Shown here one piece after another: positions 1 to 58,912 of a stretch of DNA of 58,912 nucleotides (the stretch's first letter is position 1; each line of letters starts with the position of its first letter). Below the pieces are notes generated by a model, which made no database searches, was not told the DNA's origin, and worked only from the letters and a program-made list of their open reading frames with translations. This stretch comes from Gemmatimonadales bacterium (GTDB taxonomy: Bacteria; Gemmatimonadota; Gemmatimonadetes; Longimicrobiales; Gaopeijiaceae), in the NCBI GenBank assembly GCA_007692665.1, contig REBP01000084.1, positions 1 to 58,912 of the forward strand. The letters run 5' to 3'. The position numbers were made by a program, and so were the translations under genes.

Positions 1-3000
1 CCGGGCATGCAGGTACTCGGCGAAGGCCTCGGCAAGGCGGTCGGCCAGCGTCTGGGCGAGGATCGCCCGGTAGTCGTCATGGGCCGACCTGAAGCGCTCG
101 GTGATCCGATCCAGCCCGTGCCCCGCCGTGACGGCAAAGGCCCCCACCCAGTCCTGGGGCCCCGACTCCCGGGGGGCCACGAAGTCGGCCAGCGCCATGT
201 TGGGTCGGGGGTCCCCGCGCCCGCCCTTCCGAAACTGCTGCCGGAGGGTGTGGATGCGGGCAATGACCTCGCCGCCGGGTTCCTCCAGAAGCTCGATGTC
301 GTCGCCCACCCGGCCGGCAGGGAAGAGCCCCACCACGCCCCGGGGCGCCAGCTCTCCGCCTGCCACCAGCTGGTCCAGCATCTCCTCGGCGTCGGCCAGG
401 AGCCGGGATGCGGCCTCCCCCACCACCGCGTCGGACAGGATGTCCGGATGGCTTCCTGCCAGCTCCCAGGCCTGGAAGAACGGCGTCCAGTCGATGAAGG
501 GCCGAAGGGTCTCCACCGTAACATCATCGAGGAGGTGGATCCCCGGGCGGCGGGGGCGGGGGGGCGTGTAGTCGGCGGCCTCGGGGCGGAAGGCATTGGC
601 TCGGGCTTCCTCGATGGACAGGAGCGGCCGGCGCTCCCCCCGGTCGGCGTAGCGGGCCCGGACCTCGGCGTACTCGCTCCGCACGCCGGCGACGAAGCCG
701 TCCCGTTCCCGGGGGTTCAGGAGCCGGCTCACCACGCCCACCGCCCGGGACGCGTCGTCCACGTGCACGATCGGGCCGGAGTAGGAGGCCTCGATCTTCA
801 CCGCCGTGTGCGTCCGCGAGGTGGTGGCGCCGCCGATCAGGAGGGGGACGCTGAAGCCCTCCCGCTCGAGTTCCTCGGCCACGTGGACCATCTCGTCGAG
901 GGAGGGCGTGATGAGCCCCGACAGCCCGATCACGTCCACCTCGTGCTCCCGCGCCGCCGCCAGGATCCGGTCCGCCGGGACCATGACGCCCAGGTCCACC
1001 ACGCGGTAGCCGTTACACTGGAGCACCACGCCCACGATGTTCTTCCCGATGTCGTGGACGTCGCCCTTCACGGTGGCCATGAGGACGGTGCCCTTGCCCG
1101 TGGATTCCTGGCCCGCGGATTCCTGGCCCGCGGCAAGCTCCGCCGCCCGGTCCGCCGCCGTCTCCCGCTCGATGTGGGGGACGAGGAGCGCCACCGACTT
1201 CTTCATGACCCGGGCGCTCTTCACGACCTGGGGGAGGAACATCTTCCCGGACCCGAACAGGTCACCCACCCGGTTCATCCCGTCCATGAGCGGCCCCTCG
1301 ATGACCCGGATCGCCCGCTCCGAGAGCTGGCGCACGGCCTCGGTGTCCTCCTCCACGAAGGCGTCGATCCCGTGGACCAGGGCATGGGTCAGGCGGGCCC
1401 CGGGCTCGGCCTCGCGCCACGCCAGGTCCTCGTCCCGGCGGGCCTCCGCCCCCCGCATCCGGTCCGCCAGTTCGGTGAACCGCTCCGTGGCGTCTGCGCG
1501 CCGCTGGAACAGCAGGTCCTCGCAGGCTTCCCGAACCTCGGGCTCGAGGTCGTCCAGCACCGGGAGGGCGCCCGCGTTCACGATCCCCATGTCGAGGCCG
1601 GCCTGCACGGCGTGAAACAGGAAGACCGCGTGGAGCGCCTCGCGCAGTTCGGGGCTCCCCCGGAAGGCGAACGAGAGGTTCGAGATCCCCCCCGAGGTCA
1701 GGGCGTGGGGGCATCGCTCCCGGATCTCCCGCACCGCGTCGAGGAACGCCACCCCGTACCCGTCGTGTTCCGGAATCCCGGTGCCTACCGCGAAGACGTT
1801 CGGATCGAAGATGATGTCGCCGGCGGGGAAGCCCACCTCCTCGGTGAGGATCCGGTACGCCCGCTCGCAGATCGCCACCTTCCGCTCCGCCGTGTCGGCC
1901 TGCCCCTCCTCGTCGAAGGCCATGACCACCACCGCCGCGCCGTACCGCCGAACCAGCTCCGCCTTCCGCCGGAACTCCGCCTCGCCGTCCTTGAGCGAGA
2001 TGGAGTTCACGACCCCCTTCCCCTGCAGGCAGCGAAGCCCCGCCTCGAGCACCTCCCACCGCGAGGAGTCCACCATGACCGGGATCCGCGCAATGTCCGG
2101 CTCCGCGGCCACCAGGCGGAGGAACCGGATCATGGCGGCTTCCGAGTCCAGAAGCCCCTCGTCCATGTTCACGTCCAGGATCTGCGCGCCGCCCTCCACC
2201 TGCTCCCGTGCCACCTCGAGGGCGGTCTCGTAGTCCTCCTCCTCGATGAGGCGCCGGAACCGCCGGGAGCCGGTGACGTTGGTCCGCTCGCCCACGTTCA
2301 CGAAGAGCAGTTCCGGCCCGATGTTCAGCGGTTCGAGCCCTGAGAGGCGGCAGCGGACCGGCCGCTCGTTGGGCGTGCGCGGTGCGACCCCCGCCACGGC
2401 TTCGGCCATTTGCCGAATGTGCTCCGGCGTGGTCCCGCAGCACCCTCCCACCACGTTCACCCACCCCCGGGTGGCGTACTCCCGGATGTGCCCGGCCATC
2501 TCTTCCGGGCCCAGGTCGTAGCCTCCGAACTCGTTGGGAAGTCCGGCATTGGGGTGGCATGACGTGAGGCGGGGTGTGAGGCTGGACAGCTCCTCCACCC
2601 AGGGGCGCAGCTGCGTCGGCCCCAGCGCGCAGTTCAGCCCGATGGAAAAGGGGCGGGCATGGGCCACCGCGTTCACGAAACCCTCGAGGTTCTGCCCCGA
2701 GAGCGTGCGGCCGGAGGCGTCGGTGAGCGTGCCGGAGATCATGACCGGGCGATCCTGGCCCACCGCGTCGAAGACCTCCCGCAGCGCGAAGAGCGCCGCC
2801 TTGGCGTTCAGCGTGTCGAAGATCGTCTCGACCATGAAGAGGTCCACGCCGCCCTCCAGCAGCCCGTGCACCTGCTCGGCGTAGGCGACCCGCAGCGTCT
2901 CGAAGTCCACGTTCCGGAACCCCGGGTCCTCCACCCTGGGCGAGAGGGAGGCGGTGCGGTTCGTCGGCCCGAGGACTCCGCAGACGAAGCGGGGGCGCGA

Positions 3001-3429
3001 CGGGTCCGCGGCTTCCACGGCCGATGCGGCCCGGCGGGCCACCTGCGCCGAAACCCGGTTCATCTCCCTCACCACGTGCGCCAACCCGTAGTCCGACTGG
3101 GCGATGGAGGTGGACGAGAAGGTGTTGGTCTCGACGATGTCGGCCCCGGCCTCCAGGTAGGCCCGGTGGATCTCCTCCACCACGTCCGGGCGGGTCAGCG
3201 ACAGGAAGTCGTGGTTGCCCTTCAGGGGAAGCGGATGGTCGCGGAACCGCTCCCCGCGGTAGTCTTCCTCGGTGAGCTCCCGGCGCTGGAACATGGTGCC
3301 CATGGCACCGTCCAGGACGAGGATGCGCTCGGCCGCGGCGGCCTCCAGGAGGGCGGTGCGGTCCTCGTGCCCGACGGATGGGGGTTCGACGGCTTCGGGT
3401 ACGACGGTTTCAATGGGTCTGGTGGACAT
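1..3429 (-). CDS. metH: Methionine synthase, cobalamin-dependent (5' part; C-terminus beyond window)
   Basis: Transfers the methyl group of 5-methyltetrahydrofolate to homocysteine through cobalamin, making methionine in the cytoplasm. The reading frame gives 1143 residues before the window ends; the family is usually about 1200-1250, so only the end of the reactivation (AdoMet-binding) domain is missing. Domains in order: homocysteine-binding barrel (LDGAMGTM near residue 40, zinc Cys in GLNCA near 265 and in GGCCGT near 328), pterin-binding domain ([11 protein letters not shown]), cobalamin cap and B12-binding domain with DVHDIGKN near 790, then the start of the reactivation domain. The ATG is preceded by GGAGGAGG. 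A linker before the B12 site carries a duplicated AGQES. The leader carries a SAM-II-like aptamer and a terminator, so expression is probably switched off by SAM. Confidence 0.97.
1102..1131. repeat. Perfect 15-bp tandem duplication inside metH
   Basis: GGATTCCTGGCCCGC occurs twice in a row (1102-1116 and 1117-1131). It keeps the metH frame and duplicates five residues in the linker just before the cobalamin-binding domain. Looks like replication slippage in a tolerant linker. Confidence 0.85.
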
Positions 3430-3436
3430 GGAATCG

Positions 3437-3449
3437 TGCCTCCTCCTCG
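3437..3449 (-). promoter_or_regulatory. metH ribosome binding site
   Basis: On the minus strand the run GAGGAGGAGG ends about 9 bases before the ATG at 3429. It fixes the metH start and lies more than 100 bases away from the SAM-II-like aptamer, so the aptamer cannot mask it directly. Confidence 0.7.
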
Positions 3450-3517
3450 GGAGGCCGGCGTCCCCGGCGCAGCAGGCCCCTTGCCGGGGCGGGTGGGCGG
3501 CAGCGCGCGAGGGACAC

Positions 3518-3550
3518 AAAAAAATCCCCGCACGAGAAGCACGCCGGGGG
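3518..3550 (-). terminator. Intrinsic terminator in the metH leader
   Basis: Minus-strand CCCCG (3549-3545) can pair with CGGGG (3530-3526), followed after one A by seven T (3524-3518). This is one of the few hairpins in the window with a real T-tract. It lies directly after the SAM-II-like aptamer and before metH, as expected for transcriptional attenuation. The 5-bp GC stem is short and the 14-base loop is large, so strength is uncertain. Confidence 0.65.
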
Positions 3551-3607
3551 TTGGCCTTTTAGCGGTTCGGTTTCCCGGGTCGCAATACGCCGCAAATCAC
3601 CCCGAGC
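3551..3607 (-). promoter_or_regulatory. SAM-II-type riboswitch upstream of metH
   Basis: Reading the minus strand from about 3607, the hallmark blocks of the SAM-II aptamer occur in order: P1 5' strand CTCGGG, then GTGATTTG, then ATTGC, P1 3' strand CCCGGG, an A-rich joiner, and GCTAAAAGG. The spacing of GATTTG, TTGC and GCTAAA matches the small H-type pseudoknot known from metA/metX leaders. Its position before a methionine synthase gene fits. CCGGG in the P1 3' strand (3578-3574) can pair with CCCGG of the terminator's first arm (3548-3544), giving an antiterminator. Identified by eye from memory of the family consensus, not by a covariance search. Confidence 0.75.
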
Positions 3608-3724
3608 TCGCAAGCTCGAACTCTCAACATATCATGGAGGCAGGGTTTGCGGCCAGTCCCCCCGCCAGAGCGGCGCATCGACACTCTCGGTGCTGGACGG
3701 GACTTCTGCGACACTGCACCGGGA

Positions 3725-6700
3725 TCACCAGGCCTCCACCACCACCCGGTGCGCCGCGCTTCGGCCCATGACGTCCGGGCGGCTCGCCTCGTGGGCCCGG
3801 GTGCCCGGCACGATGTAGTCCCCGGGAAGGGTGGCCCGGGCGACCCAGGAACCGCGGTAGGTGCCCGGAGGAAGGGCGGGGGCCCACGCGGTGACCTGGT
3901 CCCGGCCGTGGCGGAGTTCCCGGTACCAGCGAAGGCCGTCGACCGCCATCAGGAACCCGGACCCGCCGGCAAGGCCCCAGCCTCCATCGAGCATGATCTC
4001 GGCCGCGGAGACCCCCGGGGCCCCACCGGCACCCTCGTCGCCGGAGGTTCCCTGCACGGGCTCGAAGCCCGCCGGAAACGGGTCTTCCAGCCGGACGTCC
4101 AGCCGGCGCTCCGGCAGGAGAAGCTCGTGGACGACCCGGACCCGGGCGCCGGCCCGGACTCGCCAGGTTCCGTCGTCATCGCGGCGCACGTCGTCCGCAT
4201 TGTCCACCCCCTCGTAGCTTCGCCGGACGACGAACCCACGGACCGTGGCGGGCTGAAAGGGGTCGGCCGCGGTCCACGAAAGAAGCACTCGGGCGGAAAC
4301 CGCCCCGCCCCCAGCCCCGCCTGTGGCATCACTTCCGGGTGGGTTCGCCTGCCTTTCCCCCGCGGTGAGGGAAAGGGGAAGGGACAGGTGGGCGCCTCCT
4401 CCCTGGACGGCGCCTGCGGATGCCCCGGCCTGGGCTTCAAGGAGTCCCGCCATGGAGACCGTTCGGGCCTGGGGTGGCTCTCCGCTCCGGATCCGGAGGG
4501 GCGTCTCCCCCCCCGGACCGGACGGCGGCACCCCCGCCAGGGCCAGGGCCACGCCGGTGTCCACCGAGCCCCCGGCATGCACCTGCGCCCACGCCTCGAG
4601 GGCAGGAAGGGCTCGCCCCACCACGTCAGGTCCCCAGGGGGCCCCGGAGCTTCCCCCTTCCGACGGCCCCCCTTCGGCCCGGTGGTCCGGCGCCGCCACC
4701 GAGGCCACGAGCCCCGGCAGAAGGGGATGGTGGGGTGCGACGTCGACCAGGGCGAGCAGCACCTCGGCATCCTCCGACGGGCTCGAGGCGCTGAACTGAA
4801 CGGGCCCCTCGGCGCCTGGAGTCGCGGCGCCCGGAAGGGAGACGCCGCGCCGGAACGTGACGCCGCCGGGGGAGATCATCGCCCGGTTTTCGAGCGCCGC
4901 GAGGAAGCGTCGGTGGGCACCTGCCGGAAGCTCGTTTTCGTCGCCTTCCGCCTCCGCCCGTGCCACCATGGCCGCGATCCGTGCCAGCCAGAGGGGTCGC
5001 ATGGCCTCGGTGTCGAGGTCGGCCACCGCGCGACGCGCATGGGGCGGAAGGGTGGAGAGCCCGACGCCGCTCCTGTGCAGCGTCCAGAGGATCGCCAGGT
5101 CGAGTTCACCGGGGTCGGCAGCGTTGGCCGCAGCCGCGGTTTCCGCGGAGGGACGGGACAGTCTTCCGAGAAGGTTTCGGAGGAGGAAGGGGTCAAGGGG
5201 AGCCGGCGCCGCGGAAAACGCCATCTCCGCGGTGGCGGGGAGGAGACCTGCCTGCCGTGCTTCTTCCAGGGCCTGTGAGGCCTCGAGCACCGCGTGGGAG
5301 GACCATGCCCCCAGGGCCCGGGCGGCCGGCGACAGTCCGGTGACCACCCAGGTCGCCTGCCCGTCGTCCGTCGGGAGCGGTGGGCTGGCGTCCGGCCGGA
5401 CCCGCCGCAGAGCCTGGCCAAGGGCGGCCATGTCCTCTTCGACGGTCCGTCGAAGGGTGGCCAGCGCTACCGAGTCCAGCGAGGCGCCGAGGGTCGGGTC
5501 CCGTTCCATGGCCCGGGCCATGGCCGCCGCCCCCCGAACCCGGGCGATGCGGAGACCGGCCCAGGGGAGGGTCGTCTCCGAAAGGGCGAGGAGTTCGTCG
5601 GCGAGAGCTCCGATGAGCGACGGAGCCACCACCACCTCCAGTCCGCCCCATCCGGGGCTCACCGCCCCAGCCGGTTCCAGAATCACCGTGCTGGCCACGC
5701 CGGGCTCCAGGAGGGCGCGAAAGGCCATGCGTTCCGGGGCGGCGGGGATTTCCACCGCAACCCGCATCCCCACGGCGTCGGAGCCCGCATCCGAAACCGC
5801 CCGTGCCTGGATCCCCGCAGTCCCGGGCGCGGATGCCCGGGCGGGGAACCTGACTTCCCGGCGGGCGCCGGCGGGCAGGTGAAAGCGGAAGCCCCGGGGC
5901 CCCTCCAGGGTGAGACCGGCGGCGCGAAGGGCCACCTGCACCTCCCGGTCCGCCTCGCCTCCGTTCTCCACCAGCAGGGAAATCTCGCCTCGGTCCCCTG
6001 CCCGCAGGAACCGGGGCGGTGCGGCCCGGACAACCAGGTCGCGTCCCGCAACCACCAGCCCCTCTCCGGAACCCACCGATGGACCCTCGGCCTCACCGGA
6101 GCGGGCCACGGCCAGGATGCGGTAGCGGGTCAGGGTGTCCGGAAGGCGGAAGGTCGTCCGGGCCACCCCGTCCTCGCCGGTGACGACCCCTGGCGTCATG
6201 CCGGGCAGCGGCGTGAAATCCTGACGAAGGTATCCCGCGTCCGGCGCGTCCTCGGGTGGAAGGACCAGGGCCTCGAAGTCGCCGAGGTGGGTGGCCGAGA
6301 CCCGGAGTTCGTCCAGCGGGGCGGGCACGTCGATGGGGGGTGGAAGGTCATCGGGCGTCCCTCCGCGCAGGAGCAGCCTGGACGCTCCCTCCGCAGCGGG
6401 CGCCTGGGGCGGCACCTGCTGCTGGATCAGCAGGGTCCCGAGGTCCACCCCCTCATCGGACTGCCGGGGAAGGATGCGGTCCAGGGCGACGTCGCCACCC
6501 GGGTAGAGGAACCGGACCCGGAGCTCCCCCGGCGGAAGGTTCACGAGGCGAATCTCGCCGTGGGGGTCCGGCCAGAGGGGTCGAACCACCCCGTCGGTTC
6601 CCGTGACTTCCAGGAATCCGGCGGCGACGTTGCCCGTGAAGGCGTCCAGCAGGCGACCCTGCAGCTCGCTCTCGCCGGGAGGACGGCGCTGTCGCAGGGT

Positions 6701-9700
6701 GTGGAGCGAGAGCCCGCCCCGGGAGCGGACGCCTTCGGCGGCCCGGTAGAGGGCGTCCCATGGATCGATGCCGGCCCGGCTGAAGGCCGAAGCGCCGGAG
6801 CCGGCGGCAAAGAAGGTCGCCTCGTCCACCAGCCAGATCGTGACCTCGGCCCCGGGCACCGGCTCGCCGTCCTTTCCGTTGACCGTGACGGCCACCGGCA
6901 CCATGGCCCCCGGCTCCACGCGCTCCCCGGGCGCTTCCACGGCCACGGCCAGGCGCCGGGTGTCGAGGCCCACCCTGAGGCTGGCCATGCCCCACGCACT
7001 CCGGTCCGACCCGGGGGACTCGAGAAGAACTTCCACCCTCCGATGCCCCGGCGCTCCCTCGACCGGAAACCGGATGAGCTGTTCGGTCTGCCCCGGGTCC
7101 ATGTCCACCGGCAGGAGCCGGCGAATCCCGCCATGGTCGAGGGCCGCAATCCCGCGGCCTCCGGCAAAGGGTGCCCGGATGCGGACGCTGAGGGTGTCTC
7201 CGGGCAGAGGGGGGTCCTCCGGCGCCGAGACTCCCTCGAACTCCACCACGAGGGACTCGGTGGAGACCCCCAGGAAGCCGGCTCCGGAAAATCCGCTGCC
7301 CGGGGGCCCTCCTGGCCCCACGCCCGCACCCCGAGCCAGGACGGAGACGCTGGCCTCGGTTCGGGTCGTCCGGCCCCGGTCATCCGTCACCTCCACGGAG
7401 GCAAGCCATTCCCCCGCCTCCGGAAGCGCCGCCCGGCAGCGGTACCCTTCTGTCCCGGGTCCGTGAGGGCTCCCCTCGGGCGTGGGTACGCTGGAGGGTC
7501 TGCAGTTCACCGGGGAGGCACGTTCCACCACCCAGCGCGGGAAGTAGCGCTCCGAGTCCGGATCCAGGGCCAGGCGCTCCATCCGGACATCGGGGCGCGA
7601 GCGCCGGTCGGCCGGCACGATGGCCCCTTCCGCATCCAGTACCACCACCTCCACATCCACCGAATCCCCTTCCACCAGCCGGTCGGAGGCTGCCGACTCG
7701 AGCGGAAGCACGCGGATTCCGGGGAGCGCCGCGCCGGGCAGGAGGATCGCCGAGGCGGAGGCAGAACCGGCCTGGCGGTTCAGGTCCTGAACGGTGACCG
7801 AGGCCACCAGGGAGACGGGGAAGGGGTCCCTCACCGCCGACGGCGTGATCTCGAGGCGGTGACGTCCCTCGGAGTCGGTCCGCGCCTCGTGCACCACGGG
7901 GTCCGCGGAACCTCGGCCCGAAACCGCGGCAAGGGGGGAGCGCGGGCTCCGGGCAAAGCGCCACGGGGTCCCGGCAGCGGATGAGGTCATGGTTCCTGCA
8001 TCCGCCGGCAGGACCGGGTTCAGCCATCCCGGCGGCACGTAGGAGCCCTGCCGCGCCGAGAGGCTCCAGCGGAGTTCGGAGCCCGGGAGCCCGGGGCCGC
8101 TGAAATAGCGGGCCTCGGCCTCGACCTGGAAGGGTTCGTCCTGAACGAGCACCCTGGGCGGAAGCGACACCGATACCGCGTAGTCCGGGCGTCGGAAGTC
8201 CGCGGTCCGAAAGTTCAGGTCGTGGGTCCAGCCGGGGCCGGACAGGGAATCGCCCGAGGCCTGAAGCCCCAGGGCGGAGAGCCGCACCTGTCCGTAGCCC
8301 GGGTTCAGATCGTCCGGGAGGTCCACCAGGGCGTGAAAGCCCCCGGAGGGCGAGACTTCCATCTCTCCGGAGAGCGCGGTCCGCTGGCCGCCACCCCCGG
8401 CGGTCGGCACGAGGACCTCGTAGCGCACGCCCCGTATCGCCTCCGGCGCCCTCACGTCCCGTACCTCCCCCGGCACCACGTCCTGGACCCACCCCTGGAC
8501 GGCCAGGGGCTCGCCGGGCCGGTAGAGTGGACGGTCGACCGTGGCCGCCCACACGGATCCCGGCGCGCCTTCCATTCCCAGCCACCGGGGAAAGACGCGT
8601 CCGAGGGGGGCGGAAGGCACCAGGGTGATGCGCCCGCCTCGCTCGGCCATCAGGACGCTGGATGCCTGCGCCTCCGCGGAGGGGAGGGGGATGGATGCGA
8701 AGCCCCCGGCATCGGTGGAGGCCTCGACCCCCGCCTGCGGAAGGACGAGACGCACGTCTTCGGCAGGGGTGCCGTCCAGGGCACGGGCGTGGACGACCAG
8801 GCGCTCCGCATCGCTCACGAAGTGGAGCTGCACCGAGGGGGCCTGCACCCAGGCCCCGGCCTCGACCACCGGGGGGCCACGGCTGCCACCACCCCCCCCG
8901 ACGGGGTCCTGGAACCCGGCTACCACCACCACAAGCTGACCCCCTGCCTCCTCGAGCACCCGGTCCAGGGGAACCTGCAGGAAGGAGAACCCGTCGCCCC
9001 CGTCGTCGGGCACCAGTTCCAGGCGGTCGATCTCACGGAGCCCTTCCACCCGGGCGTCCACGCCGGAACGAAACCGGGGACCCCGCGAGAACCACTCGTC
9101 CCACCGCTCCGGGTCGGCGGCCAGGATCCTCACCTCCACGAGGTCCAGCGATCGCGCCGTCAGTTCCAGCTCCTGCCTGCCCGACGGATCCAGGCTCGCG
9201 AAGGGAGCGCCCCGGATGGAGAGCAGAGGCGTGGCTCGCCCGAAGTGGAGCGTCATTTCGACCGGCCCTCCCAGCCCCGCCCCGAACACGTCCAGCAGCG
9301 CCCCGTCCACGCTGACCTGGTACGAGGTCCAGGGCTGAAAGGGCCCGTAGAGCCGGAGTTCGCCGCGGCCCCCGGCCCGGAACCGGAGACCGGGGACCGC
9401 GGGCGTTACCCGGATCCGCTCCTCGATGGGCTGCGAGGCGTCCACCGGGTTCGTGAAGACGAGGGTGGGCGCTCGCCCGGGGGGGCAGGGCGCATCGACC
9501 GAGGCGCAGGGGGCGTCGCTGAGGCGAAAGGCATCGGCGGTACGGAAGGTGAGCTCCTGGGGTCGCCCGGTCGCCAGAGGTCCCTCGGTGGAGGTGAATT
9601 CCGGGGCCACCTCGAGACGGATCCACGAGCCCGGCGGCAGGGGGCTCGCCGGCGAGAGCGCGGCCGCCCCGACATATCGGCCGGAGAGGACGGCGTCCCG

Positions 9701-10798
9701 GTATCCCTCGGAAGCGTCGTCCAGGGGGCGGGCCACTGCGCGGACGACCTGCGTGGTGTCGCGGGCGGCCGGGGCGGCGTCAGGCGCGCGGCCGAGAACC
9801 CGGAACGAGCTGTGGGCGGCCAGCACCGCCGGGTCCACGGCCTGGTCGAACCCGAGCACCAGCAGGGGGGTGGTGGGGAGGATCGATCCCTGGCCGCTCC
9901 CCCCCAGCGCCAGGGGCCCGCGCACCCGGATGTGAACCTCGTGGGGGAGGGGCACGCTCAGCCCCTCCCTCCCCGAGCCTCCGAAGTCCGGATCCACGCG
10001 CAGGCGGTACGCCTGGCCCCCGAGGAGACGCCCGTCCCGGGGGAGAAACCGGGCGGTCGTGGCATCGAGCCAGTGCCAGCTTCCCTCCACCGCCGGCTCC
10101 CAGCGGAAGGGGACCGAGGTGGCCTCCCCCGCGGCACCCAGCGGGACCACGGGGTGCGAGAAGATGACGGTGACGTCGGGGACGACCTCGGCGTCGCCCG
10201 ACGGGAAGACGCCCAGGACACGGGCGGGCTCGGCGGGGGGCGCGGCCCGTCCCGTGCCGGGGGCCGCGCCATGTGCCGGGCCGGTTGCCGTTCCCCGCCC
10301 GACGGGTTCGACCGGGTTCTCCTCCCCGCCGGACGGGCCCGGTCGGGGAAGGTCGGGGAGGGATGCCAGGATGGCCTCCACTTCCCGGGCGGAGAGGGGG
10401 GTCGCCGCGGGAAGCGCCGTTGCCGCGGCGGGCAGACCGGGCGCCCCCGGGGTCATGGGTGCGTCCGCGACGGCCAGGCGGACGAGCGGGGGAGGCGGAG
10501 CGGCTCCCTCGGCGACAGCCACCGGCGGGGAGACCTGCACCCGCACAGGTCGAAGGGGTGGGATGGCCCATGCGGAAGCCGAAGCGGTTGTCACCGTGTC
10601 GGGCTCCACGGTCGCCGGCAACACCCCGTGCCCCGGCGACACCCCGTGCCCCGGCGACACCCTGGGTGCCGGGCTCATGTCCTCCCCTCGCTCCGCCGCA
10701 GTCCCCGCAGCCACGAAGCTGCCCAGCCCCACGACGACGAGGGCCAGGACCAGGCGGCCGGGGCGGGGCAGAGGGAGCGCACGAAAGCCTGCGGGCAC
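3725..10798 (-). CDS. Giant alpha-2-macroglobulin-family protein, thioester motif absent
   Basis: About 2357 residues, larger than typical bacterial macroglobulins (1500-2000). It starts with a basic stretch and a hydrophobic helix (LVLALVVVGLGSFVAAGTA, no lipobox Cys), so it is exported or anchored in the inner membrane. Macroglobulin repeats follow; near residue 750 is the MG hallmark DRPLYRPGE, and near 1540 the A2M-domain block ending LPDTLTRYRI, then PRFLRAGD. Where bacterial relatives carry CxEQ (near 1740) it reads SETTLPWAGLRIARV, so no thioester can form. The family traps or inhibits proteases in the periplasm; here a covalent mechanism is excluded. GTG 10798 is chosen because CGGAGG sits 5 bases upstream; TTG 10813 is the alternative. 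No PbpC gene is next to it; DUF3014 lies upstream on the same strand. Confidence 0.9.
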   Translation of the reverse strand: MPAGFRALPLPRPGRLVLALVVVGLGSFVAAGTAAERGEDMSPAPRVSPGHGVSPGHGVLPATVEPDTVTTASASAWAIPPLRPVRVQVSPPVAVAEGAAPPPPLVRLAVADAPMTPGAPGLPAAATALPAATPLSAREVEAILASLPDLPRPGPSGGEENPVEPVGRGTATGPAHGAAPGTGRAAPPAEPARVLGVFPSGDAEVVPDVTVIFSHPVVPLGAAGEATSVPFRWEPAVEGSWHWLDATTARFLPRDGRLLGGQAYRLRVDPDFGGSGREGLSVPLPHEVHIRVRGPLALGGSGQGSILPTTPLLVLGFDQAVDPAVLAAHSSFRVLGRAPDAAPAARDTTQVVRAVARPLDDASEGYRDAVLSGRYVGAAALSPASPLPPGSWIRLEVAPEFTSTEGPLATGRPQELTFRTADAFRLSDAPCASVDAPCPPGRAPTLVFTNPVDASQPIEERIRVTPAVPGLRFRAGGRGELRLYGPFQPWTSYQVSVDGALLDVFGAGLGGPVEMTLHFGRATPLLSIRGAPFASLDPSGRQELELTARSLDLVEVRILAADPERWDEWFSRGPRFRSGVDARVEGLREIDRLELVPDDGGDGFSFLQVPLDRVLEEAGGQLVVVVAGFQDPVGGGGGSRGPPVVEAGAWVQAPSVQLHFVSDAERLVVHARALDGTPAEDVRLVLPQAGVEASTDAGGFASIPLPSAEAQASSVLMAERGGRITLVPSAPLGRVFPRWLGMEGAPGSVWAATVDRPLYRPGEPLAVQGWVQDVVPGEVRDVRAPEAIRGVRYEVLVPTAGGGGQRTALSGEMEVSPSGGFHALVDLPDDLNPGYGQVRLSALGLQASGDSLSGPGWTHDLNFRTADFRRPDYAVSVSLPPRVLVQDEPFQVEAEARYFSGPGLPGSELRWSLSARQGSYVPPGWLNPVLPADAGTMTSSAAGTPWRFARSPRSPLAAVSGRGSADPVVHEARTDSEGRHRLEITPSAVRDPFPVSLVASVTVQDLNRQAGSASASAILLPGAALPGIRVLPLESAASDRLVEGDSVDVEVVVLDAEGAIVPADRRSRPDVRMERLALDPDSERYFPRWVVERASPVNCRPSSVPTPEGSPHGPGTEGYRCRAALPEAGEWLASVEVTDDRGRTTRTEASVSVLARGAGVGPGGPPGSGFSGAGFLGVSTESLVVEFEGVSAPEDPPLPGDTLSVRIRAPFAGGRGIAALDHGGIRRLLPVDMDPGQTEQLIRFPVEGAPGHRRVEVLLESPGSDRSAWGMASLRVGLDTRRLAVAVEAPGERVEPGAMVPVAVTVNGKDGEPVPGAEVTIWLVDEATFFAAGSGASAFSRAGIDPWDALYRAAEGVRSRGGLSLHTLRQRRPPGESELQGRLLDAFTGNVAAGFLEVTGTDGVVRPLWPDPHGEIRLVNLPPGELRVRFLYPGGDVALDRILPRQSDEGVDLGTLLIQQQVPPQAPAAEGASRLLLRGGTPDDLPPPIDVPAPLDELRVSATHLGDFEALVLPPEDAPDAGYLRQDFTPLPGMTPGVVTGEDGVARTTFRLPDTLTRYRILAVARSGEAEGPSVGSGEGLVVAGRDLVVRAAPPRFLRAGDRGEISLLVENGGEADREVQVALRAAGLTLEGPRGFRFHLPAGARREVRFPARASAPGTAGIQARAVSDAGSDAVGMRVAVEIPAAPERMAFRALLEPGVASTVILEPAGAVSPGWGGLEVVVAPSLIGALADELLALSETTLPWAGLRIARVRGAAAMARAMERDPTLGASLDSVALATLRRTVEEDMAALGQALRRVRPDASPPLPTDDGQATWVVTGLSPAARALGAWSSHAVLEASQALEEARQAGLLPATAEMAFSAAPAPLDPFLLRNLLGRLSRPSAETAAAANAADPGELDLAILWTLHRSGVGLSTLPPHARRAVADLDTEAMRPLWLARIAAMVARAEAEGDENELPAGAHRRFLAALENRAMISPGGVTFRRGVSLPGAATPGAEGPVQFSASSPSEDAEVLLALVDVAPHHPLLPGLVASVAAPDHRAEGGPSEGGSSGAPWGPDVVGRALPALEAWAQVHAGGSVDTGVALALAGVPPSGPGGETPLRIRSGEPPQARTVSMAGLLEAQAGASAGAVQGGGAHLSLPLSLTAGERQANPPGSDATGGAGGGAVSARVLLSWTAADPFQPATVRGFVVRRSYEGVDNADDVRRDDDGTWRVRAGARVRVVHELLLPERRLDVRLEDPFPAGFEPVQGTSGDEGAGGAPGVSAAEIMLDGGWGLAGGSGFLMAVDGLRWYRELRHGRDQVTAWAPALPPGTYRGSWVARATLPGDYIVPGTRAHEASRPDVMGRSAAHRVVVEAW
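10621..10668. repeat. 18-bp tandem repeat in the N-terminal linker of the macroglobulin gene
   Basis: ACACCCCGTGCCCCGGCG is present twice without a mismatch (10621-10638, 10639-10656) and a third, decayed copy begins at 10657. In the protein it gives repeated HGVSPG-type units right after the hydrophobic N-terminal segment, a low-complexity spacer. Confidence 0.85.
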
Positions 10799-10847
10799 GG
10801 GGACCTCCGTCAAGTTGCGAGTGAGGCGTGGGCCGGGACTCGCTCAC

Positions 10848-10877
10848 CCTCCGGGAGTCAGGTTATCCCCCCGGAGG
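10848..10877 (-). terminator. GC hairpin between the DUF3014 gene and the macroglobulin gene
   Basis: CCTCCGGG (10848-10855) and CCCGGAGG (10870-10877) form an 8-bp stem with a 14-base loop spanning the DUF3014 stop codon. No T-tract follows on either strand, so it may be a weak terminator or a processing or stability element between two co-directional genes. Confidence 0.4.
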
Positions 10878-11672
10878 CGGTGGGGGAAGGCGAACCTGGA
10901 CATCGCGCAGCTTCTCCTGGATCCGCCTTGCGTTGTCCGGGCCCATCCTCAGGAGGGCTTTCGCGGCGCCTCGGCGGCTCTCGAGTTCCGGATCGGCAAA
11001 CATCCAGACGCCCTCAACCTCCACGACCTCGGGCGGATCCGTCGGAACCCGGACCGCGAGGAGGTTGTCGATGGCCAGTTCGAGGGCGTCGTCGAAGGTC
11101 CCCGGGAGTCCGCGCTCCGCCCATGCTTCGTCGATGAGAGGTCGCAGCTGTCGAAAAAGACGGACCGACCCGTCGGTATCGAGGGACTGGATCACTGCGG
11201 CGTGCAGATCGTAGCGGGCGTAGCTGGCCTCGGCGATCACGGTTCGGCCCCCGCTCTCCCGGACCGAAAAGGGCGATTCGGGCCTCAGGAAGGGCACGTG
11301 CTCGGCCGGGTGAAAGCCTCCGGCCAGGTCCACGACCGTCCCCACGAAACGCTGGATGAGGGCGTCGGTGGCCAACCACGCGGCCAGCCTGGGGTGGGCC
11401 GAGAGGCCCGACACGAGTCGGCGAATGAACTCGTCGCTCGTCTCGAGCTCGGGCAAGTCCAGCGGAGGCGGGTCCCCGGAGGGCGGGGGGGGCTCGGCTT
11501 CCGGCTCGGCGTCGGTGGTGGCGAAATCCGAGGGCGACCAGTCCGTGGGCCTGTCGACGTCGGACCGAAGCCAGAACCAGGCCGCCCCGCCGACGAGGAG
11601 GAGCATGACGATGGCGAGGACGATGGGAACGACGGGAGGTTCGGAGGTGTTCCGGCGGCTATAGGCTGCCAA
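10863..11672 (-). CDS. DUF3014 family membrane-anchored protein
   Basis: 269 residues. A short basic N-terminus is followed by one transmembrane helix (about 14-36, PIVLAIVMLLLVGGAAWFW), then an acidic, Pro-rich linker and a soluble domain. The domain has the DUF3014 features I recall: LPELETSDEFIRRLV, HPRLAAWLATDALIQRF, and a later FRQLRPLIDEAW block. Family function is unknown; topology suggests an inner-membrane anchor with a periplasmic domain. It lies 64 bases upstream of the macroglobulin gene on the same strand, so the two may be co-transcribed, which would fit an envelope role. Confidence 0.8.
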   Translation of the reverse strand: MAAYSRRNTSEPPVVPIVLAIVMLLLVGGAAWFWLRSDVDRPTDWSPSDFATTDAEPEAEPPPPSGDPPPLDLPELETSDEFIRRLVSGLSAHPRLAAWLATDALIQRFVGTVVDLAGGFHPAEHVPFLRPESPFSVRESGGRTVIAEASYARYDLHAAVIQSLDTDGSVRLFRQLRPLIDEAWAERGLPGTFDDALELAIDNLLAVRVPTDPPEVVEVEGVWMFADPELESRRGAAKALLRMGPDNARRIQEKLRDVQVRLPPPPPGG

Positions 11673-11750
11673 GTGGTGCTCCCTTGCAGGGTGGTGAGGA
11701 AAGTCGGGGGGGCGTGGGTCGGGCGTTGACTCGAGGGGCCCGGAGGAACT

Positions 11751-13691
11751 TCAGGGCTTCAGCGGATGGAATCGCCACCGGGGGGTGAATTCCCGGGGGG
11801 GAGCTTCACCTCGCACCGAGGCCCGGACCATCTCGATGGGCATGCGTCCGCTCTTCAGGATGTGGTCGTGGAACTGTCGGTTGGTCATGCGTCCGCTCTC
11901 CACCATCTCCCGGTGAAGCTCCCGGATCTGGAGCCCCCCGAGGAGGTATCCGGCCTGGTAGAGGGGAGAGTACTGCCCGGTGAACGACCGCCGGACCTCG
12001 GCTTCCGAGGCGGCACGCTCGAAGCCCACCCGCGAGACCAGGAGTTCCACCGCCTCCTCCGGGGTCATCTCCTCCAGGTGGAACGCGAGGGAGAAGAGGA
12101 TCCGGGCCGCCCTGTGGTTCCGCCACACGAGCATCCCGATCCGGTCCTCCGGGCTCCGGGCGAAGTCCAGGTCCCAGAGCAGGAGTTCCCAGTAGAGCGC
12201 CCACCCCTCGCCCCAGAAGGGGGTGGAGAAGAGGCTTCGGTGCGTGCTGTAGCGGGAGGTCATGAAGCCCTGGAGGTGATGCCCGGGAATCAGTTCGTGA
12301 TGCACCACCGCCCGGGAGAAATGCTCGTTGTTGGAGCGCAGGCTCATGAGCTTCTCCTCGTGGGACATGGCATCGGTGGGGAAGGCCACCTGCACCACTT
12401 CGCCGCCCAGGAAGAAGGGGGCGATCCGCTGACGCGCCGGAGAAAGCATCTCCATGCGCCAGACTTCCCGGGCGAGTTCGGGCACCGTCACCAGGTCCCG
12501 CTCCGCGAGAAATTCCTCCGCCTCACGGGCCAGCTCGGTCACCAGGTGGATCTGGTCTCCCGGCTCGACGTGAAGGGACTTCACATGCTCGAGGGCGGCG
12601 TGCCAGTCGTCGCCGTACCCCATGTCCTGCGCGGCCTCCCGGAGTCGCGCCTCGCCCCAGGCCAGTTCGGCCTCGGCGATCTCGAGGAGCTCCTCGGGGG
12701 TGTAGGCGATCATCTCGTTTCGAAGGTCCAGGAGGAGCGCCTCCCGTCCCATCGGATCGCCCACGGTGGGTTCAGGCTGTCCCGGGCGGAAGCCGGCCCC
12801 GTCCTGGCGAAGCAGCGTGACCAGTTCGCCCGCCACCGTCCCGAAATGCTCCCACGGGGCGCGAACCCACCAGGAGAACTGGGGGTCGTAGCCGTCGAAG
12901 TGGTCGAACCACTGGGTCCCCGCCGCGCGCAGCTCCCCGATCCTGGAGACCGCGCGGAGCGCCACCACCGGGGTGACCTCCACGGTCCCGCCTCCCTCCG
13001 CCGTCACGCGCCGGTCATCCCGAAGGGCTGCGCGGATCCGGTCCCTTGCCGCTTCCATCGCCAGGGTCACCTGGTGAATCGTCTCCGCCGCCTCCCGCGG
13101 GTCCACCGGGAGGAGGTCCCGCCGGGCTTCGTGCAGCGCCACCAGCCGGTCCTGGAAGGGGAGGAGGACTTCCATCTGCGCCTCCTGGTCCGCCTCCACC
13201 TGCAGACGCCCTTCCTCGTAGCGGACCCGGTCCCGGAGCAGGACCCAGTCGATCCGACCCTCCACGTTCAGCGCATCGTGGTCCATGGCGTCCAGCAGGG
13301 CGCCCCACTCCTCGAGGAAGGTGCCCATGCGGGCCCGGCGGGTGGGAGACGGAAGGGAGTACCGCCGCATCAGCACGCCCCGGTCCTGCGAGAACCTTTC
13401 CACCACGCGCACGAGGTCGCTCCGCTCCGGATCGTCGAACGCCGCCGCCGCGGACCCCACCGCCACGGCCCCCGCTGCCACGGACTCCGTCGCGCCCGCT
13501 CCCGCGGCGCCCTGTGCGGACTGGGCGGCGACCGGCGCCGTGGCCAGGGCCAGGGAACCGACGAATCCGAGCACCAGGATGAAGGCGGAGAAGGGAGCGA
13601 GCCGGAAAGGCGTGCAACGGAGCACAGGATCCGCTTGGATCACGGCGGGACCTCGGGCGTTCGGGGGAGGGCAGTGCAGCGTGGAGTGCAT
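11751..13691 (-). CDS. DUF885 family secreted protein (putative metallopeptidase-like)
   Basis: About 646 residues. The N-terminal part contains a signal peptide (FSAFILVLGFVGSLALATAPVAAQ) ending in an AQ cleavage-type site. The rest matches the DUF885 family: the motif HHELIPGHHLQG with the closely spaced histidines, followed by FWGEGWALYWELLLWD, and the C-terminal GYLLGGLQIRELH. The HE..(G)HH arrangement recalls a zinc peptidase site and the family is often predicted to be peptidase-like; activity is not established by sequence alone. The start is uncertain: ATG 13691 gives a long pre-signal stretch, GTG codons slightly downstream are possible, and none has a clear ribosome site. Confidence 0.88.
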   Translation of the reverse strand: MHSTLHCPPPNARGPAVIQADPVLRCTPFRLAPFSAFILVLGFVGSLALATAPVAAQSAQGAAGAGATESVAAGAVAVGSAAAAFDDPERSDLVRVVERFSQDRGVLMRRYSLPSPTRRARMGTFLEEWGALLDAMDHDALNVEGRIDWVLLRDRVRYEEGRLQVEADQEAQMEVLLPFQDRLVALHEARRDLLPVDPREAAETIHQVTLAMEAARDRIRAALRDDRRVTAEGGGTVEVTPVVALRAVSRIGELRAAGTQWFDHFDGYDPQFSWWVRAPWEHFGTVAGELVTLLRQDGAGFRPGQPEPTVGDPMGREALLLDLRNEMIAYTPEELLEIAEAELAWGEARLREAAQDMGYGDDWHAALEHVKSLHVEPGDQIHLVTELAREAEEFLAERDLVTVPELAREVWRMEMLSPARQRIAPFFLGGEVVQVAFPTDAMSHEEKLMSLRSNNEHFSRAVVHHELIPGHHLQGFMTSRYSTHRSLFSTPFWGEGWALYWELLLWDLDFARSPEDRIGMLVWRNHRAARILFSLAFHLEEMTPEEAVELLVSRVGFERAASEAEVRRSFTGQYSPLYQAGYLLGGLQIRELHREMVESGRMTNRQFHDHILKSGRMPIEMVRASVRGEAPPREFTPRWRFHPLKP

Positions 13692-13805
13692 CGTGAGACT
13701 GTCGGCTGCGCGCGGAAACGTCAACGTCTCCCGCCCGTCGGCCCCGGCTGTTGCGGCCTGCCGGAAAGCCGTACGTTCCTGCCGGGTCGGAGGCTCGACC
13801 CCCGC

Positions 13806-13821
13806 GGTTTCATGTGAAACG
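13806..13821. other. parS-like palindrome (candidate)
   Basis: The 16-mer GGTTTCATGTGAAACG keeps both arms GTTTCA and TGAAAC of the ParB site TGTTTCACGTGAAACA, with changes at the two outermost bases and one central base. It lies in the 166-base gap between two divergent genes. A 6-bp inverted repeat can occur by chance or be an ordinary operator, so this is only a candidate. Confidence 0.3.
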
Positions 13822-13857
13822 CTCCCGATGCACCATTTCCCGGAGATCCCCCTGGCC

Positions 13858-14523
13858 ATGCCCCGCGCACTTGCCGCAGCTGCTCCCGTGCTCGCAACGT
13901 TTCTTGTCCTCCTCGCCGGATGCGGTGGCGATGCCCCGGACTCGCCTCAGACCTCGGATCCGGACACCCTCGAACGGCCGGAGACAAGCGCCCAGGACGC
14001 ATGGTGGGCCAGGCTCTCGGAGCCCTGCGGGGATGCGTATCCCGGGCGCCTCGGCCACGCGCCTCCCGGCGACCAGATGCTTCAGGGCGAGGAACTTCTC
14101 GTCGTCCATTTCGACGTCTGCGACGAGGACGAGATCCGTCTCCCGTTTCACATCGAGAACCTCGACGGAAGCTGGGATCGCTCCCGGACCTGGATCTTCC
14201 GACGCACCGACGACGGCCGCATCGAGCTTCGTCACGACCACCGGCAGCCCGACGGTGCCGAGGACGAGCAGACCTGGTACGGGGCCTGGACCGTGAACGA
14301 GGGCACCCCGTCCGAGCAGCGGTTCCTCATCGAGGACCGGACCTACCCCGACGGTCAGGTCCGGGGATGGCGGGTCATCATCGAGCCGGGGGTCGGATAT
14401 ACCTACGGCACGATCCGGGGCGACGACTGGAGCTGGAGAGTTGATTTCGACCTCTCCATCCCCATGGACGAGCCTCCCCCCCCGGCGTGGGGTTACGAGG
14501 GCGGCGGAGGTCCCCCGCGCTGA
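13858..14523 (+). CDS. Hypothetical lipoprotein
   Basis: 221 residues starting MPRALAAAAP, with a hydrophobic helix ending in lipobox LLAG-Cys at residue 20, so probably a lipoprotein processed by LspA. The mature part is rich in Asp, Arg and Trp, with a central beta-like region (DEDEIRLPFHIENLDGSWDRSRTWIFRR) and a late VGYTYGTIRGDDWSWRVDFDLS. I do not recognise a family. ATG 13858 has GGAG 11 bases upstream; ATG 13828 would add ten residues. Its last 31 bases overlap the end of the convergent hydrolase gene. Confidence 0.75.
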   Translation: MPRALAAAAPVLATFLVLLAGCGGDAPDSPQTSDPDTLERPETSAQDAWWARLSEPCGDAYPGRLGHAPPGDQMLQGEELLVVHFDVCDEDEIRLPFHIENLDGSWDRSRTWIFRRTDDGRIELRHDHRQPDGAEDEQTWYGAWTVNEGTPSEQRFLIEDRTYPDGQVRGWRVIIEPGVGYTYGTIRGDDWSWRVDFDLSIPMDEPPPPAWGYEGGGGPPR

Positions 14524-15392
14524 GGCACGAACCGGGAGCCGGGTTCCTGCCCGTGGAGCCGGAGCCATGCCTCCAGTTCGGCGAAAACCAGCTCCCGGTC
14601 CACGTCGTTGAGGATCTCGTGGCGGTGCTCGGGGAAGCATCGCCCGGTCACCGTTCCGGCCGGCGCGGTCCGAACGAATTCGGCGCTTCCGTTCGGGCCC
14701 ACGAAGCTGTCATCGCCGGCCCACATGACCAGGGTGGGCACCCGCCAGGCGGGGGCCGCGCGGATCACCCTCGGACCGCTCTCCACGAGAAAGGCGGCGA
14801 GCCGGGGCGAGATCCGATCGTGTACGAGGGGATCGGCGCGGTAGGCCGCCACCACCTCGGGGTCGCGTGAGATCCCGCGGGGATCCAGGCCGTTTCCGAG
14901 CGTGATATCGGGGAGGAGCTGCCGCGCCCACCGGACCAGGATCTTCTTCGCCGGAGACAGCCCCGGGTCCAGGGCAGGGGAGGAGAGGACCAGGAGGTCC
15001 ACGGGCCGGCGCGCCTCGGCGACGAATCGACCCGCTACGACGCCCCCCAGGCTGTGACCGAGGAGGAGAAGCGGACCGGGTGCCAGACTCCGGACATGGT
15101 CCACCACGACGGTCAGGTCCTCCAGCAGGTCGTCGTCGCGCCTCAGCCGACCGCGGGACCCGTCCGACAGACCGTGCCCCCGCTGATCATGGCAGAAGAC
15201 TCGCCACCCGGTCGTGCCCAGGCGGGCGGCAACCTCGTCGTAGCGTCCCCCGTGCTCGCCCACGCCGTGCACGATGAGGACCGTCCCCCGGCCCGCGCCG
15301 ACCACCGCCCCATGCCAGCGCCGGAGTGTCAGCCGTGTCCCGTCGAAAGCCGCGACGTCGAGGAACTCCACGGAACCAGCCGGCCCGGTCAC
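14493..15392 (-). CDS. Alpha/beta hydrolase, monoacylglycerol-lipase-like
   Basis: 299 residues, no signal peptide, so cytoplasmic. The fold is clear: VLIVHGVGEHGGRY (oxyanion-hole HG), FCHDQRGHGLSDG, nucleophile elbow GHSLGG, acid MWAGDDSFVG and catalytic His in PEHRHEILND. This is the order of the serine-aminopeptidase_S33/monoglyceride-lipase group, which hydrolyses fatty-acid esters. The GTG start overlaps the TGA of the upstream response regulator/kinase in a GTGA, implying translational coupling; the hydrolase may therefore work in a pathway sensed by the two kinases, which is unusual. The stop overlaps the convergent lipoprotein gene by 31 bases. Confidence 0.9.
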   Translation of the reverse strand: MTGPAGSVEFLDVAAFDGTRLTLRRWHGAVVGAGRGTVLIVHGVGEHGGRYDEVAARLGTTGWRVFCHDQRGHGLSDGSRGRLRRDDDLLEDLTVVVDHVRSLAPGPLLLLGHSLGGVVAGRFVAEARRPVDLLVLSSPALDPGLSPAKKILVRWARQLLPDITLGNGLDPRGISRDPEVVAAYRADPLVHDRISPRLAAFLVESGPRVIRAAPAWRVPTLVMWAGDDSFVGPNGSAEFVRTAPAGTVTGRCFPEHRHEILNDVDRELVFAELEAWLRLHGQEPGSRFVPQRGGPPPPS

Positions 15393-17047
15393 AGGCCTGA
15401 CGGACCCGGGCTCGCTCCCTCCGGCTCCGCCGCCTCCGGGTCCGCCGCCTCCGGGTTGGTGTCCTCCGTGACCGGACCGGTCGCGGGGGTCGCTTCGAAG
15501 GCCGGGGAGACGGGGAGCAGCACCGTGAAGGTGGATCCACGGCCTTCCTCGCTCTGGACGAGAATCGTTCCCCCGGCCTGCCGCACCGTTCCGAACGCCG
15601 AGGCGAGCCCCAGGCCCGTGCCCCTGTCCATGGACTTGGTCGTGAAGAACGGCTCGAACACGCGGCTTCGGACGTGGGGCGGCATGCCCGAGCCCGTGTC
15701 GGTCACCCGAACCGCGAGGAGCATGGCATCCTCGACCGGCCGATCGGTGCCGGTCCAGTTGCCGAGGTACTCCCGCGCGGGGATCTCTTCCACCGTCACC
15801 CGGATCGATCCCTCCTTCTCGATGGCGTCGCGAGCGTTCAGGCCGAGGTTGAGCAGCACCTGCTGGAGCCTGGCGGGATTGGTGCGCAGGGCCGGAAGAC
15901 TCTCGGGAACCGAGGTCTCCAGCGCGATCCGGGACGGGAGAGACCGGCGCAGGAGCCCAAGGGTCTCCTCGAGGAGGGGGACCGGATCCGTCTCCCGGGT
16001 CGGGGCCACGTCCCCACTCGAGAAGAGGACGAGGTGCCGGGTCAGTTCTCCTGCCCGTGCCGAGGCCCTGGAGATCTCCTCGGCGTCGAGCCGCAGGGGA
16101 TGGTCCGAGGGGAGCCCTTCCAGAATGAGTTCGGCACTGCTCCGGATGACCGTGAGGAGGTTGTTGAAGTCGTGGGCCACGCCGCCGGCAAGGCGTCCCA
16201 CCGCCTCGAGCCTCTGGGCTTCCTCGAGTCGCGCCCGGTGCTGCTCCAGGGATTCCTCCATCCGCTTCCGGTCGGAGATGTCCCGGAGGGCCATCTGGAG
16301 TTCCCAGGACCCCGAGGGAGAGGCGTCGGCTTCGATGGCCCGACCCGTGGCCTCCATCCAGCGGATCTCGGACGTCGTGCTGTGTTCAAGCCGAAACTGG
16401 GCCGGGAAGGCCACCGACCCGGGGGTCCCGGCCCGGGTCACCAGGTCCGCTACCACCTCCCGGTCCTCGCGGATCACGTGGGTGGTGAGGGGGCTGCCCT
16501 CCATCTCCCCGGCGGTCAGCCCGAGGAGCGTGCTCACGGCGGGAGAGGCGTACAGCACGTACCCGGAGCGGTCGAGCCGGGTGATCAGGTCCGCGGAATG
16601 CTCCGCCAGCAGCCGGTAGCGGAACTCGCTGGCGCCGAGTTCCCGAAGTGCATCATCCCGTTCGAGCCTCGCCGCCTGCATTTCGAGCGTGGCATGGATC
16701 GTCTGGGGGAGCCGCCGGATGTGATTCGGCTGCTTGATCACGTAGTCGCTGGCCCCCGCCTTGAGAGCCTGCACGGCGATCTCCTCCGACCCCGTGCCGG
16801 TCACCAGGATCACCGGGACCCTGGGGTAGGTGTGGTGAATCCGCCGGACCACCTCGAGTCCGGTCATCCCCAGGATGTTGAAATCGCTCAGGACCAGGTC
16901 AAAGCGTGCCCCCGATTCGAGAACCGCCTCCAGCTCTTCCCGGGTGGCGGCCTCGGTCAGTTCGAAGCCCTCCGCTTCGCGTTCGAGGGCATCGCGAACC
17001 AGGGCACGATCGAAAGGCGAGTCGTCGACGTAGAGGATGCGGATCAT
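15389..17047 (-). CDS. Hybrid signalling protein: receiver-PAS-histidine kinase
   Basis: 552 residues. An N-terminal receiver domain (acidic pair D8/D9, phosphoacceptor D55 in LVLSDFNILG, conserved K105) is followed by a PAS domain (about 138-260) and a histidine kinase core with H292 in VAHDFNNLLTVI, N-box NLGLNARDA and G-box DTGSGMP and GTGLGLA. Receiver-first kinases of this kind usually take phosphate from another kinase. The ATG overlaps the TGA of the membrane kinase upstream (ATGA, 17044-17047), and the stop overlaps the hydrolase start (GTGA), so the three genes form one coupled unit. The C-terminus ends in a Pro/Glu/Ala tail with a 15-bp tandem duplication. Confidence 0.92.
   Translation of the reverse strand: MIRILYVDDSPFDRALVRDALEREAEGFELTEAATREELEAVLESGARFDLVLSDFNILGMTGLEVVRRIHHTYPRVPVILVTGTGSEEIAVQALKAGASDYVIKQPNHIRRLPQTIHATLEMQAARLERDDALRELGASEFRYRLLAEHSADLITRLDRSGYVLYASPAVSTLLGLTAGEMEGSPLTTHVIREDREVVADLVTRAGTPGSVAFPAQFRLEHSTTSEIRWMEATGRAIEADASPSGSWELQMALRDISDRKRMEESLEQHRARLEEAQRLEAVGRLAGGVAHDFNNLLTVIRSSAELILEGLPSDHPLRLDAEEISRASARAGELTRHLVLFSSGDVAPTRETDPVPLLEETLGLLRRSLPSRIALETSVPESLPALRTNPARLQQVLLNLGLNARDAIEKEGSIRVTVEEIPAREYLGNWTGTDRPVEDAMLLAVRVTDTGSGMPPHVRSRVFEPFFTTKSMDRGTGLGLASAFGTVRQAGGTILVQSEEGRGSTFTVLLPVSPAFEATPATGPVTEDTNPEAADPEAAEPEGASPGPSGL
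15426..15455. repeat. Perfect 15-bp tandem duplication in the kinase C-terminal tail
   Basis: TCCGCCGCCTCCGGG occurs at 15426-15440 and again at 15441-15455. On the minus strand it encodes repeated PEAA-type units in the disordered tail of the receiver-PAS-kinase. Confidence 0.85.
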
Positions 17048-18513
17048 CGGCCCACCGCCGAATCGGTGGCCAGCCTCTTCGCGCCGTCCCTTCTCCCGAC
17101 CCCGGGTCGGGGATCCGGAAGACGAAGCACGAAGGCGCACCCGGGGGAGCCGTCGCCGGGATCCTCGATGGAGACCGTTCCGCCGATCCGCTCCATCGAT
17201 CGGCGCACGATGGAGAGCCCCAGACCCGAACCTTCCACGCCGCTGGAGCTGGAGAGGCGCTCGAAGAGCCCGAAGATCCGCTCCCGCTCCGGGGGCGGAA
17301 TCCCCAGGCCGTTGTCCTCCACCCGGATGATCGACGACCTCCCCTCCCGGCTCCCCGTGACACGAATGCGGGGGACCCGCTCGGGGTGCCTGAACTTGAG
17401 GGCGTTATGCATGAGGTTCTGGAGAATCCGTTCCAGCAGGGTCGCGTCGGCGCAGGCCGAGGGAAGGTCCGGGGAAATGTGGATCGTTCCCCCCCGATCC
17501 GAAAGCTCCGGGGCAAATCTGGCTTCGAGCCCCCGGGCGATTTCGCGGACGTCCACCTGCTCGATGCGAAGCGATGCATCTTCCAGCCGCCCGAACTCGA
17601 GGAGGCCGTCGATGAGGCGGTCCATCTGGTTGCTGGCCTCGAGCATGTGGCCAAGGTAGCGCTGCGCTTCCTCGGGAAGGTCGGATCCGTAGCGTCGTTC
17701 GAGGATCTCTCCGAAGCCCGTCACCGCCCGCACCGGCGCCCGGAGGTCGTGGGAGATGGACCAGGTGAAGGCCTTGAGGTCGGCGTTCGCCTGCGCCAGC
17801 TGTTCGGTGCGCCGGTGGACCCGGGCTTCGAGTTCCCGATTCAGCTTCCGGAGCTGCGCCAGCACCTCCTCCTGCCAGGACACGTCCTGAACCAGGGAAA
17901 TCATCTCGGTGACCTTGCCCTCCTCGTCCCGGATCCACGAGTTGTACCACTCGCAGTGGAGCGTCGCCCCGTCCTTTCGCAGGTTCCGGTTGGCGAGGAT
18001 CCACCCGGCCTGGTTCTCCGCACGGGCCTTCTCCACGGCCTCGTGGACCAGGTCGCAGTCGTCCGCGTGCACCAGTCCGAAATCGTGCCAACGGCCGCCC
18101 GTCACCTCCTCCGCCGTCCACCCGAAGAGCTCCTCCGCCCGGGGCGACCAGCCGGAGATGCGAAGCTCCGCATCGAATTCAACCAGCGCCAGCGGGCTGT
18201 TCTCGATCTGCATGCGAAGGCGCTCTCCCGACGCCGCGAGGCTGGCGGCCTGGCGCATCCGCCTCGTGAACTGGGAACGGAGCACCACGAAGAGCAGCAG
18301 CGTGATGACCAGCACGAAGAGGGAACCCTTCCAGGTCTGGAGGGCTGCGAAGGCCTCGGGGGTCGGGGCGAGAAGCAGGAGGAGGCGGTCCGACAGCACG
18401 ATCCAGAGGATCGCCACGACGAAGAACGAACCGGCGGCGACCGCCGCGCTGGCCGCAGGGGAGGGGACGCGTTCCGGAGTCCGGCCCTCGCTCTCTGAAA
18501 ACGACTTCGCCAC
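17044..18513 (-). CDS. Membrane sensor histidine kinase with PAS domain
   Basis: 489 residues from GTG 18513, chosen because GGAGG lies 6 bases upstream; the frame further upstream is antisense to the HIT gene. Two transmembrane helices (about 22-40 and 63-79) flank a short periplasmic segment, then a PAS domain (about 97-215), a coiled linker, the dimerisation helix with H255 in SISHDLRAPVRAV, and a catalytic domain with N-box NLMHNALKF, DNGLGIP and GSGLGLS. The HAMP-less layout and the phytochrome-type H-box (SHDLRAP) suggest a PAS-driven sensor. The next gene, overlapping by ATGA, starts with a receiver domain and is its likely phosphate acceptor. Confidence 0.92.
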   Translation of the reverse strand: MAKSFSESEGRTPERVPSPAASAAVAAGSFFVVAILWIVLSDRLLLLLAPTPEAFAALQTWKGSLFVLVITLLLFVVLRSQFTRRMRQAASLAASGERLRMQIENSPLALVEFDAELRISGWSPRAEELFGWTAEEVTGGRWHDFGLVHADDCDLVHEAVEKARAENQAGWILANRNLRKDGATLHCEWYNSWIRDEEGKVTEMISLVQDVSWQEEVLAQLRKLNRELEARVHRRTEQLAQANADLKAFTWSISHDLRAPVRAVTGFGEILERRYGSDLPEEAQRYLGHMLEASNQMDRLIDGLLEFGRLEDASLRIEQVDVREIARGLEARFAPELSDRGGTIHISPDLPSACADATLLERILQNLMHNALKFRHPERVPRIRVTGSREGRSSIIRVEDNGLGIPPPERERIFGLFERLSSSSGVEGSGLGLSIVRRSMERIGGTVSIEDPGDGSPGCAFVLRLPDPRPGVGRRDGAKRLATDSAVGR

Positions 18514-18612
18514 CGCGGTCCTCCATGGTGCTGGTGCAGGAACTGTTCGGCCGCGCGCCGCCGAAGAGACCTCAATGTGGACGTCGGGCATCGAATTCGC
18601 CATGTTTTTCCC

Positions 18613-19041
18613 ATGAAGGCCCACCGAATCGACTCCGATTTCGCGCTTGACCCGCGCCTTGCCGCGGACACGCTTCCGCTCCTCGAGCTGGGACTGTCGT
18701 CCCTGCGGCTCATGAACGACGCCCGTTATCCGTGGATCGTCCTGGTCCCCCGCGTGGACGGCGTCGTGGAAATCCTGGATCTCCCGATTCCGGACCAGCT
18801 CCGTCTCTGGGACGAAATCCGTCTGACCTCCCACGTCCTGCGCGAGGAGACCGGGTGCGAGAAGCTCAACATCGCGTCCCTGGGAAACCAGGTTCCGCAG
18901 CTCCACGTCCACGTCATCGCCCGCTTTGCCTCGGACGAGGCGTGGCCGGCGCCGGTCTGGGGCGTGCACCCGCCCCGTCCGTACGCGCCCGAACAGGCGC
19001 AGGAGCGAATTCACAGGCTGGCCACCGCCATCCGCGGCTGA
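18613..19041 (+). CDS. HIT domain protein
   Basis: 142 residues, cytoplasmic. Carries the HIT-family block VPQLHVHVIAR followed by DEAWPAPVWG, as in a well-populated proteobacterial HIT subgroup. In this subgroup the first histidine of the HxHxH triad is Gln (Q-L-H-V-H), here too. HIT proteins hydrolyse or transfer nucleotidyl groups from substrates such as dinucleoside polyphosphates; the exact substrate is unknown. The gene is divergent from the sensor kinase, with 99 bases between the two starts, and runs 37 bases ahead of the acyltransferase on the same strand. Confidence 0.88.
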   Translation: MKAHRIDSDFALDPRLAADTLPLLELGLSSLRLMNDARYPWIVLVPRVDGVVEILDLPIPDQLRLWDEIRLTSHVLREETGCEKLNIASLGNQVPQLHVHVIARFASDEAWPAPVWGVHPPRPYAPEQAQERIHRLATAIRG

Positions 19042-19078
19042 CCGGATCCCCCGCCGCGCCCCAACCCCGGACCCGCCC

Positions 19079-19828
19079 TTGATTCAGCGCATCCTCTCGG
19101 TGTGGACCTGGTGCCTCATCGCCGCCATCGCCCTCGTCGGGGTGGCCTGGATGGGGGTGGTATTCGCCGCCACCGCCTGGCGCGACCCCGGTCGATACAC
19201 GGTGGGTCGCTGGTTCCGGCGCTGCGCCGTTGCATCCGTCAAGGTCAACCCCCTGTGGGACTTCCGGACGTCCGGCGTGGTGATCCCGGATCCCAGGCGG
19301 CCCTACGTGGCGGTGTCGAACCACGAGTCCTTCGCCGACATCTTCCTGATCAGCCATCTCCCCTGGGAGATGAAGTGGCTCTCCAAGGAGGCCATCTTCA
19401 GGATCCCCGTCATGGGGTGGATGATGCGGATGGCCGGCGACATCGCGGTGCGTCGGACCGATCGGCGAAGCCGCGCCGACGCCCTCGAGGCCTGCCGTGA
19501 CCGGCTCCGGAAGAACGTCACCGTCATGATCCTTCCCGAGGGGACCCGCTCCCCCGACGGCGAACTCCTCCCCTTCCACGTGGGTGCCTTCAAGATCGCC
19601 GTGGAAATGGGCCTCCCCATCCTCCCCATGGCGGTGGCGGGGACGCGAAACGCCATGCCCAAGGGGTCGCTCCTGTTCAACCGCTCGCGGGCGGAGGTCC
19701 GGGTCCTCGAGCCCATCGAGACCGCCGACCTGGGTCCAGGCGACGTGCAGGCGCTCCGGGACCGGGTCCGCGACCTCATCGAGGAGACCCGCGACGACCT
19801 GCGCAGGGAAATCGGGATCGCGGGCTGA
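19079..19828 (+). CDS. 1-acyl-sn-glycerol-3-phosphate acyltransferase (PlsC family)
   Basis: About 249 residues. An N-terminal hydrophobic helix (about 10-35) anchors it to the inner membrane. The PlsC motifs are complete: NHESFAD (motif I, HX4D), then the EGTRS motif (ILPEGTRSPDG) and the PILPMAVAGT block. It adds the second acyl chain to lysophosphatidic acid in phospholipid synthesis. The start is not certain: TTG 19079 is used because it begins the membrane helix; GTG 19100 is another option, and neither has a good ribosome site. Confidence 0.9.
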   Translation: MIQRILSVWTWCLIAAIALVGVAWMGVVFAATAWRDPGRYTVGRWFRRCAVASVKVNPLWDFRTSGVVIPDPRRPYVAVSNHESFADIFLISHLPWEMKWLSKEAIFRIPVMGWMMRMAGDIAVRRTDRRSRADALEACRDRLRKNVTVMILPEGTRSPDGELLPFHVGAFKIAVEMGLPILPMAVAGTRNAMPKGSLLFNRSRAEVRVLEPIETADLGPGDVQALRDRVRDLIEETRDDLRREIGIAG

Positions 19829-19892
19829 CCTCCGACCTGGACCGAGGGCAACGGCCGCGCCCGCCCCCCGCTTGACCTCGGCGCCGCCTCAT

Positions 19893-19920
19893 GTTTGCTT
19901 TCATGCGCATGAATGCAAAC
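19893..19920. promoter_or_regulatory. 28-bp near-perfect palindrome, probable autoregulatory operator
   Basis: Left half GTTTGCTTTCATGC (19893-19906) is the reverse complement of right half GCATGAATGCAAAC (19907-19920) except for one pair. The central 14 bp TTCATGCGCATGAA are perfect. It covers every candidate start codon of the ArsR-methyltransferase gene (19891, 19903, 19909), so a dimer bound here would block initiation of transcription or translation. ArsR-family repressors bind imperfect dyads of this kind at their own promoters. Confidence 0.75.
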
Positions 19921-20892
19921 AACGATTTTCCCGATCTCGTCGACCGCCTGGGTGCCCTGGGCGAGGAAACCCGCCTGCGGGTCCTCCTCGTGCTGGAACG
20001 GGGCGAACTCAACGTGTCCGAACTCGCCCGCGTCCTCCAGGTCACACCGTCGTCGGTGAGCCGCCACCTCCGGACGCTCGAGGGGACCGGCTGGGTGCAG
20101 GCCCGGAGCGAGGGCCCGAGCCGGGTCTTTCGCCTCGCCACCCCCGACGGGCGGACGTCGCGGGAGCTGTGGTCCGCCGTCCGTGGACCCGCGTGCCGAA
20201 CCCCCCGCGCCCAGGCCGACGCCGAACGTGCCGTGCAGGTCCTGGCCGAGCGCCGGGAGCGCAGCCGGGACTTCTTCCGCACCGAGGGCGGCCGCTGGGA
20301 CCAGCTCCGGAGCGAACTCTTCGGGGCGCGTTCCACCCTCCTGCCCCTGGTGGGGCTGCTGGACCGGGAGTGGGTGGTGGGGGACCTGGGATGTGGATCC
20401 GGAGCCTTTTCGGAGGTCCTCGCCCCCGCCGTGCGGCGTGTCGTCGCGGTGGACCGTGAACCGCAGATGCTGGCCGCCGCCCGGGAACGGCTGGCCGGCC
20501 ATGCCAACGTGGACTTCCACACCGGCGACCTCGAGTCGCTTCCGCTGGACGACGGCCACCTGGACGCCGCCTTCCTCGTTCTCGTGCTTCACCTGGTGGC
20601 CGATCCCCGCGCCGTGCTGGCCGAGGCGGCACGCGTGCTTGCGCCGGGCGGGCGCCTGGTCGTCTCCGACATGCGGTCCCATGACCGGGAACAGTACCGG
20701 GCCGACATGGGTCACCTCTGGACGGGGTTCGATCCCGCCCTCCTCGCCGGCTGGCTCGAGGACGCCGGCTTCGAGGGCGTGAGCACGACCCCCCTCGCCC
20801 CCGAACCCGAGGCCCGGGGACCCCTGCTCTTCACGGCTTCAGCGCGTCTGCCGCGCCGGGGCTCCCGAAAACCGGGCGCGGATCGGCCCTGA
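19909..20892 (+). CDS. ArsR-family regulator fused to a SAM-dependent methyltransferase domain
   Basis: About 327 residues. An N-terminal winged helix (about 8-80: [29 protein letters not shown], recognition helix [13 protein letters not shown]) is followed by a class I methyltransferase domain with motif [10 protein letters not shown] near residue 160, acidic end AVDREPQML, and an [12 protein letters not shown] block. No Cys-rich metal site is visible in the winged helix, so it is not an arsenic sensor. Such fusions are often found beside ahcY and are thought to sense SAM/SAH rather than methylate; that role is inferred here. ATG 19909 is preferred as it lies inside the palindrome; 19891 would add six residues. 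No ribosome site is visible, so the message may be leaderless. Confidence 0.88.
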
Positions 20893-20981
20893 CCGGACCG
20901 TCCGCCCCGCCGCATCCCGAACCACGACAAGACGTTTCTGCCGCTTTCATCCGAATCCGATTGAACCGAGGACGATCTGCC

Positions 20982-22559
20982 ATGAGCACCATCGCACGCG
21001 ATCCATCCGCACCTGCATCCGCCACCCCCTCCGCCCACGCCTCCGCATCCGGTGACACCTTTCCCGGAACGCTGGCCGAAGCCCCCCGCGACTTCCTGAC
21101 GCTCCGCACCGTGCCCGGCACCCCGCGGCCGCCCTTCATGGTGCGGGACCTGGCGGGAGCGGCACTCGGGCGCGACGAGATCCGCCTGGCCGAGCACGAG
21201 ATGCCCGGGCTCATGGCGCTCCGCGAGGAGTACGCCGGGCAGCACCCGCTCAAGGGTGCGAAGATCATGGGCTCCCTCCACATGACCGTGCAGACGGCGG
21301 TCCTCATCGAGACGCTGGTGGAGCTGGGCGCCGACGTGCGCTGGTGCTCCTGCAACATCTTCTCGACGCAGGACCACGCGGCGGCGGCGGTGGCGCTGGG
21401 GAAGGACGGGACGGCCGAGGCGCCCGCAGGGGTGCCGGTCTTCGCCTGGAAGGGCGAGACGCTCGAGGAGTACTGGTGGTGCACCGAGCAGGCGCTGGTC
21501 TGGCCTGACGGCTCCGGCCCGAACCTCCTCCTGGACGACGGCGGTGACGCCACCCTCCTGATCCACCGGGGCCGGGCCTTCGAGGGCGAGGGTGCCGTGC
21601 CGGAGTTCGACGAGCAGACGGAGCCCGAGGAGTGGGGCGTGATCCTCGACGTTCTCCGCCGTACCGTGGCCGGCGAGCCCGAGAAGTGGACGAAGATCGG
21701 CGACGGCATCCGGGGCGTCTCCGAGGAGACGACGACGGGCGTGCTTCGCCTGTACGAGATGATGGCCGACGGGACGCTCCTCTTCCCGGCCATCAACGTC
21801 AACGACTCGGTCACCAAGTCCAAGTTCGACAACCTCTACGGATGCCGGCACTCCCTCACCGACGGGATCCTCCGGGCCACCGACGTCATGCTGGCCGGAA
21901 AGGTCACCGTGGTTTGCGGTTACGGCGACGTGGGGAAGGGGTGTGCCCAGTCGCTGCGTGGGCAGGGGGCGCGGGTCCTCGTCACCGAGATCGACCCGAT
22001 CTGCGCGCTGCAGGCCGCCATGGAGGGCTTCCAGGTGGTGCGCCTCGAGGACGTGCTCGAGACCGCCGACGTCTTCATCACGGCCACCGGCAACAAGGAC
22101 ATCATCACCGCCGACCACATGGCGCGCATGAAGGACAAGGCCATCGTCGGGAACATCGGCCACTTCGACAACGAGATCGACATGGCCGGGCTCAAGAAGA
22201 AGGGGATCCGGCGGCACACCATCAAGCCGCAGCTCGACGAGTTCACCTTCCCCGACGGACACTCGGTGCTGATCCTGGCCGAGGGCCGGCTCCTGAACCT
22301 GGGGTGCGCCACGGGCCATCCGTCGTTCGTCATGTCGGCGTCGTTCACGAACCAGGTCATGGCGCAGATCGAGCTGCACCAGCGGGCCGAGTCGTACCGG
22401 AACGAGGTCTACACGCTGCCCAAGCACCTGGACGAGAAGGTGGCACGCCTGCACCTGGACAAGCTGGGCGTGCGGCTCACGGAGCTGTCGGAGTCGCAGG
22501 CGAAGTACATCGGGGTGCCGGTGGACGGCCCGTACAAGTCGGATCACTACCGCTACTGA
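20982..22559 (+). CDS. ahcY: Adenosylhomocysteinase
   Basis: 525 residues. Splits S-adenosylhomocysteine into adenosine and homocysteine, the step before MetH in the methyl cycle. Hallmarks: [29 protein letters not shown], the NAD-binding [16 protein letters not shown], and the conserved C-terminus PYKSDHYRY. It has the roughly 40-residue insertion typical of bacterial enzymes and an unusual Ala/Ser/Pro-rich N-terminal extension of about 30 residues. ATG 20982 is supported by GAGGA upstream. It follows the ArsR-methyltransferase gene by 89 bases on the same strand, so the regulator probably controls it. Confidence 0.97.
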
Positions 22560-22674
22560 TCCACCTCTGCTTAGGTTGGAGCATCGGCTGGAGCATCGCC
22601 CCGGGGTCGCATGGCGCGGCCCCGGGGCGTTTCCGCAGCTTCTGCCACCTGACGTCCGCACCTGGAGTGCTTCG

Positions 22675-23241
22675 TTGAAACACAAATGGACCTGGGCCAC
22701 GGGGATCGTGGTCGTGTGGCTGGCGCTGGACCTGGTCACCAAGTCGTGGGCGCTGCGCGCGCTGGCGGGCGGGGTGCGAAAGGAGATCCTGGGCGGCTTC
22801 ATGCCCCTGACCCTGGCCTTCAACCAGGGGGCGGCCTTCGGCCTGCGCATCGGCGACGATCCGCGGCTGATCTTCGTGCCGATCACGGTCGTCGCGGTGG
22901 TCTTCCTGGTGAGCCTCATCCGCTCGGCGCGGCCCGGGGACTGGCTGCGGGTGGTGTCGGCGTCGCTGGTCCTGGGAGGCGCGCTCGGGAACCTCTACGA
23001 CCGGGTGCGGTGGGACCGCGGGGTCGTGGACTTCCTGGGCCCGGTGGACCTGGGCTTCACCCTCTTCCCGATCTTCAACATCGCCGACATCGGGATCACC
23101 TGCGGGGCCGTCCTCCTGGCCGTGAGTTTCTGGCGCGAGGACATGGAGATCCGGGCCGAGGAGAAGGCGGCGGGGAAGGGCGACGCGGCGCGCGATGGGG
23201 GTCGAGACACCGGAAAGGGAGCGGAGAACGCCGCAGGGTAG
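22675..23241 (+). CDS. lspA: Lipoprotein signal peptidase II
   Basis: 188 residues. Cleaves prolipoproteins at the lipid-modified Cys in the inner membrane. Four hydrophobic helices, with the catalytic aspartates in GNLYDRV and FNIADIGIT. The family block FNQGAAFG is also present. TTG 22675 is chosen because GGAG lies 8 bases upstream; the frame before it is not protein-like. The C-terminal 30 residues form a charged tail not found in most LspA proteins. Ends in front of a GC hairpin shared with the convergent CNNM gene. Several lipoproteins in this window would be its substrates. Confidence 0.93.
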   Translation: MKHKWTWATGIVVVWLALDLVTKSWALRALAGGVRKEILGGFMPLTLAFNQGAAFGLRIGDDPRLIFVPITVVAVVFLVSLIRSARPGDWLRVVSASLVLGGALGNLYDRVRWDRGVVDFLGPVDLGFTLFPIFNIADIGITCGAVLLAVSFWREDMEIRAEEKAAGKGDAARDGGRDTGKGAENAAG

Positions 23242-23260
23242 AGGGGGCGTTGCCCCCCTC
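23241..23260. terminator. Bidirectional GC hairpin between lspA and the CNNM gene
   Basis: GAGGGGGC (23241-23248) and GCCCCCCTC (23252-23260) form a stem with a 3-base loop in the 29-base gap between two converging genes. There is no T-tract, but position and strength fit a shared terminator. Confidence 0.55.
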
Positions 23261-23270
23261 CGGAGCCATG

Positions 23271-24512
23271 TCAGGGCACCAGGTCGCCGGGGCCGGCGGG
23301 GAAGAACCGGAGGAACTCGACACGCCGGCCGCGCATGCGCACGACCCTGAACTTTCCGCCGGGAACCTCCACCTCGTCGCCGGTGACGGGGATCCGGTTC
23401 AGGCTGCCGAAGACGAAGCCCCCGATGGTCTCGAAGTCGTCTTCGGGCAGGTCCAGGTTCAGGCGCTCGTTCGTGTCCCGGAGCGTGACGCCGCCCCAGA
23501 TCCGGGTGACGTTGTTGCCGACCTCGCGGAAGTCGAGGGGTTCGTCTTCCTCGTGTTCGTCCTGGATCTCGCCCACGATCTCCTCGATGAGGTCCTCGAG
23601 GGTGGCGAGGCCCGCCGTCCCTCCGTACTCGTCCAGCACGATGACCATCTTGGAACGTGACCCCCGCATCTCGACGATCAGGTCCTCCACCGGTTTCGAG
23701 TCCGGAGCATAGGCTGCCGGACGCACGACGTCCCGGATGTGGGTGACCCCCTCGCGGTCGGCCTGCCAGAGGTCCCGGGCCAGCAGGAATCCCACGATCC
23801 GGTCCAGGGAGCCATCGAAGACCGGAAGGCGGAGGTGGCCCTCGTCCAGCATGACCCCCTTCGCCTCCTCCACGGTGGCCTCGAGGGGGACGGCCACGAT
23901 GTCGGTCCGGGGGGTCATGACCGCGCTGACGGCCACCTCGCTCAGGTTCATGACATTGGTCACGACCTGCCACTCCGCCTCGTCCAGCGTGCCTTCGCGC
24001 CGCCCGATCTCGGCCAGGACCTCGAGCTCGGCCCGGCTCACCGTGGACTGGGAGGCCCGCTCCCGCGCGATGACACGCGAAAAGATGGAGAGGGGAATCA
24101 GGACCGGCTTCATGACAATGACCATCCCCCGCAGGACCCACGCCGCCGGGCCGGACAGGGCCTTCCAGTACGCGGCCCCGATGGTCTTCGGGATGATCTC
24201 CGACAGGAGGAGGATGGCGAGGGTCAGGACGGCCGAGAAGAGCGCGATCCACTCGTTCCCGAACACGTCCAGCGCCAGCGCGCCCCCCATGGAGGCGCCC
24301 ACGGTGTGGGCGATGGTGTTGAGGGTGAGAATCGCCGAGATCGGCTCGTCGATGCGCTCCTGCATCCGTGCCAGGAGGTCGCCGGACTTGCGGCCCTGCT
24401 CCTGCATGATCGCCACGTGGGCGTGGTTGATCGAGAGGAGCACCGCCTCGAGGATCGAGCAGAGGAACGAGATTGCGAGGGAAAGCCCCACCACCCACAG
24501 GAGAGTCGTCAT
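23271..24512 (-). CDS. CNNM/CorC (hemolysin C) family membrane protein with CBS pair
   Basis: 413 residues. N-terminal DUF21 membrane domain with about four helices (starts LLWVVGLSLAISFLCSILEAVLLSI; includes LSEIIPKTIG), then a CBS pair beginning near VMTPRTDIVAVP and containing MVIVLDEYGGTAGLATLEDLIEEIVGEI, and a C-terminal CorC_HlyC domain (ETIGGFVFGSLNRIPVTGD). This is the layout of the Mg2+/Co2+ efflux-linked CNNM family in the inner membrane; many members are misnamed hemolysins. GGGAG lies 15 bases before the ATG. It converges on lspA and lies 64 bases downstream of the OsmC gene on the same strand. Confidence 0.92.
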   Translation of the reverse strand: MTTLLWVVGLSLAISFLCSILEAVLLSINHAHVAIMQEQGRKSGDLLARMQERIDEPISAILTLNTIAHTVGASMGGALALDVFGNEWIALFSAVLTLAILLLSEIIPKTIGAAYWKALSGPAAWVLRGMVIVMKPVLIPLSIFSRVIARERASQSTVSRAELEVLAEIGRREGTLDEAEWQVVTNVMNLSEVAVSAVMTPRTDIVAVPLEATVEEAKGVMLDEGHLRLPVFDGSLDRIVGFLLARDLWQADREGVTHIRDVVRPAAYAPDSKPVEDLIVEMRGSRSKMVIVLDEYGGTAGLATLEDLIEEIVGEIQDEHEEDEPLDFREVGNNVTRIWGGVTLRDTNERLNLDLPEDDFETIGGFVFGSLNRIPVTGDEVEVPGGKFRVVRMRGRRVEFLRFFPAGPGDLVP

Positions 24513-24576
24513 CGACGGGGAAGTTCCACTCCCTGGGGTGGCGGGACAAGGGGCGCCCCGCTACAGGCCGGGGTCT

Positions 24577-25008
24577 TCAACCCTCGAGTGCTGCGTCCAG
24601 CTCGATGTCCACCGACCCGAGGGCCTTCGAGACGGGGCACCCCGACTTGGCCGCCCGGGCATGCTCTCCGAAGGTGCCGGCGTCGATCCCCGGTACCCGG
24701 GCCTTGCAGACCAGTTCGATGCCCGTGATGGCGAAACCGTCGTCGACCTTGCTCAGCGTGACCCTGGCCTCGGTCTTCACGGATTCGGGGGGGTGGCCGG
24801 CCTCGGCCAGGGCGTGGGCCAGGGCCATGGAATAGCAGCCGGCGTGCGCTGCGGCGATGAGTTCTTCCGGGTTGGTCTTCGAACCGGTTTCAAAGCGCGA
24901 CGGGAAATCGTAGGCCGTGTCGGAAAGGACGCCGGTCTCGGTGGTGAGCCGGCCGTTTCCGCCGACCAGGGGACCTTCCCATTCGGCGTTTGCGGTGCGT
25001 ACGGGCAT
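24577..25008 (-). CDS. OsmC-family peroxiredoxin
   Basis: 143 residues, cytoplasmic. The two redox cysteines of the OsmC/Ohr family are present: C58 in [10 protein letters not shown] and C124 in SGCPVSKAL, with the conserved [13 protein letters not shown] before the first. These enzymes reduce organic hydroperoxides. The length and the sequence around C58 suit the OsmC rather than the Ohr branch. It lies 97 bases after the LolD-type ATPase gene on the same strand and 64 bases before the CNNM gene. Confidence 0.93.
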
Positions 25009-25105
25009 GGGGTCTACCTCGGGATTCGTGGGGTCAGGACTGCGAATGGACAGGGAAACCCTGGACCCGGGAGCCGGTTCCGTGGTCCGGGTGGTTCCGC
25101 CCGGG

Positions 25106-25867
25106 TCACCAGCGGATATCCAGCCCCGCCTTCTTCACCGTGTTCCGGTGCTCCTCGGCCACCTGCCCGTCTGCCAGGGTGACGACACGGTCCGCCATCT
25201 CGGCGATGGGCGCATTGTGCGTGATCACCGCGGTGGTCGTTCCCAGCTCCACGTTCACCCGCTCGATGGCGTCCAGTACGATGACGCCGGAGCGGTAGTC
25301 CAGCGCCCCCGTCGGTTCGTCGCAGAGGAGGATCTCGGGGCGCTTGGCAATGGCCCGGGCAATGGCCACCCGCTGCTGCTCTCCCCCGGAAAGCTGCGAT
25401 GGAAAGTGGTCCATCCGGTTCCCGATTCCCATGAGCTCGAGGGCCTCCTCCGGCGCCATGGGGTTTCGCGAGATCTCCGTGACGAGCGCCACGTTCTCCC
25501 GGGCGGTGAGGCTGGGCATCAGGTTGTAGAACTGGAAGACGAAGCCCACGTGGTTTCGCCGGAAGGTCGTGAGTTCCCGGTCGTTCGCCGCCGAGAGGTC
25601 GCGCCCCCGGAAGAGGACGCTGCCGGAGGTTGGGGTGTCGAGTCCCCCCAGGATGTTGAAAAGGGTGGATTTCCCGCTCCCGGAGGCCCCCAGGAGGACG
25701 AGAAACTCCGACTCCCGCAGATCGAAGTCCACGCCCCGGAGGGCAGGCACCTCGACCTCGCCCATCTGGTAGACCTTGGAGATCCCCCGGGCTTCGAGCA
25801 CGACGGGGCGGCTCGAGACCGCCTGCGCGACTCGTCCTGCCGGGGTGTCGTGATTCGTGTCGACCAT
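25106..25867 (-). CDS. ABC transporter ATP-binding protein, LolD/MacB type, without permease
   Basis: 253 residues. Walker [11 protein letters not shown]-loop FQFYNLMP, signature LSGGEQQR, Walker [13 protein letters not shown] and H-loop ITHNA are all intact. The insertion-free size and the sequence around the signature place it in the LolD/MacB/FtsE group that drives permeases handling lipoproteins or exporting peptides. ATG 25867 is chosen because GGGGAG lies 9 bases upstream. No MacB/LolC-type permease is next to it on either side, so its partner must be elsewhere. A 30-residue N-terminal extension precedes the first strand. Confidence 0.9.
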
Positions 25868-26018
25868 GGGCTGTTCTCCCCACCTGGTGGGCATCGGAAG
25901 GGGCGGGGGGCCGCGACCGGAATGGCGCCCGTCTCCGGGACAATCTATCGTGATGCGGGGCTCGTCGGCAGAACGACGGGGCCCCCGCCCTGAAAACAGA
26001 ACCCCCGGAGGCCCCACG

Positions 26019-27158
26019 GTGGAGGCAAAGCGCTCCCCCCTCGCATCCGACCTTCCCTCCTCGAAGGAGGTGGCCGGTCCTTCTCCCGCATCCCCCCGGC
26101 CCGAGCGGAGGGATGCCGACGAGTTCGATCTCCCCGTCCAGCGAATCCGCGCCGGACACTACTCGGATCGCTACTTCGTCCGGGCCCGGGAGATCCTGGA
26201 GGCCGAGGGCCGGGACCCGGTCGTGACGATGCAGTTCTTCCAGAAACGCGATGCGGTGCTTGCCGGCACCGACGAGGCGCTGGCCATCCTCCGCCGCTGC
26301 CTCAGCCACGGATTCGACTGGAAGCACCTCGAGGTCCGGGCACTCCGCGAGGGCGATCGCCTCGAACCCCGCGAACCTGCCCTCGAGATCACCGGGCCGT
26401 ACCGGGCCTTCGGCCATCTCGAGACCCTTCTGGTGGGCGTGCTGGGGAGGTGCACGGGCGTCGCTTCCCGAACGCGGGAGGTGGTGGAGGCCGCAGGCGG
26501 AAAACCGGTCCTCTTCTTTCCGGCGCGGCATGACCACTGGGCGGTACAGCCTGGCGACGGATGGGCGGCCCGGGTGGGGGGAGCGACCGCGGTTTCCACC
26601 GATGCGCAGGCCTCCAGCTGGGGCGGGGAGGGGGTGGGCACGATTCCCCACGCCCTCATCGCCGCCTTCGGGGGCGACACGGTGGCTGCCACGCAGGCCT
26701 TTGCTCGCCACCTGCCGGACGATGTCCGGGTCACCGCGCTGGTGGACTTCGACAACGACTCCGTCGGCACCTCCCTGGCAGTGGCGCGCGCCCTCGGCCC
26801 CCGGCTCCACGGCGTCCGCCTCGATACGGCCGAAACGATGGTGGACCGGGCCCTCCTCGAGAAGATGGGCGACGAGGACCCCCGGGGGGTGAATCCGACG
26901 CTGGTGCGCAGCGTGCGGGACGCACTGGACCATGCCGGATTCGGCCACGTCCGCATTCTCTGCTCCGGGGGGTTCGACGCCGCGAAGGTCCGAAGATTCG
27001 AGGAAGCCCGGGTCCCGGTCGACGGCTACGGCGTGGGAAGCTCGCTCCTCCGGGGCGGCTTCAACTTCACTGCCGATGTCGTCCTGCTCGAGGGCCGCCC
27101 GGCGGCCAAGGCGGGCCGGCGGCACCGTCCGAATCCACGCCTCACGCCCGTTCACTGA
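26019..27158 (+). CDS. pncB: Nicotinate phosphoribosyltransferase
   Basis: 379 residues. Makes nicotinate mononucleotide from nicotinate and PRPP in NAD salvage. Recognised by [13 protein letters not shown] near the N-terminus, the barrel core [41 protein letters not shown], the late strand [12 protein letters not shown] and the phosphate-binding [20 protein letters not shown]. This resembles the shorter archaeal/thermophile-type NAPRTases. GTG 26019 is chosen because GGAGG lies 7 bases upstream. The gene is divergent from the LolD-type ATPase (starts 151 bases apart). Confidence 0.9.
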
Positions 27159-27188
27159 CCCCGTGCCGACCCCGTGCCGACCCCGCGC
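27158..27188. repeat. 11-bp tandem repeat after the pncB stop
   Basis: ACCCCGTGCCG is present at 27158-27168 and 27169-27179, with a partial third unit to about 27188. Non-coding, overlapping the last base of the stop codon. Confidence 0.8.
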
Positions 27189-27220
27189 AACGGCATGGCG
27201 ACCGCGCAGGGTGGTGCCCC

Positions 27221-27237
27221 CCCCTGTTCAGCAGGGG
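27221..27237 (+). terminator. Short GC hairpin after pncB
   Basis: CCCCTG-TTCAG-CAGGGG, a 6-bp stem about 60 bases after the pncB stop and 64 bases before the next gene. It has no T-tract, so it is a weak terminator candidate. Confidence 0.35.
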
Positions 27238-27300
27238 CTTCGGCCACCACCTTTGGCCCATCGATGACGCTGTCACCCGGTCCGGGGTTTACTGAACGAC

Positions 27301-29166
27301 ATGAGGGGAATGGCGACCAGGATTGACCTCGTGACCCGATCGGGCACCCGCAACGCCGCCCTCGAGCAGTCTCTCGATCGGGCGGTGGCCGAGTCCATCC
27401 CGCTGGTCGCCCTTGCCCTTGCGGGTCTCTACGCGGCCCTGGTTCCCACGCATCTCCTGCTCCTGCGCTACCCGGACCGGATCGCGCTCGCCGCCATCTG
27501 CGGCCTCGCGGCCGTGCTCTTCCTGGGCGTCCGGGGGATCCTTGCCTACCGAGCGATCCCGGAAGGGTGGGGGCATCCGGTGGGGGCGCTCCTCTGCGGC
27601 TTCCTGATCACCGTGGCCTACCTGCACCTCTCCCTCTCCGGCGCGCCCCGGGAGACGTCCAGCATGATCCTCATCGTCATCGCGGTGGGGCTCTTCTTTC
27701 TGGACCTGGGCTGGTTCTCCGCCGTCGTGGCACTGGCGCTCGCCGTCTGGGTGGTTGCGGCAGGGGACCGGATCGGCGACGCGGACTGGACGTATTTCGG
27801 TGTTTCGCTTGTTCTTGCAACGGTTCTCGCCGGGACCGTGCTCGTGGTCAGGCGTCGCAACTTCCTGCGGGTGGAGCGCCTCCGATCCCAGGAACGGGTG
27901 CGCCAGATCGAACTCGAGAGCGCCCTGGACCAGACGGAGCGATCCCGCCTCGAGGGCGATTCCGCACGCCACTCCGCCGAAACCGCCATCGTGCAGGTCA
28001 AGGAGAGCGAGGAGCGCTTTCGCCGCCTCGCCGAGGCGACCTTCGAAGGGGTCGTCTTCTACCGCGAGGAGCGGATCCTGGATGCGAATCCCCGGGCGGC
28101 CCAGATCTTTCGGGTTTCCGTCTCCCAGATGGTGGGCGATCCGATTCTGAATCTCGTCGACCCCGAGCAGCGCCAGCCCGCCGAGGACTTCCTGCTCGGG
28201 AGACACCTGGGGGTCGAAACCGGTGCTTCCGACACGCTGGAGGTGGCAGGGCGCCGCTACGACGGCACCTTCTTCCCGGCCGAACTCGCCGTCGTGGATT
28301 CCCTCCACCGGGGAGAGGAGGCCCGCGTGGTGGTGGTTCGGGACGTGACGAACCAGAAACGGGCGGAGCAGATGCTCCGGCGCGCCCTTGAGGAAGCGGA
28401 AGCGAACTCCCGGGCGAAGAGCTCGTTCCTGGCCAACATGAGTCATGAGCTCCGGACACCCCTGAACTCGGTCATCGGTTTTGCGAACATCCTCATCAAG
28501 AAGCAGGGGGGTGCGCTTCCGGTCCGGGAAAGCGACTACCTGCGCCGGATCCAGGCGAACGGCGAGCACCTCCTGGCACTCATCGAGGACATTCTCGACA
28601 TCTCCAAGATCGATGCCCAGCGCATGGAGGTCGTCCGCGAGCCGGTGGACCTCGAGGAAATGGCCGCCGAGGTCACCGAGATGCTGGAGCTGCAGGCCAG
28701 GAAGCGGGGACTCGAGATCCTCCGCGATGTCCCCCCGGACCTCCGGCCGGCCATCGCGGACCAGCGTCGCCTGAAGCAGGTGGTCCTGAACCTGGCCGGA
28801 AACGCGGTGAAGTTCACGCAGGAGGGGACGGTGACGCTGCGTGTGGAGGCCGACCGTGTCACCGGTCGCCCCGTCCGTCTCCTTGTCGAGGACACCGGCA
28901 TCGGGATCCCCGGCGAGGAACTGGAGGAGGTCTTCGCACCCTTTCACCAGATCGACGGCTCCCAGGCGCGGAGCTTCGGGGGGACGGGGCTGGGGCTCGC
29001 CATCTCCCGGTCGCTCTGCGAACTGATGGGCTTCGAGCTGTGGGCGCGCAGCGAGGTGGGCGTGGGATCCGTCTTCAGCATCGAGTTCGAGCCAGGTCGG
29101 AAGATCCAGCAGTCCACGGCCCCCGGGAACGGACGCGTGATGCCTGGGGTCGAAACGGGGGAGTGA
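27301..29166 (+). CDS. Membrane sensor histidine kinase with PAS domain
   Basis: 621 residues. About six transmembrane helices fill residues 33-185 with almost no periplasmic loops, a module for sensing something in the membrane or simply anchoring. A coiled linker (190-235) leads to a PAS domain (about 236-355), then the H-box with H382 in FLANMSHELRTPLNSVIGF, N-box NLAGNAVKF, DTGIGIP and GGTGLGLAIS. The kinase is complete but has no receiver domain and no adjacent response regulator. It is followed after 80 bases by mlaE on the same strand, which hints at an envelope-lipid signal. ATG 27301 or 27310 could start. Confidence 0.92.
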   Translation: MRGMATRIDLVTRSGTRNAALEQSLDRAVAESIPLVALALAGLYAALVPTHLLLLRYPDRIALAAICGLAAVLFLGVRGILAYRAIPEGWGHPVGALLCGFLITVAYLHLSLSGAPRETSSMILIVIAVGLFFLDLGWFSAVVALALAVWVVAAGDRIGDADWTYFGVSLVLATVLAGTVLVVRRRNFLRVERLRSQERVRQIELESALDQTERSRLEGDSARHSAETAIVQVKESEERFRRLAEATFEGVVFYREERILDANPRAAQIFRVSVSQMVGDPILNLVDPEQRQPAEDFLLGRHLGVETGASDTLEVAGRRYDGTFFPAELAVVDSLHRGEEARVVVVRDVTNQKRAEQMLRRALEEAEANSRAKSSFLANMSHELRTPLNSVIGFANILIKKQGGALPVRESDYLRRIQANGEHLLALIEDILDISKIDAQRMEVVREPVDLEEMAAEVTEMLELQARKRGLEILRDVPPDLRPAIADQRRLKQVVLNLAGNAVKFTQEGTVTLRVEADRVTGRPVRLLVEDTGIGIPGEELEEVFAPFHQIDGSQARSFGGTGLGLAISRSLCELMGFELWARSEVGVGSVFSIEFEPGRKIQQSTAPGNGRVMPGVETGE

Positions 29167-29208
29167 CCGGGGCGACTTGCCCCCTTCCCGACCTTCCATG
29201 AGTTTTGA

Positions 29209-29227
29209 ACGCCGCAACTTCCGGCGT
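29209..29227 (+). terminator. Small hairpin between the kinase and mlaE
   Basis: ACGCCG-CAACTTC-CGGCGT gives a 6-bp stem with 7-base loop in the 80-base gap, without a T-tract. It may attenuate read-through from the kinase into mlaEFD. Confidence 0.3.
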
Positions 29228-29246
29228 CTGACCCCTCGAAACCGCA

Positions 29247-30062
29247 GTGCCCGTGGCCGCCTCCGCTACCTCACGCCTTCCATCCATCGTGGCCCGCCCC
29301 CTGGGGGCGCTCGGAAGGCTGAGCCGGCTGATCTTCGAGCATGCCGGCGAGATCGGGCTTCTCGTCGGGCGCTCTGCCAGGGCCGTGGCGACCCTCAGGG
29401 TGGCGCCCAGGGCGGTGATTCAGCAGATGTACGTCATGGGCGTGCAGAGCGTCCCCATCGTCCTGGTGGCGGCGATCCTCTCGGGCGTCGTGACCAGCCA
29501 GCAGGGGGGATACCAGTTCCAGGGGTCGATTCCGCTCTACATTCTCGGTTCCGTGGTGACGGCCTCCATCATCCTCGAACTGGGTCCGGTCCTCACCGCC
29601 ATCGTGCTGGTGGGCCGGGTGGGCGCCCGGATCACGGCGGAACTCGGCACCATGAAGGTCTCCGAGCAGATCGACGCCTACCACGCCCTCGGGCGCGACC
29701 CGGTTGCCATTCTCGCGGCGCCGCGGATTCTCGCCGGGGTCATCGTGCTTCCCCTCCTGGTGGCTCTGGCCAACCTGGTCGGAGTGCTCGCCGGCATGGT
29801 CGCCGCCCGGCTCACGGTGGGGCTCGGCTTCGAGTCCTTTCTCTACGGGGCCCGCATGTTCTGGCACAACTGGGACCTGTTCTACTCGCTGACGAAAGCG
29901 GTCACCTTCGGATTCGCCATCCCGGTCATCGCGATCCACATGGGACTCCGTACCCGGGGCGGGGCTGCGGGGGTGGGAAGCACCACGACGGCGGCCGTGG
30001 TCTTCATGCTCCTCACCGTGCTGATCCTCGATGCCCTCTTTCCCCCCCTCCTCCTCCAGTGA
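29247..30062 (+). CDS. mlaE: MlaE-type ABC permease (phospholipid transport)
   Basis: 271 residues, about five transmembrane helices. Typical MlaE sequence: QMYVMGVQSVPIVLVAAILSG, LGPVLTAIVLVGRVGARITAELGTMKVSEQIDA, and YSLTKAVTFGFAIPVIAIHMG. It forms the inner-membrane channel that works with MlaF and the MCE protein MlaD to move phospholipids between inner and outer membrane. The GTG start at 29247 has no good ribosome site; GTG 29292 is an alternative. mlaF follows after 43 bases. Confidence 0.92.
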   Translation: MPVAASATSRLPSIVARPLGALGRLSRLIFEHAGEIGLLVGRSARAVATLRVAPRAVIQQMYVMGVQSVPIVLVAAILSGVVTSQQGGYQFQGSIPLYILGSVVTASIILELGPVLTAIVLVGRVGARITAELGTMKVSEQIDAYHALGRDPVAILAAPRILAGVIVLPLLVALANLVGVLAGMVAARLTVGLGFESFLYGARMFWHNWDLFYSLTKAVTFGFAIPVIAIHMGLRTRGGAAGVGSTTTAAVVFMLLTVLILDALFPPLLLQ

Positions 30063-30105
30063 GCCTGCCGATGCACGGACGCGCGCGTGACGGAGGATCC
30101 CGCCC

Positions 30106-30876
30106 TTGATCGAGTATCGCGGGGTTCACAAGGCCTTCGACGGACAGCAGGTGCTCGCCGGCGTCGACCTCCGGGTGGAAGAGGGCGAGATGTTCGGCAT
30201 CTTCGGCCCGTCCGGAACGGGAAAGAGCGTCCTCCTCAAGACGACCATCGGCCTCGTCGAGCCCGACCTGGGGGACGTGGCGGTGGAGGGCGAGGTGGTG
30301 AGGGCGGGCGATCGCCGCAACCTGGAGCGCGTGCGGCACGCGGTGGGATACGTATTCCAGAATGCGGCGCTCTTCGACTCCCTGAACGTGTGGGAGAACG
30401 TGGAAATGGGGATCCCCGAGACGGAGCTGGCCGGGATGTCCCGACTCGATCGCACCCGCCGCATCTGGCGTTCGCTGGAACTCTCGAACCTCGAACCGGA
30501 TACGGTGGTACGGAAGACGCCCGCCGAGCTCTCCGGCGGGATGCGCAAGAGGGTGGGGATCGCCCGCGCCATCGTGGGCAGACCCCGCATCCTGCTCTGG
30601 GACGAGCCCACGACCGGGCTCGACCCCGTGAACACCGCCGGCGTTGAACGCCTCATCGAACAGCTCTCCGAGGAATTGAATGTGACCTCGGTCATCGTGA
30701 CCCACGACATCCAGGGCGGACTCCTCATGTGCGACCGGGTGGCGATGCTGCAGGGGGGGCGACTTCGCTTCTGCGGCACGCCCACCGAGTTCCGTGCGTC
30801 GGAAGATCCCCTGGTGAAAGCCTTTGCCGACCGGACCGCCGCGCAGGCGGCGCTGGACCATCTGGAGATCAAATGA
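30106..30876 (+). CDS. mlaF: MlaF-type ABC ATPase (phospholipid transport)
   Basis: 256 residues. Walker A GPSGTGKS, Q-loop FQNAALFDSLNV, signature LSGGMRKRVGIARAI (the MlaF/Ttg2A-type LSGGM), Walker B ILLWDEPTTGLDP and H-loop VTHD are intact. It powers MlaE. The TTG start at 30106 is supported by CGGAGG 9 bases upstream. Its TGA overlaps the mlaD ATG (ATGA), so the two are translationally coupled. Confidence 0.95.
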   Translation: MIEYRGVHKAFDGQQVLAGVDLRVEEGEMFGIFGPSGTGKSVLLKTTIGLVEPDLGDVAVEGEVVRAGDRRNLERVRHAVGYVFQNAALFDSLNVWENVEMGIPETELAGMSRLDRTRRIWRSLELSNLEPDTVVRKTPAELSGGMRKRVGIARAIVGRPRILLWDEPTTGLDPVNTAGVERLIEQLSEELNVTSVIVTHDIQGGLLMCDRVAMLQGGRLRFCGTPTEFRASEDPLVKAFADRTAAQAALDHLEIK

Positions 30877-31823
30877 CGGAAGGACAGGGGGCCCCGAGCA
30901 ACCGGGCAAGGCGCACGGACCGCGAGATGGAGCAGGCTGCTCCACCCGCCGCAGGAGGTCGCGAGGTTCGCGTGGGGATCTTCGTGATTCTCGGCATCCT
31001 GGGCGTGCTGGCGGTGCTCTTCCTCCTCACCGACCCGGGCACCTTCCGTGGCCGCTACAGCCTGGTGACCAGCGTGGAGAACGCGGGGGGGGTTCGAAGC
31101 GGTGACCCGGTGCAGATGCGCGGGGTGAACATCGGGCGCGTTCGCGATTTCGACCTGGTGGGGGACCGGGTGGAGATCACCCTCGAGATCAACGGCCAGT
31201 GGCGGATCCCTCAGGATTCCCGGGCGCGCCTTGCCGGAGCCGGGCTGCTGGGCGGGCGGACGGTGGAGATCATGCCGGGCGTCGCGTCGGAATCGCTCTC
31301 CCCCGGGTCGGTGATCCCGGGCGAGGCGACGGCAGACCTGGGGGACCTCGCCACGGTCATTGGCCAGGACGTGGAAGACCTCTTCGCGCGGATGCGCATG
31401 CTCATGGCCGACACCACCATCGAGGCTGTCCAGGGAACGGCCGCCGAAGCGCGGGCACTGGTTCGCTCGCTCTCCGACGTGGTGGCGGAGCAGCGGGCAG
31501 AGCTCGCTGCGACGCTTTCCAGTGTTCGGCGCTCCGCCGAAGGCGTGGAGGAGGTTGCCACGTCGGAGGACCTGAGGCGCGCCGTGGCCCGCGCCGACTC
31601 GACGATGCAGGTTCTTCAGGCGACGGGGGAGCGACTGGACCAGGTGTCCACCTCCCTGGGCGTCGTCGTCGGACGCATGGAACGAGGCGAGGGCACGCTG
31701 GGGCTTCTGTCCACGGACGAGGCCCTCTACCGGAATCTCACGGGGGCATCGGCGTCGCTGGAAGCCCTCCTCGAGGACATCCGGGAAAACCCGAGCCGCT
31801 ACATCCGTCTGCGCATCTTCTGA
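30873..31823 (+). CDS. mlaD: MCE-domain substrate-binding protein MlaD
   Basis: 316 residues. A cytoplasmic N-terminus of about 30 residues, one transmembrane helix (about 36-53, GIFVILGILGVLAVLFLL), then the MCE domain (FRGRYSLVTSVENAGGVRSGDPVQMRGVNIGRV ... LLGGRTVEIMPG) and a long helical C-terminal region that is longer than in E. coli MlaD. It holds lipid in the periplasm. No mlaC or mlaB is in the window. Its last 25 bases overlap the end of the convergent gene. Confidence 0.93.
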   Translation: MTEGQGAPSNRARRTDREMEQAAPPAAGGREVRVGIFVILGILGVLAVLFLLTDPGTFRGRYSLVTSVENAGGVRSGDPVQMRGVNIGRVRDFDLVGDRVEITLEINGQWRIPQDSRARLAGAGLLGGRTVEIMPGVASESLSPGSVIPGEATADLGDLATVIGQDVEDLFARMRMLMADTTIEAVQGTAAEARALVRSLSDVVAEQRAELAATLSSVRRSAEGVEEVATSEDLRRAVARADSTMQVLQATGERLDQVSTSLGVVVGRMERGEGTLGLLSTDEALYRNLTGASASLEALLEDIRENPSRYIRLRIF

Positions 31824-33139
31824 GGCGAAGGGAGGTCACCTTCCGCCGCCGCAGGGGCATGCCAGCGTGACATGTGCGTGGCATGGGTTTCAAGGTAGGC
31901 GCCCGGGCCGTGATGCGTATCGTAGAACTCCGTGTCCAGGTGGTGCGCCTGCACATACCCGGTGAGGGCCATGGAGGGGACCGTCGCGGGGAACTTGCCG
32001 TAGGTGTCGTGAACGTATCCGGCGACCTCCGACAGGCAGTCCACGAACTCCTCGGTCCATGGGCTCACGCTGCCCTTCACCCCCGGTCCGTCCTGCCATG
32101 GCCCCGGCGTTTCAGGGTCATAGGTCCCCCCGGGGCCGAATTTCCGCTCCACGAAGGTCTCCACCGCATCCCGCATGTCGGCGTGAAAGGGCGGGCAGAG
32201 TCCCTCGAAATGGCCTTCGAGCCCGACGGGGTTGGGGACGGTCCATCGCTCGTCTGCCACGAAGCGAAAACCGAGGCCCCGAACACCGTCCCCCGCGGCC
32301 GCTCCCAGCACGCTCCAGCGGTTGACCCCGTTGAAGAAGAGCCCGCCGAGGCCCATGGCCTGGAGCGTTAGCACGATGTTGTGGCCCATGAAGGCGAGTT
32401 CCATCGTGCTCGCCTCGTATGTTGAAAGCTCGAGAACCGACAGGGGAAAGACCTTCGCCTCGTCGAGAAGTCCGGAGCGCACGAAGGGCGACAGGTCGCC
32501 GGCAGGTCGCTTCGCCAGGTCGTCCCGGATGACGTAGCCGTTTGCCAGGAAGATCGACATGATGCCGAGCATCTGCTCGGTCACGTCCCCCACCGGCATG
32601 AAGAGCGTCGTCCCCTCGGCGTTCGCCATCCAGAAGTTCGGCTCCATCATGTGGCCGGGAGCGGCCGGGAGGTCCAGTCTCTCCTCGCCCACCCTCACCG
32701 TGTGCTCCCGGCAGACCGCGAGGATGCGGTCCGTGTCGGTCTCGACGTCCTCGAGCTCCCGAAGGCGCGACGGGGTCACGTCGCGGGTGTCGGTGAGCCA
32801 GGTGCCTTCGTCGTCGGTGTGGAAGAGCACCGGGGTCCCGATACCCGCGGCCGTCGGGACCGTGCGCCCCGTGAACCGCTGGGTGAACGGTCCGTGTTCC
32901 GCCGGATTCGCGGGGCCGAAGGGGACACCGAAGTTCCAGCCCGACACCCCGGTGCCTGCCGCGATGAGCAGGGCCTTCTCGAGTTCCGACAGCGGATGCG
33001 GCTCTCGTTGCGAGGAAAAGGTCAGCGGGCCGGACGGCAGGCTCATGCCGAGTCCGAAGCGTCTCGCCCGGCGTCCGAAGAGTGCCTGCATGAGGGGAAA
33101 ACGGTGAAGCTCCTCCAGGGGATCGGGTAGTTGGCGCAT
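31799..33139 (-). CDS. Conserved protein of unknown function (weak nitroreductase-like pattern)
   Basis: 446 residues, no signal peptide or membrane helix. ATG 33139 is preceded by CGGAGCG with good spacing. The N-terminal part (MQALFGRRARRFGLGM, then PLSELEKALLIAAGTGVSGW) has the R-rich start and helix pattern seen in nitroreductase-fold proteins, and a later FNGVNRWSVLGAAAGDGVRGLGF could be the second half, but I see no diagnostic FMN motif. The C-terminus is rich in His, Tyr and Asp (YVQAHHLDTEFYDTHHGPGAYLETHATHMSRWH), which could bind metal. I do not recognise the family. Good composition and ribosome site show a real gene. Confidence 0.8.
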   Translation of the reverse strand: MRQLPDPLEELHRFPLMQALFGRRARRFGLGMSLPSGPLTFSSQREPHPLSELEKALLIAAGTGVSGWNFGVPFGPANPAEHGPFTQRFTGRTVPTAAGIGTPVLFHTDDEGTWLTDTRDVTPSRLRELEDVETDTDRILAVCREHTVRVGEERLDLPAAPGHMMEPNFWMANAEGTTLFMPVGDVTEQMLGIMSIFLANGYVIRDDLAKRPAGDLSPFVRSGLLDEAKVFPLSVLELSTYEASTMELAFMGHNIVLTLQAMGLGGLFFNGVNRWSVLGAAAGDGVRGLGFRFVADERWTVPNPVGLEGHFEGLCPPFHADMRDAVETFVERKFGPGGTYDPETPGPWQDGPGVKGSVSPWTEEFVDCLSEVAGYVHDTYGKFPATVPSMALTGYVQAHHLDTEFYDTHHGPGAYLETHATHMSRWHAPAAAEGDLPSPQKMRRRM

Positions 33140-33274
33140 GGGTCGCTCCGGGTTGACGGGACAGGCTCCCGGGCCATGGGGCCGGTGGCGGTCGAAGGGT
33201 GGCGCGCATGGCTCGGGTCCCCGGGATGCCGGCTGGGCATGCTCGCGGGGGCAGCGGAGTGCCTGTACCCCTAT

Positions 33275-33294
33275 CCCCCGCCCGGCAGCGGGGG
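33275..33294 (-). terminator. GC hairpin downstream of the peptidase/barrel gene
   Basis: CCCCCGC-CCGGCA-GCGGGGG, a perfect 7-bp stem with a 6-base loop, in the gap between two co-directional minus-strand genes. No T-tract. Second of two hairpins in tandem. Confidence 0.45.
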
Positions 33295-33311
33295 TTCCCG
33301 GGCGAATGCAC

Positions 33312-33348
33312 GAATCCCCCGGATGGCGGCGTGCCACCCGGGGGATTC
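33312..33348 (-). terminator. Strong hairpin after the peptidase/barrel gene
   Basis: GAATCCCCCGG (33312-33322) pairs perfectly with CCGGGGGATTC (33338-33348), 11 bp with a 15-base loop, 49 bases past the stop codon. No T-tract follows, but its strength and position suit a terminator or 3'-end stabiliser. Confidence 0.6.
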
Positions 33349-33396
33349 CGTGATTCCTGCCGCCCCGGGATCCCCGAGGCTGTGGGCTTCAGTCCG

Positions 33397-36300
33397 TCAC
33401 CACCCCGGTGACAGCTGGAAGCCCCAGAGTGCGCCCCTGTCCGGACGCTGGAACGGGACGGCGTAGTACACCTCGAGGATCAGGGCGCCGAGGACGTTGA
33501 ACCTCGAGCTTACCCCGGCACTGAAGACCGGAATCCGCTCCTGGGAGGTCCGGCTCCACTCCAGCGAAGGGGAGGGGCCGGTCCCGTTCCACGCAAGCCC
33601 GGCATCGGCGAAGAGGGAAACCTCCGTCGGGACAAATCCGAAGTCGATGATTCCGTAGCGATCCGTTCCGATCAGCGGAACCCGGACCTCCGCGTTCAGG
33701 ACGGCCACGCGCTGCCCGAAGAGGCGCTCGTAGACCGGACAGAACTGGAACTCGCTCCCGCTCCCGGGCTGGATGTTGCACTCCGTGAACTGGTCGAACG
33801 AGAAGGGCGCGTACCCGCGAATCAGGTTCTCCCTTCCCACGAAGATGTCCTGAAGCACCCCCCCGCGCTGCTCCGGATCCTCGACCTGCGAGCCGTAGCG
33901 ACCGAAGTGAAGCCCGCGGAACGCAAAGGTCAGGTTCGTGGTGGGGTTGAAGTATCGCCGGTAGTCGAGGGTCAGCGAGTTGTAGTTCAGGGATCCCACC
34001 GTGGCCCCGGCCTCGATCCGGAACCGGGATCCCCGGATCGGCGAGACAAAGCCGGTGAACGAGTTGTCACCCACGTACGCGGCAGACGCCTCGAACAGGT
34101 TGATGGGGTCGGGAAGACCCTCCTGCACCGTCTCCCTGCGCCGGTCGACGATCTGCCCCACCTGGTTCAGCACGTAGATGTCTTCCTCGATCCCGTAGGC
34201 GTAGCGGTTGAGGCCCCCGGAGAAGTCAAACCTCCGGGACTGGTTCAGCGGGTAGGAGGCGAGCCCGAATGCCTGCGTCTGGTAGAGGCGGATGTTCGGA
34301 ACAACGAATTCCGTGGTTCCGGCAATGCCCCCGCCTCGCCGCTGGGGCGCGCCGAAGAAGAGGTAGGGGATCCGACCGGCGCCCACCCCCCAGTTCCAGC
34401 GGTTCTCGAGGTTCTGGTAGACGAACTGCCCCCCGATGTCCTTGAGGGACCCCTGGGCCTGGACGGCGACCCCGAGATTGCGGTTCCCCAGCATGTCGGA
34501 GAAGTATGCCGCGATGGAGCCCCCGACGAAGGTTCCGAAGCGGTCCGTACCGGCGGCCACCGTGGGCTGCGTGATGAAGTCCAGGGTCAGACCGGGCCGG
34601 TAGTCGTCGGAATCCTGGGGCGGGAAGGACCCCGGCGGCTCCAGCGCCGTGTCCGGGTCGTCCAGGTAGGCCATGACCCGCGACGGCGCCGCGAGCTCCA
34701 TCGGCGGGAGGATTCTCGCCGCCGGGTCGAGGGACGCGACGGTGACCACCGGCGAGTCCGGAAGGTCCCGGGAGTCCACCGAATACACGTGGTACTCGAA
34801 CTCGTCGAAGACCGAGAAGACGACGGTGCCCGTCTCCGAGGCCACGGAGAGGGCCGGAGACATGTCGGTGATCCCGCTGACCCCGGTGGCCACCCGGGTG
34901 ACGCGCTGGATCTCTCCGGTTCCCAGTTCCAGCCGGAAGATGTCGCTGAAGCCGTCCGGGTCCGACAGGAAGTAGAGTCCCTGCCCGTCGGGTGTGAACT
35001 GGGGATTCGTGTGACGCACGTTGCCGAAGATCTCGAGCGTCTCGATCTCCCGGGACTCGAGGTCCATCATGGCAATGCGCATCTCGGAGAAGACGAGACG
35101 GTCGAAATCGGTCTCGGGCCCCCGGTCCGACACGAAGGCCACGGTCCGACCGTCAGGCGAGAAGGTAGGCTGGAGAACGGCGTGCCGATCCGCGGTCAGC
35201 GCCGAGATCTCCTCCGTCTCGAGGTCGATGATGTAGAGGTCCGTGGAGCCATCCGCCTGCCCGGAGAAGACCATGCTCCGGCCGTCAGGTGACCAGGTCG
35301 GACCGGTGATCTCGCCCAGTTCCCGGGCCACGCGGATTCGACGCGCCTCCCGTCCGCGCTCGGCGTCGGCGATGACGATCTCGTTCTGTCCACCGGCGAA
35401 GACCACGAAGGCGATCTGCCGGGAATCCGGCGACCACCCACCGGAGGAGTCGATGAAGCGGAGCGCGTCGGTGTGGGGGTCGGAACTCGCGCTGGAAAGT
35501 CTCCGAATCGTCTCCCCGGTCCTCGCGTCGGCCAGGAAGAGGTCAAAGGCGAAGAGGTCGCGCTCCGAGATGTAGGCCATCCGGGTACCGTCGGGCGAGA
35601 TCGAGGGCGCCACGTTCTGTCGGCCGGCCCCGGTGGAGGGCGCGAGGAGCAGGGACCCGGACTCGCCGGGCGCCATGCGGTCGGCCATCAGCGGACGGTA
35701 GTGCGCCTCGGCGGAGGCCCGCCACTGGGCTGAAAGGGTATCGGCCGAGACCCCGAGGACCGTCTCGATGGCGGGCGCCCAGCCGGCGCGCAGCGCGGTC
35801 CGGAAGAGCCGGACCACGGCCTCGTCGCCGTAGGTGCCTCCGACGTAGGTCCAGAAGGCCTGACCGAAGCGGTACGGGAAGAAGCGGGACTCGCGGGTGA
35901 GCTGCTGCAGGGTGGGGAAGTCGTCCCGGAGCAGCGCGTCGCGCATCCACATCGACGTGAACGCATCCTCCCGCCCGACGGACAGGTACTCCGCCATTCC
36001 CTCGACCATCCAGAGGGGCATCATCATCAGCCCCTGGATGCCTCCCCCGCGCCGGGACTGGGCAATGTTGTACTGGAAGGCGTGGACGAGTTCATGCCCG
36101 AGGACGTGATCGGTCGCCCCGTAGGAACTTCCGATGGGCATGACCACGCGGTTCTTGAGCGACTCCGTCACGCCTCCCACGCCCTCGCTGAGCGCACCAC
36201 GGATCGTGTTCGTCTGCTGAAAGTCGGGGTGGTCGGCGTAGAAGATCAGCGGCTTCCGTTCCTCGAACTCGTGCTGGAAGAGACGGGCGAGCCGCTCGTA

Positions 36301-36552
36301 CCAGCGTTCCGACATCCGGGCCAGGTCATCGGCGACCGCCCGGTTCTTGTCGTAGTAGTATATTTCGAAATGGGGGGTGGTCAGAACCCGGAAATCGAAG
36401 TTGTCGTACTGTACCTTGTTCCGGCCGAAGTACTGCGCATCGACCGGAATCGGGATCAGCATGGCGAGGGCGAGAGAAGCACCAAGGACGGCAGCGAAGC
36501 GGCCACCCCGTGAACGTCCCCTGCGCATCCGCGGGGTGCGCCGATCGGACAT
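33397..36552 (-). CDS. Peptidase-MA / TolB-like propeller / outer-membrane barrel protein
   Basis: 1051 residues. ATG 36552 is preceded by AGAGG. Signal peptide: LALAMLIPIPVDAQ, cleaved near residue 40. Next comes a gluzincin-type peptidase domain with HELVH (153-157) and third ligand E184 in WMVEGMAEYL. From about 330 to 680 there are repeated PD40/WD40-like units (APSISPDGTRMAYI, GPTWSPDGRSMVF, QPTFSPDGRTVAFVSD, NPQFTPDGQGLYFLSD), a beta-propeller. The last 300 residues are alternating beta strands ending in an aromatic residue (FQLSPGW), the pattern of an outer-membrane barrel with BamA/surface-antigen character. It is therefore an outer-membrane protein carrying its own soluble peptidase and propeller; orientation is not known. 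Confidence 0.88.
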   Translation of the reverse strand: MSDRRTPRMRRGRSRGGRFAAVLGASLALAMLIPIPVDAQYFGRNKVQYDNFDFRVLTTPHFEIYYYDKNRAVADDLARMSERWYERLARLFQHEFEERKPLIFYADHPDFQQTNTIRGALSEGVGGVTESLKNRVVMPIGSSYGATDHVLGHELVHAFQYNIAQSRRGGGIQGLMMMPLWMVEGMAEYLSVGREDAFTSMWMRDALLRDDFPTLQQLTRESRFFPYRFGQAFWTYVGGTYGDEAVVRLFRTALRAGWAPAIETVLGVSADTLSAQWRASAEAHYRPLMADRMAPGESGSLLLAPSTGAGRQNVAPSISPDGTRMAYISERDLFAFDLFLADARTGETIRRLSSASSDPHTDALRFIDSSGGWSPDSRQIAFVVFAGGQNEIVIADAERGREARRIRVARELGEITGPTWSPDGRSMVFSGQADGSTDLYIIDLETEEISALTADRHAVLQPTFSPDGRTVAFVSDRGPETDFDRLVFSEMRIAMMDLESREIETLEIFGNVRHTNPQFTPDGQGLYFLSDPDGFSDIFRLELGTGEIQRVTRVATGVSGITDMSPALSVASETGTVVFSVFDEFEYHVYSVDSRDLPDSPVVTVASLDPAARILPPMELAAPSRVMAYLDDPDTALEPPGSFPPQDSDDYRPGLTLDFITQPTVAAGTDRFGTFVGGSIAAYFSDMLGNRNLGVAVQAQGSLKDIGGQFVYQNLENRWNWGVGAGRIPYLFFGAPQRRGGGIAGTTEFVVPNIRLYQTQAFGLASYPLNQSRRFDFSGGLNRYAYGIEEDIYVLNQVGQIVDRRRETVQEGLPDPINLFEASAAYVGDNSFTGFVSPIRGSRFRIEAGATVGSLNYNSLTLDYRRYFNPTTNLTFAFRGLHFGRYGSQVEDPEQRGGVLQDIFVGRENLIRGYAPFSFDQFTECNIQPGSGSEFQFCPVYERLFGQRVAVLNAEVRVPLIGTDRYGIIDFGFVPTEVSLFADAGLAWNGTGPSPSLEWSRTSQERIPVFSAGVSSRFNVLGALILEVYYAVPFQRPDRGALWGFQLSPGW

Positions 36553-36859
36553 GAAAGGACCTCTGGATAAGGGTCGGAAAAGTCCACCGAATCTCGGAAG
36601 GCCGGCGGAAGGCGGGGGGAGTCCTTTTTTGCTACCCGGGTCCACCGCACGGGGTCCGGCGCCGGCGACGCCCCCTATTCTCCCGCTGCGCAGGGGGTTG
36701 GATCGGGCCGCGGCACCCGGTATCGTGTTCCCGATTCCCCGTTCGGAATCAACGAATGGCACCACCCGATCGAGACGATCGACCGCCGCTTCCCCCCTTC
36801 CCCTCGAACCCCGGCCTCCCGTGAACCACGAGCCTGCCCCGAAAACGGATCCTCCTGCC
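36553..36859. other. Divergent intergenic region, no clear element
   Basis: About 307 bases between two divergent genes. I see a short A/T run (TTTTTT near 36628) but no convincing promoter, hairpin or small gene. If the aldolase-like gene starts at GTG 36822 instead of ATG 36860, the gap shrinks to about 270 bases. Confidence 0.4.
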
Positions 36860-37984
36860 ATGGACACGGTGGAGACCCCCGCCGCCATCGTGGACCTGGC
36901 CCGGGTCCGTCGAAACCTCGAGGCCACGGTGGCCTACACGCGGGCTCACGGCCTGGGCTGGCGACCCCATGTGAAGACGCACAAGTCGCCGGACCTCGCG
37001 CGGATGCAGATGGACGCCGGAGCTTCCGGACTCACCGTCGCCACACCACGCGAGGCCGAGGTCATGGCCCCGGTCACCCCGGATCTCCTCCTCGCCCACC
37101 CGCCGGTGCCTCCCAAGACCGAGCGCCTGATGCGCCTTCCCCCCGGGGTGAGGCTCACCGTTGCGCTGGACGACGAGGCACTCCTCGCCCCGCTGGCCCG
37201 TGCAGCCGCCGAGGCCGGGCGCACGGTGGGGGTGCTGGTGGAACTGGACGTCGGCATGGGGCGGGTCGGCCTTGCCGGCCCCCCGGAGGTGGTGGCTCTC
37301 GCTCGCCGAATCTCCGCCGCCGGCCCCGACCTGGAGTGGCGGGGCCTGCTCTTCTACCCCGGGCACATCCGGGTCACCGCGGGAGAGCAGGCGCCACTGC
37401 TGGCCGGCGTCGCCTCCCGCCTGGACGCTGTCCTCGAGGCGCTTCAGCGGGCAGGGCTCGCGCCCGCCGTGGTCAGCGGGGGGTCGACCCCGACGCTCTT
37501 CCAGAGCCACCTCATCCCCGGGCTCACCGAAATCCGCCCGGGCACGTCCATCTTCCACGACAGGGACTCGGTGGCCCTGGGCGCGGCCACCCTGGACGAC
37601 GTGGCGTACACGGTCCTCGCCACCGTCGTCAGCACCGCCGTGCCGGGGCACGCGGTCGTCGACGCCGGATCCAAGGCCCTGGCGCGGGAGGAGTTCCGCG
37701 CAGTGCCGGGCCAGGGAGGGTTCGGGATTCTCCTCGATCGCCCGGAGGTGCGGGTGATCAGTGTTTCCGAGGAGCATGGGGTCCTGGACCTTGCCGGCAC
37801 GTCGTGGCGTCCGCGCGTGGGCGACCGCGTCCGCATCGTCCCGAATCACGTGTGCGTCTCGGTGAACCTTCAGGACCGCCTCCTCACCTTCGACCCGGGG
37901 GACGGAGCGACCGGGAAGTCTCTCGGCGAACTCCCGCTTTCCGGACGGGGCCGCCTTGCCGTCCAGGGTCCCGAGGTATGCTGA
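36860..37984 (+). CDS. D-threonine aldolase / D-serine dehydratase-like PLP enzyme
   Basis: 374 residues, cytoplasmic. Alanine-racemase-type N-terminal barrel with the PLP lysine segment RPHVKTHKSPDLA (residues 35-47), VELDVGMGRVG, SGGSTPTL and EIRPGTSIFHD, followed by the C-terminal DSD1-like domain with the metal-binding PNHVCVSVN. These enzymes cleave D-beta-hydroxy amino acids to glycine and an aldehyde or dehydrate D-serine; the substrate cannot be told from the sequence. ATG 36860 begins the conserved TPAAIVDL block; no ribosome site is evident. It runs into ridA on the same strand 116 bases later, which fits, as RidA removes imine/enamine by-products of PLP enzymes. Confidence 0.9.
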   Translation: MDTVETPAAIVDLARVRRNLEATVAYTRAHGLGWRPHVKTHKSPDLARMQMDAGASGLTVATPREAEVMAPVTPDLLLAHPPVPPKTERLMRLPPGVRLTVALDDEALLAPLARAAAEAGRTVGVLVELDVGMGRVGLAGPPEVVALARRISAAGPDLEWRGLLFYPGHIRVTAGEQAPLLAGVASRLDAVLEALQRAGLAPAVVSGGSTPTLFQSHLIPGLTEIRPGTSIFHDRDSVALGAATLDDVAYTVLATVVSTAVPGHAVVDAGSKALAREEFRAVPGQGGFGILLDRPEVRVISVSEEHGVLDLAGTSWRPRVGDRVRIVPNHVCVSVNLQDRLLTFDPGDGATGKSLGELPLSGRGRLAVQGPEVC

Positions 37985-38100
37985 CGCCACCTTTGACCGT
38001 ATCTTTTCCCTGACCCCGGGGCCTGCGGCCGATGCCGCCGGGCCCCACCCGACAGAAGGCAGCGGACGAGACCCGCGCCCGCCACAACCGGAAACCTGCC

Positions 38101-38487
38101 ATGCCCGAACTTCGTGCCGTCGCCACCGACCAGGCCCCTGCAGCCATCGGACCCTACGCCCAGGCCATCGTTTCCGACGGATGGATCTATGCGTCCGGTC
38201 AGATTCCGCTGGATCCCCAGACCATGGAAATGGTGGAGGGAGGCATCACCGGGCAGACGCACCGCGTGCTGAAGAACCTCCGGGCCGTACTGGAGGAAGC
38301 CGGTGGGGGACTCGAAACCGTGGTCAAGACGACGGTCTTCCTGTCGGACATGGGGAACTTCAAGGCCATGAACGACGTGTACGCAGAATACTTCGGCGAC
38401 CACCGTCCGGCCCGCGCTGCCGTCGAGGCCGCGGGGCTCCCCCGCAACGTGGATGTCGAGATCGAAGCCGTGGCTCGCGTCCGCTGA
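38101..38487 (+). CDS. ridA: RidA-family reactive intermediate deaminase
   Basis: 128 residues, the usual size. Recognised by AIGPYAQAI, ASGQIPLDP, the VVKTTVFLSDM strand and the substrate-binding R105 in RPARAAVEAAGLPRNVDVEIEAVA. It hydrolyses 2-aminoacrylate and related imines made by PLP enzymes in the cytoplasm. It follows a PLP enzyme gene, which gives it an obvious job. A small lipoprotein gene follows 30 bases later. Confidence 0.95.
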   Translation: MPELRAVATDQAPAAIGPYAQAIVSDGWIYASGQIPLDPQTMEMVEGGITGQTHRVLKNLRAVLEEAGGGLETVVKTTVFLSDMGNFKAMNDVYAEYFGDHRPARAAVEAAGLPRNVDVEIEAVARVR

Positions 38488-38517
38488 CGCCCTGCCTCAC
38501 CCGGGAGAAGTCGAGCC

Positions 38518-38892
38518 ATGAAGCGCGCGTTCACAGTGGTGGCCGTCGCCCTCGTCGTCGGGGGATGTGCAATCCTGGGCGGCGGGATCACGTCCAGTGA
38601 TCCTTTCCGATCCCAGGCCGAACGCAGGCTTTCGGTTCGGGTCGAGAACGTCAATACCGACGAAATGACCGTGAACGCGCTGGCCCCCGGGCGCCGCCAC
38701 AGCCTTGGCCGGATTCCGGGACGCTCCGTGCAGCAGTTCTCGATCCCGTGGGCATCCACGCAGGACGTCCGCTTCCAGATCGAACCGCTTCGGGGGCGCC
38801 GGCACACCACGCGCGGGGTCTCCGTGGGTCCGGGGGAGTCGGTCCACCTTCTCATCACGCAGCCGGTGGAGCGCTCGGCGGTCTACCGCTGA
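38518..38892 (+). CDS. Small hypothetical lipoprotein
   Basis: 124 residues. N-terminal signal MKRAFTVVAVALVVGG followed by the lipobox Cys at 17. The mature part is short and beta-rich (LSVRVENVNTDEMTVNAL, then HSLGRIPGRSVQQFSIPW, and VGPGESVHLLITQPVERS), reminding of small immunoglobulin-like periplasmic domains. I do not recognise a family. It is 30 bases after ridA on the same strand. Confidence 0.75.
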   Translation: MKRAFTVVAVALVVGGCAILGGGITSSDPFRSQAERRLSVRVENVNTDEMTVNALAPGRRHSLGRIPGRSVQQFSIPWASTQDVRFQIEPLRGRRHTTRGVSVGPGESVHLLITQPVERSAVYR

Positions 38893-38956
38893 CAGGCCCT
38901 GGGCCTGATTCCTCCCCGTCGGATCCTCACCCCCTTCCATCCCTGCCGGCTCGTTC

Positions 38957-39802
38957 ATGACCCTCTGGGAAGCCATCCTCCTGGGCGTCGTCCAGGGCGT
39001 CTTCATGTTTGTCCCCGTGAGCTCGACGAGCCACCTGGTCCTCGTCCAGCACTGGCTGCTTTCCCGGGGCTCGCAGATCCCGGCCCCCGAGTCGCCGGAG
39101 ATGATCCTCTTCGACCTCGTGGTGCACGTGGGCACGCTGGTGTCCATGGCCGTCGTGTTCCGGAAAAGCATCGTCGGTCTGGGTGGGCGGGTCTCCCGGG
39201 AACTGCGGGGGAGGCACCCCGGAGACCCCCTGGGCCTCCGGCTCGTCGCGCTGGGCCTCGGTGCCGTGGTGGTCACGGGGCTTGTCGGCTTTCCCCTGAG
39301 GAGCATCTTCTCCGAGGTGTTCGCCCGTCCCGCGGCGATCTCGGTGACCCTGGTCATCACCGGAATCCTCCTCTGGTGGACGGACGTGCTGCCCCCGCGG
39401 AAGCGAGGGCTCCGGGAGATGACGCCGCTGGTTGCCGCCGGCATCGGGCTGGCGCAGGGCCTGGCGCTCCTGCCGGGACTCAGTCGAAGCGGCTCGACCA
39501 TCGCCGCGGCGCTGTTTCTCGGGGTGCGGAGACGGTGGGCGGCCGAATTCTCCTTCTTCATCGCGTTCCCGACCATCCTCGGGGCCACGGCCATCATGGG
39601 CCTCGAGGTCCTGGGCGCCGGGGAGATCCGGGGCATCTCGCCGGCAGCCTATCTCATCGGCGCGGCGACGGCGGCGGTGGTGGGCATCGGTGCCCTCAAG
39701 CTGGTGCTCAAGCTCCTCTACCGGGCGAGGTTCCGCTACTTCTCATGGTACGTGTGGTTCCTGGCCGCCGGCATACTCCTCTTCTCCCTCGGAGGCAACT
39801 GA
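38957..39802 (+). CDS. uppP: UppP/BacA-family undecaprenyl-diphosphatase homologue, catalytic Glu replaced
   Basis: 281 residues with about eight transmembrane helices. The family removes a phosphate from undecaprenyl diphosphate, recycling the carrier for peptidoglycan and O-antigen. Present: VVHVGTL and LLPGLSRSGSTIAAALFLG (the PGxSRSGxT motif), plus the conserved FSFFIAFPTILGA. Odd: the first motif, normally (E/Q)GxTEFLPVSSTGH, reads QGVFMFVPVSSTSHL, so the second glutamate (E21 of E. coli) is Met17 and the Gly before His is Ser. It may be less active, use another residue, or act on a different lipid. Confidence 0.88.
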   Translation: MTLWEAILLGVVQGVFMFVPVSSTSHLVLVQHWLLSRGSQIPAPESPEMILFDLVVHVGTLVSMAVVFRKSIVGLGGRVSRELRGRHPGDPLGLRLVALGLGAVVVTGLVGFPLRSIFSEVFARPAAISVTLVITGILLWWTDVLPPRKRGLREMTPLVAAGIGLAQGLALLPGLSRSGSTIAAALFLGVRRRWAAEFSFFIAFPTILGATAIMGLEVLGAGEIRGISPAAYLIGAATAAVVGIGALKLVLKLLYRARFRYFSWYVWFLAAGILLFSLGGN

Positions 39803-39821
39803 CCCGCAGGGACTCGCGGCA

Positions 39822-39884
39822 GGGTCCGGCCGGCGCGTGCATGGTGCCTCGTCCCCGGAGGCTCGGCATCGACGCCCCGGACCC
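39822..39884. terminator. Nested GC inverted repeats between uppP and the ALDH16 gene
   Basis: GGGTCCGG (39822-39829) is complementary to CCGGACCC (39877-39884), enclosing a smaller hairpin GCCTC-GTCCCCG-GAGGC (39846-39862). The gap lies between two converging genes, so this is probably a shared 3'-end structure. No T-tract. Confidence 0.4.
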
Positions 39885-39896
39885 GGCCCCCCGTGC

Positions 39897-42392
39897 TCAC
39901 GCCCCGTAGGGCACCCAGATGTTCTTCACGCGGGTCGCCTGCTCCACGAAGATCTCTCCCTCTCCCCAGGCTGCGCTCCCCCAGTTCCGCGCGAGGGCGT
40001 CCCCGCCTCCCGGGGCGACACCGTCGGTCCAGCAGCGCTTGAGGTTCCCCACCGAGCGGACCTCCACCTCCCGGGCTTCCGCGGCACTCCCGAAGCTCCA
40101 GAGGGCGTCGACGTCGTCGTGATCCGCGAGGACCGGCACCAGCTCCTCCCGCTCCCCGGTGACCACGTTCACCACGCCGCCGGGGAGGTCGGAGGTGTCG
40201 AGGACCTGGTAGAGGTCCGTGGCCGCCAGGGGAAACGACCCCGACGGAAGCACCACCACCGTGTTGCCCAGGGCAATGGCCGGGGCCACCGTCGACACCA
40301 GCCCGAGGAGCGGGTACGCGTCGGCGGCTGCGATCCCGATGACGCCCACCGGCTCGACCATGGCCAGCGTCACGTTCCGCCCCGGGGTGGCGTGCACCCG
40401 GCCGTCCACCTTGTCGGCCAGGGCGGCCCAGGTGAAGAGCCGTTCCACCGAGCGCTCCACCTCCAGTGCCGCCGCCTCCGCCGACAGTCCCGCCCCCTCC
40501 CGGAGCCGCTCCTCGAACTCGCGCCCTCGGGCCGAGAGGTTCTCGGCCACGTAGAAGAGGACCTGGGCGCGGAGGTGTGCGGTTGCCCCGGACCAGCCGG
40601 GGAAGGCCTTCCTCGCGGCCTCCACGGCATTCCGGATGTCCTTCCGGTTCCCCTGGCCGACCACCCCCCGGAGTCCCCGCTCCCCCGGCTCCGAGCCCTC
40701 GCCCGTGGCGGCCACGGCGTCCTCGCCGACGACCAGCAGGCTGCCCCCGCCGTCCGGCCGGGCCTGTTTCCCCCCGATGTAGAGCTTCGGGGTCCGGTCG
40801 AGCCCCCGGGACGCGCTCGGGCCTCCGATCCCCGGCCGGAACTCGACCCGGGTGCGCGGACAGTGCGACGCCGTCGCATCCCCCTCTGCCGGATCATCCT
40901 TCGGACCCCGGGGCCGGAGGTAGGCCACGAGCCCCTCCCGGCCGCCCTCGCGGCCGTACCCGCTCTCCCGCACGCCCCCGAACCCCGACGCGGCGTCGAA
41001 CATGTTGGTGCAGTTGATCCACACCGTGCCGGCCTCGATCTTCGGGGCCACGTCCAGCGCCAGATTCAGGTTCTCGGTCCAGACCGACGCGGCCAGGCCG
41101 TAGCGGGTGTTGTTCGCGAGTTCCACCGACTCGGCGTGGGTGCGGAAGGTCATGAGGACCACCACCGGCCCGAAGATCTCCACCTGGGCCAGCGTGCCCG
41201 CCGGCTCCACGCCGGTGCAGAGGGTGGGCGGGTAGTAGCTCCCGCGGGTGGGCATGCCGTTGTCGGAGGGCTGCCAGATTTCGGCCCCCTCCGCGCGCCC
41301 GGCTTCCACCAGCTCCCGGATCCGCTCGAGCTGGGTCGGGTCCACGACGGCCCCCATGTCGATGCCCTTGTCGAGGGGGTCTCCCAGCCGGAGGGTCTCC
41401 ATGCGGGCCCGGAGCTTCGTCACCAGCGCCTCGGCCACCCCCTCCTGGACCAGGATCCTCGAGCCGGCGCAGCACACCTCGCCCTGGTTGAACCAGATCG
41501 CGTCCACGACCCCCTCCACCACCGAGTCCAGGTCCGCGTCCTCGTAGACGAGGAAGGGGGACTTGCCCCCGAGCTCGAGGGTGAGGGCCTTCCCGGTCCC
41601 GGCGGTCTGCTTCCGGAGGATGCGTCCGACCTCGGTGGAGCCGGTGAAGGCCACCTTCCGGACGCCGGGGTGGCCCGCCAGCGCGGCCCCGGTGCGGCCG
41701 TCGCCGGTGACGATGTTCACGACGCCCTCCGGGACCCCGGCCTCCACGCACAGGTCGGCGAAGAGGAGCGCGGTGAGGGGGGTGAACTCGGCAGGCTTGA
41801 GCACCACCGTGTTCCCGCAGGCCAGCGCCGGCGCCACCTTCCAGGCCAGCATGAGGAGGGGGAAGTTCCACGGGATGATCTGTCCCACCACCCCGTGGGG
41901 CTCCCGGTCCGGAAACTCCCGCTGCACCAGGGCCGCCCACCCGGCATGATGGTAGAAGTGCCGGGCCACGAGCGGGATGTCCAGGTCCCGGCTCTCCCGG
42001 ATCGGCTTCCCGTTGTCCAGCGACTCGAGGACCGCGAAGAGTCTCGCGTGCTTCTGGATCCCCCGGGCCAGGGCATACAGGACCCGCCCTCGGCCGTGGC
42101 CGCCCAGCGCCGTCCACCCTTCCAGCGCCGCCTCCGCCGCCTCCACCGCCCGCCTCACGTCGGCCTCGCTCCCCTGGGCGATCTCCGCGAGCACCTCGCC
42201 GGTGGCGGGGTTCCGGGTTTCGAAGCGCTCGGGGGAATCGGCGCCGGCGGCGGGGGTCGGATCCGCCCACCTCCCCCCGACGAAGAGCCCGAACCGGCGG
42301 TCATGGGCGTCGAGCCAGCGCTCCGCGGGCCCGGTGCTTTCGGGGGCGGGGCCGTACTCCAGCGACTGGAAGATCTCTGCGATGTCGGGCAT
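39897..42392 (-). CDS. ALDH16-type aldehyde dehydrogenase with second, Cys-less ALDH domain
   Basis: 831 residues, nearly twice a normal aldehyde dehydrogenase. The first domain (about 35-500) is complete: GQIIPWNFPLL, KPAEFTPLTA, FTGSTEVGR, general base E273 in LELGGKSP and catalytic C307 in NQGEVCCAG. The second domain (about 545-831) repeats the fold (KLYIGGKQAR, NRKDIRNAVEAARKAFPGW, VEPVGVIGIAAADAYPLLGL) but stops before and lacks the catalytic cysteine, ending at IFVEQATRVKNIWVPYGA. This fused arrangement is that of ALDH16. It oxidises aldehydes with NAD. DeoC, just upstream on the same strand, releases acetaldehyde, a plausible substrate. Confidence 0.92.
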   Translation of the reverse strand: MPDIAEIFQSLEYGPAPESTGPAERWLDAHDRRFGLFVGGRWADPTPAAGADSPERFETRNPATGEVLAEIAQGSEADVRRAVEAAEAALEGWTALGGHGRGRVLYALARGIQKHARLFAVLESLDNGKPIRESRDLDIPLVARHFYHHAGWAALVQREFPDREPHGVVGQIIPWNFPLLMLAWKVAPALACGNTVVLKPAEFTPLTALLFADLCVEAGVPEGVVNIVTGDGRTGAALAGHPGVRKVAFTGSTEVGRILRKQTAGTGKALTLELGGKSPFLVYEDADLDSVVEGVVDAIWFNQGEVCCAGSRILVQEGVAEALVTKLRARMETLRLGDPLDKGIDMGAVVDPTQLERIRELVEAGRAEGAEIWQPSDNGMPTRGSYYPPTLCTGVEPAGTLAQVEIFGPVVVLMTFRTHAESVELANNTRYGLAASVWTENLNLALDVAPKIEAGTVWINCTNMFDAASGFGGVRESGYGREGGREGLVAYLRPRGPKDDPAEGDATASHCPRTRVEFRPGIGGPSASRGLDRTPKLYIGGKQARPDGGGSLLVVGEDAVAATGEGSEPGERGLRGVVGQGNRKDIRNAVEAARKAFPGWSGATAHLRAQVLFYVAENLSARGREFEERLREGAGLSAEAAALEVERSVERLFTWAALADKVDGRVHATPGRNVTLAMVEPVGVIGIAAADAYPLLGLVSTVAPAIALGNTVVVLPSGSFPLAATDLYQVLDTSDLPGGVVNVVTGEREELVPVLADHDDVDALWSFGSAAEAREVEVRSVGNLKRCWTDGVAPGGGDALARNWGSAAWGEGEIFVEQATRVKNIWVPYGA

Positions 42393-42468
42393 CAGGGGGT
42401 CCGGGTCCGGGGGTCTGCGGCAGGTGGGGCCGGGTGGGGCAGGGGTGGCGTGGGGGGCTCGGGCCGAC

Positions 42469-43518
42469 CTAGGCCATCGGGTGGCGATGCCCGGCCGAGT
42501 ACCGCCCGGTGAGGTGGTGCTCCAGCTGCCGCTCGATGTCGGAAAGAAGCGAGGAGGCGCCGAAACGGAAGCGGTGCGGATCGAGCCACCCGTTCCCCAG
42601 TTCCTCCTTCATCAGCGTCATCCAGACCAGGGCGTCCTTCGCGGTGCGGATCCCGCCGGCGGGCTTGAACCCCACCTCGTGCCCGGTCCGCTCCAGGTAG
42701 CCCCGGATGCTCCGGGCCATGACGAGCCCCACGGGGAGGGTGGCGTTCACCCCCTCCTTTCCGGTGGAGGTCTTGATGAAGTCCGCGCCGGCCATCATGC
42801 ACACCGCGCTGGCGCGGGCGACGTGGGTCAGCGTGGAGAGTTCGCCGGTGGCCAGGATGGTCTTGAGGTGGGCGTCGCCGCACGCCTCCCGGTACCGCCG
42901 CACTTCGTCGTAGAGGGCCACCCAGTCGCCGGTGAGGACGTTGGCCCGGGTGATCACGATGTCGATTTCCTCGGCTCCCGCCTCCACCGAGGCCCGGATC
43001 TCGCCCAGCTTCTGAGGCATGGGCGACAGGCCGTGCGGGAACCCCGTCGACACGGCGGCCACCGGGATCCCGCTCCCCGCCAGCGCCTCCACCGCCGTCT
43101 CCACCCAGTGATGGTAGACACAGACCGCAGCGGTCCGGATCGGGAGCGCGTCCACACCCAGACCCTCCACCAGGTCCCGCCGGAGGGGGGTGCGGGCCTT
43201 CGCTGCCAGCCGCCGCACGTTCGAGGCGGTGTCGTCGCCGGAAAGGGTCGTCAGGTCCATGAGCGTGATGGCGCGAAGGAGCCAGGCCGCCTGCCACTCC
43301 TTCTTGAGGCTCCTGCGGGCGCCGAACTGCCCCGCGCGGCGCTCCACGGCGCTGCGATTCACCTGCATGCGCCGGATCCACTCGAGGTCCAGCGGGATCC
43401 CGGGGTTCCGGTCCCCGCTCGCGGTCCCGGCGGTGGGCCTCGTGTCCTCTCCCCGGGCTCGGGGCGGACGGGGCGGATCGCTGGGCGGGGTTTGGACCGG
43501 GGTGCCGGGGTGCGACAT
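42469..43518 (-). CDS. deoC: Deoxyribose-phosphate aldolase
   Basis: 349 residues, of which the first 45 are a Pro/Arg-rich extension not in usual DeoC. It splits 2-deoxyribose-5-phosphate into glyceraldehyde-3-phosphate and acetaldehyde. The active-site residues are visible: D186 in EEIDIVI, Schiff-base K249 in ADFIKTSTGKEG and K285 in GFKPAGGIRT. It resembles the longer, eukaryote-like DeoC branch (LMDLTTLSGDDT, AVCVYHHWV). The ALDH16 gene lies 76 bases downstream on the same strand, suggesting a deoxynucleoside-breakdown pair that disposes of the acetaldehyde. Confidence 0.94.
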   Translation of the reverse strand: MSHPGTPVQTPPSDPPRPPRARGEDTRPTAGTASGDRNPGIPLDLEWIRRMQVNRSAVERRAGQFGARRSLKKEWQAAWLLRAITLMDLTTLSGDDTASNVRRLAAKARTPLRRDLVEGLGVDALPIRTAAVCVYHHWVETAVEALAGSGIPVAAVSTGFPHGLSPMPQKLGEIRASVEAGAEEIDIVITRANVLTGDWVALYDEVRRYREACGDAHLKTILATGELSTLTHVARASAVCMMAGADFIKTSTGKEGVNATLPVGLVMARSIRGYLERTGHEVGFKPAGGIRTAKDALVWMTLMKEELGNGWLDPHRFRFGASSLLSDIERQLEHHLTGRYSAGHRHPMA

Positions 43519-43680
43519 GAAACGGCTCCAGGCGGGAGAGGTTGGGGTGGGGGAGCTCGAGGGGTTGTGCGCGGGGGCATCGGTTCGCCGCCGGAAGGGC
43601 GCCTGGGGTTGATGCAGGGCGTCCGGCGTACGACGCGCCCGCTCTCCCCCGGCCCCGCCGGAGCGACCGACTGCCGAAAG

Positions 43681-44829
43681 CTACCTTGCCGAGGGCCGGG
43701 GATCCACCGTCTCGGCCCTTTCCGGGAGGAAGGGGACCGAATCCCCCGGCGTCACGGTCCAGGCTTCGAACCACTGGCTCCGGCGCTGGACCTCGCCGCT
43801 CCGGATCGTCCGCCAGACGACGGCCTCCAGTGGGAGGAGGAGCGGCGCCGGCGTCCCCGGGGCGGTCTCGGGAAACCGGGTCCATCCGCCGGCGCCCTCG
43901 TCCGGATCCGGGGTCCGGAAGCGCCAGTCGACCCGGAGGAGGAGGGTGTCCGCCGACAGTTCCAGGTATCCCTCCACCCCGGCCCGGCGCGAGTCGGCTG
44001 CGCAGAACGGAACGATCCACCCTCCGGCGGGACCGGGTGACGGGGCGCGGAATCGCTGCTGCCGTGCGAACAGGGGGGTGCCGAAGTGCGACGCGAAGTC
44101 CGCCTCCAGCGGCGCGTAGGACCAGGCGTCGAAGGATCCCGAAAGGTCCGTGCGGCGAACCGGGAAGGCGTACCCATCCCTTTCCACCCTGCGCTCCCAT
44201 GCCGTCCGAAGGCGCCCGGAGAAGCCCCGCTGGCCTGCCGTGAGGGGGCCATCGGCATTGCCCCGGATGATCCTGCCGGCCGGCAGCGTGTCGGTTCGGA
44301 CCAGCGTGTACGAGGCCGCGCCCAGCGTGTCGAGGCCATTGGGGTGAAGACGGGCCATGGCCTCCCAGAGTGCCGCTCCCTCCGGGTGGCTGCGGTCCGG
44401 GCAGCGCTCCGACGCAACCTCCACCCGAAGCTCGGGAAGGGGAAGCGGAGCCGGCTCCATGACCAGCCGGATCAGCGCTCCGGCCGTCTCCTCGTCGGAG
44501 AGGGGACGCTCCACCGTGGCGTAGCCCAGGCGCTCGGCGCGAATTCCCGGAGATTCGAGACCGCCAGGTCCCCGGGCGGGGGTCCGCGGAGGCGGAATCC
44601 GGAACCCACCGGACTCCGTCGTGACGGTCGAGGCAACGAGACGACCGCCCGCAAGCAATTCGACGCGGACCCCGACGATGGGAGCTCCGCCCGGCGCCTG
44701 GACAATGCCGACGATGTCGTTGGCCCCGGAGCCGAACCCTCCCGACGGCACCGCCGCCTCGCCACCCGTCGAGGCGGAGAGCCCGGCGACGAGGAGAGCG
44801 GCGAGGAGCGCGATGGGCCGGAGATTCAT
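43681..44829 (-). CDS. Secreted protein with carboxypeptidase-regulatory-like N-domain
   Basis: 382 residues. Signal peptide RPIALLAALLVAGLSASTGGEAA. Residues about 35-110 look like a carboxypeptidase regulatory-like (CarboxypepD_reg) beta domain: DIVGIVQAPGGAPIVGVRVELLAGG and ESGGFRIPP. The rest, with two conserved-looking cysteines (SERCPDRSH, FCAADSR) and YTLVRTDTLPAGRIIRG, I do not recognise. Gemmatimonadota-like genomes have many such proteins. The start ATG 44829 has no clear ribosome site; TTG 44838 is possible. A strong inverted repeat lies 63-90 bases upstream. Confidence 0.78.
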   Translation of the reverse strand: MNLRPIALLAALLVAGLSASTGGEAAVPSGGFGSGANDIVGIVQAPGGAPIVGVRVELLAGGRLVASTVTTESGGFRIPPPRTPARGPGGLESPGIRAERLGYATVERPLSDEETAGALIRLVMEPAPLPLPELRVEVASERCPDRSHPEGAALWEAMARLHPNGLDTLGAASYTLVRTDTLPAGRIIRGNADGPLTAGQRGFSGRLRTAWERRVERDGYAFPVRRTDLSGSFDAWSYAPLEADFASHFGTPLFARQQRFRAPSPGPAGGWIVPFCAADSRRAGVEGYLELSADTLLLRVDWRFRTPDPDEGAGGWTRFPETAPGTPAPLLLPLEAVVWRTIRSGEVQRRSQWFEAWTVTPGDSVPFLPERAETVDPRPSAR

Positions 44830-44891
44830 GAGCGTCAAGCGGACACCGGGAACGCGGGGGGAAGGGCGGGGGGAGGGCGACCTCGCAGCTT

Positions 44892-44919
44892 CGGTATCGC
44901 GTCGAACCCGTCGATACCG
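44892..44919. promoter_or_regulatory. Inverted repeat CGGTATCG...CGATACCG
   Basis: Perfect 8-bp arms, CGGTATCG (44892-44899) and CGATACCG (44912-44919), with a 12-base spacer. It lies 63-90 bases upstream of the minus-strand secreted-protein start and is AT-richer than its surroundings. It could be an operator dyad or a leader hairpin. Confidence 0.5.
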
Positions 44920-45188
44920 TGACTGCTTGTAGCCTCGATTCGTCCCCGGGTTCCCGTGCCCCTCCCGAATTCCCCCCCGGGCGGGGCCCCCGACCCGACC
45001 GGACCCTCGGCCCCGGGAGCGGGCGTCGCGGGAGCAGCTGCCGGACCGGACGTCCCGACCCACCGTCGGACAATATGCCCCGTCGTGGAGGTGGTCGCCC
45101 CGGTGCACCTGTCCTTCCCGGCCCCGGAAATGCCCCGGAAAGCGGTGCTCCGGGCGGGGTGTCGCGCCTTTCCCTGCCGGCCGGTTCA

Positions 45189-45204
45189 TGGCATGATGGA
45201 TGCA
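45189..45204 (+). promoter_or_regulatory. Sigma-54 (-24/-12) promoter candidate for the tandem UspA gene
   Basis: TGGCATGATGGATGCA keeps the invariant GG (45190-45191) and GC (45202-45203) with exactly ten bases between and matches TGGCACG-N4-TTGCA at all but two scored positions. Transcription would begin near 45215, leaving a leader of about 75 bases. A sigma-54 activator gene lies 4.7 kb downstream. Confidence 0.5.
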
Positions 45205-45288
45205 TTCTCTCGGTCCTGTCTTCCGCGGCACGAGGCCCGAGACGCACGTGTCCGGATCGACCGACCCTGCCCCTCACGGAGAATTCAG

Positions 45289-46206
45289 ATGAACCGCTTG
45301 CTCGTCCCCCTCGACGGATCAGCGCTCGCCGAGACCGCACTTCCTGTCGCCCTCGGGCTGGCCCGTCGCTTTGGCGCGGAGCTGCACCTGGCCTCCGTGG
45401 TATCCGACCTCCCTCCCGTCCCCCTCGCGGCCGGTGACGGGGAACTCATCACCCGGTGGTTCGACGCCGAGGAAAAGCGCGCGTCCGAGTACCTGTCGAA
45501 GGTGGTCGAAGGGCTTTCGGTCGGAGAAGCGGGGGGCGTGGAGACCCATGTTCGCAGTGGCCCGGTTGCTCGCACCCTCCAGGCCATCGCCGACGATCTG
45601 GACGTCTCGATGGTGGTCATGACGACCCACGGGCGGGGTGCCTGGCAGCGTGCGTGGCTCGGGAGCGTCGCCGACGTCATGATCCGGCAGGTCCGGCGGC
45701 CCGTTCTCCTCCTCAGGGAGCGCGACGCCGGATCGCTATCGGCAACGGGATCTCCGAAGAAGGTCGTGGTTCCCCTCGATGGTTCCGCAGCGGCAGAGGT
45801 CGTCCTGGACGCGCTGTCCGCCATGGTCGAACCGGGAATCACCGAAGTCGAACTCGTTCTCGTGCTTCAGGAGCCCATGCCCATGGCGACCTCCTACCTT
45901 CCCCATGCCGTGGCGGAGGGTGGGCTCATGGAAGCCCGGAAGGAGAGGGCACGGGAGTACATGGAAACCGTCCGATCGAGGCTGGCCGACGCCGGTCACC
46001 GGGTGGAGTCCAGGATCATCCCGGCCGGCGACGCAGGTCACGGGATCCTGCAGCACCTGGAACGCTCCGGGGCCGACATGGTGGCGCTTTCGACCCGGGG
46101 CCGGGGTGGGGCCGCTCGCCTCATGCTCGGAAGCGTGGCCGACAAGGTGATCCGGTCCTCGTCCGTCCCCGTCCTGGTGACGCGGCGCGCGGGCGAGGAG
46201 GAGTAG
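45289..46206 (+). CDS. Tandem universal stress protein (two UspA domains)
   Basis: 305 residues made of two UspA domains (about 1-145 and 151-302). Both start with the strand MNRLLVPLDGSALAE or KKVVVPLDGSAAAE and end with the ATP-binding loop: THGRGAWQRAWLGSVADVMIRQ in the first and TRGRGGAARLMLGSVADKVIRSS in the second (G-x2-G-x9-G-S pattern), so both domains may bind ATP. GGAG lies 7 bases upstream of ATG 45289. UspA proteins help survival under starvation, hypoxia or oxidative stress. Likely controlled by a sigma-54 promoter. Confidence 0.95.
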   Translation: MNRLLVPLDGSALAETALPVALGLARRFGAELHLASVVSDLPPVPLAAGDGELITRWFDAEEKRASEYLSKVVEGLSVGEAGGVETHVRSGPVARTLQAIADDLDVSMVVMTTHGRGAWQRAWLGSVADVMIRQVRRPVLLLRERDAGSLSATGSPKKVVVPLDGSAAAEVVLDALSAMVEPGITEVELVLVLQEPMPMATSYLPHAVAEGGLMEARKERAREYMETVRSRLADAGHRVESRIIPAGDAGHGILQHLERSGADMVALSTRGRGGAARLMLGSVADKVIRSSSVPVLVTRRAGEEE

Positions 46207-46214
46207 AGGCATCC

Positions 46215-46240
46215 GGCCCGGACGCCTCCGCGTCCGGGCC
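46215..46240. terminator. Perfect bidirectional hairpin between the UspA and kinase genes
   Basis: GGCCCGGACGC-CTCC-GCGTCCGGGCC, an 11-bp perfect GC stem with a 4-base loop, occupies the 35-base gap between two converging stop codons. No T-tract. The best candidate for a shared terminator in the window. Confidence 0.7.
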
Positions 46241-46241
46241 C

Positions 46242-48485
46242 TCACTCCGCCTTTCGCGGCCCGGTGGTCGGGGGCGCGGGGGGCGGGGGGGGCACGTCCG
46301 TCCGATCCAGGGGCAGGGCGAAGGAGAACGTGCTCCCCCGGCCCACTTCCGACTCGGCCCAGATCCGACCACCGTGGCTCCGCACGATTCCCCGTGCAAT
46401 GGCGAGCCCGAGACCGATACCGCGACCTCTCCGCTTCCCCGCGCGCCAGAAGCGGTCGAAGACCCTTTCCAGCGCTTCCGGAGGGATCCCCGAGCCGGTG
46501 TCGCGAACGTGAACGCGAAGCTCGTCGTCGGTGATCTCCGCCTGGAGGCACACCTCCCCATCCTCGGGGGTGTGCTTCACCGCATTCCCCACCAGGTTCG
46601 AGAGAACCTGCTGGATGCGGTCGCCATCCACCCGTACCGTGGGGAGGCCTTCGGAGGGCACTTCGTTCAGGACCCGTATGTTCTTGACCCGGGCCAGGGG
46701 GAGGAGCATCTCGAGGGCTTCCTCGACGAGGGGGCCGATCGACCGGGGCTGGGGATCCAGCTGCAGGTGACCTGATTCCATCCGCCGCACTTCGAGGAGG
46801 TCCTGGATCAGGCGCTCCATGACCTCCACGGACCGTCGGATCGCGGTGAGGTAGTATTCCTCCTGCCCGGGGCGTCCGGTGGCGCGCCCTGCCCTCGACC
46901 GCTCCATGGATTCCAGTCCGATGAAGATCGCCTGGAGCGGGTTGCCCAGGTCATGGGAAACGATTCCGAGGACCTCGTCTCTCGCTTCCACGGCGCGGCG
47001 GGCCTCGCGGAAGAGCCGCGCGTTGTCCAGCGCCATCCCCGCCCGGCGGCCGAGCTCGAGGGCGAGTTCCAGGTCGGCCTGGTCGTAGGGGCGATGGTGA
47101 AAGGGTCGACCCGGCCGGGGGCTCGTGTCTCCGCAGCGCAGACAGAGCAGGGTCCCGAGCAACCTCCCCCTCGCCTGCAACGGCACGACGATGAGGGATC
47201 GGGCGCCGAGTTCGCGCAGAAGGGATCGCGTTTCCTCGCTCCACGCGGTGTCCTCCGTCGTCTCCACGCAAAGCTCGGCATGGAAGACATGGGGGTCGCC
47301 CCCCAGGACGCCTTCGAGGAGGCCGGGCCTCGGCTCATCCGCGACGTGGCGAGCCAGCTGCGATGCCAGCCCCGAGGCCGCATGGATGCGGTGCCGCGCC
47401 TCCACCCTCCGCCTCTCGCCTTCCTCGTCGTCGGCGACGGTGATCATGCACAGGTCGGCGACGGACTGAACGGCGAGATCGACGATCTGCCGGAGCGTCT
47501 CGTCCTGGTCGAGGGTGTGGGCGAGGACCTCGCCGACCCGGGAGAGGAACGCCTGACCATTCTCGTGGCGGACGCGCTCGGACACGTCACGCAGCACAAC
47601 GGTGAAGAACTGCTCGCGACCCACGACGACCTTCTGGATCGAGGCTTCGGCGGCGAACTCCTCCCCGTCCCGCCGCAGACCGCTGATGGTCTGCCGCTCC
47701 GCCATACGCCGGGCGGGCACCGGGGATTCACCGAAGTTGTCCACGTGCCTCCGGTGAGCCTCGCGGGAGCGAGCCGGCAGGAGAAGATCCAGGGGCCGGC
47801 CCAGGACCTCCTCCTTCCGGTAACCGAAGATCCATTCCGCCCCCTGGTTGAACAGGACGATGCGGTGCTCCTGGTCGACGGAGATGATGGCATCCGACGC
47901 GATCTCGACGATCCCCGAGAAACGGGCCTGGGATTCACGCAGCGCTGCCTCCCGCCTTTCCCTCGCGTCCCCCGTGGATGCATCCACGGCCGACCCCAGG
48001 ATCCCGAGCCCGGCGCCGTTTCCGCTCCCGATGCGAGAGAATCGCCAGTGCGCCGTCACAACCGCGCCGTCGCGGTCCCGGAGCCGGATCTCCACCGGGC
48101 CGGCGCTCCCGCCGGCGAAGACGCTTGCCAGGATCCCGTCGAACCCGGTTCGATCCGCTTCGGGGACCAGGAACCTGGACATCGCGTGGCCACGGGCCTC
48201 CTCGTCCGACCAGCCGGTAAGCGCCGCCAGCCCGGGATTGACGTGCAGGATCGTGCCTTCGGGGTCCATGAGGACGACCGGGGCCTCCAGGCCTGATCCC
48301 GGTTCCAGGCCTGATCCCGGTTCGAGGATCTCGTTCGGCGGTTCGGGCTTGCTGGGGTGCACGTTCGAAAGCCACGTCCGGAGGGAAGGTCGGCGCCGGG
48401 AATTCCGGGCCGTTTCCCAGCCCGGACACGCGGAAGATGCGGAAGGTAAGGGTCGGGGAGCCCCCGTGGAAAGCCCGCGTGGCAT
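46242..48485 (-). CDS. Soluble sensor histidine kinase PAS-PAS-GAF-HisKA-HATPase
   Basis: About 747 residues, no transmembrane helix. A PAS domain (VVLMDPEGTILHVNPGLAALTGWSDEEARG), a second PAS domain (IVEIASDAIISVDQEHRIVLFNQGAEWIFGY, with its PAC strand FFTVVLRDVSERV), a GAF domain (LRQIVDLAVQSVADLCMITV ... ARSLIVVPLQARGRLLGTLLC), then the H-box GIVSHDLGNPLQAI, N-box NLVGNAVKH, DTGSGIP and GRGIGLGLAIARGIV. PAS-GAF kinases often bind haem or flavin and sense gases or redox; no ligand residue can be assigned here. The start is uncertain: ATG 48485 or GTG 48362, neither with a ribosome site; an 18-bp duplication lies just after. Divergent from the CBS/kinase/activator operon and its plausible phosphate donor. 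Confidence 0.9.
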   Translation of the reverse strand: MPRGLSTGAPRPLPSASSACPGWETARNSRRRPSLRTWLSNVHPSKPEPPNEILEPGSGLEPGSGLEAPVVLMDPEGTILHVNPGLAALTGWSDEEARGHAMSRFLVPEADRTGFDGILASVFAGGSAGPVEIRLRDRDGAVVTAHWRFSRIGSGNGAGLGILGSAVDASTGDARERREAALRESQARFSGIVEIASDAIISVDQEHRIVLFNQGAEWIFGYRKEEVLGRPLDLLLPARSREAHRRHVDNFGESPVPARRMAERQTISGLRRDGEEFAAEASIQKVVVGREQFFTVVLRDVSERVRHENGQAFLSRVGEVLAHTLDQDETLRQIVDLAVQSVADLCMITVADDEEGERRRVEARHRIHAASGLASQLARHVADEPRPGLLEGVLGGDPHVFHAELCVETTEDTAWSEETRSLLRELGARSLIVVPLQARGRLLGTLLCLRCGDTSPRPGRPFHHRPYDQADLELALELGRRAGMALDNARLFREARRAVEARDEVLGIVSHDLGNPLQAIFIGLESMERSRAGRATGRPGQEEYYLTAIRRSVEVMERLIQDLLEVRRMESGHLQLDPQPRSIGPLVEEALEMLLPLARVKNIRVLNEVPSEGLPTVRVDGDRIQQVLSNLVGNAVKHTPEDGEVCLQAEITDDELRVHVRDTGSGIPPEALERVFDRFWRAGKRRGRGIGLGLAIARGIVRSHGGRIWAESEVGRGSTFSFALPLDRTDVPPPPPAPPTTGPRKAE
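48287..48322. repeat. Perfect 18-bp tandem duplication near the kinase start
   Basis: CCAGGCCTGATCCCGGTT occurs at 48287-48304 and 48305-48322. In the minus-strand frame it gives the repeated residues EPGSGL before the first PAS domain. Confidence 0.85.
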
Positions 48486-48619
48486 TCTGGTGTGGGGGAG
48501 GCGCTGCCTGGGACCACATGACCCATGGTGGGACGAAGTGCCCCGCCGTCCCGGTGGGCACGTGGGGAGATCGACCCGGAAAGGCAACCCCCACGGGCCC
48601 TCCCGAATGCCGTGTCCAC

Positions 48620-48635
48620 CGGCACGGACCTTGAA
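48620..48635 (+). promoter_or_regulatory. Imperfect sigma-54-like promoter upstream of the CBS gene
   Basis: CGGCACGGACCTTGAA resembles TGGCACG-N4-TTGCA: a near-perfect -24 block and TTG at -12, but GA in place of the usually invariant GC. It lies 73 bases before the CBS start, in the divergent gap. Weak on its own; more credible because the operon encodes a sigma-54 activator. Confidence 0.3.
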
Positions 48636-48707
48636 CTGAACGCTGGAAGCAGGACGGGCCGGGCCGGGCCCGAGCATCCCGTTCTGTACCCTTGAAGGAG
48701 CCCCATC

Positions 48708-49226
48708 ATGCGCACCGTTCGCGACATCATGAATTCCGAGCTCATCGTGGTCCGCACCGGGTCCAGCGTGGATGATCTCATCCAGCTGCTGGACGAGGAG
48801 GCGATCTCCGGTGTCCCCGTGCTGGACTCGGCGGACCGGATCCAGGGGGTGGTTTCGCGCACCGACGTCATCCGGTCCGCGGCGCGAGCCCGGGAGGTCG
48901 CGGCCCCGGACACGTTCTGGGAGACGCTCGGCACCGAATCCGATCAGGAGGAAGATGACCCCTCCTGGTTCCTCGCGCCGGAGTCCGCCGTGTACATGGT
49001 CCCGGCCCACACCTTCCCTGCGCTGGGCATGGCGGAAATCCTGGTCGACGAGATCATGACCCCCGTCGCCTTCACCGTCGAACCCGACATGCCGGTGGGC
49101 GACCTGGCGGAGTTCCTGGTTCGCGGACGAATCCACCGCGCCCTGGTCGTGGAAAGGGAGAAGCTCATCGGGATCGTGACGGCGTTCGACCTCCTGCGTG
49201 TCATGGCGGGAGACCGGACCCCGTGA
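48708..49226 (+). CDS. CBS-pair protein
   Basis: 172 residues consisting of two CBS motifs (about 5-62, VRDIMNSELIVVRTGSSVDDLI...GVPVLDSADRIQGVVSRTDVIR; and about 112-168, VDEIMTPVAFTVEPDMPVGDLAEFLVRGRIHRALVVEREKLIGIVTAFDLLR). An acidic loop of about 40 residues separates them. Stand-alone CBS pairs bind adenine nucleotides and adjust partner activity. AAGGAG lies 9 bases before the ATG. The TGA overlaps the GTG of the next gene (GTGA), so it is coupled to the His-less kinase and the sigma-54 activator. Confidence 0.93.
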   Translation: MRTVRDIMNSELIVVRTGSSVDDLIQLLDEEAISGVPVLDSADRIQGVVSRTDVIRSAARAREVAAPDTFWETLGTESDQEEDDPSWFLAPESAVYMVPAHTFPALGMAEILVDEIMTPVAFTVEPDMPVGDLAEFLVRGRIHRALVVEREKLIGIVTAFDLLRVMAGDRTP

Positions 49227-49948
49227 CTCCCTCGCTCCCCGATCCCGGGGGGGCGAACGATCCGGTGGGCATCCTCGCAGGGACGGCGGCCCAGGAGATC
49301 GGTTCCGCTCTCACGGCCATCCAGGTCGCCGCAGAGCGCCTCGAGCGCTACCATGTGAGGGGGGGCGCTCCAGGGTCCTCGGAGCTCCGGGTCATCCGTG
49401 ACCAGAGCCGCCGGCTGGCCCGGCTTGCTCGGAATCTCCTCGATCTGGCCCGGCCCGCGACCAGGGGCACGACCCCGGTGGACCTCGGCGCCGAGATCCG
49501 GCGCCTCGTTCCACCCCTTGGGAGGGTTCTCGCGAGGGAGGGGGTCGAACTGCGGATCGAAGGTCTCCTGGCGGCGGAGGACGACGGCGGACCCCGGGTG
49601 AGGGCGGACCCCATGCGACTGCAGGAACTCGTGCTCGCGCTGGTGGCCAACGCCAGGAAGGCGGTTGTCCGTGGCCCCGAGCCACGATGGATCCGGATCT
49701 CGGCAGTCGCTCTCGTCGACGGATCCGGCGAGGTCCGGGTGGCGGATTCGGGTCCCGGCGTGCCCCAGGGCGCGGAAGAGCGCATATTCTTCCCCATTGT
49801 CTCCGGGTTGGGCGGCGAGGGCGCGGGGCTGTCGCGCTCACGCCTTTCACTCGCGGGGCACGGGGGTGGAATCAGGCTGGGCCGTACCGAACAGGGCGGC
49901 TCGGAGTTCATCCTCAGGCTCGAACCCTTCGAAAAGGAAGCACCATGA
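49223..49948 (+). CDS. Histidine-kinase-like protein lacking the phospho-accepting His
   Basis: 241 residues, soluble, with no sensor domain. The dimerisation helix aligns as TAAQEIGSALTAIQ where kinases have (A/L)xHExxxPLTAI, so the His is Gln24 and the Pro is Ala. The ATPase domain keeps the N-box LVLALVANARKAV and DSGPGVP, and a loose G2 box GLGGEGAGLSRSRLSLAGHGGG. It could therefore bind ATP but not phosphorylate itself at the usual site. Coupled by GTGA to the CBS gene and by ATGA to the activator gene, it might be a phosphatase, scaffold or adenylate-responsive modulator of that activator. Confidence 0.85.
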   Translation: MTPSLPDPGGANDPVGILAGTAAQEIGSALTAIQVAAERLERYHVRGGAPGSSELRVIRDQSRRLARLARNLLDLARPATRGTTPVDLGAEIRRLVPPLGRVLAREGVELRIEGLLAAEDDGGPRVRADPMRLQELVLALVANARKAVVRGPEPRWIRISAVALVDGSGEVRVADSGPGVPQGAEERIFFPIVSGLGGEGAGLSRSRLSLAGHGGGIRLGRTEQGGSEFILRLEPFEKEAP

Positions 49949-51381
49949 ATGGAGCGGCCACGGAGCGGACCGCGGCGTCGGACACCGCCATCGTGGGAGC
50001 GGACCCCCGGGTCCTGGTGGTCGAGGACGAGGATGTGATCCGGGAACTCCTGGAGCAGACCCTCCAGGAGGAGGGGTTCCGGGTGGTGGTGGTCGCCACG
50101 GGCGAGGCCGCCCTGAAGTGTCTGGAGAAGTCGCTGTTCGACGTCGTTCTGCTGGACCTGAACCTGCCCGGGATGCACGGGCTCAATGTCCTCTCTGCAG
50201 CTCCCGCCACGCAGACCGACGCCCAGTTCATCGTCATGACCGCCTTCGGGAGCGTGGACACGGCGGTTGAGGCGATGAAACTCGGTGCCTTCGACTACAT
50301 CAACAAGCCGTTCCGGATCGAGGAACTGCTCCTCACGCTCAGGCGGGCCATCGAGGAGACCGAACTCCGACGCGAGGTGGCGCAGCTCCGTACCCGGGTG
50401 GGAGGAAGCGCAAGGGAGCGCATCCTCGGAAAGACCCCGGCCATCCAGCGGGTCTTCGACCTCATCGAGCGGGTGGCACCCACACGTGCCAACGTGCTCG
50501 TTCATGGCGAGACGGGCACCGGGAAGGAACTGGTGGCCCGGGCCGTTCACGACGTCTCCGACCGGTCCCGCCGCCCCTTCATCCCGGTGAACTGCTCTGC
50601 ACTCCCCGAGTCGCTCCTGGAAAGCGAGCTCTTCGGTCACGTGAAGGGATCCTTCACCGGCGCCATCCAGTCCAGGCGGGGACTCTTCGAGTCCGCGCAG
50701 GGGGGAACGCTCTTCCTCGACGAGATCTCGACGATCTCTCCCGCGATCCAGGTCAAGCTGCTCCGCGTTCTCCAGGAGCGCCGAATCACGCCCGTGGGCG
50801 GGAGCGAGTCGATTCCCGTCGATTTCCGGCTCGTCGCCGCGACGAACGAGGAACTGGAATCCCTCGTGGCCGACGGGACCTTCCGCGAGGACCTCTACTA
50901 CCGGCTGAACGTCTTTCCCATCCGGGTGCCACCCCTCCGGGAACGCCGTGCCGACATCCCCATCCTCGCCAACGCGTTTCGGCTCCGGTTCGCCGAGGAG
51001 AACGGGCTTCCGGCCCCGGAGATCCTCCCGGAAACGCTGTCGCGCATGATGGCGCATGACTGGCCGGGAAACGTCAGGGAGCTCGAGAACTCCATCGAAC
51101 GCTCCCTGATCCTCCACTCGGGCTCGCGATCGCTCCCCTTCGAGACGTCGGCGAACGGCGGGATTCGGGAAGAGCGCTCGATTCTCGACAGGGCCACGGA
51201 CCAGGGATGGACCCTCGATCGACTGGAGCGGGAGTATATCCTCCGCGTCCTCGACGCCCAGGCATGGCACCAGGGGAATGCCGCGGAAGTCCTCGGCATC
51301 AACCGGCGCACGCTCTACCGGAAGCTTCGGCTCTACCGGGAAGAGGGCGCGCTCCCCGACGGGGTTCGACCGGAGGCATGA
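49945..51381 (+). CDS. NtrC-family sigma-54-dependent response regulator
   Basis: 478 residues. Receiver domain (D28/D30 acidic pocket, phospho-acceptor D71 in VVLLDLNLPG, K121), then the AAA+ domain with Walker A GETGTGKE (188-195), the sigma-54 contact loop GSFTGA (235-240, normally GAFTGA), Walker B GGTLFLDE and the arginine-finger region REDLYYRLNVFPIRVPPLRER, and a Fis-type helix-turn-helix at the C-terminus (GNAAEVLGINRRTLYRKLR). Activates transcription at -24/-12 promoters when phosphorylated. ATGA overlap with the His-less kinase. Its likely targets are the sigma-54 candidates at 45189 and 48620. Confidence 0.96.
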   Translation: MNGAATERTAASDTAIVGADPRVLVVEDEDVIRELLEQTLQEEGFRVVVVATGEAALKCLEKSLFDVVLLDLNLPGMHGLNVLSAAPATQTDAQFIVMTAFGSVDTAVEAMKLGAFDYINKPFRIEELLLTLRRAIEETELRREVAQLRTRVGGSARERILGKTPAIQRVFDLIERVAPTRANVLVHGETGTGKELVARAVHDVSDRSRRPFIPVNCSALPESLLESELFGHVKGSFTGAIQSRRGLFESAQGGTLFLDEISTISPAIQVKLLRVLQERRITPVGGSESIPVDFRLVAATNEELESLVADGTFREDLYYRLNVFPIRVPPLRERRADIPILANAFRLRFAEENGLPAPEILPETLSRMMAHDWPGNVRELENSIERSLILHSGSRSLPFETSANGGIREERSILDRATDQGWTLDRLEREYILRVLDAQAWHQGNAAEVLGINRRTLYRKLRLYREEGALPDGVRPEA

Positions 51382-51839
51382 TGGGAGACCCGTCCTCCTT
51401 CCGCACCCGGACCCTCACCGAATCCGATTCGCTGGACTTCCTCGCCGGCAGGAACATCGGGCGGCTGGCCTACCTCGAAGGCGGTCTCATCGAGGTGCGC
51501 CCGGTCGGGTATGCAGCTTCCGGAGACTGGATCTTCGGGCGCCTGGGCCCCGGAAGAAAGACCGAGGCCCTGCTCCGTCACCGCTGGGTGACGTTCCAGG
51601 TGGACGAAGTGCGGGACCACTGGAACTGGCGAAGCGTGGTCCTTCATGGCGCCCTCCATTTCCTGGACGGCATGGGTGGGGCGGCGGCGGCAGCGGCACG
51701 TGAACGGGCACTCGTGTCGCTCGCCGCGGCAATCCCCGGTTTCGGAGAGCCCGGTGATCCCGGCTCGTTCCGCGACATGATCTTCGGGGTGGAGATCCAG
51801 GAGATCAGCGGGGTCGAGGGGTACCTGGAGGGAGCCTGA
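51381..51839 (+). CDS. Pyridoxamine-5'-phosphate-oxidase-family (split-barrel) flavin protein
   Basis: 152 residues. Matches the short PNPOx-like, FMN-binding split-barrel family: FLAGRNIGRLAYLEGGLIEVRPVGYAASGDWIFGRLGPGRKTEALLRHRWVTFQVDE, then WRSVVLHGALHFLDG. Such proteins are often flavin reductases or F420/FMN-binding stress proteins rather than vitamin B6 enzymes. GGAGG lies 4 bases before ATG 51381 (another ATG at 51378 overlaps the activator TGA), so it belongs to the same operon as the CBS protein, His-less kinase and activator. Confidence 0.88.
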   Translation: MGDPSSFRTRTLTESDSLDFLAGRNIGRLAYLEGGLIEVRPVGYAASGDWIFGRLGPGRKTEALLRHRWVTFQVDEVRDHWNWRSVVLHGALHFLDGMGGAAAAAARERALVSLAAAIPGFGEPGDPGSFRDMIFGVEIQEISGVEGYLEGA

Positions 51840-51948
51840 CGCCGAGGGTTCCGGGGGGGGCGTTGCTTCCACCTGCCCGGCGCGGCCATCTTGGTCGACC
51901 TGTATCCTGTCCGTCCACCACGCCGGGTCGTGCGCAACCGGAGAGCCA

Positions 51949-52896
51949 TTGGGCCTGGTCCATGTACTTGCGAACCCCAATGCCAGGAGTGGGCGGGGCG
52001 CCCGCGTCCTCCCCGAACTGGAGGCGGCACTTCGCACCGGCGGTCACGAGGTGCGGTCCTCCCGTACCGAAGCCCCGGGGCACGCCAGGGCGCTGGCCTC
52101 GGAGCTGACCCGACGAGGGGACCCGGGTCCCCTCGTGGTCGTCGGTGGCGACGGCACCCTCCACGAAGTCGCGAACGGCCTTTGTGAGGCGGGATTCCCC
52201 GACGGTTTTCCCCTGGTCGTTCTTCCGGTCGGAACGGGAAACGACTTCCACCGGATGGTGCGGGCCGGCAGCGGAGTGGCTGCGGCTGTGGAGCTGGTGG
52301 CGACGGGGGTTCCGCGTCGCCTGGACGTGGGGGAGGCTCGCTGGGCCGGGGGCAGCGCCGTCTTCGTCAACCTGCTCGGCGTGGGCATCGACGTGGAGGT
52401 ACTTCGGCGTCGGGACGCCTTCGCGAGGCTTCCGGGACTCCTCCAGTACGGTGGCGCCCTGCTGTCCGCCCTCCGGCGGTTCACCCCGACCCATCTGGAG
52501 GTGTCCGCGTTCAGCAGCGCCGACGGCTCGCCGGGGCGCTCGGAGAAATCGCTCCTCGAGGCGGACGCACTGCTTGCGGCCGTGACCGTCGGGCCGTCCA
52601 TCGGCGGCGGCTTCATGCTCTCCCCGGAGGCCCGCCCCGACGACGGGCTCCTGGACCTCTTCTTCGTCGAACCCCTCGGGCTCCTTCAGGTACTCCGGTA
52701 CCTTCCGCGGGTCGTGCGGGGTACCTTGGATACGCCGCACCGCATTCATCGGGCTACCTTTCCGGCGGGACGCCTCGTTTCCCGCGACGATCAACCGTTT
52801 GCCTTCGAACTCGACGGAGAACTGATGCCGGATACGACAACCTGGCTCGAAATGAGCATCCGGTCGGGGGCACTCACGATCCTGGACCTCGAATGA
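51949..52896 (+). CDS. Diacylglycerol/lipid kinase family protein
   Basis: 315 residues, cytoplasmic, membrane-associated. Contains the DAGK catalytic motifs NPNARSGRG, VVGGDGTLHEVANGL and LPVGTGNDFHR, and the C-terminal DDGLLDLFFVEP followed by FELDGELMP, as in YegS/DgkB. It phosphorylates diacylglycerol or a related lipid, feeding phosphatidate recycling. The TTG start at 51949 has GGAGA 7 bases upstream. The TGA overlaps the ATG of the next gene (ATGA). Confidence 0.93.
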   Translation: MGLVHVLANPNARSGRGARVLPELEAALRTGGHEVRSSRTEAPGHARALASELTRRGDPGPLVVVGGDGTLHEVANGLCEAGFPDGFPLVVLPVGTGNDFHRMVRAGSGVAAAVELVATGVPRRLDVGEARWAGGSAVFVNLLGVGIDVEVLRRRDAFARLPGLLQYGGALLSALRRFTPTHLEVSAFSSADGSPGRSEKSLLEADALLAAVTVGPSIGGGFMLSPEARPDDGLLDLFFVEPLGLLQVLRYLPRVVRGTLDTPHRIHRATFPAGRLVSRDDQPFAFELDGELMPDTTTWLEMSIRSGALTILDLE

Positions 52897-53657
52897 GGCG
52901 GGGTGGTGGCGTGGCCCCCAGCCTCGGCCGACCTTCTCGCCTCCTCCCCCTGCTCCTGGCGGGGGGGCTTCTCGTGCTCGGACCCGGACTCCCGGGTCCC
53001 CTGGCCGGCCCCCTGCACGTCGAGGCCCGGCAGGGCCTGACGGTGGCCGAGTCCCGGGGAGGGGGAGACCCTGCCGAAGGGATCGAAGGGGACGCACCGG
53101 GCCCTGGGTCCCCGCGGGTCGTGCAGCCCCGGGTACCGGAGTGGACCACCTTCCAGGCCGACGAACTCCCCATATCCCCCCGGGGCGCGTTCCTCCGCTC
53201 GCTGGTTCTCCCCGGGTGGGGGCACCTGGCGGTGGATTCTCCCGGTCGCGCAGCGTTCTACATGGCCGCGCAGGGCGGGACCGCCTGGATGCTGGGCAAA
53301 TCCATCCTCCGGCGGGGTTCGGCGCGTCGGTTCCGGGACGAGGAAATCCGGATGGTTCGGGAGGAACTCCAGGCGCAGGGCGTGCAGAGCCCGGACTCGC
53401 TCCGGGCGGGCGCCCTGGGGGATGCCCGGGTCGAGCGCTGGCAGGAGCTGGTCGACATCCGGGGAGACCAGGTCGAGGACTGGGTGGCCCTGGGCATCTT
53501 CCTGTCCCTTCTCTCCGCCACCGATGCGCTGGTGGCTGCCCACATGGCCGACTACCCCGAGCCGCTGACCTTCGATGTGGTGCCTCGCGGCGGGGGCGGG
53601 GGCTGGGAGATGCGCTTTCGGCTACCGCTGGGCAGGCCGGTCGCCGGGGGTCGCTGA
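52893..53657 (+). CDS. DUF5683-like membrane-associated protein
   Basis: 254 residues. Signal/anchor helix LLPLLLAGGLLVLGPGLPG, a low-complexity linker, then a domain with the pattern SPRGAFLRSLVLPGWGHLAVDSPGRAAFYMAAQGGTAWML, which resembles the DUF5683 family (P..A...S..LPGxGq). A second hydrophobic stretch DWVALGIFLSLLSATDALVAAHM follows. Function unknown. Coupled to the lipid kinase by ATGA; its last 36 bases overlap the end of the convergent LpxH gene. Confidence 0.75.
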   Translation: MRRGGGVAPSLGRPSRLLPLLLAGGLLVLGPGLPGPLAGPLHVEARQGLTVAESRGGGDPAEGIEGDAPGPGSPRVVQPRVPEWTTFQADELPISPRGAFLRSLVLPGWGHLAVDSPGRAAFYMAAQGGTAWMLGKSILRRGSARRFRDEEIRMVREELQAQGVQSPDSLRAGALGDARVERWQELVDIRGDQVEDWVALGIFLSLLSATDALVAAHMADYPEPLTFDVVPRGGGGGWEMRFRLPLGRPVAGGR

Positions 53658-54455
53658 GGCCCTCCGATCCTCGGGGGTGTCCAGTGCCGGGCGCGAGGAA
53701 AACGGTCGCGGGGCTCCGCCGTGCCAGGCCATCAGCATGGGTTCGCTTCCCTCGTCGAGTTCAATCCAGGAACAGTGCTTCAGCCAGTCCCCGGAGTTCA
53801 GGTAGTATCGGCCCGGGGCGATGACGACACGGCGGGGCAGGTGCGTGTGCCCCAGCAGCACGGCGTCCAGCTCCTCGTCCTCGAGAAGCGTATCCCGGGC
53901 CCATCGCTCCAGTTCAGCGGACCGGGCCAGTACCTGGGGGGGCGGCGGACCGAGGCGGACCTCCGTGCGGGACACCCTGCCGGCCACCCAGGCCCCGACG
54001 TCCGGGTGCAGCCAGCGGAAGGCGAAGCGAGTGGGGCGACTGCGAAGCAGGAGGCGGAGCGCCCGGTACCCGAGGTCCCCGCGACCCAGCCCGTCGCCGT
54101 GGGCCACCAGCGCCCGATGCCCCCCAAGGGTCAGACGGACCGGCTCGTGGTGCACGTGCATGCCGATTTCGCCCGAGAGGTAGCTTCCCCCCCACCAGTC
54201 GTGGTTGCCGCCCACGAAGTCCACGCGCATGCCCCCATCCACGAGGGCGGCGAGTCGCCCGAGGGTTCGGGTGGCGCCCCGGGGCACCACGCTGCCGTAT
54301 TCGAACCAGAAATCGAAGAGGTCCCCGTTCAGCACGAGGTGCCGGGTGCGGGATTCCACGTAGTCGAGCCATGCGTGGAAATCGGCGACACGCTCCGCCG
54401 GGGCGGCCCCCAGATGCAGGTCGCTCGCAACGATGGCTCCGGATGAAGTCGTCAT
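53622..54455 (-). CDS. lpxH: UDP-2,3-diacylglucosamine diphosphatase-like metallophosphoesterase
   Basis: 277 residues. Calcineurin-type metal motifs in order: ASDLHLG, GDLFDFWFE, GGNHDWW, VAHGDGL and GHTHLP, with the LpxH-family NSGDWLKHCSW near the end. LpxH removes UMP from UDP-diacylglucosamine to give lipid X in lipid A synthesis; homologues in other phyla may act on similar lipids. A disordered C-terminal tail of about 30 residues extends beyond usual LpxH and is exactly the part that overlaps the convergent gene. Divergent from the lipoprotein/lptE operon, an envelope context. Confidence 0.85.
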   Translation of the reverse strand: MTTSSGAIVASDLHLGAAPAERVADFHAWLDYVESRTRHLVLNGDLFDFWFEYGSVVPRGATRTLGRLAALVDGGMRVDFVGGNHDWWGGSYLSGEIGMHVHHEPVRLTLGGHRALVAHGDGLGRGDLGYRALRLLLRSRPTRFAFRWLHPDVGAWVAGRVSRTEVRLGPPPPQVLARSAELERWARDTLLEDEELDAVLLGHTHLPRRVVIAPGRYYLNSGDWLKHCSWIELDEGSEPMLMAWHGGAPRPFSSRPALDTPEDRRASATPGDRPAQR

Positions 54456-54804
54456 GGGGCGAAGGTAGTCGGCGGCTCCTTTCAGGGGAAGGAAGTGGGC
54501 GGACCATCGCTCGCACCTGGAGAACGGGCCTGCGACGCGACCCCCTGCCGCCGTCTCGATCGGACGTTATCTTCTCCCTCCGGATCCTCGCAGGCGGATC
54601 CCGGCAGATGCGAAGGAAATCCGGGGGACCCATGACCCCCCTCTCGCGGTACCACTCCGTTCGGAACCGAGGCAGGCTGGAGAACTCCGTTCCACCGGGG
54701 CCAGACCCCCCGCCGGGGCCAGACCCCCGCAACCGACCCCCCCAAGCCGAGGAACCTGGATGCGCAGTTCGAGGTCGAAGGGAGCCCGCCGGCCCCCGGA
54801 GCCG
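54456..54804. other. Divergent intergenic region with a direct repeat
   Basis: About 349 bases between the lpxH start and the lipoprotein start. It contains the 16-bp direct repeat at 54695-54728 and a possible -10 (TTATCT, 54567-54572) without a clear -35. I see no gene in it. Confidence 0.45.
54695..54728. repeat. Two 16-bp direct repeats in the gap before the lipoprotein gene
   Basis: CCGGGGCCAGACCCCC is present at 54695-54710 and 54713-54728, 18 bases apart and identical. Each copy also contains an internal inverted repeat (GGGG...CCCC), so it could fold. Non-coding. Confidence 0.7.
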
Positions 54805-55500
54805 ATGAGCACCGGCAGGCGGCACTCCCTCCGGAAATCGATTTTCCTGCTCCCCTTCCTGGTGGCGGGATGCGCATCGGCTTCCCCTCCGTCCACTGCG
54901 CCGGCCGCGGACGCGGGTGCGGTCCAGCGAGACGCCGAGCAGCGGTCGCTTCTGGATCACCCCTATCGGCTGGTCTTCGACTGGGAGTTCCAGGAGCCCG
55001 GGGTCCGCGTCCGGGGGCGCGGCGTGGCCCGGGTTGAACCCCCGTACCGCGCCCGCCTGGATCTCTTCGGGCCCGGGGGCGACCGCATCGCCGCCGCTTC
55101 CCTGGTCAATGACCAGCTCGAGGTGCCCGTGGGGCTGGCGACGGCCATCCCCCCCGCCCCCATGCTCTGGGGGGCCCTCGGCATCTTCCGACCGGGACCG
55201 GGGCTCTACGGTGCAACGGCCACACGCACGACGGCCGGACAGTCCGAACTGCGGTACCTCTCCGCCGAGGGTGGCGAGTTGCGCGTTGCGCTTTCGGGTG
55301 GACGCATCGACCGGATCGATCGGACGCTGGAGTCGGGCGCCCGGCAGGAGCTGAGGGTTCGATTCGGCGAGAGCGACGAGCGGTTCCCCCGGGAATCGAT
55401 CTACCGTGACGTGGGGGCGGTCCGGGAACTCCGGATCACCATGGAGTCGGTGGAACAGGTCGAGTCCTACCCCCCCGATGTCTGGAACCCCGGTGGCTGA
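54805..55500 (+). CDS. Outer-membrane lipoprotein, LolB/DUF4292-like
   Basis: 231 residues. Signal with lipobox FLVAGC (Cys about residue 23), then a domain of alternating beta strands: YRLVFDWEFQEPGVRVRGRGVARVEPPYRARLDLFGPGGDRIAAASLVNDQLEVP. The pattern of beta strands spanning lipid-binding cups recalls LolB and DUF4292 proteins that accept lipoproteins or LPS; identification is tentative. GGAG sits 3 bases before ATG 54805, rather close. lptE follows 7 bases after the stop, so they are co-transcribed. Confidence 0.72.
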   Translation: MSTGRRHSLRKSIFLLPFLVAGCASASPPSTAPAADAGAVQRDAEQRSLLDHPYRLVFDWEFQEPGVRVRGRGVARVEPPYRARLDLFGPGGDRIAAASLVNDQLEVPVGLATAIPPAPMLWGALGIFRPGPGLYGATATRTTAGQSELRYLSAEGGELRVALSGGRIDRIDRTLESGARQELRVRFGESDERFPRESIYRDVGAVRELRITMESVEQVESYPPDVWNPGG

Positions 55501-55507
55501 GCGTCGC

Positions 55508-56020
55508 ATGAGGACCCGCGCGATCCTTTCCGGATTTCTCTTCGTGGCCGTGCTGGCGATCCCGGGATGCCTGTACACCTTCCAGGCAGGGGCCGGACTC
55601 CCCTCGCACGTGCGGACGGTCGCCGTGGTGCCCTTCGACAACGAGACGGACCGCTTCGACCTCGCCCAGCAGATTCACGAGGCGATCTTCCAGGAAGTGC
55701 CCCGGGCCTTCGGTGTCCGGACTGCAAGCGAGGCCGACGCCGACGCAATCATCCGGGGGACGGTCCGCCGCTATGCCGTGGACGCCCCGTCGTATCGATC
55801 GGCCCCGGGAGGAGGCGCCCAGGTCCTGGAGCGAGCCGTCGCCATCTCGATGGAGATCCAGGTCGTCGATCAGACCCGGCAGATGATTCTCTGGGAGAAT
55901 CGCAGCCTGTCGGTTCGAGGCCAGTTCCTGGAAGGCCAGGAGCTCGAGGAGGTCGGCCGGAATCTCGCCATCGAGCAGATCGTTCGAGACATCATCAACG
56001 GACTTCAGTCCAACTGGTAG
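55508..56020 (+). CDS. lptE: LptE-family LPS-assembly lipoprotein
   Basis: 170 residues. Lipobox LAIPGC (Cys about 18) after a hydrophobic signal, then LptE-type sequence: SHVRTVAVVPFDNETDRFDLAQQIHEAIFQEV, a DAIIRGTVRRYAVDAPS strand, and the C-terminal AIEQIVRDIINGLQSNW helix. LptE plugs the LptD barrel that inserts LPS in the outer membrane. ATG 55508 is chosen because it directly precedes the signal; GTG 55493 is possible. Preceded by the LolB/DUF4292-like gene and followed by hemC after 8 bases. Confidence 0.85.
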   Translation: MRTRAILSGFLFVAVLAIPGCLYTFQAGAGLPSHVRTVAVVPFDNETDRFDLAQQIHEAIFQEVPRAFGVRTASEADADAIIRGTVRRYAVDAPSYRSAPGGGAQVLERAVAISMEIQVVDQTRQMILWENRSLSVRGQFLEGQELEEVGRNLAIEQIVRDIINGLQSNW

Positions 56021-56028
56021 CCGGATCC

Positions 56029-57021
56029 ATGCCCTCTTCTGATCGTTCGGACACGCCCCTCCGCCTCGGCACCCGCGGTTCTCTCCTTGCCGTGACCCAG
56101 AGTGGCTGGGTCGCGGACCGGATCCGCGGAGCCACGGGGAGGCCGGTGGAGCTCGTCGAGATCCGGACCCTCGGTGACCAGGACCAGGAACGCCCGCTCT
56201 CCGAGATCGGTGGGCAGGGGCTCTTCACCCGCGAGCTCGACCGGGCGCTCCTCGATGGCGAGGTGGATCTCGCGGTTCACTCCCTCAAGGACCTTCCGAC
56301 GGCTTTCGTGGAAGGCCTCACGCTTGCGGCTGTGCCCGAACGGGAAGACGCCCGTGACGTGCTCATCGGACCCGAAGGGGTACCGACGACTCTCGACGGT
56401 CTCCCGCAGGGAGCCAGGCTCGGCACCAGCTCGCTCCGGCGGCGCGCCCTGGCTCTGGCGTTCCGTCCCGACCTCGAACTGGCACCCATCCGGGGGAATC
56501 TGGATACGCGGATGGCCCAGGTCGACGCCGGGCGCTTTCACGCCACGCTTCTGGCCGCAGCGGGGGTCCGACGCCTCGGCTGGGGGGCCCGGATCAGCGA
56601 GGCCCTGGACCTTGGGGCATGGCTCCCGGCTCCGGGGCAGGGTGCCCTCGCCGTGGTGGTTCGCACCGATGCACTCGCCGAGCACGCTCAGTGGATCAAG
56701 GCCCTCGATCACCCTCCCACGCGAAGTGCGGTGGCGGCGGAACGGGCGATTCTCCATGTCCTCGAGGCCGGCTGCCAGCTTCCGGTGGGCGCCCTTGGCC
56801 TGGCGTTCGGAGGCGGTCTTCGGCTGCGGGCGATGGTCGCCTCCCCGGACGGCCGCCACATGGTCCGAGCCGAAGCCACCGGGGCGGTGGAGGAGGCGGT
56901 TGAACTCGGACGGCGCGTTGCAGAACGCCTGAAGGAGAAGGGGGCGGTCCAGATTCTCGAGAAGCTGGAAATCCCCGATGCCGTGCGTTCGGTTTCCACC
57001 CCCGGATCGCTTTCCCGCTGA
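56029..57021 (+). CDS. hemC: Hydroxymethylbilane synthase (porphobilinogen deaminase)
   Basis: 330 residues. Joins four porphobilinogens to hydroxymethylbilane in haem synthesis. Key residues visible: D80 in DLAVHSLKDLPT, the substrate-binding Arg run GTSSLRRRA, IRGNLDTR, and the cofactor-binding C249 in EAGCQLPVGA. The rest follows the usual HemC length. It starts 8 bases after lptE and is followed by rph after 15 bases. Confidence 0.96.
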   Translation: MPSSDRSDTPLRLGTRGSLLAVTQSGWVADRIRGATGRPVELVEIRTLGDQDQERPLSEIGGQGLFTRELDRALLDGEVDLAVHSLKDLPTAFVEGLTLAAVPEREDARDVLIGPEGVPTTLDGLPQGARLGTSSLRRRALALAFRPDLELAPIRGNLDTRMAQVDAGRFHATLLAAAGVRRLGWGARISEALDLGAWLPAPGQGALAVVVRTDALAEHAQWIKALDHPPTRSAVAAERAILHVLEAGCQLPVGALGLAFGGGLRLRAMVASPDGRHMVRAEATGAVEEAVELGRRVAERLKEKGAVQILEKLEIPDAVRSVSTPGSLSR

Positions 57022-57036
57022 AACTGGAGTACCAGG

Positions 57037-57789
57037 ATGGCTCGTTACCAAGATCGATCCCCCGACGCGATCCGGGACATGTCCGTTGAGGTGGACTGGT
57101 CCCCCCACGCCGAAGGTTCCTGCCTTGTCACTGCCGGGTCCACCCGCATTCTCTGCACGGCATCCGTCGAGGAGACCGTGCCCCGCTGGCGGGAAGAGCG
57201 GGGCGAGGGGTGGGTGACTGCCGAGTACGCCATGCTCCCCCGGGCGACCCACACCCGGAACAGCCGGGAGCGCGACGGCGCGCGCGGGCGGACCCAGGAG
57301 ATCCAGCGCCTCATTGGACGGGCCCTGCGTTCCGTGGTGGATTTCCATGCCCTCGGACCTCGCACGATCACGGTGGACTGCGACGTTCTTCAGGCGGACG
57401 GCGGGACCCGCACGGCTTCCATCACAGGTGGATGGGTGGCGCTCTTCCTGGCCTGCGACAGTCTCATGCGCGCGGGCGCGATCCGGCACCATCCCCTGAC
57501 CGGCGGCGTGGCCGCGGTAAGTGTGGGGGTTGTGGATGGCGAGAGTCTCCTTGACCTCGATTACGCGGAGGATGTCCGGGCGCAGGTGGACATGAACGTG
57601 GTGGCAACCCACGATGGCCGGCTCGTGGAAGTTCAGGGAACCGCGGAAGGGGATCCGTTCCCCCGGGTCGCCATGGACGAGATGATGGATCTTGCCCTGG
57701 CCGGGGTGGTGCGGCTCGCTCGCGTCCAGCGGGAGGCGCTGCAGCGGGCGATGCCGTCTCGTGCTGCGGCAGGGACCGAGCCTCGGTGA
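57037..57789 (+). CDS. rph: Ribonuclease PH
   Basis: 250 residues. Phosphate-dependent 3'-exonuclease that matures tRNA 3' ends. Hallmarks: [96 protein letters not shown] sits 9 bases before the ATG. The TGA overlaps the GTG of rdgB (GTGA), so the two are translationally coupled, a common rph-rdgB pair. Confidence 0.97.
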
Positions 57790-58430
57790 GCCAACTTCTC
57801 GTCGCGACCCGGAGCCGCCCGAAGCTGCTCGAGATTCAGGCCATCCTGGGGACCGCAGGCGGCCTGCGGCTCTGTACCCCGGATGAACTCGGTCTCGAGG
57901 AGGATCCGGAGGAGGAGTCGATCGAGGTCTTCGAGACTTTCGAGGAGAACGCCCTTGCCAAGGCCCGCTGGTTTCAGGCACGGACGGGCCTCCCTTCCGT
58001 CGCCGACGATTCGGGGCTGGAAGTGGACGCCCTCGGCGGACGACCCGGTGTGCGTTCGAAGCGGTTTGCGCCAGCCACGTTCCAGCGCAGCGGGGAATCC
58101 CGCAGCGAGGCGAACATCCGCTTTCTGCTCAGGGAGCTGGAGGGGGTCCCGGATGGGGATCGAGGCGCGCGCTTTGTCTGCGTCGCTGCCCTGGTCGGGC
58201 TCGGCCCCTCGCCCCTGGTGCACAGGGGCGAAGTCGAGGGGCGGATCCTTTCCCGGGAGCGGGGTGACGGGGGCTTCGGGTACGACCCCGTCTTCCTGGA
58301 TCCTGAACTTGGCCGCACCTTTGCCGAACTGACGAGGCACGAGAAGGCCGCCCGAAGCCATCGCGGCCGGGCCTTCGGTGCGCTACGCGCCGGGATGGAA
58401 ACCCGGGGAGCGGACGTTTCCCATGGCTGA
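57786..58430 (+). CDS. rdgB: Non-canonical purine NTP pyrophosphatase (RdgB/HAM1 family)
   Basis: 214 residues. Removes ITP, dITP and XTP by cleaving to the monophosphate. Motifs: [73 protein letters not shown] and HRGRAF. GTG start coupled to rph by GTGA; its stop overlaps the DUF971 start by 8 bases. Confidence 0.95.
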
Positions 58431-58764
58431 CCCCCGGTGGACCCCGCTGGAAGTGGCTCCGAATGCCGACGCGTCGCGGCTCAGGATCCGCTGGGCAGAC
58501 GGTGCCGTTTCGGAGTATCCGCCACGTCATCTCCGGATCGCCTGTCCCTGCGCCGGGTGTGTGGACGAGCTGACGGGTCGCAGGATCCTGCGCGAGGAGC
58601 ATGTGCCGCGGGACATCCATCCTCTTGCCATTCACTACGTGGGTCGGTACGCCCTCCGTTTCGACTGGAGCGACGGGCACGGAACCGGGATCTTCCCCTT
58701 CGAGTACCTGCGGAAGCTGGATGCAGGGGCCCCCGGCGAGGGTTCCTCACCCCCCGGGGGCTGA
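58423..58764 (+). CDS. DUF971 / gamma-butyrobetaine hydroxylase-like N-terminal domain protein
   Basis: 113 residues consisting of one DUF971 domain: LRIRWADGAVSEYPPRHLRIACPCAGCVDELTGRRIL, HYVGRYALRFDWSDGHGTGIFPFEYLR. The CPCAGC cysteines are conserved for zinc or iron-sulphur binding. Homologues are linked to iron-sulphur cluster handling (ApbC/Mrp) in other bacteria, an inference here. It overlaps rdgB by 8 bases. Confidence 0.88.
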   Translation: MADPRWTPLEVAPNADASRLRIRWADGAVSEYPPRHLRIACPCAGCVDELTGRRILREEHVPRDIHPLAIHYVGRYALRFDWSDGHGTGIFPFEYLRKLDAGAPGEGSSPPGG

Positions 58765-58849
58765 CTCCCGGCCGGGCCTGCCCGGAAGCTTCCGCTGCGC
58801 GCCTGCGCACGAGCGCGCCCTTCCCCTTCCTCGCGCCTCCCCCAGAACG

Positions 58850-58855
58850 TATACT
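58850..58855 (+). promoter_or_regulatory. -10 hexamer of the tRNA-Pro promoter
   Basis: TATACT lies 9 bases before the mature tRNA 5' end, a spacing that would start transcription almost at the tRNA. The -35 region is not recognisable. Confidence 0.45.
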
Positions 58856-58864
58856 TCGTCCCCG

Positions 58865-58912
58865 CGGGGCGTGGCGCAGCCCGGTAGCGCGCCTGCTTTG
58901 GGAGCAGGAGGT
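58865..58912 (+). tRNA. tRNA-Pro (anticodon UGG), 3' part beyond window
   Basis: Begins CGGGGCG with the D-arm GCGCAGCCCGGTAGCGC, then the anticodon stem CCTGC and loop TTTGGGA giving anticodon TGG at positions 34-36, and GCAGG. The T-arm and acceptor 3' strand lie outside the window. Matches the usual bacterial proline tRNA. Confidence 0.93.

Follow-up and report, generated by a model that had tools for sequence, protein, structure and literature searches.

A SAM-II-class riboswitch of a distinct structural subtype as the probable transcriptional OFF switch of metH in Gemmatimonadota

Riboswitches of the SAM-II class (RF00521, SAM_alpha or metA motif) consist of a P1 helix and a P2 pseudoknot, carry the segments GAUUUG, UUGC and GCUAAA and are mainly known from proteobacteria and Bacteroidetes, where they precede met genes. 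Putative terminators were found behind many of these elements (Corbino 2005, PMC1273637), most often in alpha- and beta-proteobacteria (Barrick and Breaker 2007, PMC2258182), and the majority of them has been called transcriptional (Huang and Lilley 2018, PMC6061858). One example is the transcriptional switch of Sinorhizobium meliloti metZ (Scheuer 2022, PMC9373788), in which a rho-independent terminator, whose folding is predicted to be triggered by SAM, lies behind an aptamer named canonical SAM-II by its authors. SAM-V (RF01826) acts on translation; its P1 has 4 bp and is followed by a 3-bp P3 stem-loop and then by A's lying along the P1 minor groove, as seen in the metY crystal structure (PMC6061858).

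The initial annotation of the DNA described here proceeded from the premise that SAM-II elements usually mask a ribosome site, which the four papers do not support. Since terminator-linked SAM-II elements have long been known, the novelty claimed on that ground falls, and the terminator mode is ordinary for this class. What is new is a structural subtype with a 5′ hairpin (P0) abutting a 4-bp P1 and with a likely P3, as well as the wide use of SAM-II in Gemmatimonadota. No report of SAM-II in this phylum was found in the open literature, which misses most subscription journals; several relatives exceed the Rfam cut-off and would be annotated automatically.

The window, that is the whole stretch of 58,912 nucleotides analysed, begins with an incomplete metH gene running off the contig end, and its minus strand carries at 3618–3518 a SAM-II-type pseudoknot aptamer followed by an intrinsic terminator, with metH directly downstream. 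The initial annotation had delimited this element as 3518–3607; it is indeed there, but larger, as it begins with the 5′ hairpin at 3618. The features, as read from the sequence in the direction of transcription, are:

3725, minus strand: end of a large open reading frame of 2362 aa, on the same strand as metH and 107 nt before P0
3626–3631, minus strand: putative −10 element TATGTT
3603–3618, minus strand: P0, 5′ hairpin CGAGCU-UGCG-AGCUCG, directly abutting P1 and absent from the SAM-II consensus
3600–3605, minus strand: UCGGGG, proposed antiterminator strand, which would pair with CCCCGG (3549–3544) when SAM is absent
3604–3553, minus strand: aptamer core CGGGGUGAUUUGCGGCGUAUUGCGACCCGGGAAACCGAACCGCUAAAAGGCC
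3602–3553, minus strand: span of the pseudoknot aptamer
3577–3602, minus strand: P1, 4 bp, GGGU (3602–3599) with ACCC (3580–3577)
3598–3594, minus strand: third strand GAUUU
3553–3591, minus strand: P2 pseudoknot, GGC (3591–3589) and UUGC (3585–3582) with GC-U-AA (3563–3559) and GCC (3555–3553)
3569–3576, minus strand: candidate P3, small hairpin GG-GAAA-CC within the loop behind P1, with GAACC next to it
3526–3549, minus strand: intrinsic terminator hairpin CCCCGGCGUGCUUCUCGUGCGGGG, GC-rich, −10.5 kcal/mol, followed by A and T7
3518–3524, minus strand: U7 (T7) tract of the terminator
3439–3446, minus strand: metH ribosome-binding site GGAGGAGG
1–3429, minus strand: metH, cobalamin-dependent methionine synthase (TIGR02082, 1539 bits; PRK09490, 1769 bits), with its ATG at 3429

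Rfam models applied at their gathering scores gave zero matches anywhere in the window. Of the two models proposed in the initial annotation for the minus strand, SAM_V (RF01826) did not match the leader at E≤10, while RF00521 matched it at 3613–3539 (minus strand) with 21.4 bits and E 0.01. This falls short of the gathering score of 36, which is an annotation threshold and not a biological feature. The standard RF00521 model thus misses the window's form, although in the whole 4.2-Mb genome it matches nothing but this leader at E≤10. Matches of CRISPR-DR29 and SOX2OT in the same leader were dismissed as chance. At E≤1 RF00521 found matches in 37 of 59 relatives' genomes, 13 of them above the cut-off, and the equivalent metH leader in a genome of the same family (L003 in G010) gave a full match of 53.2 bits. 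Control genomes, however, also matched weakly at E≤1 in 8 cases out of 14 (none at E≤1e-4), so weak RF00521 matches alone were not trusted and it is the comparative evidence that counts.

Near-identical counterparts precede metH in L038, L029, L040, L041, L043 and other loci; L028 and L042 were excluded because their matches were judged to be due to chance. Scanning of named genomes for the exact pattern returned 21 loci, mostly from Gemmatimonadota with three from Anaeromyxobacter, and 16 of them precede metH. Non-metH genes follow the aptamer pattern in L049, L050 and L061 (Anaeromyxobacter, Myxococcota), as well as in L054 and L058. A covariance model built from the subtype leader (R1) matched 312 of 395 Gemmatimonadota genomes at E≤0.01, and of the 100 best-scoring loci that were fetched 80 have metH next downstream. 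The source sequences are mostly metagenome-assembled genomes. SAM-II is thereby extended to Gemmatimonadota, mostly before metH among the loci fetched.

Covariation, the absence of which in related genomes had been named in advance as an argument against the element, was counted over distinct loci with anchored columns and found in P1, in P2 and in UUGC/GCUAA. The P1 and P2 pseudoknot appears in the SAM-II order over 102–119 distinct loci, P1 being shorter in the window's subtype. Almost every locus has a paired P1: the fourth pair is U-A in 75, G-C in 18, C-G in 7 and A-U in 1 of 102, so that 101 are paired against 64.9 expected. P2 pairs vary among G-C, C-G and A-U over 119 loci, and within the window's subtype GGC/GCC is replaced by AGC/GCU in L040 and L041. 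In L034 and L036 both sides of UUGC/GCUAA are altered together, to UUGU/ACUAA; these two loci precede a gene whose product starts like S-adenosylmethionine synthetase (name from sequence alone). Judged by its recurrence in metH leaders of many Gemmatimonadota, by compensatory changes in P1 and P2 and by the accompanying terminator, the window's element is not a product of chance.

The third strand GAUUU and the segments UUGC and GCUAAA are present both in the window and in its subtype, and so are the counterparts of the residues U8–U10, A18, U20, U47, A48 and A50 that contact SAM in SAM-V and SAM-II (numbering and roles according to PMC6061858). In contrast to SAM-II, P1 has 4 bp instead of 6, and below it base 3603 faces G3576 in a purine–purine mismatch typical of the window's subtype; a purine–G mismatch at the fifth P1 position, where canonical P1 continues, was registered in 19 of 102 loci. 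The extra hairpin P0 with at least 4 bp is present in 14 of 18 loci of the subtype versus 5.0 expected from shuffles, and in 5 of 5 CCCGG-type loci a hairpin of other sequence occupies the same position, whereas canonical loci show no enrichment (22 of 83 versus 23.1 expected). In subtype f3 (f1–f7 being anonymous family ranks) the automatic test gave 5 of 10, a low score because P1 begins elsewhere there; inspection by eye gave 9 of 10, not counted as tested.

In the window's subtype a P3 like that of SAM-V, though of only about 2–3 bp, is likely. This is suggested by the preservation of GG....CC around different loops: GAAA, GUAA (L029), UGAGAG (L057) and GAACA (L096). Longer stems CGGA/UCCG occupy the P3 position in L150 and L151. 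In another metH-linked variant (L144, L153, L155) P3 is missing and the loop behind P1 is very short, with GGGAACA ahead of GCUAAA. With SAM-V the window's leader shares the clear 4-bp P1 and the SAM-contacting residues, and its candidate P3, with the short strand containing A's behind it, would resemble the metY structure (PMC6061858). It differs in that the SAM-V model finds no match, P3 may have only 2–3 bp and a terminator is present instead of a ribosome site in or beside the aptamer. Such intermediate aptamers could reveal the relation between SAM-II and SAM-V and the way in which one aptamer takes different antiterminators; a single homologous series with SAM-II at one end and SAM-V at the other is conceivable but rather doubtful.

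Taken together, these data argue for a riboswitch of the SAM-II class that turns metH OFF at the level of transcription, a reading to which we assign a probability of about 0.87. That SAM is the ligand we infer from the conserved contact residues and the gene context. A divergent subtype, scoring below the Rfam threshold and altered in P1 and in the loop, might have turned to another ligand such as SAH or methionine, but all reported SAM-contact positions are kept, among them the uridines that face the sulfonium charge, and another ligand is very unlikely. The metH enzyme uses methylcobalamin and supplies methionine, from which SAM is made. Feedback by SAM therefore suits its pathway, which also speaks against another ligand.

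As stated in the initial annotation, the T7 terminator directly follows the aptamer and the metH ribosome site is about 100 nt away from the aptamer; it lies beyond the terminator. Terminators within 75 nt were found in 84 of 119 distinct loci versus 62 of 357 dinucleotide shuffles (17%); most of them begin 5–9 nt after GCUAAA, and position and form are conserved in relatives. The scan overlooks hairpins with poor U tracts: such tracts are present in L047, L057, L070 and L096 (4 of 18 distinct subtype members), while L092 and L095 were scored as lacking a terminator, yet tails resembling GGGGUUUU are visible there. The placement of a terminator between P2 and the gene agrees with what is described for SAM-II (PMC1273637, PMC2258182), and a promoter-like box just before P1 is likewise shared with this class. 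In the window this box, TATGTT, would set the transcript start approximately at the base of P0, and a TA-rich −10-like box occurs near the same place in most subtype relatives. In leaders with a canonical P1 (e.g. L079–L154) the 20 nt ahead of P1 hold a conserved box, CAAYNG (for instance ACAAYYGA), approximately at the expected transcript start; it was registered in 45 of 91 loci versus 3.0 expected from shuffles and is missing where P0 is present.

Given the orientation of the 2362-aa reading frame and its distance from P0, the terminator could serve this gene too. That it belongs to the upstream gene, with the aptamer acting on translation or idle, is very unlikely, since no homologue of the upstream gene precedes the leader in any subtype relative tested, while the aptamer and the terminator stay together at near-constant spacing though the upstream gene varies. 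Moreover, a promoter-like box separates this gene from the aptamer, and the ribosome site lies about 100 nt away, past the terminator. The initial view that the metH leader combines a SAM-II-type aptamer with an intrinsic terminator is supported by the subthreshold RF00521 match, the relatives, the covariation and the repeated presence of the terminator.

SAM-dependent termination, the direction in which the switch works and its antiterminator are inferred. CCGGG in the 3′ strand of P1 (3578–3574) is complementary to CCCGG in the terminator arm (3548–3544), just as was originally noticed, and mutually exclusive states had been proposed on this basis. That the terminator arm can pair with the aptamer, the two states excluding each other, is supported, but the partner is probably another one. 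Nearest-neighbour folding cannot treat pseudoknots, and the window's folds were made without the pseudoknot. Folding of the partly made transcript placed 6.9 of 8 bases of the terminator's 5′ arm in upstream pairs; the partner was P0 and the 5′ strand of P1 (CUCGGGG), while in unconstrained folds its pairing with the 3′ strand of P1 had a probability of 0.00 and none was formed with the following loop. When forced, the antiterminator with the P1 3′ strand gave −31.1 versus −35.7 kcal/mol for the terminator state. For L038, both strands of which are identical to the window's, UCGGGG/CCCCGG amounts to 6 bp and −10.9 kcal/mol. Exchanging terminator arms among the loci of the subtype worsened the match to the P1 5′ strand (1 of 2000 permutations) and, less clearly, that to the P1 3′ strand (32 of 2000); as the sequences compared are related and not independent, these counts are support and not probabilities. 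Loci with A at the mismatch purine often have a matching U in the arm (L074, L076, L077). Folding and comparison thus favour the P1 5′ strand over the 3′ strand as the probable antiterminator.

According to the scheme that we propose, under SAM scarcity the P1 5′ strand and the P0 3′ arm would pair with the 5′ arm of the terminator, which, being occupied, could not enter the hairpin, and RNA polymerase would read into metH. Binding of SAM in the P2 triplex pocket would close the P1–P2 pseudoknot and consume the P1 5′ strand inside the aptamer, so that the terminator (3549–3518) would fold and transcription would stop. Compared with S. meliloti metZ this would be the same logic at another gene and in another phylum, and it would probably explain the control of methionine synthase in a little-studied group.

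The terminator may, on the other hand, be a constitutive attenuator independent of the aptamer, with no mutually exclusive pairing, as in S. meliloti metA, where, as reported in PMC9373788, no dependence on SAM is predicted for the terminator behind SAM-II. Variation of the antiterminator pairing between subtypes is in line with this possibility: the arm's partner is L1 in GCCGC types and the 3′ strand of P2 in metH leaders of f3, so none of the antiterminators holds for all subtypes. Such independence is nevertheless unlikely, because the terminator arm matches the P1 5′ strand of its own locus better than that of other loci and is engaged upstream in the folds of the partly made transcript, and the switch with mutually exclusive pairing is preferred. 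In L088, L091, L093, L116, L118 and others the P1 3′ strand is repeated wholly or partly after GCUAAA (GCCACG or GCCAC); both copies are potential partners of the P1 5′ strand there, and an alternative helix that excludes P1 and P2 alike may form.

Outside the window, another arrangement was observed at SAM-II loci of the non-metH type. In 11 of 20 such loci scored from the same taxonomic order (L002, L005, L006, L007, L008, L010, L014, L033, L035, L156 and L157) the aptamer is followed, about 47–284 nt after GCUAAA, by a reading frame of 30–55 aa rich in Met, often in Met-Cys, such as MMVHAPTMMMMMMRMTGPPRG... or MGCHACTMCMCMCCMRAF...; shuffled regions yielded such frames in 4 of 2000 cases. 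No paper on a Met-rich leader peptide behind SAM-II was found in the open literature, and this arrangement may be more novel than the metH riboswitch itself. Its layout resembles that of a ribosome-mediated attenuator of the trp type, here for methionine, placed in tandem behind the SAM-II terminator. A hairpin resembling GGCUCUCCC..GGGAGAGG overlaps the end of the peptide, and a second strong terminator (CCUCUCC..GAGAGG and a T tract) precedes the gene. The downstream genes resemble those of homoserine dehydrogenase, aspartokinase, threonine synthase and O-acetylhomoserine sulfhydrylase, all named from sequence reading only.

Follow-up and report, generated by a model that had tools for sequence, protein, structure and literature searches.

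The gene and its surroundings

The window, by which we mean the whole stretch of DNA analysed here (58,912 nucleotides), carries a gene of the BacA/UppP family (Table 1) whose frame runs without interruption from ATG to stop and encodes the motif MTLWEAILLGVVQGVFMFVPVSSTSHL. In a Pfam search of the 281-aa protein, BacA (PF02673) was the sole family at E up to 0.001 (E 2.6e-63, 214.6 bits against a gathering cut-off of 33.4), and both a PAP2 domain (PF01569) and a DUF368 domain (PF04018) were absent at that threshold. The protein scores 167.7 bits against the NCBIfam equivalog TIGR00753, below the cut-off of 217.5, a model which is non-discriminating here as the genome's own Glu21-bearing copy (184 bits) also falls under it. 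HMMER alignment to E. coli UppP (5OON, 6CB2) pairs Q13 with Glu17, M17 with Glu21, S23 with Ser27, S25 with Gly29, H26 with His30, and R177 with Arg174. This bears out the original prediction that the position of the E. coli residue E21 is occupied by Met17 and that the PGxSRSGxT motif is unchanged (PGLSRSGST). That prediction also drew attention to a Ser in place of the motif Gly; the change is real (S25 for Gly29) but is not distinctive, as Ala occupies this position in relatives with Glu21 (SSSAH, SSAAH).

An AlphaFold model of the window protein (103 sequences, mean pLDDT 94.5) agrees with the fold of E. coli BacA (5OON) along its whole length, with Z 30.5, rmsd 3.1 over 260 residues, 33% identity, and TM 0.77/0.80, and a BacA fold with two re-entrant helices is predicted. 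Judged from its sequence, with Met17 in the (E/Q)xxxE motif, the protein is a member of the BacA/UppP family that falls outside the canonical Glu21 subfamily. We refer to this Met-bearing type as the FMF form, the group motif of which is QGxFMFxPVSST[S/A]H.

Table 1. Features of the FMF-type BacA/UppP gene and of its neighbours in the window; row counts refer to the alignment of 75 FMF and 48 canonical rows.
Feature	Position	Strand	Remark
FMF-type BacA/UppP gene	38957..39802	+	ATG start, 281 aa plus stop
BacA1 re-entrant motif QGVFMFVPVSSTSH (Q13-H26)	38993..39034	+	Aligned to E. coli EGLTEFLPVSSTGH
Met17 codon, replaces E. coli Glu21	39005..39007	+	Glu in all 48 canonical rows
Ser23 codon, E. 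coli Ser27, proposed nucleophile, kept	39023..39025	+	Ser in 75/75 and 48/48
BacA2 motif PGLSRSGST (173-181), Arg177 = E. coli Arg174	39473..39499	+	
Val266 codon, replaces E. coli Arg261	39752..39754	+	Arg261 also lost in related Glu21 copies
Alanine-racemase-N/D-serine-dehydratase-type enzyme; endoribonuclease L-PSP (RidA-type) protein; lipoprotein-like protein	about 36848..38892	+	Upstream of the BacA gene, same strand; the lipoprotein-like protein has 124 aa and no Pfam match
Aldehyde dehydrogenase protein	39897..42392	-	831 aa, two aldehyde dehydrogenase stretches in a single chain
DeoC-family aldolase	42469..43518	-	Adjoins the 831-aa protein

The Met form as a branch of UppP

The window's genome carries three BacA genes. 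One is canonical and lies on another contig (C66, QGATEFLPVSSSGH). The others are of the Met type: the gene in the window, and a copy whose product shares 78% identity with the window protein, on a 4.2-kb contig (C122) that could be contamination given the assembly estimate of 3.97%. The second, canonical UppP that the original prediction proposed looking for is therefore present, and the Met form is an extra pair beside one canonical copy. A survey of 121 genomes of the phylum gave one BacA match in 112, none in five, and more in four, this genome being one of the four. Among 395 genomes scanned in the phylum, a DNA pattern for QG..MF.P.SST.H was matched in 12, all from the window's order and one of them the window's own genome, and the reversed control pattern had 0 matches in the same 395 genomes. 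The motif pattern was also found in 7 of 369 genomes of the class of Thioalkalivibrio (centre genome included).

Scanning the named genome collection turned up 161 relatives; these were ranked by their similarity to a Gemmatimonadota query, and the best 80 were taken for analysis. All of these 80 have G.FMF: 72 match a search pattern that contains FMF, and the other eight, matched solely by a pattern from a different part of the protein, nonetheless have it. A Desulfonatronospira protein among them (L073:1779-2639) has Pro at His30 and is the sole such row of 75. NCBI labels place the best 80 in 12 phyla, with one locus unlabelled (Pseudomonadota, 20; Balneolota, 18; Gemmatimonadota, 13; Bacillota, 7; Cyanobacteriota, 6; and seven further phyla, 1 to 3 loci apiece), with the proviso that most of these loci are MAGs and single phylum labels may be wrong. 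Rows were sorted into FMF and canonical by the motif itself, which makes the Met in 75/75 partly a product of construction; the absence of a third state at position 21, with Glu in 48/48 of the remaining rows, is independent of that labelling. As for the concern, raised with the original prediction, that orthologues might have Glu here, every orthologue found has Met, and Glu is found in canonical copies. What did not survive is the view of the window protein as a single oddity, as the substitution is real but belongs to a conserved subfamily.

When the motif columns are removed, a tree of 82 rows separates the FMF rows from all others at a branch with a support of 100/100, and the same split recurs, likewise without those columns, once same-order canonical copies are added (86 rows). 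A quick tree of 123 rows, also made without the motif columns, gave the FMF branch an SH-aLRT of 100 and a stem of 2.04 changes per column; long branches were flagged in this tree (L049_0, L127, L078), and the grouping is the same in the 82-row tree without them. In the 86-row tree, where one long row was flagged (L219) and the root was placed by hand (L173), the FMF rows group together with 18 canonical rows in which Glu21 is present and Arg261 absent (97/88). With the root among the Arg261-bearing canonical rows, and depending on that placement, Arg261 may have been lost before the change of Glu21 to Met together with that of Thr20 to Phe. The two Met copies of the window's genome group with a Nitriliruptorales (Actinomycetota) row and not with the main Gemmatimonadota set (SH-aLRT 91, 123-row tree), which suggests their horizontal transfer. 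No close FMF relative showed in a plasmid search, in which all 218 records matched at <60% identity and the 25 listed at <=36%.

On the sequences compared, the Met form is a conserved branch of UppP with an ordinary fold and an unusual active site and spread. No UppP without Glu21 was found in the literature searched, as judged on titles and abstract openings, and the main-text passages of a study of UppP phylogeny mention none (PMC5088576). A subfamily without Glu21 is thus apparently undescribed in the literature searched.

Neighbouring genes were clustered with up to seven ORFs on each side for 57 of the 80 named loci, 23 being left out as the target was lost by a simple ORF caller in GC-rich DNA. 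No general partner gene for FMF-BacA emerged among the 57 loci, and the most frequent cluster, judged by eye to be an ABC ATPase, occurs at seven. An ORF of the Na+/H+ antiporter type lies upstream of FMF-BacA in six Balneolaceae loci; the family was tested in only one of these, where the gene is divergent from FMF-BacA (L051:6231-7790), and ORFs resembling it lie upstream in L032, L043, L053, L055, and L062. In a Balneolales soda-lake MAG the canonical (QGITEF) and FMF BacA genes adjoin on the same strand (L049:471-2192). In Guyparkeria hydrothermalis, TamB and Omp85/POTRA (TamA-like) genes are found downstream of FMF-BacA on the opposite strand (L064:10543-16295).

Active-site residues and replacement of the canonical enzyme

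In the published mechanism Glu21 is the proposed general base, with a hydrogen bond to Ser27 and a salt bridge to Arg174, and Glu17 possibly joins it in a carboxyl pair or as a Ca2+ ligand (PMC5852022, PMC5861054). Arg261 is drawn in the E. coli pyrophosphate pocket (PMC5852022). The E. coli E21A variant has 1.4% activity on C55-PP and its complementation is abolished; it is 20-fold more active on C15-PP, and another group is cited at 40% with C15-PP (PMC4641660). Tested from pH 3 to 9, E. coli BacA has a plateau at pH 5-7.5 that its authors tie to Glu21, and the enzyme requires Ca2+ or Mg2+, with 50 µM EDTA inhibiting 95% and Ca2+ stimulating about 9-fold (PMC4641660).

Residues were counted in E. 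coli numbering over 75 FMF rows and 48 canonical rows. Ser26, Ser27, Gln164, Ser173, Arg174, Thr178, Ser196, and Tyr260 are invariant across both sets; of these, Ser27, Ser173, and Arg174 were required by the row filter, which 0 of 201 loci failed. Close to invariant are Ser175 (75/75 FMF, 47/48 canonical), His30 (74/75 and 48/48), and Arg189 (75/75 and 43/48). Nine of these residues (Ser26, Ser27, His30, Gln164, Ser173, Arg174, Ser175, Arg189, and Ser196) are the others, beside Glu21, that were mutated in E. coli (PMC4641660). Most canonical rows (37/48), too, have Gln in place of Glu17. Compared with canonical BacA/UppP (E. coli 5OON, 6CB2; PF02673), therefore, the FMF form shares the whole fold and Ser27, Arg174, Ser173, Thr178, His30, Gln164, and Tyr260, but differs in having Met for Glu21, Phe for Thr20, Val, Leu, or Ile for Arg261, and a longer loop before helix 47-67. 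Conserved in the FMF form and present in <=12% of canonical rows are Phe16, Gln31, His32, Pro42, Pro44, Ser46, Glu48, Trp194, Thr206, and Trp267. Two of these, H32 (73/75 FMF rows) and E48 (71/75), are rare or absent in canonical rows and may be regarded as candidates only for compensating the loss of Glu21.

Arg261 is Val, Leu, or Ile in 75/75 FMF rows and, in the 48 canonical rows, Arg in 42 and Cys in six. Its loss as an FMF-specific partner of the loss of Glu21 was considered and ruled out, since same-order copies with Glu21 lose it as well. Among 20 such canonical copies hand-picked from the phylum survey (L202-L221 and others), Glu21 is kept in 20/20 (L209 included) and Arg261 is absent in 18 of the 19 in which it was read, being mostly Cys, Leu, Pro, or Val. 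The copies of this kind that lack Arg261, of which that on C66 is an example, are the nearest tree group to the FMF form; both are without Arg261 and only the FMF form has lost Glu21.

Of 23 FMF genomes tested, 16 (Guyparkeria WRN-7 among them) have no BacA other than the FMF form, and in the remaining seven it lies beside a canonical copy; 11 of the 23 came from the phylum pattern scan and 12 were chosen from the best 80 of 161 relatives. The order of Thioalkalivibrio, with 47 genomes, divides into 22 with the FMF form only, 22 with the QG.TEF (Glu) form only, and three with no BacA. FMF is the sole full-length BacA in 22/22 of its FMF genomes, one of which (G440) has a further 51-position BacA fragment below the cut-off, and here as above "sole" is judged from drafts and MAGs by one HMM search per genome. 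Internal stop codons are absent from the BacA matches listed for the genomes searched. The FMF form stands in for the canonical enzyme in many hosts.

PAP2 is present in 20/22 FMF genomes, 20/22 Glu-form genomes, and 3/3 BacA-less genomes of this order, and therefore does not track the FMF form. The three genomes with PAP2 and no BacA match are G435, G438, and G439. DUF368 had no match in 47/47 genomes of the order, FMF and Glu-form alike. Four genomes, those of Thioalkalivibrio halophilus (G402), G424, G141, and G222, have FMF-BacA and no other BacA, PAP2, or PAP2_3 match. Peptidoglycan synthesis needs the dephosphorylation of C55-PP, and if this holds for these four hosts, the families searched offer no candidate other than FMF-BacA.

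Proposed catalysis without Glu21 and its possible meaning

The original prediction left two readings, catalysis by another route or another lipid substrate or role. The former fits best, because Ser27, Arg174, and most active-site residues are retained and many hosts have no BacA other than the Met form. From its sequence, grouping, conservation, replacement pattern, and predicted fold we infer the activity, substrate, and pH and metal behaviour of FMF-BacA, and we put at roughly 60% the probability that it is a working C55-PP phosphatase without the Glu21 general base. Ser23 (Ser27 in E. coli) would attack the beta-phosphate held by Arg177 (Arg174) and by the N-termini of the two re-entrant helices, the resulting phosphoserine would then be hydrolysed, and proton transfer would proceed without need of a carboxylate at position 21. 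In hosts whose surroundings are strongly alkaline, hydroxide could serve the pocket, which faces outward, or the Ser could give up its proton more easily. Ca2+/Mg2+, scarce in soda lakes, might also be dispensable to a pocket that has lost the Glu17/Glu21 carboxylates. Against a working phosphatase, the claim demands compensation for the loss of Glu21, since loss of this side chain in E. coli abolishes complementation, Arg261 of the E. coli pocket is lost as well, and the dephosphorylation of C55-PP could fall to the PAP2 proteins found in 20/22 FMF genomes of the Thioalkalivibrio order.

FMF-BacA might instead be an active lipid pyrophosphatase on another substrate, a shorter prenyl diphosphate or other lipid pyrophosphate, with canonical BacA or PAP2 handling C55-PP. 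Such a role would agree with E. coli E21A, which loses C55-PP activity and keeps much C15-PP activity (PMC4641660), with the conserved longer loop (P42, P44, S46, E48) and the residues rare in canonical rows, and with the canonical copy in 7/23 FMF genomes and in the window's genome. It is nonetheless unlikely, in our view, considering the hosts in which the FMF form is the sole BacA (16/23) or the sole full-length one (22/22 in the Thioalkalivibrio order), the four FMF genomes without a PAP2 or PAP2_3 match, and PAP2 being no commoner with the FMF than with the Glu form. PAP2-type C55-PP phosphatases (PgpB, YbjG; PF01569) carry out the same presumed reaction and are a different family, described as not cation-dependent, unlike BacA (PMC4641660).

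The retention of Ser27, Ser173, Arg174, and Thr178 in 75/75 FMF rows makes a non-catalytic C55-P/C55-PP translocase or sensor quite improbable, as such a carrier should not need these residues. The idea draws on the loss of the proposed general base and on the likening of BacA to transport proteins by the authors of 6CB2 (PMC5861054). DUF368/PopT C55-P translocases (PF04018) belong to a different family with C55-P recycling as the common theme; this recycling becomes important under alkaline conditions and, for V. cholerae, in the presence of sodium, and V. cholerae and S. aureus mutants in DUF368 have defects that depend on alkaline pH (PMC9876793). With DUF368 in 0/47 genomes, the Thioalkalivibrio order has no translocase assigned as far as tested, but Glu-form genomes are also without DUF368, so that the lack of DUF368 is not tied to the FMF form. 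The second FMF copy on a 4.2-kb contig and the estimated assembly contamination of 3.97% might raise the suspicion of a binning mistake, an erroneous sequence, or a gene in decay. We consider this highly improbable, given that the frame is open and lies in a contig of 58.9 kb, that isolates and MAGs of many phylum labels share the motif, and that no BacA match listed has an internal stop.

Among the best 80 of 161 relatives, 49 have Kulunda soda-lake codes (CSSed, T1Sed, T3Sed, B1Sed), six have LCM, PLM, DLM, or GEM codes, which we take to be Cariboo soda-lake mats, eight are Thioalkalivibrio, five Guyparkeria or Halothiobacillus, and 12 other, counts that are biased by a ranking which favours relatives of the Gemmatimonadota query. 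Guyparkeria and some of the cyanobacterial hosts are presumably not alkaliphilic, and the alkaline link is therefore not strict; Glu-form genomes of the Thioalkalivibrio order may include alkaliphiles too. The LCM, PLM, and DLM codes were not found in the text of PMC6748926. Overall, the link of the FMF form to soda lakes is suggestive only.

Cock Soda Lake brine has a pH of 9.9 (PMC6704655), and soda lakes are low in Ca and Mg with a pH of up to 11 (PMC6146748). Carbonate brine near pH 10 would be a poor setting for an enzyme that faces outward and relies on a carboxylate and on Ca2+; a carboxylate-free version, with a Ser proton given up more easily at high pH, would suit it. It is possible, and we propose it only tentatively, that FMF-BacA is an environment-tuned UppP of soda-lake bacteria, its active site exposed to the exterior and without a built-in base or metal-binding carboxylate, spread horizontally among haloalkaliphiles of about a dozen phyla and often replacing the canonical form. 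Such an enzyme would work best at alkaline pH and require little or no Ca2+/Mg2+.

As Glu21 is the general base in the mechanisms put forward for UppP (PMC5852022, PMC5861054, PMC4641660), a widespread natural subfamily without it would test that model directly. It would also bear on the unsettled role of the metal and on the dependence on substrate length seen with E21A (C55-PP vs. C15-PP). The annotation "UppP" hides two classes, and the one without Glu21 could indicate how bacteria manage carrier-lipid recycling near pH 10, which in the literature consulted is discussed only for C55-P translocases.
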